Assembly (NCBI GenBank): GCA_022799355.1 | Contig: JAAWOG010000026.1 | Span: 1-44,496, forward strand | Length of the DNA: 44,496 nt | DNA from: Lachnospiraceae bacterium | Lineage (GTDB): Bacteria; Bacillota; Clostridia; Lachnospirales; Lachnospiraceae | Direction of reading: 5' to 3' | In this document: piece after piece, positions 1 to 44,496 of the stretch | Position numbering within the stretch: position 1 is the first letter of the stretch | Layout: each line of letters starts with the position of its first letter | The notes under the pieces: model-generated | Databases searched by the model: none | Told to the model about the DNA's origin: nothing | Seen by the model: the letters and a program-made list of their open reading frames with translations, nothing else | Position numbers and translations under genes: made by a program

Positions 1-752
1 GCAAGACCACTGCTCCCGTGACCGTAAAGAAGGGTCTGGACTGGAAAACATTTTGTCATTGAAACAAAGCTTTCCGCATTTTCAATTGGACATGCACTCA
101 TATAAAGCGCTTTCCTATTACTCCGTCTTTTAGGAAGATAATTTTTGGATAAGTAAGCATCTGTAAAACATAGAGGAACAATCTGTATTTTCTTTTTTTG
201 AATTCCATACAACTCACACATTCTGTCTGCATCATAGTCGGTAAGCGCAAATATCCAATCGGCATCCTCACAGGCTTCTTTTTCCAGTCTGAATGTGCTG
301 TCAATATCAGCCTGTGGAATCATTTCACTTGTGTAATGATTTCGCCACAGCAGCTGATCGTATTCAACGTGAAGGCTTCTGAAGATGATGGTCTTCTTCG
401 GAAATAGTTTCCTTGCAAGTGAAACATAAAAGAAACCATCACAGATAATCAGCTCCGCATCCCCCACAGCCTCATTCATATTTTTCGAAAATGTTGGGTT
501 TTCCGCAAGCCTATTGAAGTACTCACAGGTATCCTCTACGCCCGTAACCGAATCATCTATAGAAACAGAACGCATAGCAATATTTTGTCCAAGCGGCTGT
601 ACTCTATCAGGATAAATCCTGCTTTCCCTTGGAACGATGATATTTATGTCATATTTTTTTGAAAGCGCTTCATACAAACCGAACGCCATAGTAAAGCCAT
701 TGATTTCATCAAACGCAAGGGAATTTCCGATTACGGTTATTTTCTTTTTCAT
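1..752 (-). CDS. Glycosyltransferase, GT-B type, 3' end outside window
   Basis: Open reading frame running off the left edge; about 250 N-terminal residues are visible. It begins MKKKITVIGNSLAFDEING and contains REKEACEDAD-like sequence (seen: LEKEACEDADWIFALTDYD) followed by YGIQKKKIQIVPLCF, the pattern of the N-terminal acceptor domain and inter-domain linker of GT-B glycosyltransferases (GT4/GT1 families). The start at 752 is supported by ATAGGAG upstream, which overlaps the stop of the preceding C-methyltransferase gene, so the two are probably translated together. The role inferred from context is sugar transfer during exopolysaccharide or glycan assembly at the cytoplasmic face of the membrane. 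Donor and acceptor cannot be predicted, and the catalytic C-terminal domain is not in the window. Confidence 0.7.
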   Translation of the reverse strand, partial: MKKKITVIGNSLAFDEINGFTMAFGLYEALSKKYDINIIVPRESRIYPDRVQPLGQNIAMRSVSIDDSVTGVEDTCEYFNRLAENPTFSKNMNEAVGDAELIICDGFFYVSLARKLFPKKTIIFRSLHVEYDQLLWRNHYTSEMIPQADIDSTFRLEKEACEDADWIFALTDYDADRMCELYGIQKKKIQIVPLCFTDAYLSKNYLPKRRSNRKALYMSACPIENAESFVSMTKCFPVQTLLYGHGSSGL

Positions 753-765
753 GGGCTGCAGTCTC

Positions 766-1998
766 CTATACAATTTCAATATACGGAAACGGAAAAATAA
801 AGTGGCCGCCCGCTTTGAGATAGTCCTGTTCCTTTTCTAAAATCCAGCTGCGAAAATGCCAGGGAAGTACCAGCATATAATCCGGTTTCATGGCTTTGAC
901 CTGTTTTTCATCCTCAATAGGTATTAGCGTTCCTGGCGTATACGCGCCGAATTTGTCTGGATTCACCTCGCCGATAACTTTAATCTGTTTCTCTGTAATA
1001 CCGGCATACATCAAAACGGTGTTTCCCTTGGTGGACGCACCATACCCGCACACAAGCTTTCCTGCCTGATTCAACCTGTTCAGCAGGTCAAGAAGTTGGC
1101 TGCGATGTGCAGCGGAACGCCGCGCAAACTCCAGATAAGTTTCAGCCTTGTCCAGTTCCATCGCCTGTTCCTGCGCCAGATACCACTCAATTATCTCTGT
1201 GTTTGAGTGATAAGGAGAGGCTTGCTTTGCAACTGTAACAGCAAAGCTTCCGCCGTTTACATCGTTGGTGGTGACATCAAGAATCCGAAGACCAGCTGCA
1301 TCCATGATATACTGAATCACACTGAGAGAATAGTACTCCACATGCTCGTGGGATATAGTGTCATAGCCGTTATTGTGAAGAACGAACGGTAAATAGTGCT
1401 GCTCAAGGTGCCAGATCCCATCATCGGCCATAATTTCTTCCACTTGCCGGGCAAAATCAACTGGCGACGGCAGGTCGTAGAACATAGACATGGTAGTTAC
1501 AATTTTGACATTCTTATTGCAGATTTTCCGAAACGAATCTGCGGAGAAAAAATCTGTGATCAGTTCGACGCCTTCCTGATAGTATTTCCCAAACTTCTTT
1601 CCTGTTGGATCCATTCCAATCCGCCGGATTCCCTTTGTTTGGTAAGCATTCAGCGACGTACCGTCATTGGAGCCAATATCCAGGACAACATCGCCATTTT
1701 TAAGCCCATATGTTGTTTCCAGCGTATTGATTTTGAACGCGAGGTGTCTTACCATCGCTGGATTAAGTCCGGAGCGATATCCGTAATTATCGCCATACAT
1801 CTCTTCCAACTGAAAACTATTCCCCAGTTGGAGCAATCCGCACTTGGGGCAGAATACCAGATTCAGCGTACCAGAGGTCAGCTTCTCTGTTTTGCACTTA
1901 GGAAAGACACCTGTTAACTCCTGTTCGCCCAAATCGAACACATCAATCAGTTCTTTATTGCCACACACCCGGCACTTTTCAAGTTTAACCACACTCAT
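766..1998 (-). CDS. SAM-dependent sugar C-methyltransferase (TylCIII/NovU-like)
   Basis: 410 residues with the three-part build of NDP-hexose C-methyltransferases. The N-terminal zinc-binding domain has CRVCGN near residue 9 and CPKCGLLQLG near 50. The central Rossmann methyltransferase domain has the SAM-binding motif VVLDIGSNDGTSL near residue 104, then LEQHYLPFVLHNNGYD and ISHEHVEYYS, typical of this family. The C-terminal domain has GYGASTKGNTVL. Known members methylate carbon 3 (or 5) of dTDP-4-keto-6-deoxyhexoses to make branched deoxy sugars, so this gene suggests a methyl-branched sugar in the surface glycan. The ribosome binding site is TTAGGAG; the upstream chimeric gene ends 77 bp away on the same strand. 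Substrate is inferred, family is clear. Confidence 0.88.
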   Translation of the reverse strand: MSVVKLEKCRVCGNKELIDVFDLGEQELTGVFPKCKTEKLTSGTLNLVFCPKCGLLQLGNSFQLEEMYGDNYGYRSGLNPAMVRHLAFKINTLETTYGLKNGDVVLDIGSNDGTSLNAYQTKGIRRIGMDPTGKKFGKYYQEGVELITDFFSADSFRKICNKNVKIVTTMSMFYDLPSPVDFARQVEEIMADDGIWHLEQHYLPFVLHNNGYDTISHEHVEYYSLSVIQYIMDAAGLRILDVTTNDVNGGSFAVTVAKQASPYHSNTEIIEWYLAQEQAMELDKAETYLEFARRSAAHRSQLLDLLNRLNQAGKLVCGYGASTKGNTVLMYAGITEKQIKVIGEVNPDKFGAYTPGTLIPIEDEKQVKAMKPDYMLVLPWHFRSWILEKEQDYLKAGGHFIFPFPYIEIV

Positions 1999-2075
1999 TT
2001 TATTGACTCCTAACTTATTGTGGGTACAAAATCATCTTTATACTACTTCCGACCTTTTGGTTCGTAAGTAATAAC

Positions 2076-2990
2076 TCATGCTCGATACAAACTTTCTAGC
2101 ACCTTTGCCTGCTGTTGAACATCATAGCCTGCCGCTCGAACAATTTCAGCGCCTTGCCAGCGGTCAATACGCACTTGAATCATCTCCTCCAACGCACGGC
2201 CCCAATCTGAAATGCTCAGTGGCACGCGCCTGACGGTTTCCGAAACTGCCACATCGCTTGGCACTTGATCGGACACGATACATGGCAGGCCGGAGGCAGC
2301 GGCTTCCAGCGCCACAATGCCAAGCCCTTCAAATCTTGATGGCAGCAGGAAGATGTCCATTGCCTGAAAATATACTTCAATGTCTGTTTTCCATCCCAGC
2401 ATTAGTACAGCTTGTTCCAGGCCGCTTCTGTGGATCTGCTCGTTCAGATCGTCTCGAAGCTCCCCATCTCCAAGAATGATTAATTTGGACCTGGGATGTT
2501 CCCGGTGAAATTTTTTAAAGAGCTCAACTAAAAACATCTGATTCTTCTGGTAAGACAGCCTTCCGGCTGTTCCAAGGACCAAAGCGTTTTCAATCCCCAA
2601 TTTGTTCCGAATGTGACTTCTTTTTTCTGCATTAAATCGATATCTTTCCAATTCAATTGCATTTTTCAAAATCCGGATTTTCTCTCTTGGAATTTGAGGG
2701 CCAAACAGCCAATCGGCCGCAAATTGAGAGCATGCCCAAAAATCTGTGGCGAGCTCTGTGGAAAAAGCCAGCCGGGCGCCTATCTCCACGCCATTTCCCA
2801 TGGCAAGCAGTATCTGGCTTCCCTGCATGGAACGGATCTGGCCGCCGATGGTCTGACCTGTCACCAGCGAGTTCAGCACCGCGCTCGTCTGCAATTGTTT
2901 TGCGATCGCGGAAGCGGATACCGCGCTGCCCGCCTGATTCGATTGTCCCTGATTTACTTTTGATAAAACATCCGTTAATGTGATATTCAT
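2076..2990 (-). CDS. Chimeric ORF: hook-length-control-like N-terminus fused to C-terminal half of a GT4 glycosyltransferase
   Basis: 304 residues of two unlike parts. Residues 1-~75 (polar, Gln/Ser-rich, then GQTIGGQIRSMQGSQILLAM and GNGVEIGARL) resemble the N-terminus of the flagellar hook-length-control-like protein commonly encoded after rnhB in Lachnospiraceae. From about residue 80 the sequence is the inter-domain region and nucleotide-sugar domain of a GT4 enzyme: ATDFWACSQFAADWLFG, GTAGRLSYQKNQMFLVELF, and the donor-binding FEGLGIVALEAAASGLP (EX7E motif). The N-terminal acceptor-binding Rossmann domain of a normal ~360-residue GT4 protein is absent, so transferase activity is doubtful. 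The start codon overlaps the rnhB stop (ATGA), as expected for the native neighbour of rnhB, so the fusion point lies inside the gene near 2745-2775. It is either a real deletion/rearrangement or an assembly join. Confidence 0.8.
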   Translation of the reverse strand: MNITLTDVLSKVNQGQSNQAGSAVSASAIAKQLQTSAVLNSLVTGQTIGGQIRSMQGSQILLAMGNGVEIGARLAFSTELATDFWACSQFAADWLFGPQIPREKIRILKNAIELERYRFNAEKRSHIRNKLGIENALVLGTAGRLSYQKNQMFLVELFKKFHREHPRSKLIILGDGELRDDLNEQIHRSGLEQAVLMLGWKTDIEVYFQAMDIFLLPSRFEGLGIVALEAAASGLPCIVSDQVPSDVAVSETVRRVPLSISDWGRALEEMIQVRIDRWQGAEIVRAAGYDVQQQAKVLESLYRA

Positions 2991-3739
2991 AGATTTTTTA
3001 TGAAACTCTTCCTGTGGATGGGTGTCGCCCCATATTTTCTGATCGCTTCCATATGCTGCGCAGAGCCGTATCCCTTGTGAGAGGCAAAGCCATACTCCGG
3101 ATATACCTCGTCATACTTTACCATCAGCCGGTCTCTCGTCACCTTTGCCACGATGCTTGCCGCCGCTATGGAAATACTCTTTGCATCCCCCTTGATGATG
3201 GGCACCTGCTTTACGGAAATCCCCGGAATCGTGACCGCATCATTCAAAAGCAGATCCGGCTTTTTTTCCAAAAGCCCTATCGCCTCCCGCATCGCCTCGT
3301 AGGTCGCCTGCAGGATATTGATCTCATCGATCCTCGCCGGCGCGGCATAACCGATCCCCACCGCCACAGCGCTCTCCATAATCTCCGTATATAACTCTTC
3401 TCTCTTTTTTTCGGATAGTTTCTTGGAATCATTTAGATATAGCAGACTGCAATCTTTTGGCAAAATAACCGCCCCCGCCACAACCGGACCGGCAAGAGGC
3501 CCCCTGCCGACTTCATCGATTCCGCAAATATAAGAATACTCCCCGTACTCCCTCTCATACCGCTTCATCTCCTTCGTCCGCGCAAGCTCCTTCTCATAAG
3601 CCGCGATCCGCTTCCTCGCCGCCTCGGCCGCCGCCCGCACTCCGCTGCGCTCATCCCCCGCGTACAAAGAAATAAGCCCCGGCAGATCCTCCATCTCACA
3701 ATCCGAAAATTTCTTCTTTATCTCCCCGATTTTCTCCAT
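2987..3739 (-). CDS. rnhB: Ribonuclease HII
   Basis: Cleaves RNA in RNA-DNA hybrids and at single ribonucleotides misincorporated in DNA. The catalytic core is seen as GIDEVGRGPLAGPVVAGA (first Asp-Glu pair), LNDSKKLSEKKRE, IIKGDAKSISIAAASIVAKV and the C-terminal GYGSAQHMEAIRKYG. An N-terminal extension of about 70 residues with a charged helical stretch precedes the core, as in many Firmicute RNases HII. The start at 3739 (MEKIGEIKKKF) is chosen because AAGAGG lies just upstream; an upstream ATG at 3775 would add 12 residues. The stop overlaps the next start by four bases, indicating translational coupling. Confidence 0.95.
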   Translation of the reverse strand: MEKIGEIKKKFSDCEMEDLPGLISLYAGDERSGVRAAAEAARKRIAAYEKELARTKEMKRYEREYGEYSYICGIDEVGRGPLAGPVVAGAVILPKDCSLLYLNDSKKLSEKKREELYTEIMESAVAVGIGYAAPARIDEINILQATYEAMREAIGLLEKKPDLLLNDAVTIPGISVKQVPIIKGDAKSISIAAASIVAKVTRDRLMVKYDEVYPEYGFASHKGYGSAQHMEAIRKYGATPIHRKSFIKNL

Positions 3740-3811
3740 GTTATCCTCTTCTTCCAAACAACGGCTTGCCTGCATACCGCCAATCCTGACCGAATGACTC
3801 AGGATGCCATA

Positions 3812-4354
3812 TCACTGATGTCTCAGCTTCCCAAACTTATCAAAAGGATAAATTCTCACCCACGCCCTGCCGATAATATCATCCTCATGAATATTCCCCA
3901 CCAGTTCCGCCCTGCTGTCGGTACTGTTGTTCCTGTTATCGCCCAGCACAAAATATTCATCCTCGGCCAGCTCGATCTCCTCAACCGCCCAGCCCGGATC
4001 CTGAATCACTTCCAGCCCGTAGTTTTCCTCCAGAAGCTCCCCGTCGATAAAGATATTGCCCTCCCAATCGATCTGCACCCGCTCTCCCGGCATACCGATA
4101 ATCCGTTTGATATAATAAGTCTCCTCCTCATACTGAAACGGAAATACAATGATGTCAAAACGCTTGGGTTCCCGAAAACGATATGTAATCTTATCCACAA
4201 TCAGATTGTCGCCATCTTGCAGCGTGGACTCCATGGAACTCCCCTGCACCTCCGTTCTCTGCCCGACATAATGAATAATAAGATAAGTCGCAATCAAAAC
4301 ACACAACAGATAGACACTGGTACTCAATATTTCCCTGACAACACTTTTTTTCAT
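3812..4354 (-). CDS. lepB: Signal peptidase I (first copy)
   Basis: Membrane-bound serine protease that removes signal peptides from exported proteins. A single N-terminal membrane segment (around EILSTSVYLLCVLIATYLII) is followed by the catalytic Ser motif VQGSSMESTLQDGD, the general-base Lys motif YYIKRIIGMPGERV, and the conserved VLGDNRNNSTDSR box. The length (about 180 residues) is normal for the Gram-positive type. The ATG at 4354 is preferred; a TTG two codons earlier is possible. A second, clearly different copy lies beyond rbgA (5458-6045), so this is an old duplication within one operon. Confidence 0.93.
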   Translation of the reverse strand: MKKSVVREILSTSVYLLCVLIATYLIIHYVGQRTEVQGSSMESTLQDGDNLIVDKITYRFREPKRFDIIVFPFQYEEETYYIKRIIGMPGERVQIDWEGNIFIDGELLEENYGLEVIQDPGWAVEEIELAEDEYFVLGDNRNNSTDSRAELVGNIHEDDIIGRAWVRIYPFDKFGKLRHQ

Positions 4355-4462
4355 TCTCAAACCTATCCCTTTCTACGGCCCGTATTCCTTCCGGCATAAT
4401 ACATCCGTCCTCCCCGGGCGGCTGTTTCCATCCGATCCCACGGGAACGCCCTGTCAATCGCC

Positions 4463-5344
4463 TCAGCAGCCCGGCATATTCTCATCCGAACCGCTTTCCG
4501 AAACCGGCGGCAGCTCCAACGTAATCCTGCCAAGCCTGCCGCTCCTGAAATCATCCATCAGAAGCGCCGCCGCCTTTTCCGTGTCCAGTTCCTCCCCTTT
4601 CAAAAGACAGCCCCGCTTCCTGGCGATATCTTTCAGCAGTTCAAACGCGTCCTTTTCCTCATCCGCTTCATACCGCTTTTTCAGCACGCCGCCGTACTGC
4701 TCTTTCAGCATACCGATCAGATCTGCCGCCATATCCGTGACGGACACAACGCTGTCATTCATGGAACCGATCAGCGCCAGTTTCAGCCCCACTTCCTGGT
4801 TTTCAAACTTCGGCCACAAGATACCCGGCGTATCCAGAAGCTCCAGCGACTTATTCAGCCTGATCCACTGTTTTCCCTTTGTGACGCCCGGTTTGTTCCC
4901 GGTCTTCGTACACGCCTTTCCCGCAAAGGAATTGATAAAGGTGGACTTTCCCACATTGGGTATCCCCACCACCATCGCCCGGACCGGTCGATTTAAGATG
5001 CCCCGCTTTCTGTCCCGCTCGATCTTCTCTTTGCACGCCTCCTGCACAATGCCATGTATCGCTTTTATGCCCGCACCGCTCTGAGAATTGACTTCCAGCA
5101 CAAACATCCCCTGCTTCTTAAAGTATTCCTTCCACAGTTTATTGGCGCGCTCATCCGAGAGATCCGACTTGTTCAAAAGTATCAGCCGGGACTTGTTTCT
5201 CCCTAACGCATCTATATCCGGATTCCTGCTGGCAAGGGGAATCCGCGCATCCACCAGTTCGATCACAAGATCGATCAGTTTTATATTCTCTTCCATCATT
5301 CTCCGGGCTTTTGTCATATGTCCCGGATACCATTGATAGTTCAT
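4463..5344 (-). CDS. rbgA: Ribosome biogenesis GTPase A
   Basis: RbgA (YlqF) is a circularly permuted GTPase needed for late assembly of the 50S subunit. The motifs appear in permuted order: G4 LLNKSDLSD near residue 55, then G1 GIPNVGKSTFINSF near 127, then G3 LLDTPGILWP near 170. It starts MNYQWYPGHMTKARRMM, the hallmark N-terminus of this family, and the C-terminal region holds the RNA-binding helical domain. Length 293 is typical. Its position between two signal peptidase genes and close to rplS is the usual Lachnospiraceae arrangement and fits co-expression with ribosomal protein L19. Confidence 0.95.
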   Translation of the reverse strand: MNYQWYPGHMTKARRMMEENIKLIDLVIELVDARIPLASRNPDIDALGRNKSRLILLNKSDLSDERANKLWKEYFKKQGMFVLEVNSQSGAGIKAIHGIVQEACKEKIERDRKRGILNRPVRAMVVGIPNVGKSTFINSFAGKACTKTGNKPGVTKGKQWIRLNKSLELLDTPGILWPKFENQEVGLKLALIGSMNDSVVSVTDMAADLIGMLKEQYGGVLKKRYEADEEKDAFELLKDIARKRGCLLKGEELDTEKAAALLMDDFRSGRLGRITLELPPVSESGSDENMPGC

Positions 5345-5457
5345 ATATCCCTCTTTTCCGCTTTTTCTTTATAATACTTTTATGAAAACTTTCCTGCCCG
5401 CACAGATGATCCGCAGCCATCCATGCCCGATGCCGCTCACACCCCGGATCTGCGCCC

Positions 5458-6045
5458 TCACTCGATAAACCCGATCGTATCGATGCTGCTTCCCAGCTTA
5501 AACCACGCTTTTCCCGCGATTGTCTCCTCTTTCACCGCCCCCACATTGGCCGAACGGCTGTCCTCGGAATTATTTCGGTTATCCCCAAGTACAAAATATT
5601 CTTCTTCCCCCAGCGTAATACCTTTTTCCGCAATACCGCCGTCCTCAATCATATCATAGCTGTCGCTCTCCTCATAGAAATAGCCGTCCAGATAGATCCT
5701 GCCGTCGTTGATGGCAACGGTCTCACCGGGAAGCCCGATTACCCGCTTGATATAATAATGGGTGTTTTCATTCCCATTCGGCAGAAATACAATAACATCC
5801 CCGCGCTTCGGCTCCCCGAAACTGTAACTGATTTTATTGATCAGAACACTCTGCCCGTTAAACAGGCAGGGTTCCATCGATGAACCGATCACACTGGTTT
5901 TCAGTCCCACCGAATACACAAATACAAAAGCGATCAGGACTGCCAGCACAAAAAAGAAAACCCAGCTTCCGATCTCTCTGACCACCCCGACGCTCATCGT
6001 CTTTCGTCTTCTGTAAAAATGAAGTCCTTTACTTTTCCTGGACAT
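5458..6045 (-). CDS. lepB: Signal peptidase I (second copy)
   Basis: 195 residues with a basic N-terminus, one membrane segment (about residues 25-48), the catalytic Ser box VIGSSMEPCLFNGQ, the Lys box HYYIKRVIGLPGETV and VLGDNRNNSEDSR. It has the same enzymatic role as the copy at 3812-4354, but the two differ throughout, especially in the region between the Lys box and the GDNR box, so they may have different substrate preference (inference). GAGG lies seven bases before the ATG at 6045. A terminator-like hairpin (6066-6103) separates it from rplS. Confidence 0.93.
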   Translation of the reverse strand: MSRKSKGLHFYRRRKTMSVGVVREIGSWVFFFVLAVLIAFVFVYSVGLKTSVIGSSMEPCLFNGQSVLINKISYSFGEPKRGDVIVFLPNGNENTHYYIKRVIGLPGETVAINDGRIYLDGYFYEESDSYDMIEDGGIAEKGITLGEEEYFVLGDNRNNSEDSRSANVGAVKEETIAGKAWFKLGSSIDTIGFIE

Positions 6046-6065
6046 AAATCATCCTCATTATGTTG

Positions 6066-6103
6066 AAAAAGGGACTATTACAATCGTAACAGCCCCCTCT
6101 TTG
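6066..6103 (-). terminator. Terminator after rplS
   Basis: Read on the minus strand this is a GC-rich stem (GGGGCTGTTAC pairing imperfectly with GTAATAGTCCC, loop GATT) followed by five T. It sits between rplS and the second lepB gene, so it may reduce but not exclude read-through into the rbgA operon. Confidence 0.75.
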
Positions 6104-6121
6104 TTTTCCATCCTGTAAATT

Positions 6122-6469
6122 TTACCGAATAGCCTCTTTTACTTTTGCCTTCTTACCGGAAAGCTTTCTCAGGTAGAACAGTTTTGCTCTTCTTACTTTA
6201 CCTCTTCTTACCACTTCGATCTTCTCTACGTTGGGAGAATGAAGCGGCCATGTCTTCTCTACACCGATGCCGCCGGAAGACTTTCTTACGGTAAATGTCT
6301 CACGATTGCCGCCGTTCTGTCTCTTGATTACAGTACCCTCAAAGACCTGAATCCTTTCACGGTTTCCCTCTTTGATTCTGCCATGTACCCTTACGGTATC
6401 ACCTACGTTGAACTCGTCCACTTTCTCTTTCAACTGAGCCTGCTCAATTTCTCTGATCAGTTCATTCAT
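6122..6469 (-). CDS. rplS: 50S ribosomal protein L19
   Basis: 115 residues; L19 sits at the interface of the large and small ribosomal subunits. Family signatures are [16 protein letters not shown] near residue 20, [15 protein letters not shown], and the C-terminal [20 protein letters not shown] with LYLRK-like sequence (seen [13 protein letters not shown]). The start has AAGGAGG ten bases upstream. It is preceded by its own promoter (6550-6578) and followed by a terminator, so it can be expressed separately from the genes downstream. Confidence 0.97.
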
Positions 6470-6549
6470 GTATTGTATGCCTCCTTATTTATTCGGATGT
6501 TCTTAATACTTCTGTAACAGAGGACCATCTCTTTTTTCGCAACAGAAAT

Positions 6550-6578
6550 ATTTTACCACAGGATGACATACATTACAA
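6550..6578 (-). promoter_or_regulatory. Sigma-A promoter of rplS
   Basis: On the minus strand TTGTAA (-35) and TAAAAT (-10) are separated by 17 bases, about 80 bases upstream of the rplS start. This leaves a leader of roughly 70 nucleotides. Confidence 0.65.
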
Positions 6579-6608
6579 GAAAAATTTTATGAAAAACTTA
6601 TCGCCCGG

Positions 6609-7199
6609 TCAGGCACCGGCTTCACCCCTGAACACGATCCCGCCCGTCTCTTCCTCCATATGCTCCACGACAGCCAGAGATTCCAGCCTGACTCCCCTCG
6701 CACGCAGTGCATCTCCTCCCGCCTGAAAGCCTTTCTCGATCACAATGCCCGCCCCGGCCAGTTCGGCGCCGGATGCTTCCACCAGTTCGATGAGTCCCTC
6801 AAGGGCTTTTCCGTTCGCCAGAAAATCATCGATCAGCAGCACTTTATCCCCCTTACCCAGAAATTCCTTCGCGACGATAATGTCATAGACTTTTCCGTGC
6901 GTATAAGATTGTACCTGTGTCGTGTAGACATCTCCCGCGATATTTTTGGTCTGCGTCTTTTTGGCAAATACCACCGGCACATGAAAACTCCGGGCAGCAA
7001 TGCAGGCAATACCGATGCCGGATGCCTCTATTGTCAGAATCTTATTGACCTCCACATCCGCAAAACGCCTCTTAAATTCCCTGCCGATCTCCTCGAACAG
7101 TTCAATATCCATCTGGTGATTTAAAAAAGCATCCACCTTTAATACATTGCCCGCCTTAACTTTTCCGTCTTTTCGTATTCTTTCCTTTAAAAGTTCCAT
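6609..7199 (-). CDS. xpt: Xanthine phosphoribosyltransferase
   Basis: Makes XMP from xanthine and PRPP in purine salvage. The PRPP-binding motif [20 protein letters not shown] lies near residue 125, and the N-terminus [20 protein letters not shown] plus [15 protein letters not shown] are typical of Xpt. The length of 196 residues matches the family. GGGAGAG lies just upstream of the start. The usual guanine riboswitch of Firmicute xpt genes was looked for in the upstream 180 bp and not seen; a weak promoter-like GTGACA, 18 bases, TAAACT lies on the minus strand near 7320-7350. Confidence 0.94.
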
Positions 7200-7379
7200 A
7201 AGTTTTCTCTCCCGTATCGCAGCGGTTCTGCCTCCTTTGCTGCTCTATGTTTCTTATGTATTCCATACAGCATCTGCTTTTTATGCCGTTTTCCCCTGCT
7301 CTGTGCTGGTTCTATGCATAGTTTAGCATGGAAAGACACAATTTGTCACCATATACATGAAAAAAATGCCAAAATACGG

Positions 7380-7407
7380 TTGACTATCAGGAAATTTGTG
7401 CTATAAT
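7380..7407 (+). promoter_or_regulatory. Sigma-A promoter of rpsU
   Basis: TTGACT (7380-7385) and TATAAT (7402-7407) with a 16-base spacer, close to consensus, followed by a leader of about 95 nucleotides before rpsU. Confidence 0.85.
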
Positions 7408-7414
7408 ATTTAAA

Positions 7415-7499
7415 GTGTATATGGCAAGCAAGTTCCGCATCGCTTTTATACACAAGAATAACCCGTTCAGTCGTAAGAACCGAAGGGACTGAAGGGAGG
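7415..7499 (+). ncRNA. Structured 5' leader of rpsU (candidate)
   Basis: Two perfect inverted repeats lie in the leader. GTGTATA (7415-7421) pairs with TATACAC (7447-7453), with further AAGC/GCTT pairing inside. TTCAGTC (7466-7472) pairs with GACTGAA (7487-7493). The last stem directly abuts the ribosome binding site GGGAGG (7494-7499). The arrangement could serve autoregulation by S21, but I recognise no named leader family. Confidence 0.45.
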
Positions 7500-7512
7500 T
7501 CAGGGTGATTTA

Positions 7513-7689
7513 ATGTCTAACGTTATCGTAAAAGAAAATGAATCTTTAGATAGTGCATTACGCCGTTTCAAAAGAAGCTGCGCTAAGGCAGGTATCCAGC
7601 AGGAGATCCGTAAAAGAGAACATTACGAGAAACCCAGCGTAAGGCGTAAGAAAAAATCCGAAGCAGCAAGAAAACGGAAGTACAACTAA
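7513..7689 (+). CDS. rpsU: 30S ribosomal protein S21
   Basis: 58 residues, too short for many ORF callers. It begins [19 protein letters not shown], continues [20 protein letters not shown] and ends in the very basic tail [15 protein letters not shown], which is diagnostic for S21, a small-subunit protein needed for initiation. It has a strong promoter, a structured leader, GGGAGG or AGGGTGAT as ribosome binding site, and a strong terminator directly after the stop, so it is a single-gene transcript divergent from xpt. Confidence 0.97.
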
Positions 7690-7703
7690 ATCAAAACGCT
7701 GAG

Positions 7704-7742
7704 CTGCCGCAGTCATGGTATTCATGCTGCGGCAGTTTTTTT
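7704..7742 (+). terminator. Terminator of rpsU
   Basis: CTGCCGCAG (7704-7712) pairs perfectly with CTGCGGCAG (7727-7735), with an inner CATG/CATG pairing, followed by a run of seven T. It is a classic intrinsic terminator. Confidence 0.95.
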
Positions 7743-7804
7743 GTTTATATTTGCTCTCTTTCACCCTTATCCCTATCTTCTGCCTGCCAAAACCATACCC
7801 CCTG

Positions 7805-8449
7805 TTATTCTTCATCACTCCGCTCCTGCGGCTCCTCCAGTTTCCGGAATATGATCCGCAGAAGCAAAGAGTTAAGCCACGCCACCAGTGCTGCGCCGAT
7901 AAACAGCCAGAGTGAAAAACCGATCACAATGGTCTGCACCGTCAAAAACGTTGCTATTACGGGCACAAGGGTAAAAACAATGATCAACACCGTAAAGGGC
8001 AGCCTCGCAAACACCAGGATCGCCGCATTTTTCAGGGTATTTTTTACCGTATTGACAAACCTTGCCTGCAATGCAAAGGCATACACCGCCCCGCTTATCA
8101 GCAGTACCCCCATAATCAGAAACAGCACCCGCAAAATCCCCGCCACTCTTTCCGGCATCAGCACAAGGGCGGAATAATCCACAATAAGTATAATGCCAAG
8201 CAACAGAAACACCAGCCATATCGCCGTACTCTGTTTGAAATTCTCCCGAAATGCCTTGAAAAAGTCCCTTGCGATATAACCCTCTTCATTTTTAACGATC
8301 TTCAGCATCACCGTATAAAGCGCCGTGGTGGACGCTCCTATCGTGATGATCGGTATGGAACAGATTACCCAGAGTACATTTAATATAATAAAATCCGCTA
8401 TCCTGCCGATTGCATTCATAATCGGATTATCAAACAGGTTAAAATTCAT
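7805..8449 (-). CDS. DUF624 (YesL-family) membrane protein
   Basis: 214 residues with about five membrane segments. The N-terminus NLFDNPIMNAIGRIADFI followed by LNVLWVICSIPIITIGASTT and LYTVMLKIVKNEEGYIARDF is the family signature of YesL/DUF624, which often sits near carbohydrate uptake or degradation genes; its molecular role is unknown. Here it is isolated between rpsU (convergent) and the RNHCP gene. Its ribosome binding site, AAAGG, is weak. Confidence 0.85.
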   Translation of the reverse strand: MNFNLFDNPIMNAIGRIADFIILNVLWVICSIPIITIGASTTALYTVMLKIVKNEEGYIARDFFKAFRENFKQSTAIWLVFLLLGIILIVDYSALVLMPERVAGILRVLFLIMGVLLISGAVYAFALQARFVNTVKNTLKNAAILVFARLPFTVLIIVFTLVPVIATFLTVQTIVIGFSLWLFIGAALVAWLNSLLLRIIFRKLEEPQERSDEE

Positions 8450-8566
8450 TTTATTTTCTGCCTTTCTTCTTTTGATGACTTATTCTACCATATTTCATCC
8501 GGAAAATCATCCGTTTCCAAAAATTTTAGGCGCAAAAAAGCGCATGGTTTATATTTATGTCTGACA

Positions 8567-8605
8567 AAAAAGGAACCTCCCTTCCCATCCGGAAAAGAGG
8601 TTCCC
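8567..8605 (-). terminator. Terminator after the RNHCP gene
   Basis: GGAACCTC (8573-8580) pairs with GAGGTTCC (8598-8605). Read on the minus strand the stem is followed by six T, ending transcription of the RNHCP operon. Confidence 0.9.
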
Positions 8606-8620
8606 CCTGTCATACATCCT

Positions 8621-9046
8621 TTATCTCATGCTTCCTGCGCCTCCCATCAGCGCAGTCATCTCTTCCATACGCTCAATCGGAAACGGCGGCCTTGCCAGAG
8701 GCCTCATTGCAAGGGACATCAGCTTCATCGGATTATCATCCGCTGCGATCCGGTTGGCGCCGATCTTTCCGCACTGTCTGCACCTGTGCAGTATCGACCA
8801 TTCACCGTTGCTTTTTACCCATACCGCTATCGGCTCCATATGTCCGCCGCAGTCTGACGCCCGATCTCCCGGCGTATTATCCAGATGAAGGCTCACAAGA
8901 CAGTTCGGACAATGATTTCTGTGTCCGCTCCCTGCCCCTTCCGGGATTACCTCCCTTCCGCATACCTTACAGATAAAAATTTCGTTGCATGCATGATTCT
9001 TATAATAATTTTTCTCAAATGTCTTTTTCCTGTTCTCCCTGTTCAT
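8621..9046 (-). CDS. RNHCP domain protein
   Basis: 141 residues. The domain-naming motif is seen as GHRNHCPNCLVSLHLD near residue 47, with flanking Cys pairs (FICKVCG near 24; CRQCG near 92), so it is probably a zinc-binding protein. Function is unknown; members are small and widespread in Firmicutes and Actinobacteria. The start has AGGAGG upstream and follows the CD3324-like gene by 26 bp, so both form one operon ending at the 8567-8605 terminator. The tail is rich in Met and Pro and lacks recognisable motifs. Confidence 0.85.
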   Translation of the reverse strand: MNRENRKKTFEKNYYKNHACNEIFICKVCGREVIPEGAGSGHRNHCPNCLVSLHLDNTPGDRASDCGGHMEPIAVWVKSNGEWSILHRCRQCGKIGANRIAADDNPMKLMSLAMRPLARPPFPIERMEEMTALMGGAGSMR

Positions 9047-9072
9047 CTACGGAACCTCCTGTGTTTCAAACT

Positions 9073-9348
9073 TCACTTCAGAGGGTTGGAATCTCTGATG
9101 ATCCGCTGGATGCTCTTCTCGGAAAGGCAGTATTTCTCTGCCAAAAGATGAACACTGCTTCCTGCACGATACTCGATACGGATCTGTGCATTTCGATATG
9201 CCAGATACTCCCTTGCCCCGCTGACGGAGCCCCAGGTATTTCGCGCGGCATCCTTCTTCGGAACATAAAGCGTCTGACCGTCAATAAATTCCTGAACAAG
9301 GGTGAGAACCTCAGATGGTAAGACATCTTCTGCTCTGATATAGCCCAT
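9073..9348 (-). CDS. CD3324-like / Mor-type small DNA-binding protein
   Basis: 91 residues from MGYIRAEDVLPSEVLTLVQE; the start at 9348 is fixed by AAGGAGG six bases upstream, and the longer frame up to 9441 has no such site. Residues 17-45 (FIDGQTLYVPKKDAARNTWG) and the C-terminal helix-turn-helix (LLAEKYCLSEKSIQRII) match the CD3324 family, related to the Mor transcription activator. Probable role: transcriptional regulator, perhaps of its own operon, since two palindromes lie upstream (9410-9427, 9490-9523). Target genes are unknown. Confidence 0.8.
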   Translation of the reverse strand: MGYIRAEDVLPSEVLTLVQEFIDGQTLYVPKKDAARNTWGSVSGAREYLAYRNAQIRIEYRAGSSVHLLAEKYCLSEKSIQRIIRDSNPLK

Positions 9349-9646
9349 GATCGCCCTCCTTATCCTGATTGTCAAGAAAGCGACGGCTATTATAATACTT
9401 ATCCGGATTATATAGCCATCGCTATATGAAAACGGCAGCACTCCTCATCATAAACTTCACTCCATTCCTTTCCATAAATTATAGTATATTACGGTTCTGC
9501 AGAGCCCTTTCCAAAGAACCGTATCCTTATCATAGCAGGAAACCATACGGCAGACAACCTTAAAAATAGTTCTAACCGTTTTTGTTCCGCATCATCCCAA
9601 ACATTATTTCTTTTTAAGTGGTAATTATTTCTTTCTCTGACAATGA
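9349..9646. promoter_or_regulatory. Regulatory region upstream of the CD3324-like operon
   Basis: No gene is seen here. On the minus strand a TATAAT box lies close to the operon start (about 9389-9394). Two perfect inverted repeats are present: ATATAGC-CATC-GCTATAT (9410-9427), and TACGGTTCT (9490-9498) with AGAACCGTA (9515-9523). The second flanks a further TATAAT-like box. Both are operator candidates. Confidence 0.45.
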
Positions 9647-9647
9647 C

Positions 9648-9693
9648 AAAAGTGCGGCTGTTCCAAACACCCGTTATGAAACAGCCGCACTTT
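9648..9693 (-). terminator. Terminator of alaS
   Basis: AAGTGCGGCTGTT (ends 9662) pairs with AACAGCCGCACTT (9680-9692). Read on the minus strand the stem is followed by TTTT. It may also act on the plus strand, where TTTA follows. Confidence 0.85.
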
Positions 9694-9706
9694 ATTCTGC
9701 TTGTAT

Positions 9707-9752
9707 CACTGATACAATTATCACTGATACAATTATCACCGATACAATTTAT
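9707..9752. repeat. Three tandem 15-bp repeats
   Basis: CACTGATACAATTAT occurs at 9707-9721 and 9722-9736, and a variant CACCGATACAATTTAT follows at 9737-9752, overlapping the alaS stop codon. The region lies between alaS and its terminator and looks like replication-slippage growth. Confidence 0.85.
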
Positions 9753-12385
9753 TTTATCTGTCCATCCAGCACTTTCGCCGCTTCCTCGATTGCCGCGGAG
9801 ATACCTGCCGGGTTCTTGCCGCCTGCCTGCGCCATATTGGGACGTCCGCCGCCGCCGCCGCCCACAAGGCCCGCGATCCCTTTGATCAGATTGCCGGCAT
9901 GAGCGCCCCTCTTCAGCGCTTCCTCCGTCACCATCGCCACAAGGTTCACCTTGCCGTCCTTGTCGGATGCCAGTACCACCACGCCTTCTCCCAGCTTCTC
10001 CTTCAAAGAATCGCCCAGATCACGCAGTCCGTTCATATCCACATTTGCCACGGAGACAGCCAGAAGTTTTACGCCCTTCACCTCCGTCACATGATCCATC
10101 ACATCGCCAAGCGCATCCTTCGCCGCCCTGCTCTTCAACGACTCGTTCTCACTCTGCAGTGCTTTCATATCCGCCATCACATGCTGACATTTCTCCACAA
10201 TGCCCGCAGGCGTCGTCTTTAATACCTTTGCCGCCTGATTCAGACGCTCTTCCATCTCCGCATAGTAAGCAAGCACATTGCTCCCGGTCAGCGCTTCGAT
10301 CCTGCGGACGCCTGCCGCCACACCGCTTTCAGAGAGGATTTTGAACGCAGAGATCACGCCGGTATCTTTCACATGGGTACCGCCGCAGAACTCTTTGGAC
10401 TCTCCCATCTCCACCACGCGCACCGTCTCGCCGTACTTTTCCCCGAACAGCGCCATCGCACCGGTCTGTTTTGCTTCCTCCACCGTCATAACCTTTGTCA
10501 CAACCGGAATATTCGCTCCGATCCTCGCGTTTACAAGGGCTTCCACCTTTGCGATCTCCTCCACCGTCATCGCGGAGAAATGGCTGAAATCAAACCGCAG
10601 CCTGTCGGGATCATTGTAGGAGCCTGCCTGTTCCACATGCTCGCCCAGCACTTCCCGCAGCGCTTTCTGCAGAAGGTGGGTTGCGCTGTGATTCTTACAG
10701 GTGCTCATTCTGCGGGTTTCATCCACATGGAGCGTTGCCCTGTCGCCGGTTTTCAGCATACCCTTAGTTACCCTGCCGATATGCCCGACTTTGCCGCCAA
10801 GCAGTTTCACGGTATCTTCTACCTGAAACTCACCCTCAGCCGTAGTGATCACACCGTGATCCCCTGCCTGTCCGCCCATGGTAGCATAAAACGGCGTCTC
10901 TTTTACAAAGATCGTACCTACTTCACCATCCGTCAAGGCATTCACGATCTCGCTCTCCGTCGTCATCACCGTGATTTCGGAATCATAAGCCAGACTCTCA
11001 TACCCTACAAATTCCGTTGTCACGGACGGATCGATGGACTCATAGACCGTGGCGTCAGCGCCCATATAATTCGTTACCTTCCGGGCCCCTCTCGCCTTCT
11101 CTTTCTGCTCCTTCATACAGGCCTGAAAGCCCTCTTCGGCAACGGTGAATCCTTTCTCCTCCAGAATCTCCTTCGTCAGATCAAGAGGGAAGCCGAAGGT
11201 ATCATAAAGCTTAAAGGCATCTTCGCCCGCCAGTTCTTTTTTATGTTCCTCCTCCAGCGCTTCCGTCATCTCATTCAAAATGCTCAGCCCCTGGTCGATC
11301 GTGCTGTTAAACTTGTTCTCTTCCTGTGTCAGCACATTTAAAATAAATGCCTTCTTCTCTTCCAGTTCCGGATAACCGTCCTTAGAGCCTTCGATCACCG
11401 CCTCGGAAAGTCCCGCCAGGAATGTTCCCTGAACGCCCAGCTTTCTTCCCTGCCGCGCCGCCCGCCGGATGATCCGGCGAAGCACATAGCCCCTGCCCTC
11501 ATTAGAAGGCATAATACCGTCGGAGATCATAAAGGTTGCGGACCGGATATGATCGGTAATAATACGGATAGAAACGTCCGTATCATACGCCTCATGGTAA
11601 GATACACCCGCGATCTCGCAGACCTTGCTGCGCAGCGCCTGCACCGTGTCCACATCAAAGATAGAATCCACATCCTGCACTACTACCGCAAGACGCTCAA
11701 GCCCCATCCCGGTATCGATATTTTTCTGTTCCAGTTCGGAATAATTGCCTTTTCCGTCATTGTCAAACTGGGTAAACACATTATTCCAAACTTCCATATA
11801 GCGGTCGCATTCACACCCAACCGTACAGTCCGGCTTCCCGCAGCCGTATTTCTCGCCTCTATCATAATAGATCTCGGAACAGGGGCCGCAGGGGCCCGAA
11901 CCATGCTCCCAGAAATTATCCGCCTTGCCAAACCGGAAAATCCGCTCCGGGGCAATGCCGATCTGCTTATTCCAGATCTCAAAAGCCTCCTCATCCTCTT
12001 CATAGATGGAAGGATAAAGCCTGTCCTCAGGAAGTCCCACAACTTTTGTCAAAAACTCCCAGCTCCATGCGATGGCTTCCTTCTTGAAATAATCTCCAAA
12101 AGAAAAGTTCCCTAGCATCTCAAAAAAGGTACCATGGCGCGCCGTTTTACCCACATTTTCCAGATCTCCTGTCCGAATACACTTCTGGCAGGTCGTCACC
12201 CGTCTTCTCGGCGGAATCTCCTGCCCGGTAAAATAGGGCTTTAAAGGCGCCATTCCCGAATTGATCAGCAATAAACTGTTATCATTGTGAGGCACAAGAG
12301 AAAAACTCTTCATTTTCAGATGTTCCTTGCTCTCGAAAAATTCCAGAAACATCTTTCGCAATTCATTTACGCCGTATGCTTTCAT
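9749..12385 (-). CDS. alaS: Alanyl-tRNA synthetase
   Basis: 878 residues from MKAYGVNELRKMFLEFFES. The start at 12385 has GGAG six bases upstream; the open frame extends to 12517 but that part is not conserved in the family. It charges tRNA-Ala. Seen in order: class II catalytic domain (GHLK-type motif as SKEHLKMKSFSLVPHND; GMGLERLAVVVQ), editing domain with HSATH (NHSATHLLQKAL), zinc motif CGGTHVKDTG, and the C-terminal DHHA1 domain with the glycine-rich GLVGGGGGGRPNMAQAGG. It is downstream of glyS by 80 bp on the same strand, and no T-box is seen. Confidence 0.97.
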   Translation of the reverse strand: MKAYGVNELRKMFLEFFESKEHLKMKSFSLVPHNDNSLLLINSGMAPLKPYFTGQEIPPRRRVTTCQKCIRTGDLENVGKTARHGTFFEMLGNFSFGDYFKKEAIAWSWEFLTKVVGLPEDRLYPSIYEEDEEAFEIWNKQIGIAPERIFRFGKADNFWEHGSGPCGPCSEIYYDRGEKYGCGKPDCTVGCECDRYMEVWNNVFTQFDNDGKGNYSELEQKNIDTGMGLERLAVVVQDVDSIFDVDTVQALRSKVCEIAGVSYHEAYDTDVSIRIITDHIRSATFMISDGIMPSNEGRGYVLRRIIRRAARQGRKLGVQGTFLAGLSEAVIEGSKDGYPELEEKKAFILNVLTQEENKFNSTIDQGLSILNEMTEALEEEHKKELAGEDAFKLYDTFGFPLDLTKEILEEKGFTVAEEGFQACMKEQKEKARGARKVTNYMGADATVYESIDPSVTTEFVGYESLAYDSEITVMTTESEIVNALTDGEVGTIFVKETPFYATMGGQAGDHGVITTAEGEFQVEDTVKLLGGKVGHIGRVTKGMLKTGDRATLHVDETRRMSTCKNHSATHLLQKALREVLGEHVEQAGSYNDPDRLRFDFSHFSAMTVEEIAKVEALVNARIGANIPVVTKVMTVEEAKQTGAMALFGEKYGETVRVVEMGESKEFCGGTHVKDTGVISAFKILSESGVAAGVRRIEALTGSNVLAYYAEMEERLNQAAKVLKTTPAGIVEKCQHVMADMKALQSENESLKSRAAKDALGDVMDHVTEVKGVKLLAVSVANVDMNGLRDLGDSLKEKLGEGVVVLASDKDGKVNLVAMVTEEALKRGAHAGNLIKGIAGLVGGGGGGRPNMAQAGGKNPAGISAAIEEAAKVLDGQIK

Positions 12386-12464
12386 TTTGTTCTCCATTTC
12401 CGTACTGTTCTTTATTCCCTGTAAAAATCCTGCTCTGAAAATCGATTGCTCCGTAACTTTCAGT

Positions 12465-13853
12465 TTAAAAAGTAAACTTATCGGCAAAGTAAGCATCCAG
12501 TTCGTCAATGGCAACACGCTCCTGCTCCATGGAATCCCTGAAGCGCACCGTCACCCTGCCGTCCGTCTCGGAATCAAAGTCGTAGGTCACGCAGAACGGC
12601 GTACCGATCTCATCCTGCCTGCGGTATCTCTTACCGATATTGCCTCTGTCGTCAAACTCACAGTTATATTTTTTGCTCAGCGCCGCATAAATCTTTTCCG
12701 CACCCTCATTTAATTTTTTGGACAGCGGCAGCACCCCGATCTTAACGGGCGCAAGTGCCGGATGGAACCGCAGAACGGTCCTCATATCGCCGCCTTCCAG
12801 CTCTTCCTCATCGTAAGCCGCACACAGGAACGCCAGCACCACACGGTCCGCGCCAAGGGAAGGTTCAATTACATAGGGCACATACTTCTCCCCCTTGCTG
12901 TCATCAAAATAACTCATATCCTCGCCGGACACTTCCTGATGTCTGGTCAGGTCATAGTCTGTCCTGTCCGCGATACCCCACAACTCTCCCCAGCCGAAGG
13001 GGAATAAAAACTCGATATCCGTGGTGCCCTTGGAATAGAAACAAAGTTCTTCCTGCGCATGGTCTCTCAGCCTCATCTCGTCTTCTTTCATGCCGAGAGA
13101 TAAGAGCCAGTCTCTGCAGAAGCCTCTCCAATACCGGAACCACTCCATATCCGTCCCCGGCTCACAGAAAAACTCCAGTTCCATCTGCTCAAACTCTCTG
13201 GTACGGAAGGTAAAGTTCCCGGGTGTGATCTCATTTCGGAAAGATTTACCGATCTGCCCGATACCAAACGGCAGTTTCTTCCGGGAAGTTCTCTGTACGT
13301 TTTTAAAATTTACAAAAATACCCTGGGCTGTCTCCGGTCTTAAATACACCGTATTTCTCGCATCTTCGGTCACGCCCTGGAATGTCTTGAACATCAGATT
13401 AAACTGACGGATATCCGTAAAATTATGCTTGCCGCAGGTAGGACAGGGCACGTTGTGCTCCTCGATAAAATTCTTCATCTCCTCCTGGGAATAGGCGTCG
13501 ATGGGCCTGCCCAGATCGATGTGATTCTCCTGCGCATAGTCCTCAATGATCTTATCCGCGCGGAACCGCTCCTTACATTCCTTACAATCCATCAGCGGAT
13601 CGGAAAAACCGCCCAGATGGCCGGAAGCCACCCATGTCTGGGGATTCATTAAAATGGCGCAGTCCACACCCACATTGTAGGGATTCTCCGTGATAAATTT
13701 CTGCCACCATGCCTTCTTTACATTATTTTTCAGTTCCACACCCAGATTGCCGTAGTCCCATGTGTTGGCAAGCCCGCCGTATATCTCGGAACCGGGATAC
13801 ACAAATCCCCTTGCCTTCGCCAGCGCTACGATCTTCTCCATTGTTTTTTCCAT
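12465..13853 (-). CDS. glyS: Glycyl-tRNA synthetase (single-chain, alpha2 type)
   Basis: 462 residues from [17 protein letters not shown]; the start at 13853 follows AAGGAGAGAATT. Charges tRNA-Gly. Class II features seen are [20 protein letters not shown], motif 2 [20 protein letters not shown] and motif 3 with [18 protein letters not shown]; the C-terminal anticodon-binding domain starts near [15 protein letters not shown] zinc-type Cys set ([19 protein letters not shown]) is present. It is the eukaryote-like homodimeric form used by many Firmicutes instead of GlyQ/GlyS. Two long hairpin modules occupy its 5' region (13880-14077). Confidence 0.97.
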
Positions 13854-13879
13854 AATTCTCTCCTTTTTATTCCAGTTCC

Positions 13880-13969
13880 GTATCCATCCTACCATTACAC
13901 CGGTTATCTAAGACAATTTCCTACTGCTTCGCATCAGAAAATTGTCTTGTGCAATGTCCGGATGGATAC
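13880..13969. repeat. Intergenic hairpin module 2 (glyS upstream)
   Basis: Outer arms GTATCCATCC (13880-13889) and GGATGGATAC (13960-13969) enclose a second perfect stem, AAGACAATTT (13910-13919) with AAATTGTCTT (13939-13948). It is flanked by TTCCAGTTCC on the left and TGTTTTCC on the right, the linker shared with modules 13990-14077, 22857-22950, 22963-23050 and 24247-24302. Confidence 0.8.
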
Positions 13970-13989
13970 TGTTTTCCTGTTCCAGTTCC

Positions 13990-14077
13990 GTAAGCGCCCT
14001 TCCAGTACCGATTTCCGCAGAGATATTTCCAGACGCACAGCGTCTGTAAATCCTCTGGGTACTGTACGCGCGCTTAC
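13990..14077. repeat. Intergenic hairpin module 1 (glyS upstream)
   Basis: Outer arms GTAAGCGC (13990-13997) and GCGCTTAC (14070-14077). Inside are nested CAGTACC/GGTACTG, AGAGATATTT paired imperfectly with AAATCCTCT, and CAGACG/CGTCTG around a 5-base loop, so nearly the whole 88 bp folds as one rod. It is followed by TGTTTTCCAGTTCCG, the shared linker. Confidence 0.8.
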
Positions 14078-14112
14078 TGTTTTCCAGTTCCGTATCACCA
14101 GTATTTTTTTAT

Positions 14113-14751
14113 TTAACCGTTCAATAAAATATATGCAAGGTCATCCGTCTCGGAAACTTCCACCGCGTTCTTTCCCGCCACAGTCACATTGTCGGAAATA
14201 TAAAGAAGCCCGTTTTGCGTGCTGATCTGCACCGGTGCGCCCAGGTTCATCTCATTGTCATAGATGATGATCTTATTCTTTCCCATGGACAAAATATCGT
14301 CTTTCCCCTGCAGTACTTCCTCGCCTTCCGCGCTCTGCAGCTTTATCTCCAGATCGAATCCCTGTTCAAATGCATCCTCCACCGTTCCATAGAAAAAAGG
14401 AGCCCTCAGGGCAGGATCTACCGCCACGACATCCATGTTCATAAATCCGTCAAAAGCCTCCGCATCAGGGAATGTCATCACAACCTTCACTACGCCGTCG
14501 CCAGATTCCACAGCCGTCACCACGATACCGTTTTCTCCGCTCAGATGGCTGCTGTTGTACAGATCCGTCTTTTCCTGCATCATGCTCTGCAGCGCATCCG
14601 CCGAGCCCTCACCGAAATCCTCTACCATCGTATGCTCTATCGTCCCATCCTTCTGTATCGCAATGGTCGTCACCTCCGCCGTCGCCTTCCCGCAGCCCGT
14701 TAAAAGAAATACCATAAGCATCACAAGCGGCACTCTATTCCATTTTTTCAT
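14113..14751 (-). CDS. Hypothetical lipoprotein
   Basis: 212 residues. The signal peptide MKKWNRVPLVMLMVFLLTGC ends in a lipobox (LTGC), so it is predicted to be lipid-anchored on the outer face of the membrane. The mature part is acidic, with no recognised catalytic motif; it has the look of a Lachnospiraceae-restricted lipoprotein with alternating strands. It is on the same strand as glyS but separated by 260 bp of hairpin modules, so co-transcription is uncertain. Function unknown. Confidence 0.75.
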   Translation of the reverse strand: MKKWNRVPLVMLMVFLLTGCGKATAEVTTIAIQKDGTIEHTMVEDFGEGSADALQSMMQEKTDLYNSSHLSGENGIVVTAVESGDGVVKVVMTFPDAEAFDGFMNMDVVAVDPALRAPFFYGTVEDAFEQGFDLEIKLQSAEGEEVLQGKDDILSMGKNKIIIYDNEMNLGAPVQISTQNGLLYISDNVTVAGKNAVEVSETDDLAYILLNG

Positions 14752-14944
14752 AACTGTTCTCCATTTCCTGCTTTTTTAGGGCATAACATACTTATTATAA
14801 TCGACCGAACCCTATTTTTCAATATGCAAATTTCCGGTTCGCACAGCATACTCTTTATCTTTTTCAGTGCCAGACCATGATTATTTTTTTATCAGGCCCT
14901 CCTCACAATTTATTACATCTTTGATATATTTGCCTTACTATCCT

Positions 14945-15370
14945 TTAAATTCCAAATTGCTCTCTGATTTTCTTTATTTCTTCAACACTGCATCCACTTG
15001 ATTTTGCAATCATCTCATTATCTTTCTTACCTTCCAGTATTTCCTGGCAGATGCGGATCCCTATCCCCATCCCCTCTTTCCGCCCAATTTTTTTGCCCTT
15101 TTCAATTCCGATTACCTCTCCGTCATCCCGCAGCACTTTATCATAAAGTTCCTGATCAAACTCATAGATCCCCATCTCTACAATCTCCTCTCTGCTCTCT
15201 CTGAAAAACTCTGCAAGAATACCCTCAGAAATACACTCATCCACTCCTCTAATGTTACAACTTCCAGTTCTTCTTCGTTCTCATAAGCCGTACCATTCAT
15301 CGCGTTATACAATGACAACAGGTTCTTTCTGTCTTTGTACAACAGACAAGCCTCTGCTTTTCCTGCTTTT
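14945..15370 (-). pseudogene. Remnant of an Rpn-family (PD-(D/E)XK) nuclease/transposase
   Basis: Two pieces of one family lie back to back in different frames. The upstream piece (about 15256-15370) reads ...YKDRKNLLSLYNAMNGTAYE then NEEELEVVTLEE, the usual N-terminal segment. The downstream piece (14945-15244) reads VDECISEGILAEFFRESREE and ends in the Gly/Lys-rich tail KGKKIGRKEGMGIGI. About 170 residues carrying the nuclease core are missing between them and the frame is shifted, so the gene is dead. Family assignment is by recognition of these two segments. Confidence 0.75.
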
Positions 15371-15524
15371 CAATTTTATTTGTTATGAATCATAAAGCAG
15401 GACTTTCAAAGACACCTTTCGGCATGATACGGCTGACTGCCGCAAAAACTAATTTATAGAATATATTTATGAAAATAATCTGCTTTCCCCTGACTATATC
15501 ATGAAAAGCCAATTACTTCAAGCC

Positions 15525-15569
15525 GGAAATTCGACAAAATAACAATCATGGTTATTTTGTCGAATTTCC
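15525..15569. repeat. Perfect 19-bp inverted repeat
   Basis: Arms 15525-15543 and 15551-15569 are exact reverse complements (beginning GGAAATTCGACAAAATAA) around a 7-base loop. AT-rich stem without a T run, downstream of the GH13 gene and upstream of the Rpn remnant. Possible mobile-element end, operator or weak terminator. Confidence 0.9.
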
Positions 15570-15638
15570 CTCAGCACTCCTTTCCCCCATTCCTCCCATC
15601 CCCGGTCTTTGGCGCATACGGCCTCATCCCGGACCGGA

Positions 15639-17558
15639 TCAGCTTTTTATCTCTTCCGCCTCCCGATACAACCACAGATAACCGTATCCATCCAGCTCCA
15701 AAGCATTTCCCGAAAGTTTCTTTCCGGTCACCAGATTGACAAAGCCTTTTTTGTCTCCCAGTATACTCTCATCCACCGCCGCCGGCGCATCGCTGAAATT
15801 GTAATACGCTATAAACTTCCTTCCGTCCAACGCCCTGCTGATCCCCAGCACATGAGGATTGCCGCTCTCAAAGACAGAAGTTTCCGCCTTCATACCGAAG
15901 ATCTCATGCGCCGCGCGTATCTTCTCCAGTGTCCGCAGCGCTTTAAAAATCCTCTCGGGCACTTCTTCTTTTGCGTCCTCTTTCGCACTTCTTCCCCGGC
16001 GTGCCGCCGAATCCGGGTTGTGAACGTCAAACTTTACATGATCCCACGGAAAACTGCCCCGATGGAGATAACGGCTGTCCGCCCGTTTATCAGGATCTTC
16101 CTTATAAGTATAATCATTTAACTGTCCGATCTCATCCCCGCTGTAGAGCACCGGAATCCCGCTCTGGGAAAGCAGATACGCATGAAGCATCACAATGCAT
16201 CGGATCGCCTTCTCCGTTTTTGGCTCATCCTTCTCATAGAGAGCCGCCTCCAATCCGCTTAATGACGCCGTAGTGCCGCAGAGCCTTGCATCCCCCAGCC
16301 TTGGATCATCATTGTAGAGTTCTCCTCTGGCCTCGCTCCCCGCCCACTTGCCGGTCAGATAATCATTCAGATACTTTTTATGCGCCACTTCATCGGTCCC
16401 GAACCGCCTCATCCAGTCGTAATCCAGTCCCCAGCCGATATCATCATGGCAGCGCAGATAATTGAGGAATACATATTCCTTCGGCAGCACAAACACCTGC
16501 TCAAGCTGCCGCTTCAACAAAGCCACATCCTTTGTCGCCACCGTATGCCAGGTGCTCGCCATGGTGGTCACGTTATACAGCATATGGCATTCCGGCTTCT
16601 CCACGCTGCCAAAATAAGGCACCACCTTCGCCGGCTCCATCACCACCTCCCCAAGCAGGAGAACGCCCGGGCAGACGATCTCGCCGATCAGCCGCATCAT
16701 CCGCACAAGAGTATGTACCTGAGGAAGGTTCCTGCAGTTTGTGCCCAGCGTCTTCCAGATGTAGGGCACCGCATCCAGCCGGATAATATCGATGCCGCAG
16801 TTTGCCAGAAACAGCATGTTCCCGACCATATCGTTGAACACCACGCAGTTCTCATAGTTCAGGTCCCACTGATAGGGATAAAAGGTCGTCATAACTACCT
16901 GGTGACAGTCCTCCAGCCAGGTAAAATTCCCCGGCGCCGTGGTGGGAAATACCTGTGGCATGGTCTGTTCAAAGCGTCCCGGAATATCCCAGTTGTCATA
17001 AAAATAATAGCGCTTTCTGGCTTCCGGATCACCTGCCCTCGCCGCCTTCGCCCAGGCGTGGTCCTCACTGGTATGGTTCATCACAAAATCCATACAGCAG
17101 CTCATACCCTTTTCATGCATCTCCTTTGTCAATGCTTCCAGATCCTCGATCGTCCCCAGCTCCGGCTGCACCTTTCTGAAATCCGCCACCGCATAGCCGC
17201 CGTCGTCCCTTCCTTTCGGGCTCTCCAGCAGAGGCATCAGATGCACATAATTCACGCCGCAGGACTCGATATAGTCCAGTTTTTCCCTGACGCCCTGTAA
17301 CGTCCCGGCAAAAGCGCCGGTATAAAGCATCATCCCCAACAGCTCATTGTTCTTATACCAGTCCTTATCCTTCTCCCGCGCCCGGTCCAGCTTCTTTAAG
17401 CCGGCATCCCGCTTTTCATAATACTCATACATGGAATCGCAGAGCCACTCAAACCCCTGCATGTCATTGTGATAAATCTCACAATACAGCCATTTCAGCT
17501 CGTCGATCCTCTCCTCAAACCGTTTTTTGTATTCCGCCTTCTGCGTTTTTGTGCTCAT
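15639..17558 (-). CDS. GH13 amylosucrase-like glucosyltransferase/hydrolase
   Basis: 639 residues from MSTKTQKAEYKKRFEE; the start at 17558 has AGGAGG upstream. Amylosucrases (GH13 subfamily 4) make alpha-1,4-glucan from sucrose or hydrolyse it. Family marks seen are YVHLMPLLESPKGRDDGGYA, MDFVMNHTSEDHAWAKAA, nucleophile Asp about residue 262 in GIDIIRLDAVPYIWK, acid/base Glu in LLLGEVVMEP, and the third Asp in RCHDDIGWG. The long helical N-terminal domain typical of amylosucrase is present. No signal peptide, so it acts in the cytoplasm. It is the last gene of a set with the CocE-type hydrolase and the epimerase. Sucrose hydrolase or alpha-glucosidase activity is an alternative. Confidence 0.85.
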   Translation of the reverse strand: MSTKTQKAEYKKRFEERIDELKWLYCEIYHNDMQGFEWLCDSMYEYYEKRDAGLKKLDRAREKDKDWYKNNELLGMMLYTGAFAGTLQGVREKLDYIESCGVNYVHLMPLLESPKGRDDGGYAVADFRKVQPELGTIEDLEALTKEMHEKGMSCCMDFVMNHTSEDHAWAKAARAGDPEARKRYYFYDNWDIPGRFEQTMPQVFPTTAPGNFTWLEDCHQVVMTTFYPYQWDLNYENCVVFNDMVGNMLFLANCGIDIIRLDAVPYIWKTLGTNCRNLPQVHTLVRMMRLIGEIVCPGVLLLGEVVMEPAKVVPYFGSVEKPECHMLYNVTTMASTWHTVATKDVALLKRQLEQVFVLPKEYVFLNYLRCHDDIGWGLDYDWMRRFGTDEVAHKKYLNDYLTGKWAGSEARGELYNDDPRLGDARLCGTTASLSGLEAALYEKDEPKTEKAIRCIVMLHAYLLSQSGIPVLYSGDEIGQLNDYTYKEDPDKRADSRYLHRGSFPWDHVKFDVHNPDSAARRGRSAKEDAKEEVPERIFKALRTLEKIRAAHEIFGMKAETSVFESGNPHVLGISRALDGRKFIAYYNFSDAPAAVDESILGDKKGFVNLVTGKKLSGNALELDGYGYLWLYREAEEIKS

Positions 17559-17635
17559 CTGTTCCCTCCTGTCCTCTCTGCGCACCTGCCACGCCGCAGG
17601 ATATAGATCTATTCTTTCTTACCGCAAAAACATCC

Positions 17636-19732
17636 TCACTTCTCCTCGATCCTCACCACCAGCCTCGACGCATGTACTCCTCCATGATATACCCGGTTAT
17701 GCGCCGTTACAACCGTAGTGCCGTGATACCCGTCAACCGTATTGCTGTTGGGGAAAATAAAATTTTCTGCCCCCGATGTGACCGTCATCCTGATACGGTG
17801 CCCTTTCTTAAAACAATTGGATATCTTTGTCGTGCGTATTTTCAGGCAGGCAATCTCACCCTCCCTTAAAAATTCCGACTTCCCGAAACCGTTTCTGTAA
17901 CGGGCGCTGAGCATACCGTCGACAAGCTTGATCGAACGCCCGCTCTCGTCCACATCCGTCACCCGCACGATAAAATCCGTGTCAGGCGCATCGGAGGAGA
18001 TATACAGCTCCGCCATCATATCCCCTGTCACAACCATATCCTGTGAAAGCGGCGCCGACGTATAACAGAGCATATCCTGCCGCTTCTCCTCCTGCGTATA
18101 GTCCTCCGGCACTTCCAGTTCATTCTCAGACATATCCACAATATGTACCACCGGATTCTTCGGATCGTAGAGATAGCCGTCCGACAACTCCCGCCCAGGT
18201 TTTTCGAACACAAGCCGCCCGTCCCCCTCCGAACCGTTTGCTCCGCCCTCACCGTCCAGATAAAGAGCGGTCAGTTTCGTCTGAGGCACAGGCCAGTTTT
18301 CGGCGGTTTTCCACCGCTCTTCCCCTACCGTATAATATTCCACCGGCGCGCTCTTTTCTATCCCGTTTTCCACGCCTTTCAGATGATACTCAAACCATTT
18401 GAAATACAAAAGATCCAGATCAAACCGGAGCGCACTGCTGCCAAAGGATACGCCGTGCATGTCATATCTGCTGTTTCCGCTGTGCTGCCAGGGGCCAAGG
18501 ATCACCTTCCGCATCCCCGCCGGAAAATCATGGACGATCTCCAACGCCTCCGTGGTTCCCATACCGTTGTCGTCAAACCACCCGGACTGGATCAGCGCCG
18601 GAATCTTTGCCCCCTTAGAGCGCTCCCGCCAGTTGGTACACCGCCAGAACTCATTATAGTCGCTCTTCTCCAGCCATTTTGTCAAAAAAGGAACCTCATA
18701 GCCAAGCGCCTTTTTCGGTATATCGGTCAGAGGACGGATTTTCAGCACCTCCTCCCAGTCATCCCGCTCCATCAGCTCCGGGCGGAACTTTTTCCCGGAG
18801 ACGGAGAACGCCCAGGCGAGAGAGCCCGAAGTAAAGCAGCCGCCCCTGCGCGGCAGATCTACAAAGGCACTGCCCGCGCACACAACACTGATCAGCGCTT
18901 TCAGATAAGGATTTCCGCTCGCCGCGGCCGCCCACTGCACAAAGCCCAGATAGGAGCCGCCCACCATACCGATTCTCCGAGTGCACCAGCTTCTTGAGGC
19001 GATCCAGTTCAGCGTATCGTCCCCGTCCTCCACCTCGTGACAGTTCGGCATCCACTCCCCTTCGCTCTCATTGCGCCCCCGCACATCCTGAATGACAACG
19101 GCATACCCCCGCTGCACATAGCGGTAATAGGCCTCGCACCCCTCCTCCTTGCCATAGGGCGTCCGCACAAGGACCGCCGGAACAGCCTCACCGATTCCCT
19201 TCGGCAGATAGACGTCAGCAGAGAGTTTTACCCCATCCCGCATCGGCACCTCAAACTTCCCGAGATACTCCACCGGATATAGCTTTTCATCGCGCCACGC
19301 CTCTCTCCACAGCCTTATCACTGTCCGTTCCTCAAAGCCTTCCTCCACCAGCACCGCCGCCAGTTCCCTGACCGGACAGTTTACCGCAATAAGACGCCCC
19401 TCTTCCATCTGCTTATTATTGGGGAACTTTACATCCCTCTGCAGATAATGAATCCCGTCTTCACTGGTATAGCGCTCTTTCTCCAATGCAAATTCGCCCG
19501 TTCCGCTCAGATGCCGCTCATATAAAGCCGCTTTCCGCATTGTCTCCATCAGATCGATTTTCAGAAAAGAGAGGAAAAAATCGTTGTCCTCCTTTGACAA
19601 TACTTCCCACTCTCCCAGTTTCCCGGAAAAGACATCAAGTTTACATAATAACACCTGCGTCCCTTCTGCCTTTAATTTTCCGTAAAGGATTCCCGAAACA
19701 TACATGTGAAAGATTCTCGTTTCCTGTTTCAT
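17636..19732 (-). CDS. CocE/NonD (S15-type) alpha/beta hydrolase
   Basis: 698 residues from MKQETRIFHMYVSGILYGKL; the start at 19732 follows GGAGATAAC. The N-terminal ~160 residues are not typical of the family and may be a separate accessory domain. The S15 fold then starts with VPMRDGVKLSADVYLPKG, has VVIQDVRGRNESEGEW, the nucleophile Ser in GMVGGSYLGFVQW and the His in LGPWQHSGNSRY, followed by the C-terminal jelly-roll (PDTDFIVRVTDVDESGRS). Relatives hydrolyse esters or cleave Xaa-Pro dipeptides. No export signal is seen. The neighbouring dipeptide epimerase suggests a peptide-related substrate (inference). Confidence 0.85.
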   Translation of the reverse strand: MKQETRIFHMYVSGILYGKLKAEGTQVLLCKLDVFSGKLGEWEVLSKEDNDFFLSFLKIDLMETMRKAALYERHLSGTGEFALEKERYTSEDGIHYLQRDVKFPNNKQMEEGRLIAVNCPVRELAAVLVEEGFEERTVIRLWREAWRDEKLYPVEYLGKFEVPMRDGVKLSADVYLPKGIGEAVPAVLVRTPYGKEEGCEAYYRYVQRGYAVVIQDVRGRNESEGEWMPNCHEVEDGDDTLNWIASRSWCTRRIGMVGGSYLGFVQWAAAASGNPYLKALISVVCAGSAFVDLPRRGGCFTSGSLAWAFSVSGKKFRPELMERDDWEEVLKIRPLTDIPKKALGYEVPFLTKWLEKSDYNEFWRCTNWRERSKGAKIPALIQSGWFDDNGMGTTEALEIVHDFPAGMRKVILGPWQHSGNSRYDMHGVSFGSSALRFDLDLLYFKWFEYHLKGVENGIEKSAPVEYYTVGEERWKTAENWPVPQTKLTALYLDGEGGANGSEGDGRLVFEKPGRELSDGYLYDPKNPVVHIVDMSENELEVPEDYTQEEKRQDMLCYTSAPLSQDMVVTGDMMAELYISSDAPDTDFIVRVTDVDESGRSIKLVDGMLSARYRNGFGKSEFLREGEIACLKIRTTKISNCFKKGHRIRMTVTSGAENFIFPNSNTVDGYHGTTVVTAHNRVYHGGVHASRLVVRIEEK

Positions 19733-19793
19733 GTTATCTCCATTTCCGGGCTCCTTTGTTTCGCCCTCCACAAAGCATATTGATTAGCTATTT

Positions 19794-20867
19794 TTAAAAA
19801 TCAAAAGAAAGCCCAAGCCCCGGCTCTTCCGACAGCGTATAGACGCCGCCTTCCACCGTAAAGCCCCCGGGCATACCCATCTCGGGATCTACTGCGCTCA
19901 TAAAGCTGTCGCAGTCGGCTTCCGTCACATTATGCTTCGCCGCCACAAAGCCGACGCCGGCGGCTATGGAAACTTTTGACTCCAGCATACAGCCCACCAT
20001 ACACTCCACATGGTTTGCCTCAGCCACCGCGTTGATCTTTTCCGCCGGGTACAGCCCGCCGCACTTCATCAGCTTGATATTCAGAATATCCGCCGCCCCC
20101 AGTCTGCAGGCTTTCGCCGCATCCATCGGGGAATGAATGGATTCATCCAGCATAATCTTCAGATCCACTTTGGACCGCACAAACGCCGAGCCCTCCAGAT
20201 CCCAGCCGGGAAGGCACTGTTCCACTGCCTCCACGCCCACCTTCTCAAAAGCCTTTAAGGTTTTCACCGCATCGCCCACCGTATATCCCTGATTGGCATC
20301 CACCCTCAGCCGGATATCCGGACCTACGGTCTCCCGGATCAGCGTCAGCGCCCTGATATCATCCGCCGGACAAATGCCCGCCTTAACCTTTAAAATCGTG
20401 AAACCGTCCCGCTCCACTCTCTCCTTCGCTTCCGCCGCCATCGCCTCGGGCGTATCGATGCCTATGGTCATATCCGTGACAATACTGTTCGATTCACCGC
20501 CGAGTACCTTATACAGCGGCTGGTTCATGATCTTTCCCCTGATATCATACAGGGCAATATCCACCGCCGCCTTCGCCGATGTATTGCCGCTGATCAGCCG
20601 GTCCATCATCTGATGGATGCCTTCAATATTCATAGCGTCCATACCGATAAGCCCCTGCCTGAACAATTTCAGCACCTCCAGCACCGTGGCGGTATTTTCC
20701 CCCGTCACCGGTTCAAAAGGAGCCGCCTCGCCGATGCCCCAGATCCCTTCGTCGGTTGTGATCTTCACAAGCACATTTACCGCATGGTCCTGTACCGCAA
20801 AAGCGATGCGGAAGGGTTTTTTCAGCGGAATCTTTATGGTTTCCACTTTCAGATCCGTAATCTTCAT
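19794..20867 (-). CDS. Dipeptide epimerase (enolase superfamily, L-Ala-D/L-Glu epimerase type)
   Basis: 357 residues. The mandelate-racemase/enolase fold is shown by the two acid-base Lys (LKVKAGICPADD; NIKLMKCGGLYP) and the metal-binding carboxylates in LRVDANQGYT, EQCLPGWD and IMLDESIHS. Members such as YkfB/YcjG epimerise L-Ala-D-Glu from murein recycling, although specificity varies widely among dipeptides. AGGAGG lies before the start. It is the first gene of a co-directional set with the S15-type hydrolase and GH13 enzyme, 62 bp from the former. Exact dipeptide specificity is not predictable here. Confidence 0.88.
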   Translation of the reverse strand: MKITDLKVETIKIPLKKPFRIAFAVQDHAVNVLVKITTDEGIWGIGEAAPFEPVTGENTATVLEVLKLFRQGLIGMDAMNIEGIHQMMDRLISGNTSAKAAVDIALYDIRGKIMNQPLYKVLGGESNSIVTDMTIGIDTPEAMAAEAKERVERDGFTILKVKAGICPADDIRALTLIRETVGPDIRLRVDANQGYTVGDAVKTLKAFEKVGVEAVEQCLPGWDLEGSAFVRSKVDLKIMLDESIHSPMDAAKACRLGAADILNIKLMKCGGLYPAEKINAVAEANHVECMVGCMLESKVSIAAGVGFVAAKHNVTEADCDSFMSAVDPEMGMPGGFTVEGGVYTLSEEPGLGLSFDF

Positions 20868-20961
20868 CTTTACTTCCTCCTGTTTACTTTTTATATGTAT
20901 TTGTATTTCTTACAAAAATTACTTCCGGTTTCCGTTTATCCGACACCCTTTTTCATGCCGC

Positions 20962-21609
20962 TTACAGGCTCTCCAGCATCTCCAGACTCTTAAAACGGTG
21001 CCCCCATATCTTCTCCCGATACGCCGCCGCAACCTCCTGGAGTTCCAAAAGCACGCTCTCTTTCACCGTAAAAGTATATATTTTTTCCACAGAAGTATAT
21101 GTAATATATTCCAGCGCATAAACCGCCGACTCCGAAAGTTCCTTTCCGCCGGGAACCCCGGGAAATTCCCCGTTCACCGCCATCGCCTTACACTCATAAA
21201 CCGCCCGCACCAGACGGTCATCCAGATGTTCATGCAGCAGCGCTCTCAGGGACTGATACAACAGTTTCAGCATTTCCGCCTCATCGTTGTTTTCCCTCGT
21301 ATAGTAGTCCGCCACCTCCAGAAAATACATGCCGTAGCATGCCCCTTCCAAATCTCCCCGCAGCTTCTCAAAATAATTCGCGATCTCCGCATCCGCCATC
21401 GTATAGGAATTTCTGCCGGCGTACAGTCTGAACTTTCCAAAACAAAAGGGGCTGACCGCCGCCATAAAACGGTTATTCTGTTTTCTTGCGTTTCGGGCAA
21501 AGGCGGAAATCTTTCCTTTTTCCACGGTCAGAATCGTCACCGCCCTGTCATATTCACCCACGGGAATGGATTTCAGTACGATTCCCGTCACCTGTAAAAA
21601 ATCCTGCAT
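20962..21609 (-). CDS. recO: DNA repair protein RecO
   Basis: 215 residues, somewhat short for the family. RecO helps load RecA on SSB-coated DNA (RecFOR pathway). The N-terminal OB fold is clear: VTGIVLKSIPVGEYDRAVTI, then LTVEKGKISAFARNARK and GKFRLYAGRNSYTMADAE. The helical C-terminal half follows. The zinc-finger Cys cluster found in many RecO proteins is absent. The gene starts nine bases after the YqzL-like gene in the era-yqzL-recO order, as in Firmicutes. Confidence 0.92.
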   Translation of the reverse strand: MQDFLQVTGIVLKSIPVGEYDRAVTILTVEKGKISAFARNARKQNNRFMAAVSPFCFGKFRLYAGRNSYTMADAEIANYFEKLRGDLEGACYGMYFLEVADYYTRENNDEAEMLKLLYQSLRALLHEHLDDRLVRAVYECKAMAVNGEFPGVPGGKELSESAVYALEYITYTSVEKIYTFTVKESVLLELQEVAAAYREKIWGHRFKSLEMLESL

Positions 21610-21618
21610 GAGCGCCGC

Positions 21619-21774
21619 TTATCCTTTCCCCCTGTCCATATCCGCCTCCGGCAGTATTACCGTTCCTTCATCCTCCCGAAAACAACCGCAGTAGCGCAGA
21701 TAATCATCCACCCTGCCGCTGTTCCAGAATCTGTCCCATTCTTTTGTCTCTTCTTCATCCCGCCTGACAGACAT
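21619..21774 (-). CDS. Small conserved protein in the YqzL position
   Basis: 51 residues, MSVRRDEEETKEWDRFWNSG then RVDDYLRYCGCFREDEG. The start at 21774 has AGGAGG upstream; the longer open frame to 21948 overlaps era and is not used. The same slot between era and recO holds the short yqzL gene in Bacillus. The Trp-x-x-Phe...Gly-Arg-Val-x-Asp-Tyr-Leu pattern is what I associate with Lachnospiraceae members. Function unknown; probably co-translated with recO. Confidence 0.75.
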   Translation of the reverse strand: MSVRRDEEETKEWDRFWNSGRVDDYLRYCGCFREDEGTVILPEADMDRGKG

Positions 21775-21798
21775 ACCGCAAGCCCTCCTCCTGTGTCG

Positions 21799-21826
21799 AA
21801 AACACCCGAAAAAATCCGGGTGCTTC
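21799..21826 (-). terminator. Terminator after era
   Basis: ACACCCG (21802-21808) pairs with CGGGTG (to 21822); on the minus strand the hairpin is followed by TTTT. It separates era from the YqzL-like/recO pair. Confidence 0.65.
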
Positions 21827-21931
21827 ATTTGTTTTATGAGTATTAGGGTTTGCATTTTCTCTGTTTTTATTCCGCTCTGTCCTCTTTGGCAGATACTCCC
21901 ATCACCAGCGAAAAAAAATTTTCTCCGGCAA

Positions 21932-22834
21932 TCATCCTTCGTCCTCACGATAGCCGAAATTTTTCAGCAGGATATCGCTGTCCCGCCAGTCCTTCTTCAC
22001 TTTCACCCAGAGCTGCAGATTCACTTTGCAATCCAGCATCTTTTCAATATCCACCCGGGCAGAGGCACCGATCTTTTTCAGCATGCTCCCCTGCCTGCCG
22101 ATAATAATCCCCTTGTGGGAATCCTTCTCACAGATAATCGTCGCCTCGATATCGCAGATTTTTCTGCGGTATTTCATACTCTCTATCGTCACCGCGATAC
22201 CATGGGGGATTTCCTCCTCCAAAAGGCGCAGTCCCTTTTCCCGGATCAGTTCCGCCACGATCTGGCGCTCCGGCTGGTCCGTCACGGTATCCTCATCATA
22301 AAAAGGCTCCCCGTAGGGCAGGTATTTATAAATCGTCTGCAGAAGATCCTCCGTATTCTCCGCTTTCAGGGCGGAAACCGGCACGATCTCCGCCCCCTCA
22401 AGTTCTTTATGATAGGCATCGATGACAGCAAGCAGTTCTTCCTTTTTTACCGTATCGATCTTATTGATCACAATAATAACAGGCGTATTTACTTTCTTAA
22501 GCTGCCCGATAATATGCTGTTCCCCCGCCCCGATAAACGTGGCAGGCTCCACCAGCCAGAGCACCACATCCACATCCTTCAACGTGCGCTCCGCCGCCGA
22601 TACCATATAATCGCCCAGCCGGTTCTTTGCCTTATGGATGCCCGGCGTATCCAGAAATACGATCTGCCCCCTCTCATCGGTGTAGACCGTCTGAATCCGG
22701 TTTCTCGTGGTCTGCGGCTTCTTTGAAGTGATAGCGATCTTCATGCCGATCAATGTATTCATTAAAGTGGATTTCCCCACATTGGGCCTGCCGATCAGGG
22801 CGGCAAAGCCTGATTTGTTATTTGCTGCTGTCAT
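21932..22834 (-). CDS. era: GTPase Era
   Basis: 300 residues. Era binds the 3' end of 16S rRNA and assists 30S maturation. G1 GRPNVGKSTLMN, G3 FLDTPGIHKAKN and G4 VINKIDTVKKEE are all present, and the C-terminal KH domain contains DSHKGIIIGRQGSMLKKIG. Length and domain order are normal. It lies downstream of two hairpin modules (22857-23050) and its ribosome binding site is AGAGGA. Confidence 0.97.
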   Translation of the reverse strand: MTAANNKSGFAALIGRPNVGKSTLMNTLIGMKIAITSKKPQTTRNRIQTVYTDERGQIVFLDTPGIHKAKNRLGDYMVSAAERTLKDVDVVLWLVEPATFIGAGEQHIIGQLKKVNTPVIIVINKIDTVKKEELLAVIDAYHKELEGAEIVPVSALKAENTEDLLQTIYKYLPYGEPFYDEDTVTDQPERQIVAELIREKGLRLLEEEIPHGIAVTIESMKYRRKICDIEATIICEKDSHKGIIIGRQGSMLKKIGASARVDIEKMLDCKVNLQLWVKVKKDWRDSDILLKNFGYREDEG

Positions 22835-22856
22835 AATTTTCCTCTATTCCGGTTCC

Positions 22857-22950
22857 GCATTCGTCTACGAGATGCATATAAGGGGGGAGTAAATATGAAC
22901 CTGATAATACACAGCTTCATATTTCTCCCATGCATCTCTTCGACTTCTGC
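22857..22950. repeat. Intergenic hairpin module A
   Basis: On the minus strand: GCA-GAA-GTC-GAA, stem GAGATGCAT, inner stem AAATATGAA/TTCATATTT, ATGCATCTC, then GTA-GAC-GAA-TGC. GCA/TGC and GTC/GAC pair around symmetrical 3x3 loops. Linker AGTTCC/TGTTTT on both sides. Confidence 0.85.
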
Positions 22951-22962
22951 TGTTTTAGTTCC

Positions 22963-23050
22963 GCATCCGTCTACGCAGTACACCTTCAGAGGACTAAATC
23001 CCAGCCGCTTCGCGTCTGCCATTTGTCCTGTGCGCTGCTTCGACTTCTGC
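22963..23050. repeat. Intergenic hairpin module B
   Basis: Same flanks as module A (GCA-GAA-GTC-GAA ... GTA-GAC-GGA-TGC on the minus strand) but different central pairing: GCAG/CTGC, then AGGACAAAT paired imperfectly with ATTTAGTCCT. It lies between the DUF4349 gene and module A, with a 12-bp linker. Confidence 0.85.
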
Positions 23051-23067
23051 TGTTTTTGGTTCCTCTC

Positions 23068-24201
23068 TTATTTTTCCGGCATATTCTTCGGCAGTTTCTC
23101 AGCCTCCTGCGGCAGTTTGCCGGACAGTGGGTTCTCTCCCTGATTATCCTTCGGCATGTTTTCCTGCGTTTCAGCCGTATCTGCCGATATCTGCTGCCTT
23201 TTCAGACGCCTTTTTTCCTTTTTCTTCTTCTCGCGCTTTACTAACGCAAAGAGGATCAGCAATACGACCGCAATCACCACAAGCCATGCCAGAATATAGG
23301 GAATATAGATCACAATGCTGATAAAAAGATTCTCGATATCCATTCCCAGTCCATACAGATTTTTTGAAAATCCGTTCTTTATCCGCCCCCAGGTGGTGGG
23401 CTCCTCAGGCGGCGTCAGCCTCTCTACTTCCTGAACATGCAGGTACACCGTACTGTAATTGATCTTATTGTCGTATGTACGGAGCTGGGATTCCATGCTC
23501 TCAAGCTCATATCTGACATCCGCCAGCTTATCCTCTATGGCGATCAGATCCTCCACCGTCTCCGCCATATCCATCAACTCAAGAAGCCTATCCTGCTCCG
23601 TCAAAAGCGCTTTTTTACGGCTCTCGAGATCCACATAGGCAAGAGTTACATCCTCCACACTGGTGGATTTACTCGTGATATTGCTGTTTTCCTCCATCAT
23701 TGTAAGAAAACTCCCCAGCTTATCCGCCGGAACCCGCACCGTCAGGGAAGCATTTCTGTTTTCAATCCTGTTTCCGTAATAATCACTTTTCCCGTTCCAC
23801 TGTTCGCTGCTTTCAATGTAGCCGCCCATTCCTGCGATCTGCTTTTCCAGATTTCCCATCAGCTCATCAAAGTATTCCGTTTCCGCCGACAGGTACATTG
23901 TCGTAATCAGCTTCCGGTCCGCCCGGGGATCTTCACTCACCTCCGGTGCCTTCGCTTCCGCTCCCTCAGCCTCATAATCCGTCTCTTCTGCTACGGCCTC
24001 TTCCGCCGGCGCCTCTTCCGCCTTATAACCGCTTTCTCCGTAGCCCGTATCATAAAGATATTCCTCCTGGTTAACCGTAGGCGCCGCTGCTATCGCCGAT
24101 GTATCCGCTGCTCCCCCGCTCATCACCGCGCTGCCGCAGCCCGAGAGCAAAAATGCTGCCCCCGCCGCCAAAAGTAATGCATGTAAACGCTTCTTTCCCA
24201 T
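23068..24201 (-). CDS. DUF4349 lipoprotein
   Basis: 377 residues from MGKKRLHALLLAAGAAFLLS; the start at 24201 has AGGAGG six bases upstream. Signal peptide with lipobox LSGC, an acidic Ala/Glu-rich linker, then the DUF4349 domain (RKLITTMYLSAETEYFDELM to VYLHVQEVERL) with a central coiled coil around LESRKKALLTEQDRLLELMD. A C-terminal membrane segment (IVIYIPYILAWLVVIAVVLL) and a strongly basic cytoplasmic tail follow. It is thus anchored at both ends, suggesting an envelope-associated or scaffolding role (inference). It is flanked on both sides by hairpin modules of one family (A/B and C). Confidence 0.85.
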   Translation of the reverse strand: MGKKRLHALLLAAGAAFLLSGCGSAVMSGGAADTSAIAAAPTVNQEEYLYDTGYGESGYKAEEAPAEEAVAEETDYEAEGAEAKAPEVSEDPRADRKLITTMYLSAETEYFDELMGNLEKQIAGMGGYIESSEQWNGKSDYYGNRIENRNASLTVRVPADKLGSFLTMMEENSNITSKSTSVEDVTLAYVDLESRKKALLTEQDRLLELMDMAETVEDLIAIEDKLADVRYELESMESQLRTYDNKINYSTVYLHVQEVERLTPPEEPTTWGRIKNGFSKNLYGLGMDIENLFISIVIYIPYILAWLVVIAVVLLILFALVKREKKKKEKRRLKRQQISADTAETQENMPKDNQGENPLSGKLPQEAEKLPKNMPEK

Positions 24202-24246
24202 AACGATCCTCCTATTCCAGTCCCGCAGATGTCTGATTCCAGTTCC

Positions 24247-24302
24247 GCATCCGTCTACGAGATGCATCTAAAGGGGTAACCATGCATCTCTTCGACTTCT
24301 GC
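24247..24302. repeat. Intergenic hairpin module C
   Basis: Shortest member: GCA-GAA-GTC-GAA, GAGATGCAT, 14-base loop, ATGCATCTC, GTA-GAC-GGA-TGC (minus strand), followed by GGAACTGGAAT. It lies between the M16C peptidase stop and the DUF4349 start. Confidence 0.88.
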
Positions 24303-24319
24303 TGATTCCGGTGCCGTAC

Positions 24320-27235
24320 TCAGGAGAAAAGCTGTTCCTTCCTCCCGAATCCGTCCGCTTCCTTTATCTTTTCCTCTCTGCCCACAACGCAGAGACAGTC
24401 CTCTGACAAAAAGGCTCTGATATGCTTCGCCAAATCTCGTATATTTTCTACACTCACGGATAAAATTTCATCCCGCTCCCGCTGCAATTCCTCCTCCGTC
24501 TGTCCGGTCAGGTAGCCGCCCAGCGAAAAGTTTCCTTTATCCTGCGGGGTTTTCGGCACATCGAGCTCACTGATTGCACCGATCAGGTATTGCGTCAGCT
24601 CCTCCTCGTCCCCCTGCCAGTTTTCCACATAATCCGCCGCCGCCTCATAGACCGCCACGGTATTTTCCAGATTCGGATCTCTGTAAGAGACAAAATAACT
24701 CTCGCCGGTTTTACCAAAGCTGCACATACAGCCGTATGCGCCGCCCTTCACCCTGACATTGTTCCAGAGATAATCGTATCCCATCATCACCCGCAGAACC
24801 CGCAGCGCCCCGGTGTAGGAAAGTCCCTTTGTGATAAAATTGCCGGCACGGCACACATACTGCACCTGGGATGCGGTCAGAAAACCTTCATTCTTTTTCT
24901 CTGTCACAGGACGGTATTTTTCCTTTTCTCCATCGCACTCTCCGGCAAACAGGCTCTCCTTAAGCTGCGCCACAAGCTCCGGCAGTTTTTCATACCCTTC
25001 CTTCGATGCCGTATAATCCACCAGCAGATTCTCGGGACGGAACAAAATTCTGACAAGCCTGCCCATATTGACAGCCAGCTCCGCCTTCCTCTCCTCAAAG
25101 TGCTCCGCAAGATCCGCCACCAGACGGTACTGCGTCACGCCGCCGATCTGCTCGTTAGAAGCCGCCGCTTCGGAAAAATAGGACAGTGCCCGCATCGCCG
25201 CAACCGTATGGCCGCCGGAGAGCATCGCAGACTGCATCTTTGATTTGACCTCCTCCAGCAGCTCCCTGAGGCGCTTATAATCGGACCACTTTGTCTCCTT
25301 TATCATGATCAGGGCAAGCCGGAAAGCCTCCGGCAGCTTATCAAACAGCACCTTTGCCTTGATATCGAATCTCACCTTGTAATCCGATAAATCCGCCTTG
25401 CTGTAAGTATTGGTCACACACGCCATACCGCCCGTCTCGATATGCATCTCATGAAACAGTTCCCCGTAACTGTAGCTGTCGGTATCGATCAGCCCCATCA
25501 TGTTCTTCAAAAGCCCCAGATAGGGAAACAGCTCCCCGGGCACATGGGAACAGTCAAAACTGAGCCTCAGATACCCGATCCCGTTGGTAAACAGCTCATG
25601 GTACAATACGGGAACACCGGCGGCACTGCGCAGATCATTTACATACCTTTCCGCCTCTTTCCTGATATCCTCCCTTGTCAGATGAGGAATGCAGGCAAGC
25701 GCCTCCGGCGTATCACCTTCCTCCTGATATGCCTTTAACTCCTCTGTCCGCTTTACAATATCCTGCAGCTCCTCCTCGGAGAGCGTCTCTTTATAAGCCT
25801 GCAGCTTCTCAAAAAGCGCTTTATCCCGCTTCGCCGTCAATCCCTTCTCCGGCACCAGCACCACAACACTGCCATGTTCATTGTCAAGAAGATGCTTCCT
25901 GATCAGTTCCTCAAAATAGCCCTCCTCGATCTTTTTCTTCAACACTGCAAATGTCTCGTTCGCCTCCACATGGATAAACGGCGCCCTCTCATCATACAGC
26001 CAGGAATCCAGCATCTGCAGCCCATACATCAGCCCCTTCGGATAAGAACCAAAGTCCGCCTCCCTGTGTTTCAATTCAAAATAATTCAGCCCCGCATATA
26101 AGGACTTTTTATCAATGCCCTCCTTCGCCAGTTTTGTCAGTACTCGCTTATAAGTGGCAAGAAATGCCTCCTTTTGTTGCAGGTTTGCGTTTTTCGCAAT
26201 CACGGAAAAATAGGGCTGTCTGATCCCCTCATCAAAAATACTGTAGGCTTCCGTCCCGATCCCCTCATCGATCAGCGCCTGCTTCAGCGGCGCCCCGGGG
26301 GCGGAACAAAGGGCATAATCCAGAATCTGGAAAGCAATATACAACTCCCTGTCTAAAGAACTTCCCACCACCCTGCTCATAGAAAGATAGGTATTGAACT
26401 CCTCCGACTCCCCCTCGGAAATCGGATAACTCTTTTGGATCTCTTTCACCGCCTCAAAAGGCTTCTGCAATCCGATCCCGGAATCCACCGCCAGATGATC
26501 AAATTTTGAAAGATATTCCCTGTCCAGAAACTCCAGTTTTTCCGCCATATCCATATCGCCGTACAGATAAATATAGCTGTTGGAAGGATGATAATATCTC
26601 CTGTGGAAATTAAGAAACTTTTCGTATGTCAGCTCAGGGATCACCTCCGGATCACCTCCCGACTCAAACCCGTAGGAAGTCTCCGGAAACAGAGAATTTA
26701 AAATCTCCCGCTCAAGCACATCATCAGGAGAGGAAAACGCCCCCTTCATCTCATTGTAGACAACACCGTTCAGCGTCAGCTCATCTTCCACTGACTCCAT
26801 CTCATAGTGCCACCCCTCCTGCCTGAAAATTTTCTCTTCCTTATATATATTCGGATAAAAGACCGCATCCAGATAAACATGCATCAGATTCTGAAAATCT
26901 TTATCATTGCAGCTTGCCACCGGATAGACCGTCTTATCGGGATAGGTCATCGCATTTAAAAACGTATTCAGACTTCCCTTCGCCAGTTCAATAAAAGGAT
27001 CTTTTACCGGAAAATGTTCCGATCCGCAGAGCACCGTATGCTCCACAATATGGGCAGCCCCCGTGGAATCCACCGGCGGCGTCCGAAAACCGATATAGAA
27101 TACCTTGTTCTCCTCATCATTCTCCATCAGGATCACCCGCGCCCCGCTCTTTTTATGCCTCAGCACCGTCCCCTTCGAGTTCAGCTCCGCAATATCCCTC
27201 TCCTCAACCGTCTCATACCCGTTAAAATTTCTCAT
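24320..27235 (-). CDS. M16C insulinase-type zinc metallopeptidase (PreP-like)
   Basis: 971 residues from MRNFNGYETVEERDIAEL; the start at 27235 has GGAGG six bases upstream. The inverted zinc motif HXXEH is HIVEHTVLCGSEHFP near residue 63, with the second zinc ligand region further on (ELAKGSLNTFLNAMTYPD, VYNEMKGAFSSPDDVLERE). The four-domain length (~970 residues) and the M16C-associated middle domain match presequence-protease-type peptidases that degrade short unstructured peptides. No signal peptide, so it is probably cytoplasmic. It may work with other peptide-recycling enzymes, but no neighbour proves this. Confidence 0.93.
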   Translation of the reverse strand: MRNFNGYETVEERDIAELNSKGTVLRHKKSGARVILMENDEENKVFYIGFRTPPVDSTGAAHIVEHTVLCGSEHFPVKDPFIELAKGSLNTFLNAMTYPDKTVYPVASCNDKDFQNLMHVYLDAVFYPNIYKEEKIFRQEGWHYEMESVEDELTLNGVVYNEMKGAFSSPDDVLEREILNSLFPETSYGFESGGDPEVIPELTYEKFLNFHRRYYHPSNSYIYLYGDMDMAEKLEFLDREYLSKFDHLAVDSGIGLQKPFEAVKEIQKSYPISEGESEEFNTYLSMSRVVGSSLDRELYIAFQILDYALCSAPGAPLKQALIDEGIGTEAYSIFDEGIRQPYFSVIAKNANLQQKEAFLATYKRVLTKLAKEGIDKKSLYAGLNYFELKHREADFGSYPKGLMYGLQMLDSWLYDERAPFIHVEANETFAVLKKKIEEGYFEELIRKHLLDNEHGSVVVLVPEKGLTAKRDKALFEKLQAYKETLSEEELQDIVKRTEELKAYQEEGDTPEALACIPHLTREDIRKEAERYVNDLRSAAGVPVLYHELFTNGIGYLRLSFDCSHVPGELFPYLGLLKNMMGLIDTDSYSYGELFHEMHIETGGMACVTNTYSKADLSDYKVRFDIKAKVLFDKLPEAFRLALIMIKETKWSDYKRLRELLEEVKSKMQSAMLSGGHTVAAMRALSYFSEAAASNEQIGGVTQYRLVADLAEHFEERKAELAVNMGRLVRILFRPENLLVDYTASKEGYEKLPELVAQLKESLFAGECDGEKEKYRPVTEKKNEGFLTASQVQYVCRAGNFITKGLSYTGALRVLRVMMGYDYLWNNVRVKGGAYGCMCSFGKTGESYFVSYRDPNLENTVAVYEAAADYVENWQGDEEELTQYLIGAISELDVPKTPQDKGNFSLGGYLTGQTEEELQRERDEILSVSVENIRDLAKHIRAFLSEDCLCVVGREEKIKEADGFGRKEQLFS

Positions 27236-27387
27236 TAAAATCCTCCGCATCATTTATAATATACAATCTTATGATTCCCCACTGTTTCTATAAAGTTCAT
27301 CTCTACTATCTTACCACAATTTTCATGTTTTTAAAGCTACATTTTCAAATATATTCCCTGCCTGCCCTTTCCCTTTTCCGCAGCCAG

Positions 27388-27524
27388 CCGGGACAGGGCG
27401 TTTACATCCTGTGAGGACTGTAGAAAAACGCCGGTACTTGGCGAGGTATTTTCGAGCCTAGTATCCGCTGCGTTTTTCTCCAAGCGAGAGCGTGTCCGAA
27501 CAGGATGTAAACACCCTGTCCCGG
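27388..27524. repeat. Long nested intergenic hairpin
   Basis: Arms of 25 bp (27388-27412 and 27500-27524) pair with a single mismatch. Inside are AGAAAAACGC/GCGTTTTTCT and CGGTACTTGGC paired with GCCTAGTATCCG, so the whole 137-bp element folds into one rod. It occupies the otherwise empty 455-bp gap between the M16C gene and the next gene; short ORFs across it are products of the repeat. Confidence 0.9.
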
Positions 27525-27689
27525 TGTCCACGCACAAAATTAAAAGAACAGGCAGGGCGAACCCTAACCTGTTCAGTGTAAAAGGGGAATTTTACCAAAT
27601 TTTCAATCGCAGGAATCTTACTATCTTGACGTTTTCCTCCCGCTATCCATACAATACCAGATTTCTCGACATTTTTCAAGCTTTTTATC

Positions 27690-28178
27690 CTAAATCACAA
27701 AAGAAACGAGCGCAAGTTTCGACAAAATCAGCTCCTGTACGACAATTCCGTCCCTCTTTTTCCGCGGGAGGGGAATCGCCGCAAATTCTTCCAAAGTCAC
27801 TGTTTTCTCCCAGTAAACCCGCTCGCTTTTTCCCTGCCTTCCCAGTCTTTCCACAAGGACACTGATCTTCAGCTTTATCTTAAGCTGCTCATAAGTCCGA
27901 TAGGAAAAACTTCCGGGCTCCATATAATAAAAATCACTCTCAAGAGAAGTATCGGGATCTGTTTCTTTCAGAAGATAATGCTCTATCACCGACTTAAACT
28001 TAAATGCCATCTCGGGATTGTGCATCAGTTCCCGATAGGTATATTTCGCCCCGATATAAATGCGGCTCACATCCTGCAGCATATACTTAAAATCCTCATA
28101 AACCACCGCAGAACTTTTCCCGCTTTTCTTTTTCTCTCTCACACTCTTCCATGTATCTTTTAACAACTGAAATGGCAT
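27690..28178 (-). CDS. Hypothetical protein
   Basis: 162 residues, basic, mixed alpha/beta, without membrane segments or signal. Visible features are an N-terminal helix MPFQLLKDTWKSVREKKKSG, Tyr-rich YIGAKYTYRELMHNPEMAFK, and a C-terminal strand-rich half (QLKIKLKISVLVERLGRQGK). I do not recognise a family. It lies 60 bp after the sigma-like gene on the same strand and is probably co-transcribed with it. Its C-terminal residues run close to a long non-coding gap. Confidence 0.6.
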   Translation of the reverse strand: MPFQLLKDTWKSVREKKKSGKSSAVVYEDFKYMLQDVSRIYIGAKYTYRELMHNPEMAFKFKSVIEHYLLKETDPDTSLESDFYYMEPGSFSYRTYEQLKIKLKISVLVERLGRQGKSERVYWEKTVTLEEFAAIPLPRKKRDGIVVQELILSKLALVSFVI

Positions 28179-28237
28179 TTTATATACGTTATCCTTTTCT
28201 CAAACAATCGGTACATTACCTTCACGGACAAATCGTA

Positions 28238-28972
28238 TCAGTCCTTCAAATCCTCTATCACATACCCGCTGAGCCGATACACATCCCGGATCTCTTCCTC
28301 CGGAATCCCTGTCTCCTCCGAAAGTTCCTTCACCGTCACCTTGCGCCGCAGATCTTCCGCCAGTTCCTTTGCCTGCTCCGCGATATGATTGACCTTGTCC
28401 TCCAGTTTTTTATCGGCGCTGCGGCTCTTTGTCCCCTCGGCAATCAGCTTCTCCATGGAATCCATAATAAACCAGGCAAGCATCCCTTCCGCATCCTGCG
28501 CATTCTCCGCCGCCCCTAACATGCAGACGCCCTCACTCAGCGCCATATTGCCCTGACCGATCAAATCTTCCAGATAAACTCCCTGCCCCGCATAGATCCT
28601 CGCCATCTCCGGCACCTTCGGCAAAAAAGCCTCCACCAGACGCTTCCTTGCGGAAACATCCCCCGCCATGGAAGACAGAAAGAGCGCCTCCCGCTCTCCG
28701 CCCGTGATCTCCGGCAGTTCCCGCAGCGAAGCCAGATACTCCTCTAAATAATCCGTCTCCTCCTTAGTCAGTTCTATCTCCACGGACGCTTCCTGATCCA
28801 CGCCGATATGATGTTTTTCCAGATAGTCATATACCAGTGACAACTGCGCCTCATCCAGCGCAAGAGGCACAAAGGCTTCCCGCACCTGCTCCTTGCTGAT
28901 CCGGTTTCCCTCAGCGCGCCCCTGTTTCTTCACCTGTTCCAGCGTCTTCGCAAATAAAATTTCTCTCTCCAT
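28238..28972 (-). CDS. Sigma-70-like protein lacking region 4
   Basis: 244 residues. Residues 10-58 resemble sigma region 1.1 (ISKEQVREAFVPLALDEAQL...YDYLEKHHIGV). Residues 113-150 resemble region 2.1-2.2, which contacts RNA polymerase (PEMARIYAGQGVYLEDLIGQ, GNMALSEG). Residues 209-236 resemble region 3 (KVTVKELSEETGIPEEEIRD). The -10-reading helices of 2.3-2.4 are degenerate (MLAWFIMDSMEKLIAEG), and no region 4 follows. It therefore may bind core RNA polymerase without recognising a promoter alone; an anti-sigma-like or co-sigma role is an inference. Co-directional with the hypothetical downstream. Confidence 0.65.
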   Translation of the reverse strand: MEREILFAKTLEQVKKQGRAEGNRISKEQVREAFVPLALDEAQLSLVYDYLEKHHIGVDQEASVEIELTKEETDYLEEYLASLRELPEITGGEREALFLSSMAGDVSARKRLVEAFLPKVPEMARIYAGQGVYLEDLIGQGNMALSEGVCMLGAAENAQDAEGMLAWFIMDSMEKLIAEGTKSRSADKKLEDKVNHIAEQAKELAEDLRRKVTVKELSEETGIPEEEIRDVYRLSGYVIEDLKD

Positions 28973-29072
28973 TCCATCGCGCTCCTTGCTTCTGATGCCC
29001 TGTACACCGCATATTATCTTGCGCCAGTCCCGATAAAAACCATATCTCCCGGAACCAAAACTCCTCTAACCC

Positions 29073-29933
29073 TTACCTCACATGCTGATGGGTAAAAAGA
29101 TGCTCCTCGCAGTACTCATAATTCCCGTTGCATTTCGAACAGAACCGGAAAGACAACTCAGGGTTGGTCACTTCATTCCTGCCGCAGATCGCGCACTGGT
29201 GCTTTGTTACCCCCGTAGGGCGCATGGTCTGCCGCTTAAATTCCTTCCGCCTCTTCATCTGCCTCGGGCTGAACCGGTCGAATCCCTTGTAAGCATAGAA
29301 GAACATCAGAAAATTAAGCATCGCGATAACAAGTGCAAGCGCGCGGGCAAAATCACCGTACTGCAGATACTGCAGCAGCATGATCAGCATCAGTCCGCCG
29401 TCGATCACCGCCAGTACCTTCGCCTTCACCGGGAATACAAACCAGATCAGGAACTGCTCTTCCGGAAACAGCACACAGTATGCAAAGAACATGGACTGGT
29501 AGATATAATTCATACCACCGTAATAAGCGCTCTGCCCTACCGCGATATACAGAATAAATTCCGCAATGACCGTCAGGATAATCCCGCCGATAAAATACAG
29601 GTTAAATCGGAACGAACCCCAGATATTTTCCAGCGAACGCCCGAACAGATAATACAGGTGCACCATGATCACAAAAAAGAATATATTCATGCCGGTGCCG
29701 AAGGAATCTCCTCTCGTCCACAAAGATTCCGGTGCCAGGATAAACGTAAACAGCCGCCAGATCTGCCCGTGCAGTATCTTTTCAAAATCCAGCGCCAGAA
29801 AATTATAGTACAGCCCCGGCAAAAACAGGCTGATGATCGTGGACGCCACATAAAATATGACAAAGTAATTGATCAGATCAGGTATCGCATACCTGCTGAA
29901 CTTTTTTTCCAGATTTCTGATAAATTTCTGCAT
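29073..29933 (-). CDS. Rhomboid-like membrane protein with C-terminal zinc ribbon
   Basis: 286 residues with about six membrane segments. The rhomboid signature region is seen as LHGQIWRLFTFILAP and FGRSLENIWGSFRFNLYFIGG. The catalytic GxS is not found in the expected place (the sequence there is YYGGMNYIYQSMFFAYC), so it is probably not a protease. The tail contains CAICGRNEV and FCSKCNGNYEYCEEHL, a zinc-ribbon with extra Cys/His. GAGGAGAAG lies before the start. It is divergent from the activase gene with a 306-bp gap. Function unknown. Confidence 0.7.
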   Translation of the reverse strand: MQKFIRNLEKKFSRYAIPDLINYFVIFYVASTIISLFLPGLYYNFLALDFEKILHGQIWRLFTFILAPESLWTRGDSFGTGMNIFFFVIMVHLYYLFGRSLENIWGSFRFNLYFIGGIILTVIAEFILYIAVGQSAYYGGMNYIYQSMFFAYCVLFPEEQFLIWFVFPVKAKVLAVIDGGLMLIMLLQYLQYGDFARALALVIAMLNFLMFFYAYKGFDRFSPRQMKRRKEFKRQTMRPTGVTKHQCAICGRNEVTNPELSFRFCSKCNGNYEYCEEHLFTHQHVR

Positions 29934-30239
29934 ATCTTCTCCTCATTATGATTTACTTATTCCTGCCTATGATACCATTTCGTGGAAAAATTGTAAACCT
30001 TGAAGCATCGCTTACCACCCAATTTAATATAATTTGCATAACAATTATTCTTTTTTTTAGAAAAAGATTTGAAATAGTTTATTTTTTTCTAAATTTTAGT
30101 ACGTTGAAATGTTGGAAAGAATGTCGTATAATGTCATCGAATATCAAACAGGTATTCATTTTATGTAACAATCCAAAATTTTTCAATGGCGGAATCTGTG
30201 CCGTCATACGAGGTCACAGATTCGGAATCGAGGAAATAT
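29934..30239 (+). promoter_or_regulatory. Divergent intergenic region with activase promoter
   Basis: TTGAAA (30104-30109) and TATAAT (30127-30132) with a 17-base spacer make a near-consensus promoter for the plus-strand activase gene. The leader of about 100 bases contains no ORF or hairpin that I can support. The remaining part is AT-rich. Confidence 0.8.
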
Positions 30240-33200
30240 ATGAAAAATTTAACATATACATTAGGTATCGATATTGGTTCCACCACAGTGAAGATCGCCG
30301 TGCTGGAACAGGAGCAGCCCAGGCTGATATTCTCCGATTATGAACGGCATTACGCCAACATCCAGGAAACCCTTGTCTCACTTCTTGAGAAGGCAAAAAA
30401 TGCGCTCGGTGAACTGAATGTCCATCCGATGATCACCGGCTCCGGCGGTCTGACGCTGGCAAATCATCTGGAAATTCCCTTTGTACAGGAAGTGATCGCC
30501 GTATCCACTTCCCTGCAGACGTTCGCGCCCAAAACCGATGTGGCCATCGAACTCGGCGGAGAGGACGCGAAAATCATCTATTTTGAAGGCGGTAACGTGG
30601 AGCAGAGAATGAACGGTATCTGCGCCGGCGGCACCGGCTCTTTTATTGACCAGATGGCTTCCTTATTACAGACCGATGCATCCGGCTTAAACGAATACGC
30701 CAAACAGTATCAGTCTCTTTATACGATAGCGGCACGCTGCGGCGTGTTTGCCAAATCCGATATCCAGCCCCTGATCAATGAGGGCGCCACCAGAGAAGAT
30801 CTCTCCGCCTCCATCTTTCAGGCGGTAGTAAATCAGACCATTTCCGGCCTTGCCTGCGGCAAACCGATCCGGGGACATGTTGCCTTTTTAGGCGGTCCGC
30901 TCCACTTTCTGTCGGAATTAAAGGCGGCCTTTATCCGCACCTTAAAGTTAGATGAAGAACATACCATCACGCTCGATCACTCCCACCTCTTTGCGGCCAT
31001 AGGCTCCGCCTTAAACGCCAAAGAGGAAACTTCCGTTATGCTCTCGGATATGATAAAGAAATTATCTTCGGGGATAAAGATGGAGTTTGAGGTGGCTCGC
31101 ATGGAGCCGCTCTTTGCATCAGCCGATGAGTATGACAGCTTCCGCGCGCGGCACGAAAACACCACCGTAAAAAAAGGAGACCTCTCCACCTATCAGGGCA
31201 ACTGCTTTCTCGGCATCGATGCCGGCTCCACCACCACCAAGACCGCTCTTGTGGGGGAGGACGGACAGCTTCTTTATTCATTCTACAGCAACAATAACGG
31301 CAGTCCCTTAAAGACCGCGATCCGTTCCATCCAGGAAATCTATGACCTTCTTCCGGAGGGCGCAAAGATCGTCCGCTCCTGCTCCACCGGCTATGGGGAA
31401 GCATTGATGAAAGCGGCATTTTTACTGGATGACGGCGAAGTGGAAACGGTGGCACACTACTACGCCGCCGCCTTTTTCGATCCTTCCGTGGACTGTATTT
31501 TGGATATCGGCGGCCAGGACATGAAGTGCATCAAGATCAAAAACCAGACCGTGGACTCCGTCCAGCTCAACGAGGCCTGTTCCTCGGGCTGCGGCTCCTT
31601 TATCGAAACCTTTGCCAAATCCTTAAACTACAGCGTGGAGGATTTCGCAAAGGCGGCGCTGTTTGCCGAGCACCCTATCGATCTCGGCACCCGCTGTACC
31701 GTATTTATGAACTCCAAGGTAAAACAGGCACAGAAAGAAGGGGCTTCGGTCAACGATATCTCCGCCGGGCTTGCCTACTCCGTGATCAAAAATGCTCTGT
31801 TCAAGGTGATCAAAGTCTCTTCCGCGGAAGAACTCGGCAAAAACATTGTGGTCCAGGGCGGTACTTTTTATAATGATGCGGTCCTTCGGAGCCTTGAAAA
31901 AATTGCGGAATGTGAAGCCACCCGCCCGGATATCGCCGGTATTATGGGGGCTTTCGGCTGTGCCCTGATTGCCAGGGAGCGCTATCACATGGAGGATCAC
32001 TATGAGACCACCATGCTCAGCATCGAGAAGATCAATGAACTGCAGTTTACAACCAGTATGGCAAAATGTAAGGGCTGTACCAACAACTGCCGCCTGACCA
32101 TCAACCGTTTCTCCGGCGGCAGGCAGTATATCTCCGGCAACCGATGTGAACGGGGGCTTGGAAAACAGAAAAACGAAAACAATATTCCCAATCTCTTTGA
32201 ATATAAGCTGGAGCGGCTCTTCCACCACTACGAGCCTCTGCCGGCGGATGAAGCGCCAAGGGGGAAGGTGGGCATTCCCCGCGTCCTCAATATGTACGAG
32301 AATTATCCGTTTTGGTTCACCTTCTTTACGAAGCTGGGCTATTCCGTAGTGCTCTCCCCCAGTTCCACCCATAAGATTTATGAACTGGGTATCGAGTCCA
32401 TTCCCAGCGAATCGGAATGTTATCCGGCCAAACTTGCCCACGGGCATGTCTCCTGGCTGATCAGACAGGGCATCCGTTTTATTTTCTACCCGGCTCTGTT
32501 CTATGAGCGGAAGGAGTTTGGCGAGGCAAATAACCACTACAACTGCCCCATCGTCACCTCCTATTCCGAAAATATTAAGAATAATGTGGATGAACTGGAG
32601 CAGGAGCAGGTTGTATTCCGCAACCCGTTTATGAGTTTTGTATCACCTGAAACGATAAAACAGTCTCTGATCCGCGAGTTTTCCGATCTGCCCGAGGAGG
32701 AAATCCGCAGCGCCGTCGATGCGGCATGGGAGGAACTTGAGGCCGCCCGGGAAGATATTCAGAAAAAGGGCGAAGAAGTGCTCTGCTGGATGAAGCGGCA
32801 TAAATCAAGGGGAATCGTACTGGCAGGACGCCCCTACCACATTGATCCGGAGATCAACCACGGCATCCCCGAGCTGATTACCGGCTATCATATCGCGGTG
32901 CTCACCGAAGATTCCGTCAGCCATCTGGCCAATCCGGAACGTCCCCTGATCGTCTCCGACCAGTGGATGTACCATTCCAGGCTGTATGCGGCGGCAAGTT
33001 TTGTAAAGGCAAGAGAAGACTTAGACCTGATCCAGCTCAACTCTTTCGGCTGTGGGCTGGATGCCGTGACAACCGACCAGGTAAACGATATTCTTTCCGG
33101 CTCAGGCAAGATCTACACCTGTTTGAAGATTGACGAAGTCAACAACTTAGGCGCCGCGAGAATCCGTGTCCGCTCCCTTCTCTCCGCCCTCAGGGTAAGA

Positions 33201-34478
33201 GAAATGCGGAATACGGAGAGGACCATCCAACCCTCTTCCATCCGGAAAGTCCCCTTTACGGAGGAGATGAGAAAGCATTACACGATCCTCTGCCCGCAGA
33301 TGTCGCCGATCCATTTTGATCTGCTGCAGCCTGCATTTATCGCCTGCGGGTATCATTTTGAAATACTTGGTAATGACAACAAACACGCCGTGGATATGGG
33401 ACTGAAATATGTAAATAATGACGCCTGTTATCCTTCCCTGATCGTGGTGGGACAGATTATGGACGCCCTGCATTCCGGCAAATATGACCTGGATCGCACC
33501 GCCGTCATCATGACACAGACCGGCGGAGGCTGCCGTGCCACAAACTATATCGGCTTTATCCGCAGGGCGCTGGAAAAGGCGGGCATGGGGCAGATTCCCG
33601 TGATTTCTCTGAATCTGGGCGGTATCGAGACCAATCCGGGGTTCCATATCAACGCGGACCTTCTGATTCACGCCGCCTTCGGCGTCACTTTTGGGGATAT
33701 CTTTATGCGCTGTCTCTATGCCACAAGGCCCTACGAGAAAGAACCCGGCTCCGCCAATGCCCTGCACGAAAAATGGAAGCGGAAATGTATATCCTTTCTG
33801 ACCGGAAAGCACCTGAACTTTTTCAGATTCCGCAGGATGTGCCGGCAGATCGTCGAAGAATTTGACGCGCTTCCTCTGCTGGATATGAAAAAACCGAAGG
33901 TCGGCATTGTAGGGGAAATTCTTGTAAAATTCGCGCCGGTGGCAAACAACCATCTCGTGGAACTGTTAGAATCGGAAGGCGCCGAGGCGGTCTGTCCTGA
34001 CCTGCTTGATTTTATGCTCTACTGCTTCTATAACCAGATTTATAAAGCGGATTATCTGGGCACCAGTAAAAAAGCCGCAAGGCTCTGCCGTCTCGGCATA
34101 CGCGCCCTGGAATTTCTGCGCGCAGGCGCCTCAAAAGCCCTGGAAAAGAGCGTCCATTTCCACCCCCCTGTGAGTATTTACAAGCTGGTGGAATACGCGC
34201 AGCCCATTGTCAGCATCGGCAACCAGACCGGAGAAGGCTGGTTCCTGACCGGGGAAATGATCGAGCTGATCCAAGGCGGTACAAACAACATTATCTGTTG
34301 CCAGCCCTTCGGCTGCCTGCCGAACCACGTGGTCGGGAAAGGCGTAATCAAGGAAATCCGGAAGCGCTACCCTCTCTCCAATATCGTGGCGATCGACTAT
34401 GATCCCGGGGCAAGCGAGGTGAATCAGCTGAACAGGATTAAGCTGATGTTATCTACAGCATATAAAAATTTAACCTGA
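30240..34478 (+). CDS. Large 2-hydroxyacyl-CoA dehydratase activase-type protein (double BcrAD/BadFG plus DUF2229)
   Basis: 1412 residues from [24 protein letters not shown] lies upstream of the ATG at 30240. Two ASKHA ATPase domains follow each other: the first has [14 protein letters not shown] and [15 protein letters not shown], the second (from residue ~324) has [15 protein letters not shown] and [15 protein letters not shown]. The Cys in each matches the position that binds the shared 4Fe-4S cluster in dehydratase activators. A Cys-rich linker (CKGCTNNC near 610) leads to DUF2229 ([17 protein letters not shown]) and a C-terminal HgdB-like half with [16 protein letters not shown] and [11 protein letters not shown]. 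Family members couple ATP hydrolysis to low-potential electron transfer; the substrate of this fused form is unknown. No separate dehydratase subunit genes are nearby. Confidence 0.88.
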
Positions 34479-34593
34479 TAATTTTCAGTGCTTATGCTGA
34501 AGGAAAATGGATAATATCATATCCCTACTCTTAAAAGTTAGATAAAATGCGGATCAATCCTTCAACCGGGAATTTATTTTATTAAGAGGATAC

Positions 34594-34926
34594 ATGAAAA
34601 TAGTTGTAAGGGAAGCAATCATTTGTAAAAACATAAAAAAATATCTGCCAAAAAACTATAGTGAAGTGTTTCCCGCAAACTTTGGTAATAACGGTGAAAA
34701 GGTTAATATTGTAATCTTTCCCTGTGATAGAAAAGGGGTGATTACGGGCAGATATATAGAAAAAGCTTTACAAAAGATGAAAGGCGCTTCACTGCTGACT
34801 GTTTATTTCGCCTGGTGCTTTTCAACGGAAGCAAAAACGCTTATCAAAGAAAACAAAGGGATGATAGTTGAAATACACGATTTTGAATGGACTGATGAAA
34901 CATGGTTTACATATAAAAATGGCTGA
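34594..34926 (+). CDS. Hypothetical protein, orphan
   Basis: 110 residues with an AAGAGG ribosome binding site eight bases before the ATG. Lys- and aromatic-rich, no signal peptide or membrane segment; DFEWTDETWFTYKNG at the C-terminus is the most distinctive part. I do not recognise a family. It is AT-richer than its neighbours, which may mean recent acquisition. A hairpin follows directly (34934-34968). Confidence 0.5.
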   Translation: MKIVVREAIICKNIKKYLPKNYSEVFPANFGNNGEKVNIVIFPCDRKGVITGRYIEKALQKMKGASLLTVYFAWCFSTEAKTLIKENKGMIVEIHDFEWTDETWFTYKNG

Positions 34927-34933
34927 TTTATCC

Positions 34934-34968
34934 GCAGCGAATGTGGTGCTTCGCAGAACATTCGCTGC
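34934..34968. repeat. 11-bp inverted repeat after the orphan ORF
   Basis: GCAGCGAATGT (34934-34944) and ACATTCGCTGC (34958-34968) are perfect reverse complements with a 13-base loop. There is no T run, so it is a stable hairpin rather than a standard terminator; it lies between convergent genes. Confidence 0.8.
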
Positions 34969-35003
34969 GCACTGCGTTAATGTGCTAACGAAATGACATT
35001 ACA

Positions 35004-35735
35004 TCACACTTCCTTCCTCTCCATAATCATCGCCCCGATCACCGTAAATACCACCAGATACCAGATACAGACCAACACAAACTGCGGATACCCTTCCGCC
35101 GTAAGCTGCTGCTTGTTATTGTTGGAAAACATGCCGTAAGCCATCAGCGAATAGGGATACATATGTCCTGCGTCCTTTGCCATCGCCACAAGTCCGGTCA
35201 GCCCGCCCGCGAAGGATATCCCCACAGGAAGGGCAAAACTGTCGCAGTACAGGGAAATAATCAGTTGTATCGCCGCCATAACCAGTCCCCCGAGCGCTCC
35301 GAAAACACACCAGATCAGCAATTCCCCTATGGGCGGTTTTGACGCTATGCCGATCAGCTTTCCGGAGATTAAAAATAACAGCCCGATCCAAACCTCCGTC
35401 AAAAAGATGATTTTCCCCGCGGATAACAGCTTTGCCAGAAAGAAATCCTTTCTGGATACCGGCAATGTCAGCATCTTCGTTAAATTACGATTGTTTTTTT
35501 CAAGCCGTATCAGATAACTGCAATAAAGGCCAAGCAGGATCGGCAGGAAAAAATAACTGGTGAACAGCGTATGCTGCGTCCAGAGACTGTACCATTCGGA
35601 GGACAGTATCTCTATGTTATATAAATAATTCATGGTTCCCAGAAACGCAGGCACCGCCGGCACCACAATAAATACCAGCCATACCGGGGAACGCCTCAGT
35701 TTCAGTTTCTCCGCTTTGTATAATCGCATCAGCAT
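35004..35735 (-). CDS. ABC-2 permease, bacteriocin/lantibiotic immunity type (MutG/SpaG-like)
   Basis: 243 residues, six predicted membrane segments, last gene of a three-gene transporter operon. The N-terminus MLMRLYKAEKLKLRRSPVWL (cytoplasmic basic helix then first membrane segment) and KMLTLPVSRKDFFLAKLLSA are typical of immunity permeases of the BcrB/SpaE/MutE group. With the second permease and the ATPase it would export bacteriocins or peptide antibiotics from the membrane. AAGGAG lies nine bases before the start. It begins 62 bp after the second permease. Confidence 0.8.
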   Translation of the reverse strand: MLMRLYKAEKLKLRRSPVWLVFIVVPAVPAFLGTMNYLYNIEILSSEWYSLWTQHTLFTSYFFLPILLGLYCSYLIRLEKNNRNLTKMLTLPVSRKDFFLAKLLSAGKIIFLTEVWIGLLFLISGKLIGIASKPPIGELLIWCVFGALGGLVMAAIQLIISLYCDSFALPVGISFAGGLTGLVAMAKDAGHMYPYSLMAYGMFSNNNKQQLTAEGYPQFVLVCIWYLVVFTVIGAMIMERKEV

Positions 35736-35797
35736 TTTCTTTTACTCCTTTTCCAAGTTTGTCTCTCTCCGATAAATCATCACATAGATTTGTCGCT

Positions 35798-36550
35798 TTA
35801 CATTTCCTTTCGGCAGAAGCAACTCCTGCCGACTGCATAGATAACAATCGTTATTATTATAATCTCCGCGAATCCCGCCCAGTCAATCTCCCTGTAAAAA
35901 TAGGTGGAAATTCTGGTCTGTCTGTCATACTCCGCCCTTATCATCATCAAAACGCCGTAATATCCCCAGGGCGTCCCCTTTATCAGCGCGGTATAGGGCA
36001 GAAGCATCGACAATACTCCCAGAAATTCCCCGATGATTCCCACAATATAGGGCACCGCCGGCCTTACGCAGTACATCGCCACCGTATGCAGCAGCACATA
36101 GATCGCCAGAGTCGGCGCTATGGTAAACAGCAGGAGCAATACATATTCTTTCAAAAGAAATCCGCCGCCGAAATGACGCCAAAAAAGCCCGTTTGCAATA
36201 ATGCCCAGCCATTGGATCAGGATGCCGACAAGCATCAGGAAAAGCCCGTAAAGCAGTTTCGCATCATACAGTTTTCCCCTCTCGACCATACAGCAAAGCT
36301 GTTTCAGCATTCCGTTTTTATGCTCCAAATCTCCCAGCCGGGATGTCAGCAGCATGGCCATAATCGGCAGCATCAGCGCATTGGTCAGGGGCATCTGATA
36401 AAGCTGCATATACCACCCCTTCTCAAGAGCATCTTCACTGAGTTTTCCGCTCAGCGCCCACAGCAGCGCCACCGCCGACATGCCCAGCACAAACGTCAAT
36501 AAATAACGCCTTTTTGTTTTCTGATATTCCGCTTTCCACAGTGCGATCAT
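35798..36550 (-). CDS. ABC-2 permease, bacteriocin/lantibiotic immunity type (MutE/SpaE-like)
   Basis: 250 residues with six predicted membrane segments. It starts MIALWKAEYQKTKRRYLLTF, the usual cytoplasmic basic lead-in, and contains LTSRLGDLEHKNGMLKQLCC, found at the cytoplasmic loop of this permease group. Its start overlaps the ATPase stop by four bases (ATGA), so translation is coupled. The two permeases are distinct, giving the heterodimeric arrangement of LanFEG-type immunity pumps. Confidence 0.8.
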   Translation of the reverse strand: MIALWKAEYQKTKRRYLLTFVLGMSAVALLWALSGKLSEDALEKGWYMQLYQMPLTNALMLPIMAMLLTSRLGDLEHKNGMLKQLCCMVERGKLYDAKLLYGLFLMLVGILIQWLGIIANGLFWRHFGGGFLLKEYVLLLLFTIAPTLAIYVLLHTVAMYCVRPAVPYIVGIIGEFLGVLSMLLPYTALIKGTPWGYYGVLMMIRAEYDRQTRISTYFYREIDWAGFAEIIIITIVIYAVGRSCFCRKEM

Positions 36551-37278
36551 AAACTCACCTCTTCCATTGTCATTGCCAGAAAAATTTCTTCCAGCGTTTT
36601 TGTTTCATCCTGTTCGTGGAGCCTGTTTAAAGAACCCTGATACTTCAATCTGCCGTTTACGATAATACCGATATCATCCACGATCTGATCGATCTCCGAC
36701 AAAAGATGGCTGGATATGATCACGGTCATCCCGTACTTTTCCGGCAGGGAACGTATCAGCTCCCTCATCTCCTGAATGCCTGCCGGATCAAGCCCGTTGG
36801 TCGGTTCATCCAAAATCAGGAGCCTGGGAAAGTTCAGGAGCGCCGCTGCCAGCCCCAGCCTCTGCTTCATGCCCAGAGAATAAGCCGACACTTTTTTCTT
36901 CCCCTGGTTGTCAAGCCGCACGATTTTCAGCACTTCCTCCACATTTTTCTTCGGCGCTCCCAAAAGCCCTCTCTGGATTTCCAGGTTTTCCCTCCCTGAC
37001 AGATGCCCGTAATAGGATGGGCTTTCGATCAGGGAACCGGTCTGCTTTAATATTTCTATCCGGTTTTTCGCCGTCATTTTTCTTCCGAATAAACTGATCT
37101 CCCCCTCCGTGGCTCTGACCAGCCCAAGGAGCATTTTCAGCGTTGTGGACTTTCCCGCGCCGTTCGGTCCGCAGAAGCCGTAAATCGTGCCTTCCATCAC
37201 CGACAAATGCATGTTTTTTACCGTCAGCACATCTCCGTATCGCTTGGATAGGTTTTCCGTTCTTATTATTTCTTTCAT
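36547..37278 (-). CDS. ABC transporter ATPase (BcrA/LanF-like)
   Basis: 243 residues from MKEIIRTENLSKRYGDVLTV; the start at 37278 has GGAGG ten bases upstream. Walker A is CGPNGAGKSTTLKMLLG, the signature motif is SAYSLGMKQRLGLAAAL, Walker B is LLILDEPTNGLDPAGI, and the H-loop is IISSHLLSE. The SLGMKQR signature is characteristic of the BcrA/LanF drug-export group. It would power the two permeases encoded after it. The leader upstream holds a possible tiny ORF and hairpin. The adjacent two-component system (37495-39675) is the likely regulator. Confidence 0.9.
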   Translation of the reverse strand: MKEIIRTENLSKRYGDVLTVKNMHLSVMEGTIYGFCGPNGAGKSTTLKMLLGLVRATEGEISLFGRKMTAKNRIEILKQTGSLIESPSYYGHLSGRENLEIQRGLLGAPKKNVEEVLKIVRLDNQGKKKVSAYSLGMKQRLGLAAALLNFPRLLILDEPTNGLDPAGIQEMRELIRSLPEKYGMTVIISSHLLSEIDQIVDDIGIIVNGRLKYQGSLNRLHEQDETKTLEEIFLAMTMEEVSL

Positions 37279-37313
37279 TTTCCTTTTACCTCCGCATATT
37301 GTTGTGTACACTA

Positions 37314-37494
37314 TCCGGGTTCCCGCAGCCGATTAGCCCGGACGGTGCTCTTCACACTCACACAATATCATTTCCTCCTTACTCAAAACTTAACTCCCCC
37401 TTACAGCAACCTTAACTTTGGCGCCTTCCGCCAAAAAAGCTTAAATAAGGCGTTTTATTGTGTTATACTTGTTGAAAAAGGAGAGGCATGATTT
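37314..37494. promoter_or_regulatory. Divergent control region between the ABC operon and the two-component system
   Basis: CTTAACT occurs at 37389-37395 and 37411-37417, 22 bp apart (two helical turns, same face), a plausible response-regulator site. A hairpin TTTGGCG/CGCCAAA lies at 37417-37435. TATACT (37464-37469) is a -10 candidate for the regulator gene. Toward the transporter, a leader has AAGGAGG followed by a 10-to-13-codon ORF and a TCCGGG/CCCGGA stem (37314-37342). Confidence 0.4.
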
Positions 37495-38232
37495 ATGACG
37501 GAAAAGACCACGGACGCCCCGGAACTGAAAAATAAAAAGATACTGCTGGTGGACGACGAACCCCAGCTTTTATCCATGTTGGAACAGATTCTCTACTCCG
37601 GCGGCTTCTTTCAGATCTACACTGCAAAAACCTGCAAAGATGCACTGAATGTAATGGAAAAACAGTCGATCTCCCTGTGTATTTTAGATGTAAACCTGCC
37701 GGACGGCGACGGCTTTTATCTGTTTCGGGAAATTCGGAAATTTTCTCAGACGCCGGTCATCTTTCTGACCGCCAGAGGCGAAGCGGAAGATAAAATTCGG
37801 GGACTTACCTTAGGGGCGGATGACTATATTGTAAAACCCTTTCTGCCGAAAGAATTTCTGCTGCGGGTTACCGCCCTGCTTCGGCGCACCTACGGCAATA
37901 TCCTTCCCGAAAGCGGTTTTTCCCTGCCGGATTCGGTCTGCAAAGAGCGGACCATCCGCTTTGATACCGCCACCGTACAATGCGGAGAAGAAGAAATTGC
38001 GCTGACGCCAAAGGAACTGATTCTGTTAAAAGTGCTCTATGGACAAAAAAACCGCATCGTGACAAGCGACGCCCTGACCATGGCGGCATGGGGCGATACC
38101 AGCTACGGCTATGAAAATACGTTGATGGTGCATATCAGACGGCTCCGCCAGAAAATTGAAGAAAATCCCTCCTCCCCCAGGCATCTGCTGACCGTGAAGG
38201 GGCTGGGATATAAACTGGTTGTGAAAGGCTAA
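37495..38232 (+). CDS. Response regulator, OmpR family
   Basis: 245 residues. The receiver domain has the acidic pair ILLVDDEPQLL, phosphorylatable Asp in LCILDVNLPDGDGF, Thr in VIFLTARGE and Lys in DDYIVKPFLP. The C-terminal winged-helix domain has IALTPKELILLKVLYGQKNR and LMVHIRRLRQKIEENP. It has AAAGGAGAG upstream of the start and is followed 21 bp later by the kinase gene. Its likely target is the divergent ABC operon, as in BceRS- or LanRK-type detoxification modules (inference). Confidence 0.92.
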   Translation: MTEKTTDAPELKNKKILLVDDEPQLLSMLEQILYSGGFFQIYTAKTCKDALNVMEKQSISLCILDVNLPDGDGFYLFREIRKFSQTPVIFLTARGEAEDKIRGLTLGADDYIVKPFLPKEFLLRVTALLRRTYGNILPESGFSLPDSVCKERTIRFDTATVQCGEEEIALTPKELILLKVLYGQKNRIVTSDALTMAAWGDTSYGYENTLMVHIRRLRQKIEENPSSPRHLLTVKGLGYKLVVKG

Positions 38233-38253
38233 ATTAAAAAGAAAGAAACGGAC

Positions 38254-39675
38254 ATGAAAAAGAAAGGCTTCTCTCCCCACATCAATTTTACGATATTAAA
38301 AATATTTATCTCCATCGTTTTCATCTCAACCGTGGTATCCATGCTGCTCTTTCTGATCACCTTTTTAGGTGTGGGAACGATTATGAGCAATGGCGGCGAC
38401 ATCTTTCCGAACAATCCCAGAGGTGTTTTGGAGAGGATCAGCGACCATTTTTCCGTCACTGCCGCTGATGATAGAGCGTCCGTATCCTATGCCCTTACGG
38501 ACGAAACCCTCCTTCCGGAGGGCTATTGGTGTATCCTTCTGGACGAAAACGGGGATATCATCTGGTCCTTACACAAACCCGAGGATATCCCCGATCATTA
38601 CTCTCTAAACGACATCTCCCGCCTCACAAGATGGTATCTGAACGATTATCCCGTATATGTCAGAACGGAAGATTACGGGCTTTTTATTTTAGGCGTTCCG
38701 AAAAATGCGGTGGGAAAATACTCCATAGAATACACCATGGAATGGTTTGATTCCCTTCCTGTGCGCATTCTGTGTGTATTTATCCTGAATTTTGTCATAT
38801 CCATGCTGTTCTGCTCGCTCTTCGGTTCTTTTCTCTACAAAAAGATACGGCTTCTGACCGAAGGGCTTGTGAAACTGCGCCGGGAGGAAGCGGTCTCTCT
38901 GCCTGCCGGCGGCGTCTTCAAAGAACCCTTTTCCAATATCAACAGGACGTCTCAGGCTCTTGTGAGAAAAAATACCCTGCTTGCCAGCCGCGACCGTGCG
39001 CGCTCTAACTGGATCTCCGGCATCTCCCATGATATCCGCACCCCGCTCTCCATGGTGGTCGGCTACGGCGGACAGCTTGCCGAAGATCCGACGCTCTCCG
39101 AAGAAAACAGGAACTACGCTTCCATCATCACCGCCCAGGGGCTCCGGATCAAAAAACTGATCGAAGATCTGAACCTGATCTCTTCTCTGGAATACGAGAT
39201 GCAGCCCATCAACAGGGAGCCTTTGCAGATCGCCGTTTTACTGCGCAGCGTGGTCAGTGAGATCCTCAATTCCTGCATCCCCGCCGAACAGGATGCACAG
39301 TCATTATCCGCCCCGCCCGCTCCTGATATTTCCCTCTCCCTGAACTGCAATCAGGCGATGGTCCACGGAGATAAATCCCTTCTTGAAAGAGCCTTCTACA
39401 ACCTGCTCCAAAACAGCATCACTCACAATGAAAAGGGCTGCCGCATCACCATCACCGGCTCCATGCAGGCGCAGTACGTTCTTATCGTGATTGCGGACAA
39501 CGGACAGGGCGTGCCGGATAAAGTGCTGGAAAACCTCGATACACTGCCAAACACAGCCCACGGCTTCGGTCTGCCTATGTCATGTAAGATCATCCGCGCC
39601 CACGGCGGAACTTTTCATGCGGAAAATAAGAACGGATTTACTGTGTCCATAAAGCTTCCCCTGCTTACGGTTTGA
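38254..39675 (+). CDS. Sensor histidine kinase
   Basis: 473 residues. Two membrane segments (about 15-40 and 172-195) enclose an extracytoplasmic sensor domain of about 130 residues. The dimerisation/phosphoacceptor helix has NWISGISHDIRTPLSMVVGY with the phosphorylated His. The ATPase domain has the N box NLLQNSITHNEKG, G1 IADNGQGVPDK and G2 GFGLPMSCKIIRAHGG. It pairs with the response regulator immediately upstream. The large sensor loop differs from the very short one of BceS-type kinases, so direct ligand sensing outside the cell is possible. Confidence 0.92.
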   Translation: MKKKGFSPHINFTILKIFISIVFISTVVSMLLFLITFLGVGTIMSNGGDIFPNNPRGVLERISDHFSVTAADDRASVSYALTDETLLPEGYWCILLDENGDIIWSLHKPEDIPDHYSLNDISRLTRWYLNDYPVYVRTEDYGLFILGVPKNAVGKYSIEYTMEWFDSLPVRILCVFILNFVISMLFCSLFGSFLYKKIRLLTEGLVKLRREEAVSLPAGGVFKEPFSNINRTSQALVRKNTLLASRDRARSNWISGISHDIRTPLSMVVGYGGQLAEDPTLSEENRNYASIITAQGLRIKKLIEDLNLISSLEYEMQPINREPLQIAVLLRSVVSEILNSCIPAEQDAQSLSAPPAPDISLSLNCNQAMVHGDKSLLERAFYNLLQNSITHNEKGCRITITGSMQAQYVLIVIADNGQGVPDKVLENLDTLPNTAHGFGLPMSCKIIRAHGGTFHAENKNGFTVSIKLPLLTV

Positions 39676-39690
39676 TGGGTATCACAAAGG

Positions 39691-39715
39691 CAGGGGATGT
39701 ATCTTACATCCCCTG
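39691..39715 (+). terminator. Stem-loop after the kinase gene
   Basis: CAGGGGATGT (39691-39700) pairs perfectly with ACATCCCCTG (39706-39715). It lies between convergent genes and has no clear T run, so it is only a probable terminator. Confidence 0.5.
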
Positions 39716-39739
39716 AACCCTGCATCCCTCCGGTCCTTT

Positions 39740-40189
39740 TTACATTACTTCCTCAAAAAAGCCCTCCAGCCCTTCCACTATCTCACGATACGCGGTATCA
39801 AAATCCCCTGTATACCAGGGATCGTCAATATCTCCTCCGCTCCCCGCAAAATCCAGAAGTTTATGGACCTTCTTCTCCGGATCGCTTCCGATAATACGCA
39901 TCAGATTACGGATATTATACTGCTCCATAACAATCAGGTAATCATAATAGTCATAGTCCGCTTTTGTCACCTGTCTTGCGCGGTGTCCCTCGCAGGAAAT
40001 CCCCACGCTCTTTAATTTTTTCTTCGCCGGCGGATAGACGCCGTTTCCAATCTCCTCCCTGCTGGTGGCGGCAGAAGATATTTCCATTTCCGCAGAAAGT
40101 CCCCGCTCCGCCGCCATTTTTTTGCAGGCGTACTCGGCGATGGGGCTTCTGCAGATGTTTCCATGACAAATAAATAACACGCGTATCAT
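39740..40189 (-). CDS. Low-molecular-weight protein-tyrosine phosphatase
   Basis: 149 residues. The catalytic P-loop CX5R is at the N-terminus (VLFICHGNICRSPIAEYA), and the general-acid Asp region is DIDDPWYTGDFDTAYREI. Members dephosphorylate protein tyrosines, often in capsule or exopolysaccharide control. It stands alone, convergent to the kinase gene, and its upstream side faces the end of the mobile element. TAGGAG lies ten bases before the start. Confidence 0.93.
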   Translation of the reverse strand: MIRVLFICHGNICRSPIAEYACKKMAAERGLSAEMEISSAATSREEIGNGVYPPAKKKLKSVGISCEGHRARQVTKADYDYYDYLIVMEQYNIRNLMRIIGSDPEKKVHKLLDFAGSGGDIDDPWYTGDFDTAYREIVEGLEGFFEEVM

Positions 40190-40207
40190 ATATTTTCAAC
40201 TCCTAAC

Positions 40208-40311
40208 TTATCTCGGATTATCTCGGTTTTTCCTTATTTTTCAAGCAATTGCGCACTTTTTCAGTCTGCCGACCTTTTTTCCATATCTCGGCTTATTTTG
40301 GCTTATCTCAA
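40208..40311. repeat. Direct repeats TTATCTCGG, 10-bp phased
   Basis: TTATCTCGG at 40208 and 40218, then ATATCTCGG (40283), TTATTTTGG (40293) and TTATCTCAA (40303). Copies within each group are spaced exactly 10 bp. They lie between the phosphatase gene and the TGGTCTA cluster and may be recombinase or excisionase binding sites. Confidence 0.6.
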
Positions 40312-40329
40312 CATGTTTATTCCACCAAA

Positions 40330-40644
40330 TGGTCTAAAAATTGGTCTAAAATGGTCTATGATTTCAAGTTTAGACCATTCGTTTTTTCTGGTCTAATCGT
40401 GGAACAAAAAATTTTCAAAAATTCATAGCCCACGCCTGATTCTTTAGCCCATTACCAATTTCCGCAAATGTTAGAAAATATTTGCCAACCACCAATGGCT
40501 GATATTTGCAGATTCTTATGAAAATTTAGACCATTTCATAGACCACTCTTAACTACCTTTTAGACCAAAAATTCCTTCAAAGCCTTATAAATACTGACTT
40601 TTCTGCATGGTCTAAACTGAAATCTTCACCGTTTTGATGGTCTA
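40330..40644. repeat. Cluster of ten TGGTCTA sites downstream of the integrase
   Basis: TGGTCTA starts at 40330, 40342, 40352, 40389, 40608 and 40638; the reverse complement TAGACCA starts at 40371, 40527, 40539 and 40561. Most extend to (A/T)TGGTCTAAA. No gene is seen here. The position beside the 3' end of a Tn916-type int suggests arm-type Int sites at the element's end (attachment site region). Confidence 0.85.
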
Positions 40645-41901
40645 AACTGACTTTCTAAATCTGTTAGTGGCATCCACTTTCATACCAAGCTGCTTCAACT
40701 CTGCATCAGCCTCTGCCTGCTTCTTAGCAAGCTTCTCAACCTCTTCTCTCACATCATCTAGCTTAAGATGAGTATAGGTGTTGAGAGTGACGCTGATATC
40801 CGGATACTGAAGCACCTTAGGATTCATTCCGGACTTTGCCATATTAGAGCAGTACGTGTGTCTGCATACATGAGGTGTGATCTTCGGAAGCTGAATGCGA
40901 TAAATACTGTTGTACTTATCAACTGCGTGCTGGAAGTACTTCTCCCAATGCATAGCCCCCATCGGTTTCCCGTCCTTATCGAAGCAAAGGAAGCCTGAGT
41001 AACCATCAATCATCGGCTCAACCTTAAGCTTAGGTCTTGCCTTGATGATATTCTGAAAACATTCATACACATCGTCCTGCATCGGAATCACTCTGGTACC
41101 GGCGTAGGTCTTTGTTATATCGATATAAACCAATGTCCCGGTCTTCTGAAGCTGATGGTCGATATTGATGGTTCTGTTCTCCATGTCCAGATCCTTCAGC
41201 GTCAATCCTGTAAACTCCGAAATACGCATCCCTGTCTTAAACAGAATGTACATACCGTCATAATGCTTGCAGTAGTGCGCATCGTTTTTAATAAATTCGA
41301 GGAAAGTTCTTTCCTGTTTCCTTGTAATGGCCTCACGAGTAACTGCGTCATTTACCAGTACAGTAGCAAGCTGAAAACCAAAAGGATTCTTCCTTAATAT
41401 ATCGTCATCAACTGCCATCTGAAATGCAGGTCTCACAACTCCCCTTATAGAATGAATTGCTGAGAAACTCTTCTTATCCTCCTGTTGCAATTTGATGAGC
41501 CATTCCTTTGCATCGGATAATCTGACCTTGTCGATTCTCCTTGTTCCAAAAGGCTCCTTCTCCAGCAGATTGATTACAGTTCCATAACCCGCTCTGGTTG
41601 TATGTTTTACTCCGGTCTTAGTTCCAATATACTTCTTCACAAGCTGAAGAACCGTCAAGCCGCCGCCATCAGGAACAATCATATCGTCCAAATCCTTATT
41701 GATTGCTTTCTCCTGATCTCTTAAAGGCGCATTATCTTTTTTGCCGGCTGGAACACTATCAGTAGCCACCAATCTCCAACTGTAAACTGTCTTGCGCTTA
41801 CCATTTCCATCGATGTATCTATACTTATAGCGTCCATCCGCTTCCTGGCTCTCTCCTGTGCGAAGAATGCGATTCTTACTATCGCGTCTCTTTTCGCTCA
41901 T
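40642..41901 (-). CDS. int: Tn916-type tyrosine recombinase (integrase), catalytic-core deletion
   Basis: 419 residues from MSEKRRDSKNRILRTGES; the start at 41901 has AAGGAG upstream. The N-terminal arm-binding domain (RYKYRYIDGNGKRKTVYSWR), SAM-like core-binding domain and catalytic domain are in order. Catalytic residues seen are box I Arg in KTGMRISEFTGL, Lys in ITKTYAGTRVIPM, HXXR in TPHVCRHTYCSNMAKSG and Tyr in VTLNTYTHLK. The segment that normally reads LQYLMGHSDISVTL is LQYPDISVTL here, removing the conserved Gly-His-Ser, which supplies one of the five catalytic side chains. A 12-base in-frame deletion near 40800-40803 explains this. The protein is otherwise full length, so it is probably inactive or impaired. 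Confidence 0.9.
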   Translation of the reverse strand: MSEKRRDSKNRILRTGESQEADGRYKYRYIDGNGKRKTVYSWRLVATDSVPAGKKDNAPLRDQEKAINKDLDDMIVPDGGGLTVLQLVKKYIGTKTGVKHTTRAGYGTVINLLEKEPFGTRRIDKVRLSDAKEWLIKLQQEDKKSFSAIHSIRGVVRPAFQMAVDDDILRKNPFGFQLATVLVNDAVTREAITRKQERTFLEFIKNDAHYCKHYDGMYILFKTGMRISEFTGLTLKDLDMENRTINIDHQLQKTGTLVYIDITKTYAGTRVIPMQDDVYECFQNIIKARPKLKVEPMIDGYSGFLCFDKDGKPMGAMHWEKYFQHAVDKYNSIYRIQLPKITPHVCRHTYCSNMAKSGMNPKVLQYPDISVTLNTYTHLKLDDVREEVEKLAKKQAEADAELKQLGMKVDATNRFRKSV

Positions 41902-42044
41902 TGAACATCGTCTCCTTTCAAATAGGTAGGAGCCAAGCACTCAATATTATAATTACATAGTTCATAGTATGTATCCGACTATGTATCGCTATACTATCAC
42001 ATACCTGGCTCATTTTCCACAAGAAATTTAAAAAAATATCTGAA

Positions 42045-42260
42045 CTAAATCACATTCATCTGACTGTCCATATATTTTTCAAACTGCTCTCGCTTGATCA
42101 GTGCTCTGTTACCGTTCCTGAGGATGAAGTCCTCGTCAGAATGCTCCTGAACAAACATCTTCAGCTTCTTGTATCCAATCCCGAAATACTCCGATGCCTC
42201 ATTCAGCGTTAATGTGTATTTTTGCCACCAAGGCAGTTCTCTTTTCTCGATACCATTCAT
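42045..42260 (-). CDS. xis: Excisionase (Tn916 Xis-like)
   Basis: 71 residues from MNGIEKRELPWWQKYTLTLN; the ATG at 42260 lies eight bases after GGGAGG, while the GTG three codons earlier overlaps that site. The winged-helix motif EASEYFGIGYKKLKMFVQEH and NGNRALIKREQFEKYM match the small excisionases next to Tn916-family integrases. It would bend attachment-site DNA to favour excision. It lies 143 bp upstream of int on the same strand, as in Tn916. Confidence 0.88.
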   Translation of the reverse strand: MNGIEKRELPWWQKYTLTLNEASEYFGIGYKKLKMFVQEHSDEDFILRNGNRALIKREQFEKYMDSQMNVI

Positions 42261-42465
42261 CTCAGGCACCTCCCTTCTAACTTCCTAAGCGCCTTTTGAC
42301 GAGATAATTCCGGTAAATGCCGAAAAAAGACAAAATAATATTCCCTCAATCTGCAAACACTATAAAAATACCTATAAAAACCACCTTCACTTTCACTTAA
42401 AAACCATACATTCAATTTTTATAACACCATTTCAGTAATTATTTTTCCTAAATCAAATATAAACC

Positions 42466-42494
42466 TTGCATTTTTCATTTATTCATCATATAAT
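42466..42494 (+). promoter_or_regulatory. Promoter of the AbiL-like operon
   Basis: TTGCAT (42466-42471) and TATAAT (42489-42494) with a 17-base spacer, followed by AAAGGAGG and the ATG at 42521. The rest of 42270-42465 is AT-rich and shows no gene. Confidence 0.75.
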
Positions 42495-42520
42495 ACCCTT
42501 AAGAAAGGAGGCTACAAATC

Positions 42521-43723
42521 ATGTTATGCCAGTTTTCATTTCAGAATTTTAAGTCCTACAAGGGAGAAACAACATTAGACTTTCAGGCAGCCACGCTTCC
42601 TGAATTCAGAGAAACATTAATTACAGAAGAAAAGGCAGCCGATCTGCTGCCTGTAAGTGTTATATATGGACCAAACGGAGGCGGTAAGTCCAACCTGCTC
42701 CAGGCTTTATCATGCGTAATTTCCACCATCGTAAAGCCGGTAAATGAATTAGAAAAGAATCGCCAGAATCTCATCCTTCAGCAGAAGGTTGATGCAGTGC
42801 CATTCCTATTCGACCAGACCTCAGCAAATGAACCTACCGAGTTTCGTATGTTCTTCAGAATCGGAAAGAGTGAATACTGCTACTACATCGCATTCAAGAA
42901 TGATGAGGTAATCTCAGAGTCCCTTTACCGTAAGCAGGTTACCGGTAAGAAGTCCGCAACCATCTTTGAACGTGAGACAGACGGCATCACACTTGGCCCT
43001 TCTATAAATAAGAAGAGCATCAACACAAAAGTCAATCCGAAGATGCCATACCTCTCCTTCCTTGCCATCAACTATGACATTCCGGTTATCAGCGAAGTCA
43101 TGACCTGGTTCGAGAGCTGTATCATCCGAAGCTATGCCAATCCAATGGTCGAGCATCAGATTATGCTTGCCAAGGATGCACCTTACAAGAATCAGTTCAT
43201 TCGTACCTTAAATGATATGGATATAGACATTACCGACTACCGCTACGATGAAGATAGCAAGCAGCTCTTCATGAAGAGAAACTTAGACTCTACAGAATAC
43301 GAGCTCCCATTCTCCGATGAATCAGATGGTACCAGAAAGCTTATTGCTGCTCTCCCTGTTATCCTGCTTGCACTTCGTGAGGGCCGTATGGTCATCATAG
43401 ATGAATTAGATGCAAAGCTCCATCCAAAGCTTCTTAAGTACGTCATTTCATTATTTAAGAATAAGGAAATAAATAAGTACGGCGCACAGCTACTCTTTAC
43501 CTCTCATGATATGTACACCTTAAAGAACACCGTGTTCCGACGTGATGAAATCTGGTTTGCTACAGAAAATGATGCACATGAGAGCGAAATCTACTCTCTC
43601 CATGAAATTCGTGGTGAGGATAACGAAAGAATCAAGAGCACAGCCGCTTTCGACAAGCAGTACTTGGAAGGACGCTACGGAGCAGATCCATATCTCTCCA
43701 ATATGCTGGGAGGTGGATTCTAA
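42521..43723 (+). CDS. AAA ATPase of an AbiL/RloAB-like defence system (AbiLi/RloA-like)
   Basis: 400 residues. The ABC/SMC-type ATPase core has N-terminal strand FQNFKSYKGETTLDFQAATL, Walker A VIYGPNGGGKSNLLQAL, a signature-like ELPFSDESDGTRKLIAAL, Walker B GRMVIIDELDAKLHPKLLKY and the H-loop LLFTSHDMYTL. This is the AAA_15/AAA_21 group used in OLD-like and Abi phage-defence ATPases. Its stop TAA overlaps the ATG of the next gene, so the two products are made together. Likely role: sensing phage infection and activating the RloB-like partner (inference from known AbiL). Confidence 0.85.
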   Translation: MLCQFSFQNFKSYKGETTLDFQAATLPEFRETLITEEKAADLLPVSVIYGPNGGGKSNLLQALSCVISTIVKPVNELEKNRQNLILQQKVDAVPFLFDQTSANEPTEFRMFFRIGKSEYCYYIAFKNDEVISESLYRKQVTGKKSATIFERETDGITLGPSINKKSINTKVNPKMPYLSFLAINYDIPVISEVMTWFESCIIRSYANPMVEHQIMLAKDAPYKNQFIRTLNDMDIDITDYRYDEDSKQLFMKRNLDSTEYELPFSDESDGTRKLIAALPVILLALREGRMVIIDELDAKLHPKLLKYVISLFKNKEINKYGAQLLFTSHDMYTLKNTVFRRDEIWFATENDAHESEIYSLHEIRGEDNERIKSTAAFDKQYLEGRYGADPYLSNMLGGGF

Positions 43724-44394
43724 TGAGTCTAAAACCACCTAAGAAAAGCGACCTTGATAAAAGCTGGATGAAAGCCAGACGTGACAAACCAAAGAAAATC
43801 CAGCCGGAATATCACCTCATCATAACCGAGGGAACAGACACCGAGCCAGCCTACTTTGGAGCTATGAAAGAGATCATCAATAGCACATACTCTGACCGCA
43901 TTCAGCTTGGTGTTCACGGTGCAGGAGATAATACCCTAAGCCTTTTTCAAAAGGCAAAGAATATGGTAGCATCCTCAGCTAATGGATATAAGCATGTGTG
44001 GGTTGTATATGATACTGATGATTTCCCAGCTGACCATATCAATAAAACAGCTGACCTTTGCGTAACAGAATCAACAGAGGAAACTACTTACCACGCCATC
44101 TGGTCAAACCAGTGTATCGAGTTGTGGTTCTTGCTGCATTTCAGCTTTATGCAATCTGATCTCCACAGGACATCCTATTGGCCAAAGCTCACAGAGATCC
44201 TTACCTCCCTTGGCTATGGCGAATATGAAAAGAATCGTACAGACATGTACCAGATACTCTTACCTTACATGGATGCAGCTATTGCAAATGCAGAAAAACT
44301 CGACAGAATCAATGAAGGGAAACTCCCATCTGCTTCTGCTCCCGGTACTAAAGTATATGAACTCGTTGAAAAATTAAAACCTTATCTATCATAA
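43723..44394 (+). CDS. RloB-like TOPRIM-type effector (AbiLii-like)
   Basis: 223 residues. Starts with a basic tail (PPKKSDLDKSWMKARRDKPK), then the TOPRIM-like signature LIITEGTDTEPAYFGAMKEI with its Glu, the acidic motif WVVYDTDDFPADHINKTADL, and the RloB hallmark WSNQCIELWFLLHF. RloB-family proteins accompany RloA ATPases in restriction islands and form the second component of AbiL in lactococci. It is the presumed nuclease or toxic effector; the nuclease assignment is inferred from the fold. Coupled to the ATPase by a one-base overlap. Confidence 0.87.
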   Translation: MSLKPPKKSDLDKSWMKARRDKPKKIQPEYHLIITEGTDTEPAYFGAMKEIINSTYSDRIQLGVHGAGDNTLSLFQKAKNMVASSANGYKHVWVVYDTDDFPADHINKTADLCVTESTEETTYHAIWSNQCIELWFLLHFSFMQSDLHRTSYWPKLTEILTSLGYGEYEKNRTDMYQILLPYMDAAIANAEKLDRINEGKLPSASAPGTKVYELVEKLKPYLS

Positions 44395-44400
44395 GACAAA

Positions 44401-44496
44401 GGGGCTGTGAAAAAAGTCTCTTAACAAAAAAAGAACACTTTCAGGAATAAAACCTGGAGGTGTTCTTTTCTTTTTGGTATAATTTATCTGCTATGA
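44401..44496 (+). mobile_element. Probable left end of an IS1182-like insertion sequence
   Basis: GGGGCTGTGAAAAAAGTC at 44401 looks like the terminal inverted repeat of IS1182-family elements. It is followed by a hairpin (AAAAGAACAC, 44429-44438, with GTGTTCTTTT, 44460-44469) that would stop incoming transcripts, a TATAAT box (44478-44483) and an ATG at 44493, presumably the transposase start. The rest lies outside the window. Confidence 0.5.

Follow-up and report, generated by a model that had tools for sequence, protein, structure and literature searches.

A covarying hairpin repeat fixed at ribosome-binding sites in some Lachnospiraceae

A family of structured repeats of approximately 100 nt was found in a Lachnospiraceae bacterium, in which most arrays run directly into the Shine–Dalgarno (SD) sequence of the gene behind them and the fold is kept by compensatory change. 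The family came to light through three hairpin modules, A, B and C, noticed around one gene by a sequence-only reading of a 44,496-nt stretch of DNA (the window, that is, the whole stretch analysed). This observation was confirmed as real and proved to be larger than first reported: about forty genes of the same genome, several of them housekeeping genes, carry one common motif at the ribosome-binding site, often with full units, and the family is not in Rfam. It unites in one element what is normally found apart, the interspersed tandem repeat on the one hand and the covarying RNA with a fixed place at the ribosome-binding site on the other. We consider it very probable that the family is a selected RNA of mRNA leaders, co-transcribed with the gene behind it and thus presumably present in the mRNA.

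Units of the window and anatomy of the repeat

On the minus strand, the order of features is the M16C peptidase gene (27253-24320), module C, the DUF4349 gene, modules B and A, an era-like gene and then a recO-like gene. The three modules share CAGCAGAAGTCGAAG...CGTAGACGRATGCGGAA on this strand and fold as originally described (−44.5, −32.9 and −22.9 kcal/mol for A, B and C, respectively). Covariance model R2 detected five copies in the window, two of them before glyS. The features are as follows.

12465..13853, minus strand: glyS, glycine–tRNA ligase (NCBIfam NF003211, E 8e-84; the match covers the first 200 aa, and its 282 bits lie below the whole-protein cut-off of 312)
13860..13865, minus strand: AAGGAG, SD of glyS (start codon 13851-13853)
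13869..13975, minus strand: glyS-proximal unit, outer stem GUAUCCAUCC/GGAUGGAUAC (R2, 96 bits, E 2e-25)
13979..14083, minus strand: second unit of the glyS array (R2, 89.9 bits, E 1e-23)
21932..22834, minus strand: gene behind units B and A, era-like GTPase with KH domain (Pfam MMR_HSR1 and KH_2; presumably era, a name taken from this domain pair)
22840..22845, minus strand: AGAGGA, SD-like sequence of the era-like gene, adjoining unit A
22846..22956 (as module 22853-22957), minus strand: unit A, long-core sub-type (R2, 66.4 bits, E 8e-17); its 3′ end, GCGGAACCGGAAT, abuts the SD of the era-like gene
22957..23056 (as module 22953-23057), minus strand: unit B, main sub-type, in tandem with unit A and behind the DUF4349 stop codon (R2, 69.6 bits, E 9e-18)
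23068..24201, minus strand: DUF4349 gene, behind unit C (Pfam PF14257, E 8e-66)
24208..24213, minus strand: AGGAGG, SD of the DUF4349 gene
24214..24235, minus strand: remnant unit CAGACATCTGCGGGACTGGAAT between unit C and the SD (by eye)
24236..24308 (as module 24243-24309), minus strand: unit C, shorter core (R2, 43.9 bits, E 3e-10)

The single orientation of the copies was borne out, while the bracketing of the DUF4349 gene turned out to be incidental, as unit C belongs to the SD of that gene, units B and A to that of the era-like gene, and another pair of units to glyS. In the window, the units follow a stop codon and precede an SD, and thus resemble parts of mRNA leaders; stand-alone small RNAs, for which a check had been proposed, found no support. 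An intrinsic terminator was rejected, as none of the five window units carries a terminator-like site.

Each unit starts with CAG and comprises an outer stem of ~9 bp, a short asymmetric loop, a second stem of ~8 bp, an inner helix, a 3′ bulge and the closing CGG-AACTGGAAT, with ~33 pairs in all. The outer stem is locus-specific and free in sequence, while conserved letters are found at the base (CAGCA/TGCGGAACT) and in the inner hairpin (AUUU/AAAU), after which the unit closes with AACUGGAAU. Two A·G mismatch positions were recognized by eye in the inner helix, and the core occurs in two sub-types, of which module B represents the main one and module A the other, marked by AAATTTGAA...TTCAAATTT. 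From an alignment of 92 units, RNAalifold recovered 13 pairs, all in the two outer stems, and the inner helix rests on a 38-unit test in which the structure was hand-drawn from single sequences. Units are bounded by the motif TGCGGAACYRRAA (R hereafter), and a typical array reads, by eye, (5′-truncated partial)-R-unit-R-(unit-R)-SD-start; the arrays examined are head-to-tail. The glyS-proximal unit folds at −44.8 kcal/mol (z −7.45) and leaves the SD and the AUG unpaired in the minimum free energy structure; its R reads TACGG because the second outer-stem pair is U-A instead of C-G. A coding repeat was ruled out, since the units, about 98–109 nt long by eye, keep no frame, and for a conserved pseudoknot pairing the 3′ bulge with the SD, judged by eye, the bulge seemed too variable. 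Short copies that keep a closed stem numbered 21, overlaps included, when at least five closing pairs were required.

The symmetrical 3 × 3 purine loops, which had been put forward as a hallmark of the fold, are no feature of the family and were rejected as its key element: the outer stem is a continuous helix in most copies, with positions 4–6 Watson–Crick in 111, 102 and 95 of 155 raw extracted units, some of which are nested or spurious extractions. The GAA/GGA loop is a private sequence of the locus of modules A–C. Likewise, the exact 13-mer GCAGAAGTCGAAG occurs at only three places in the 3.79-Mb assembly, namely A–C, and at none in eight other genomes of the genus; therefore these letters are local, while the architecture is not.

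Some variant arrangements were also seen. A second repeat type associated with R, TAGACCGAGCTGAAAGCGAGGGATACGAACAAAAAGCGAAGCGTTTGTGAGTTGGGATC, forms three tandem copies, each followed by R (L127:1357-1630; own-genome contig 32, about 6930-7210), is also present at L028, L087 and L222, and resembles sequence adjoining R in G002, in G004 and in a named MAG. At L139:2180-2280, the upstream frame seems by eye to enter the first unit, which lacks a left R, and the element may there supply the last codons and the stop of the upstream gene.

Copy number and placement at ribosome-binding sites

R was found at 83 places in the own genome (G000, the 3.79-Mb assembly) versus one match of the reversed control, and at 24, 73, 1, 46, 102, 1, 22 and 63 places in the eight other genomes of the genus (G001 to G008, in this order; controls 0 or 1). 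The shorter GCGGAACYRRAA occurs at 106 places in the own genome (control 7), 100 of which underlie the own-genome set, which is therefore incomplete. At E ≤ 0.001, R2 gave 52 matches in the own-genome loci, including one duplicate and some partial copies (51 distinct matches). Outside the genus, counts of the looser TGCGGAACYDRAA in ten genomes gave the following hits and control hits: G021 72 and 1, G288 32 and 1, G279 25 and 1, G181 8 and 2, G023 8 and 2, G378 5 and 2, G253 3 and 0, G107 2 and 1, G032 1 and 0, and G230 1 and 3.

Model R1, built from modules A–C and run on relatives as the sequence-only reading had proposed, recovered further tandem and dispersed copies in the own genome and in relatives. 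At E ≤ 1 it matched 48 of 397 genomes, and the best E of 43 of these was above 0.003, so that they are probably mostly chance. R2 at E ≤ 0.001 matched at least 10 of the 397 sampled family genomes, own included (at least 9 of 334 genera), and class-wide at least one of 391 genomes, the own genome alone. These figures are lower bounds because only 9–10 candidates per genome were scored; the own genome gave 9–10 matches in these scans versus 52 in the dedicated listing, and absence and copy number carry little weight there. Scanning one genome per species for the motif plus TAGGAG yielded at least 116 stretches. Among the 80 matches listed, the sources were Lachnospiraceae, Acetatifactor, Lachnoclostridium, [Clostridium] symbiosum, Clostridia or unnamed bacteria, and one MAG labelled Oscillospiraceae. 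Seven viral contigs (L292-L298) with the R-to-CAGCA junction were also seen, representing either prophage flanks or element-carrying phages. Several own-genome contigs (12, 30, 47, 48, 62, 90 and 115) end in or near units, within the first few hundred bases; therefore assemblies may be interrupted at the repeat, and the copy numbers given here may be too low.

Placement was evaluated on the own-genome loci only (63 loci, 297 kb, some overlapping), and the loci of the TAGGAG-seeded scan were excluded because the seed itself included this SD-like sequence. Of 86 R motifs, 34 run into a unit, 42 are followed on the same strand by an SD and a start codon within 60 nt, 6 fall within ORFs and lack such a start, and 4 are placed otherwise. 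Counted for the array-terminal motifs, an SD with a start follows in 42 of 52 cases within 60 nt and in 30 within 20 nt, as against 1 of 52 in the opposite direction (0 within 20 nt). As the SD pattern is loose, 6000 random positions in the same loci were used as a control, and only 16.3% and 4.8% of them had an SD and start within 60 and 20 nt, respectively. About three of the 42 (L109, L120 and L149) resemble fortuitous matches within coding regions, and the ten terminal motifs without SD and start also include some chance matches in genes. In a mixed set of 129 units from own-genome and scan loci, for which an SD and start were a prerequisite for inclusion, the distance from the end of R to the start codon had a median of 14 nt (5–95% range 11–19 nt). 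In the same set, the SD stretch was 64% unpaired versus 58% when the upstream unit was shuffled once, and more open in 91 of 129 units. A switch acting by SD sequestration is thus unsupported, the SD being mostly open in the predicted fold.

The link to the DUF4349 gene is no feature of the family, since diverse genes follow the units (glyS, dnaG, secD, guaB and gatB). When ten proteins behind units were scanned as 200-residue pieces, with scores mostly under the whole-protein cut-offs, nine obtained a name: glyS, dnaG, secD, gatB, plsY, guaB, purine nucleoside phosphorylase, a pgk-like protein (phosphoglycerate kinase, best model bifunctional pgk/tpi) and a clpX-like protein. The tenth, without a match at E 1e-10, we take to be infB-like. 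No shared pathway is evident among the nine.

These results bear on the possibility that the unit is a specific regulatory RNA whose inner tip binds a global RNA-binding protein or a ligand and switches the translation of many genes. The conserved base and inner helix with a sequence-free outer stem between them, as well as the occurrence of several tandem copies, would suit such an RNA. The predicted fold, however, leaves the SD unsequestered, the named genes have no pathway in common and two core sub-types with different inner sequences coexist, hence we regard this explanation as improbable.

Compensatory change, strand asymmetry and turnover

The claim that an RNA fold is kept by compensatory change was borne out by covariation in 38 units and by comparisons of same-gene sites. 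In the 38 units, both partners had changed in 27 of 33 pairs, and 87.4% of the cells were paired, a figure that the hand-drawn structure favours. The covariation score was 0.491 versus 0.074–0.144 when the partners were slid by 1–3 columns, and none of 500 shuffles scored as high. In 92 units, six of the nine outer-stem pairs were represented by all four Watson–Crick types. In fourteen comparisons of same-gene sites, 325 pairs were unchanged, 71 were compensated and 16 showed a single standard change, while 39 had lost pairing in one of the two units and 5 lacked it in both. These comparisons were picked by us where two full units were pairable and are not independent (four concern the DUF4349 site); the alignment was fitted to the model, and the orthology of the sites is presumed, paralogy being possible. 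The two comparisons between G001 and G007 contained no compensated pair. The explanation by exact duplicates, which would have spoken against a selected fold, was ruled out, as stems, cores and lengths vary with compensation, and chance was ruled out by the motif control counts, the covariation and the placement control.

The unit sets used here were derived stepwise. The 155 raw units were reduced to 147 by dropping nested starts and those without the core signature, then to 108 by clustering at 85%, and to 92 by requiring 5 of 10 outer Watson–Crick pairs and an energy below −24; these two requirements bias the gene-strand energy and the paired percentage towards our reading.

Mismatch types were compared to decide between RNA and DNA. 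At outer-stem positions 4–10, G-T and A-C mismatches occurred on the gene strand in a ratio of 39:9 (129 of 147 filtered units, binomial p 1.5e-5), and of 19:5 in the non-redundant set (93 of 108 units, binomial p 0.007); this preference for G-U over A-C therefore indicates RNA. For the 13 consensus pairs, the G-U to A-C ratio was 63:17, falling to 27:15 (p 0.09) without one pair that is often G-U; one pair is most commonly G-U (18 of 38 units). Moreover, in 87 of 92 units the fold of the gene strand is more stable than that of the complementary strand, by a mean of −6.9 kcal/mol versus −3.1 for dinucleotide shuffles. Since 77.9% of the 1380 shuffles also favoured the gene strand, only part of this asymmetry is due to structure and part to base composition. 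Considering these results, selection on the mRNA strand is favoured, by a good rather than overwhelming margin.

If the complementarity were instead a property of DNA, namely a palindrome maintained through correction by template switching or through an enzyme of single-strand DNA (REP/RAYT-like or attC-like), the short-core copies with closed stems could be read as palindrome deletions of replication, which they resemble, and the R-unit-R layout could have arisen by recombination at R. Against this stand the G-U over A-C asymmetry of one strand, the pair whose commonest state is G-U, the fixed orientation to genes and the lack of a Y1 transposase match in the own genome, which together make it a very remote alternative.

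Close relatives differ in the number of units, and the differences are of entire units with R at their borders. At the DUF4349 site, G001 carries a solo R while G007 has R-unit-R in otherwise near-identical flanks (98% and 95%); two units are present in G002 and G008, one in G005, and unit C plus the remnant in the own genome, and no motif was seen at this site in G003 and G006. In G004 (L020), a different sequence of ~80–90 nt ending in GAATAGGAGG occupies the site. At another site, G001 has a mini-hairpin and a full unit and G007 two mini-hairpins. Some sites thus bear only the short motif or a mini-hairpin, and therefore the full fold is dispensable there. By our own count, with coding sites set aside by eye, 9 of the 16 non-coding G001 sites are also present in the own genome (DUF4349, guaB, galM-like, clpX-like, infB-like, pgk and three others; the grouping of shared sites mixes own-genome and scan loci and requires an SD and start). 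The sharing of sites together with differing unit numbers therefore indicates that many sites are old and kept, while the number of units is fluid.

A selfish, MITE-like mobile repeat inserting just upstream of SDs, with a fold kept for mobility and incidental effects on the host, would be compatible with the high copy number, the patchy occurrence across genera, the tandem arrays with R as direct-repeat borders and 5′-truncated first copies (by eye), and the unit present or absent between G001 and G007 at the DUF4349 site. As for the hallmarks of such elements, the outer stem is an inverted repeat, the direct repeats at the flanks consist of R, which is part of the element itself, and no virgin empty site was resolved. 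Nevertheless, the orientation towards the gene behind (42 of 52 versus 1 of 52 the other way), the compensatory change at old shared sites, the persistence of 9 of 16 sites between species whose DUF4349 proteins are 66% identical, and the failure of a search covering the Y1 transposase family to recognize an autonomous partner speak against this explanation, which we judge fairly unlikely.

A possible leader role and comparison with known systems

What a leader RNA of this kind would do can be proposed as follows. The units would be co-transcribed within the mRNA of the gene behind, where the hairpin would act as a barrier to 5′-to-3′ decay and as a standby structure beside an SD and start codon that are largely open; the following cistron may thereby become a separately stable, well-translated segment. 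The conserved inner tip would be bound by a putative factor, as its conservation suggests. In Firmicutes, RNase J degrades mRNA as a 5′-to-3′ exonuclease and 5′ hairpins stabilize, and therefore a 5′ barrier with standby function is the simplest role. The conserved inner letters, however, exceed what a plain barrier needs, and the patchy distribution (at least 10 of 397 family genomes) and the turnover of units, which also suit a selfish element, count against the working explanation, as do the sites lacking a full fold and the ten terminal motifs lacking an SD and start. The stabilizer or standby role is proposed tentatively, as possible rather than probable, while the leader RNA and this role jointly serve as our working explanation, held with slightly better than even confidence. 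The readings weighed here are not mutually exclusive, and our confidences in them need not add up to unity.

The hairpins could also be processing sites for RNase III or another enzyme, which would cleave polycistronic mRNA in the intergenic regions in the way put forward for NEMIS. The long, near-perfect helices found between co-oriented genes would be appropriate substrates, but units also lie directly behind promoter-like sequence (by eye, for example, at L327/L342 and L104) and conserved inner letters are not known to be required for RNase III cleavage, hence such a function appears quite improbable. The farthest-reaching version of the leader reading is a genome-wide leader-RNA system of some Lachnospiraceae, in which dozens of unrelated genes have, at their SDs, 1–4 tandem copies of one module whose conserved tip is read by one putative factor, and the number of units serves as an evolvable expression dial spreading by SD-directed copying; in this full form it is doubtful. 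If the family is functional, it would constitute a global post-transcriptional layer in little-studied bacteria, and if selfish, a repeat with the SD region as its target and a single orientation there. Whichever reading holds, the differences in unit number between close relatives make it directly testable.

In agreement with the earlier statement that no named family with such features was known, Rfam 15 gave no match at the gathering threshold in the window and in 13 loci, and in six more loci at E ≤ 0.5 it matched RNase P alone, away from the units of L057. Among the matches listed by searches of open-access literature, none named this family, which may be described elsewhere. Riboswitches typically serve single pathways, whereas nine of the ten proteins examined were named and are diverse; as for an expression platform, the window units have no terminator-like site and the SD is mostly open in the predicted fold.

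MIRU, the mycobacterial interspersed repetitive units, are tandem, lie inside operons, are oriented with the genes and contain small ORFs, whereas the present unit lengths of about 98–109 nt keep no frame. ERIC and NEMIS are, to our knowledge, not fixed at SDs; the sequence comparison with them was made via Rfam. As far as the parts of the sources consulted describe them, ERIC and NEMIS/Correia are repeats of about 107–168 bp with RNA hairpins, with an orientation-dependent effect on mRNA stability in the case of ERIC and RNase III processing proposed for NEMIS (PMC2229807; PMC2759123).

In the consulted part of another source, REP/RAYT elements are high-copy hairpin repeats, in which G-T pairing was taken as a hint of RNA function, with stems of 5–13 bp, a GTAG or CGTC tag and mostly head-head dimers (PMC3733652). 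The present units, in contrast to REP as depicted there, run from CAG to CGG with ~33 pairs, form head-to-tail arrays and do not carry the GTAG/CGTC tag (PMC3733652). Affiliation to REP/RAYT was rejected since the own genome has no Y1 transposase match; this transposase had no match in G000 and G001 and is present in six of nine genus genomes, including G006, which has one R only.

The BOX, RUP and SPRITE repeats of Streptococcus pneumoniae are, in the sections consulted, over-represented between convergent genes and judged parasitic, and BOX contains boxB modules in variable numbers (PMC3049150). Unlike the repeats portrayed in those sections, the present arrays are directed towards the SD of the following gene and their stems covary (PMC3049150). 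An excess between convergent genes, judged here by the strand of the start codon that follows, is not indicated, since an SD and start on the same strand follow 42 of 52 terminal motifs, and on the other strand 1 of 52. Beggiatoaceae carry TAACTGA direct repeats of 7 nt upstream of start codons (PMC4679880), while a covarying hairpin of ~100 nt, a feature of the present family, is unmentioned in the portion of that article consulted. As far as these accounts go, the present element is thus distinguished from BOX-type, ERIC/NEMIS and TAACTGA repeats by being a structured interspersed repeat fixed at ribosome-binding sites, a combination seen in none of them.
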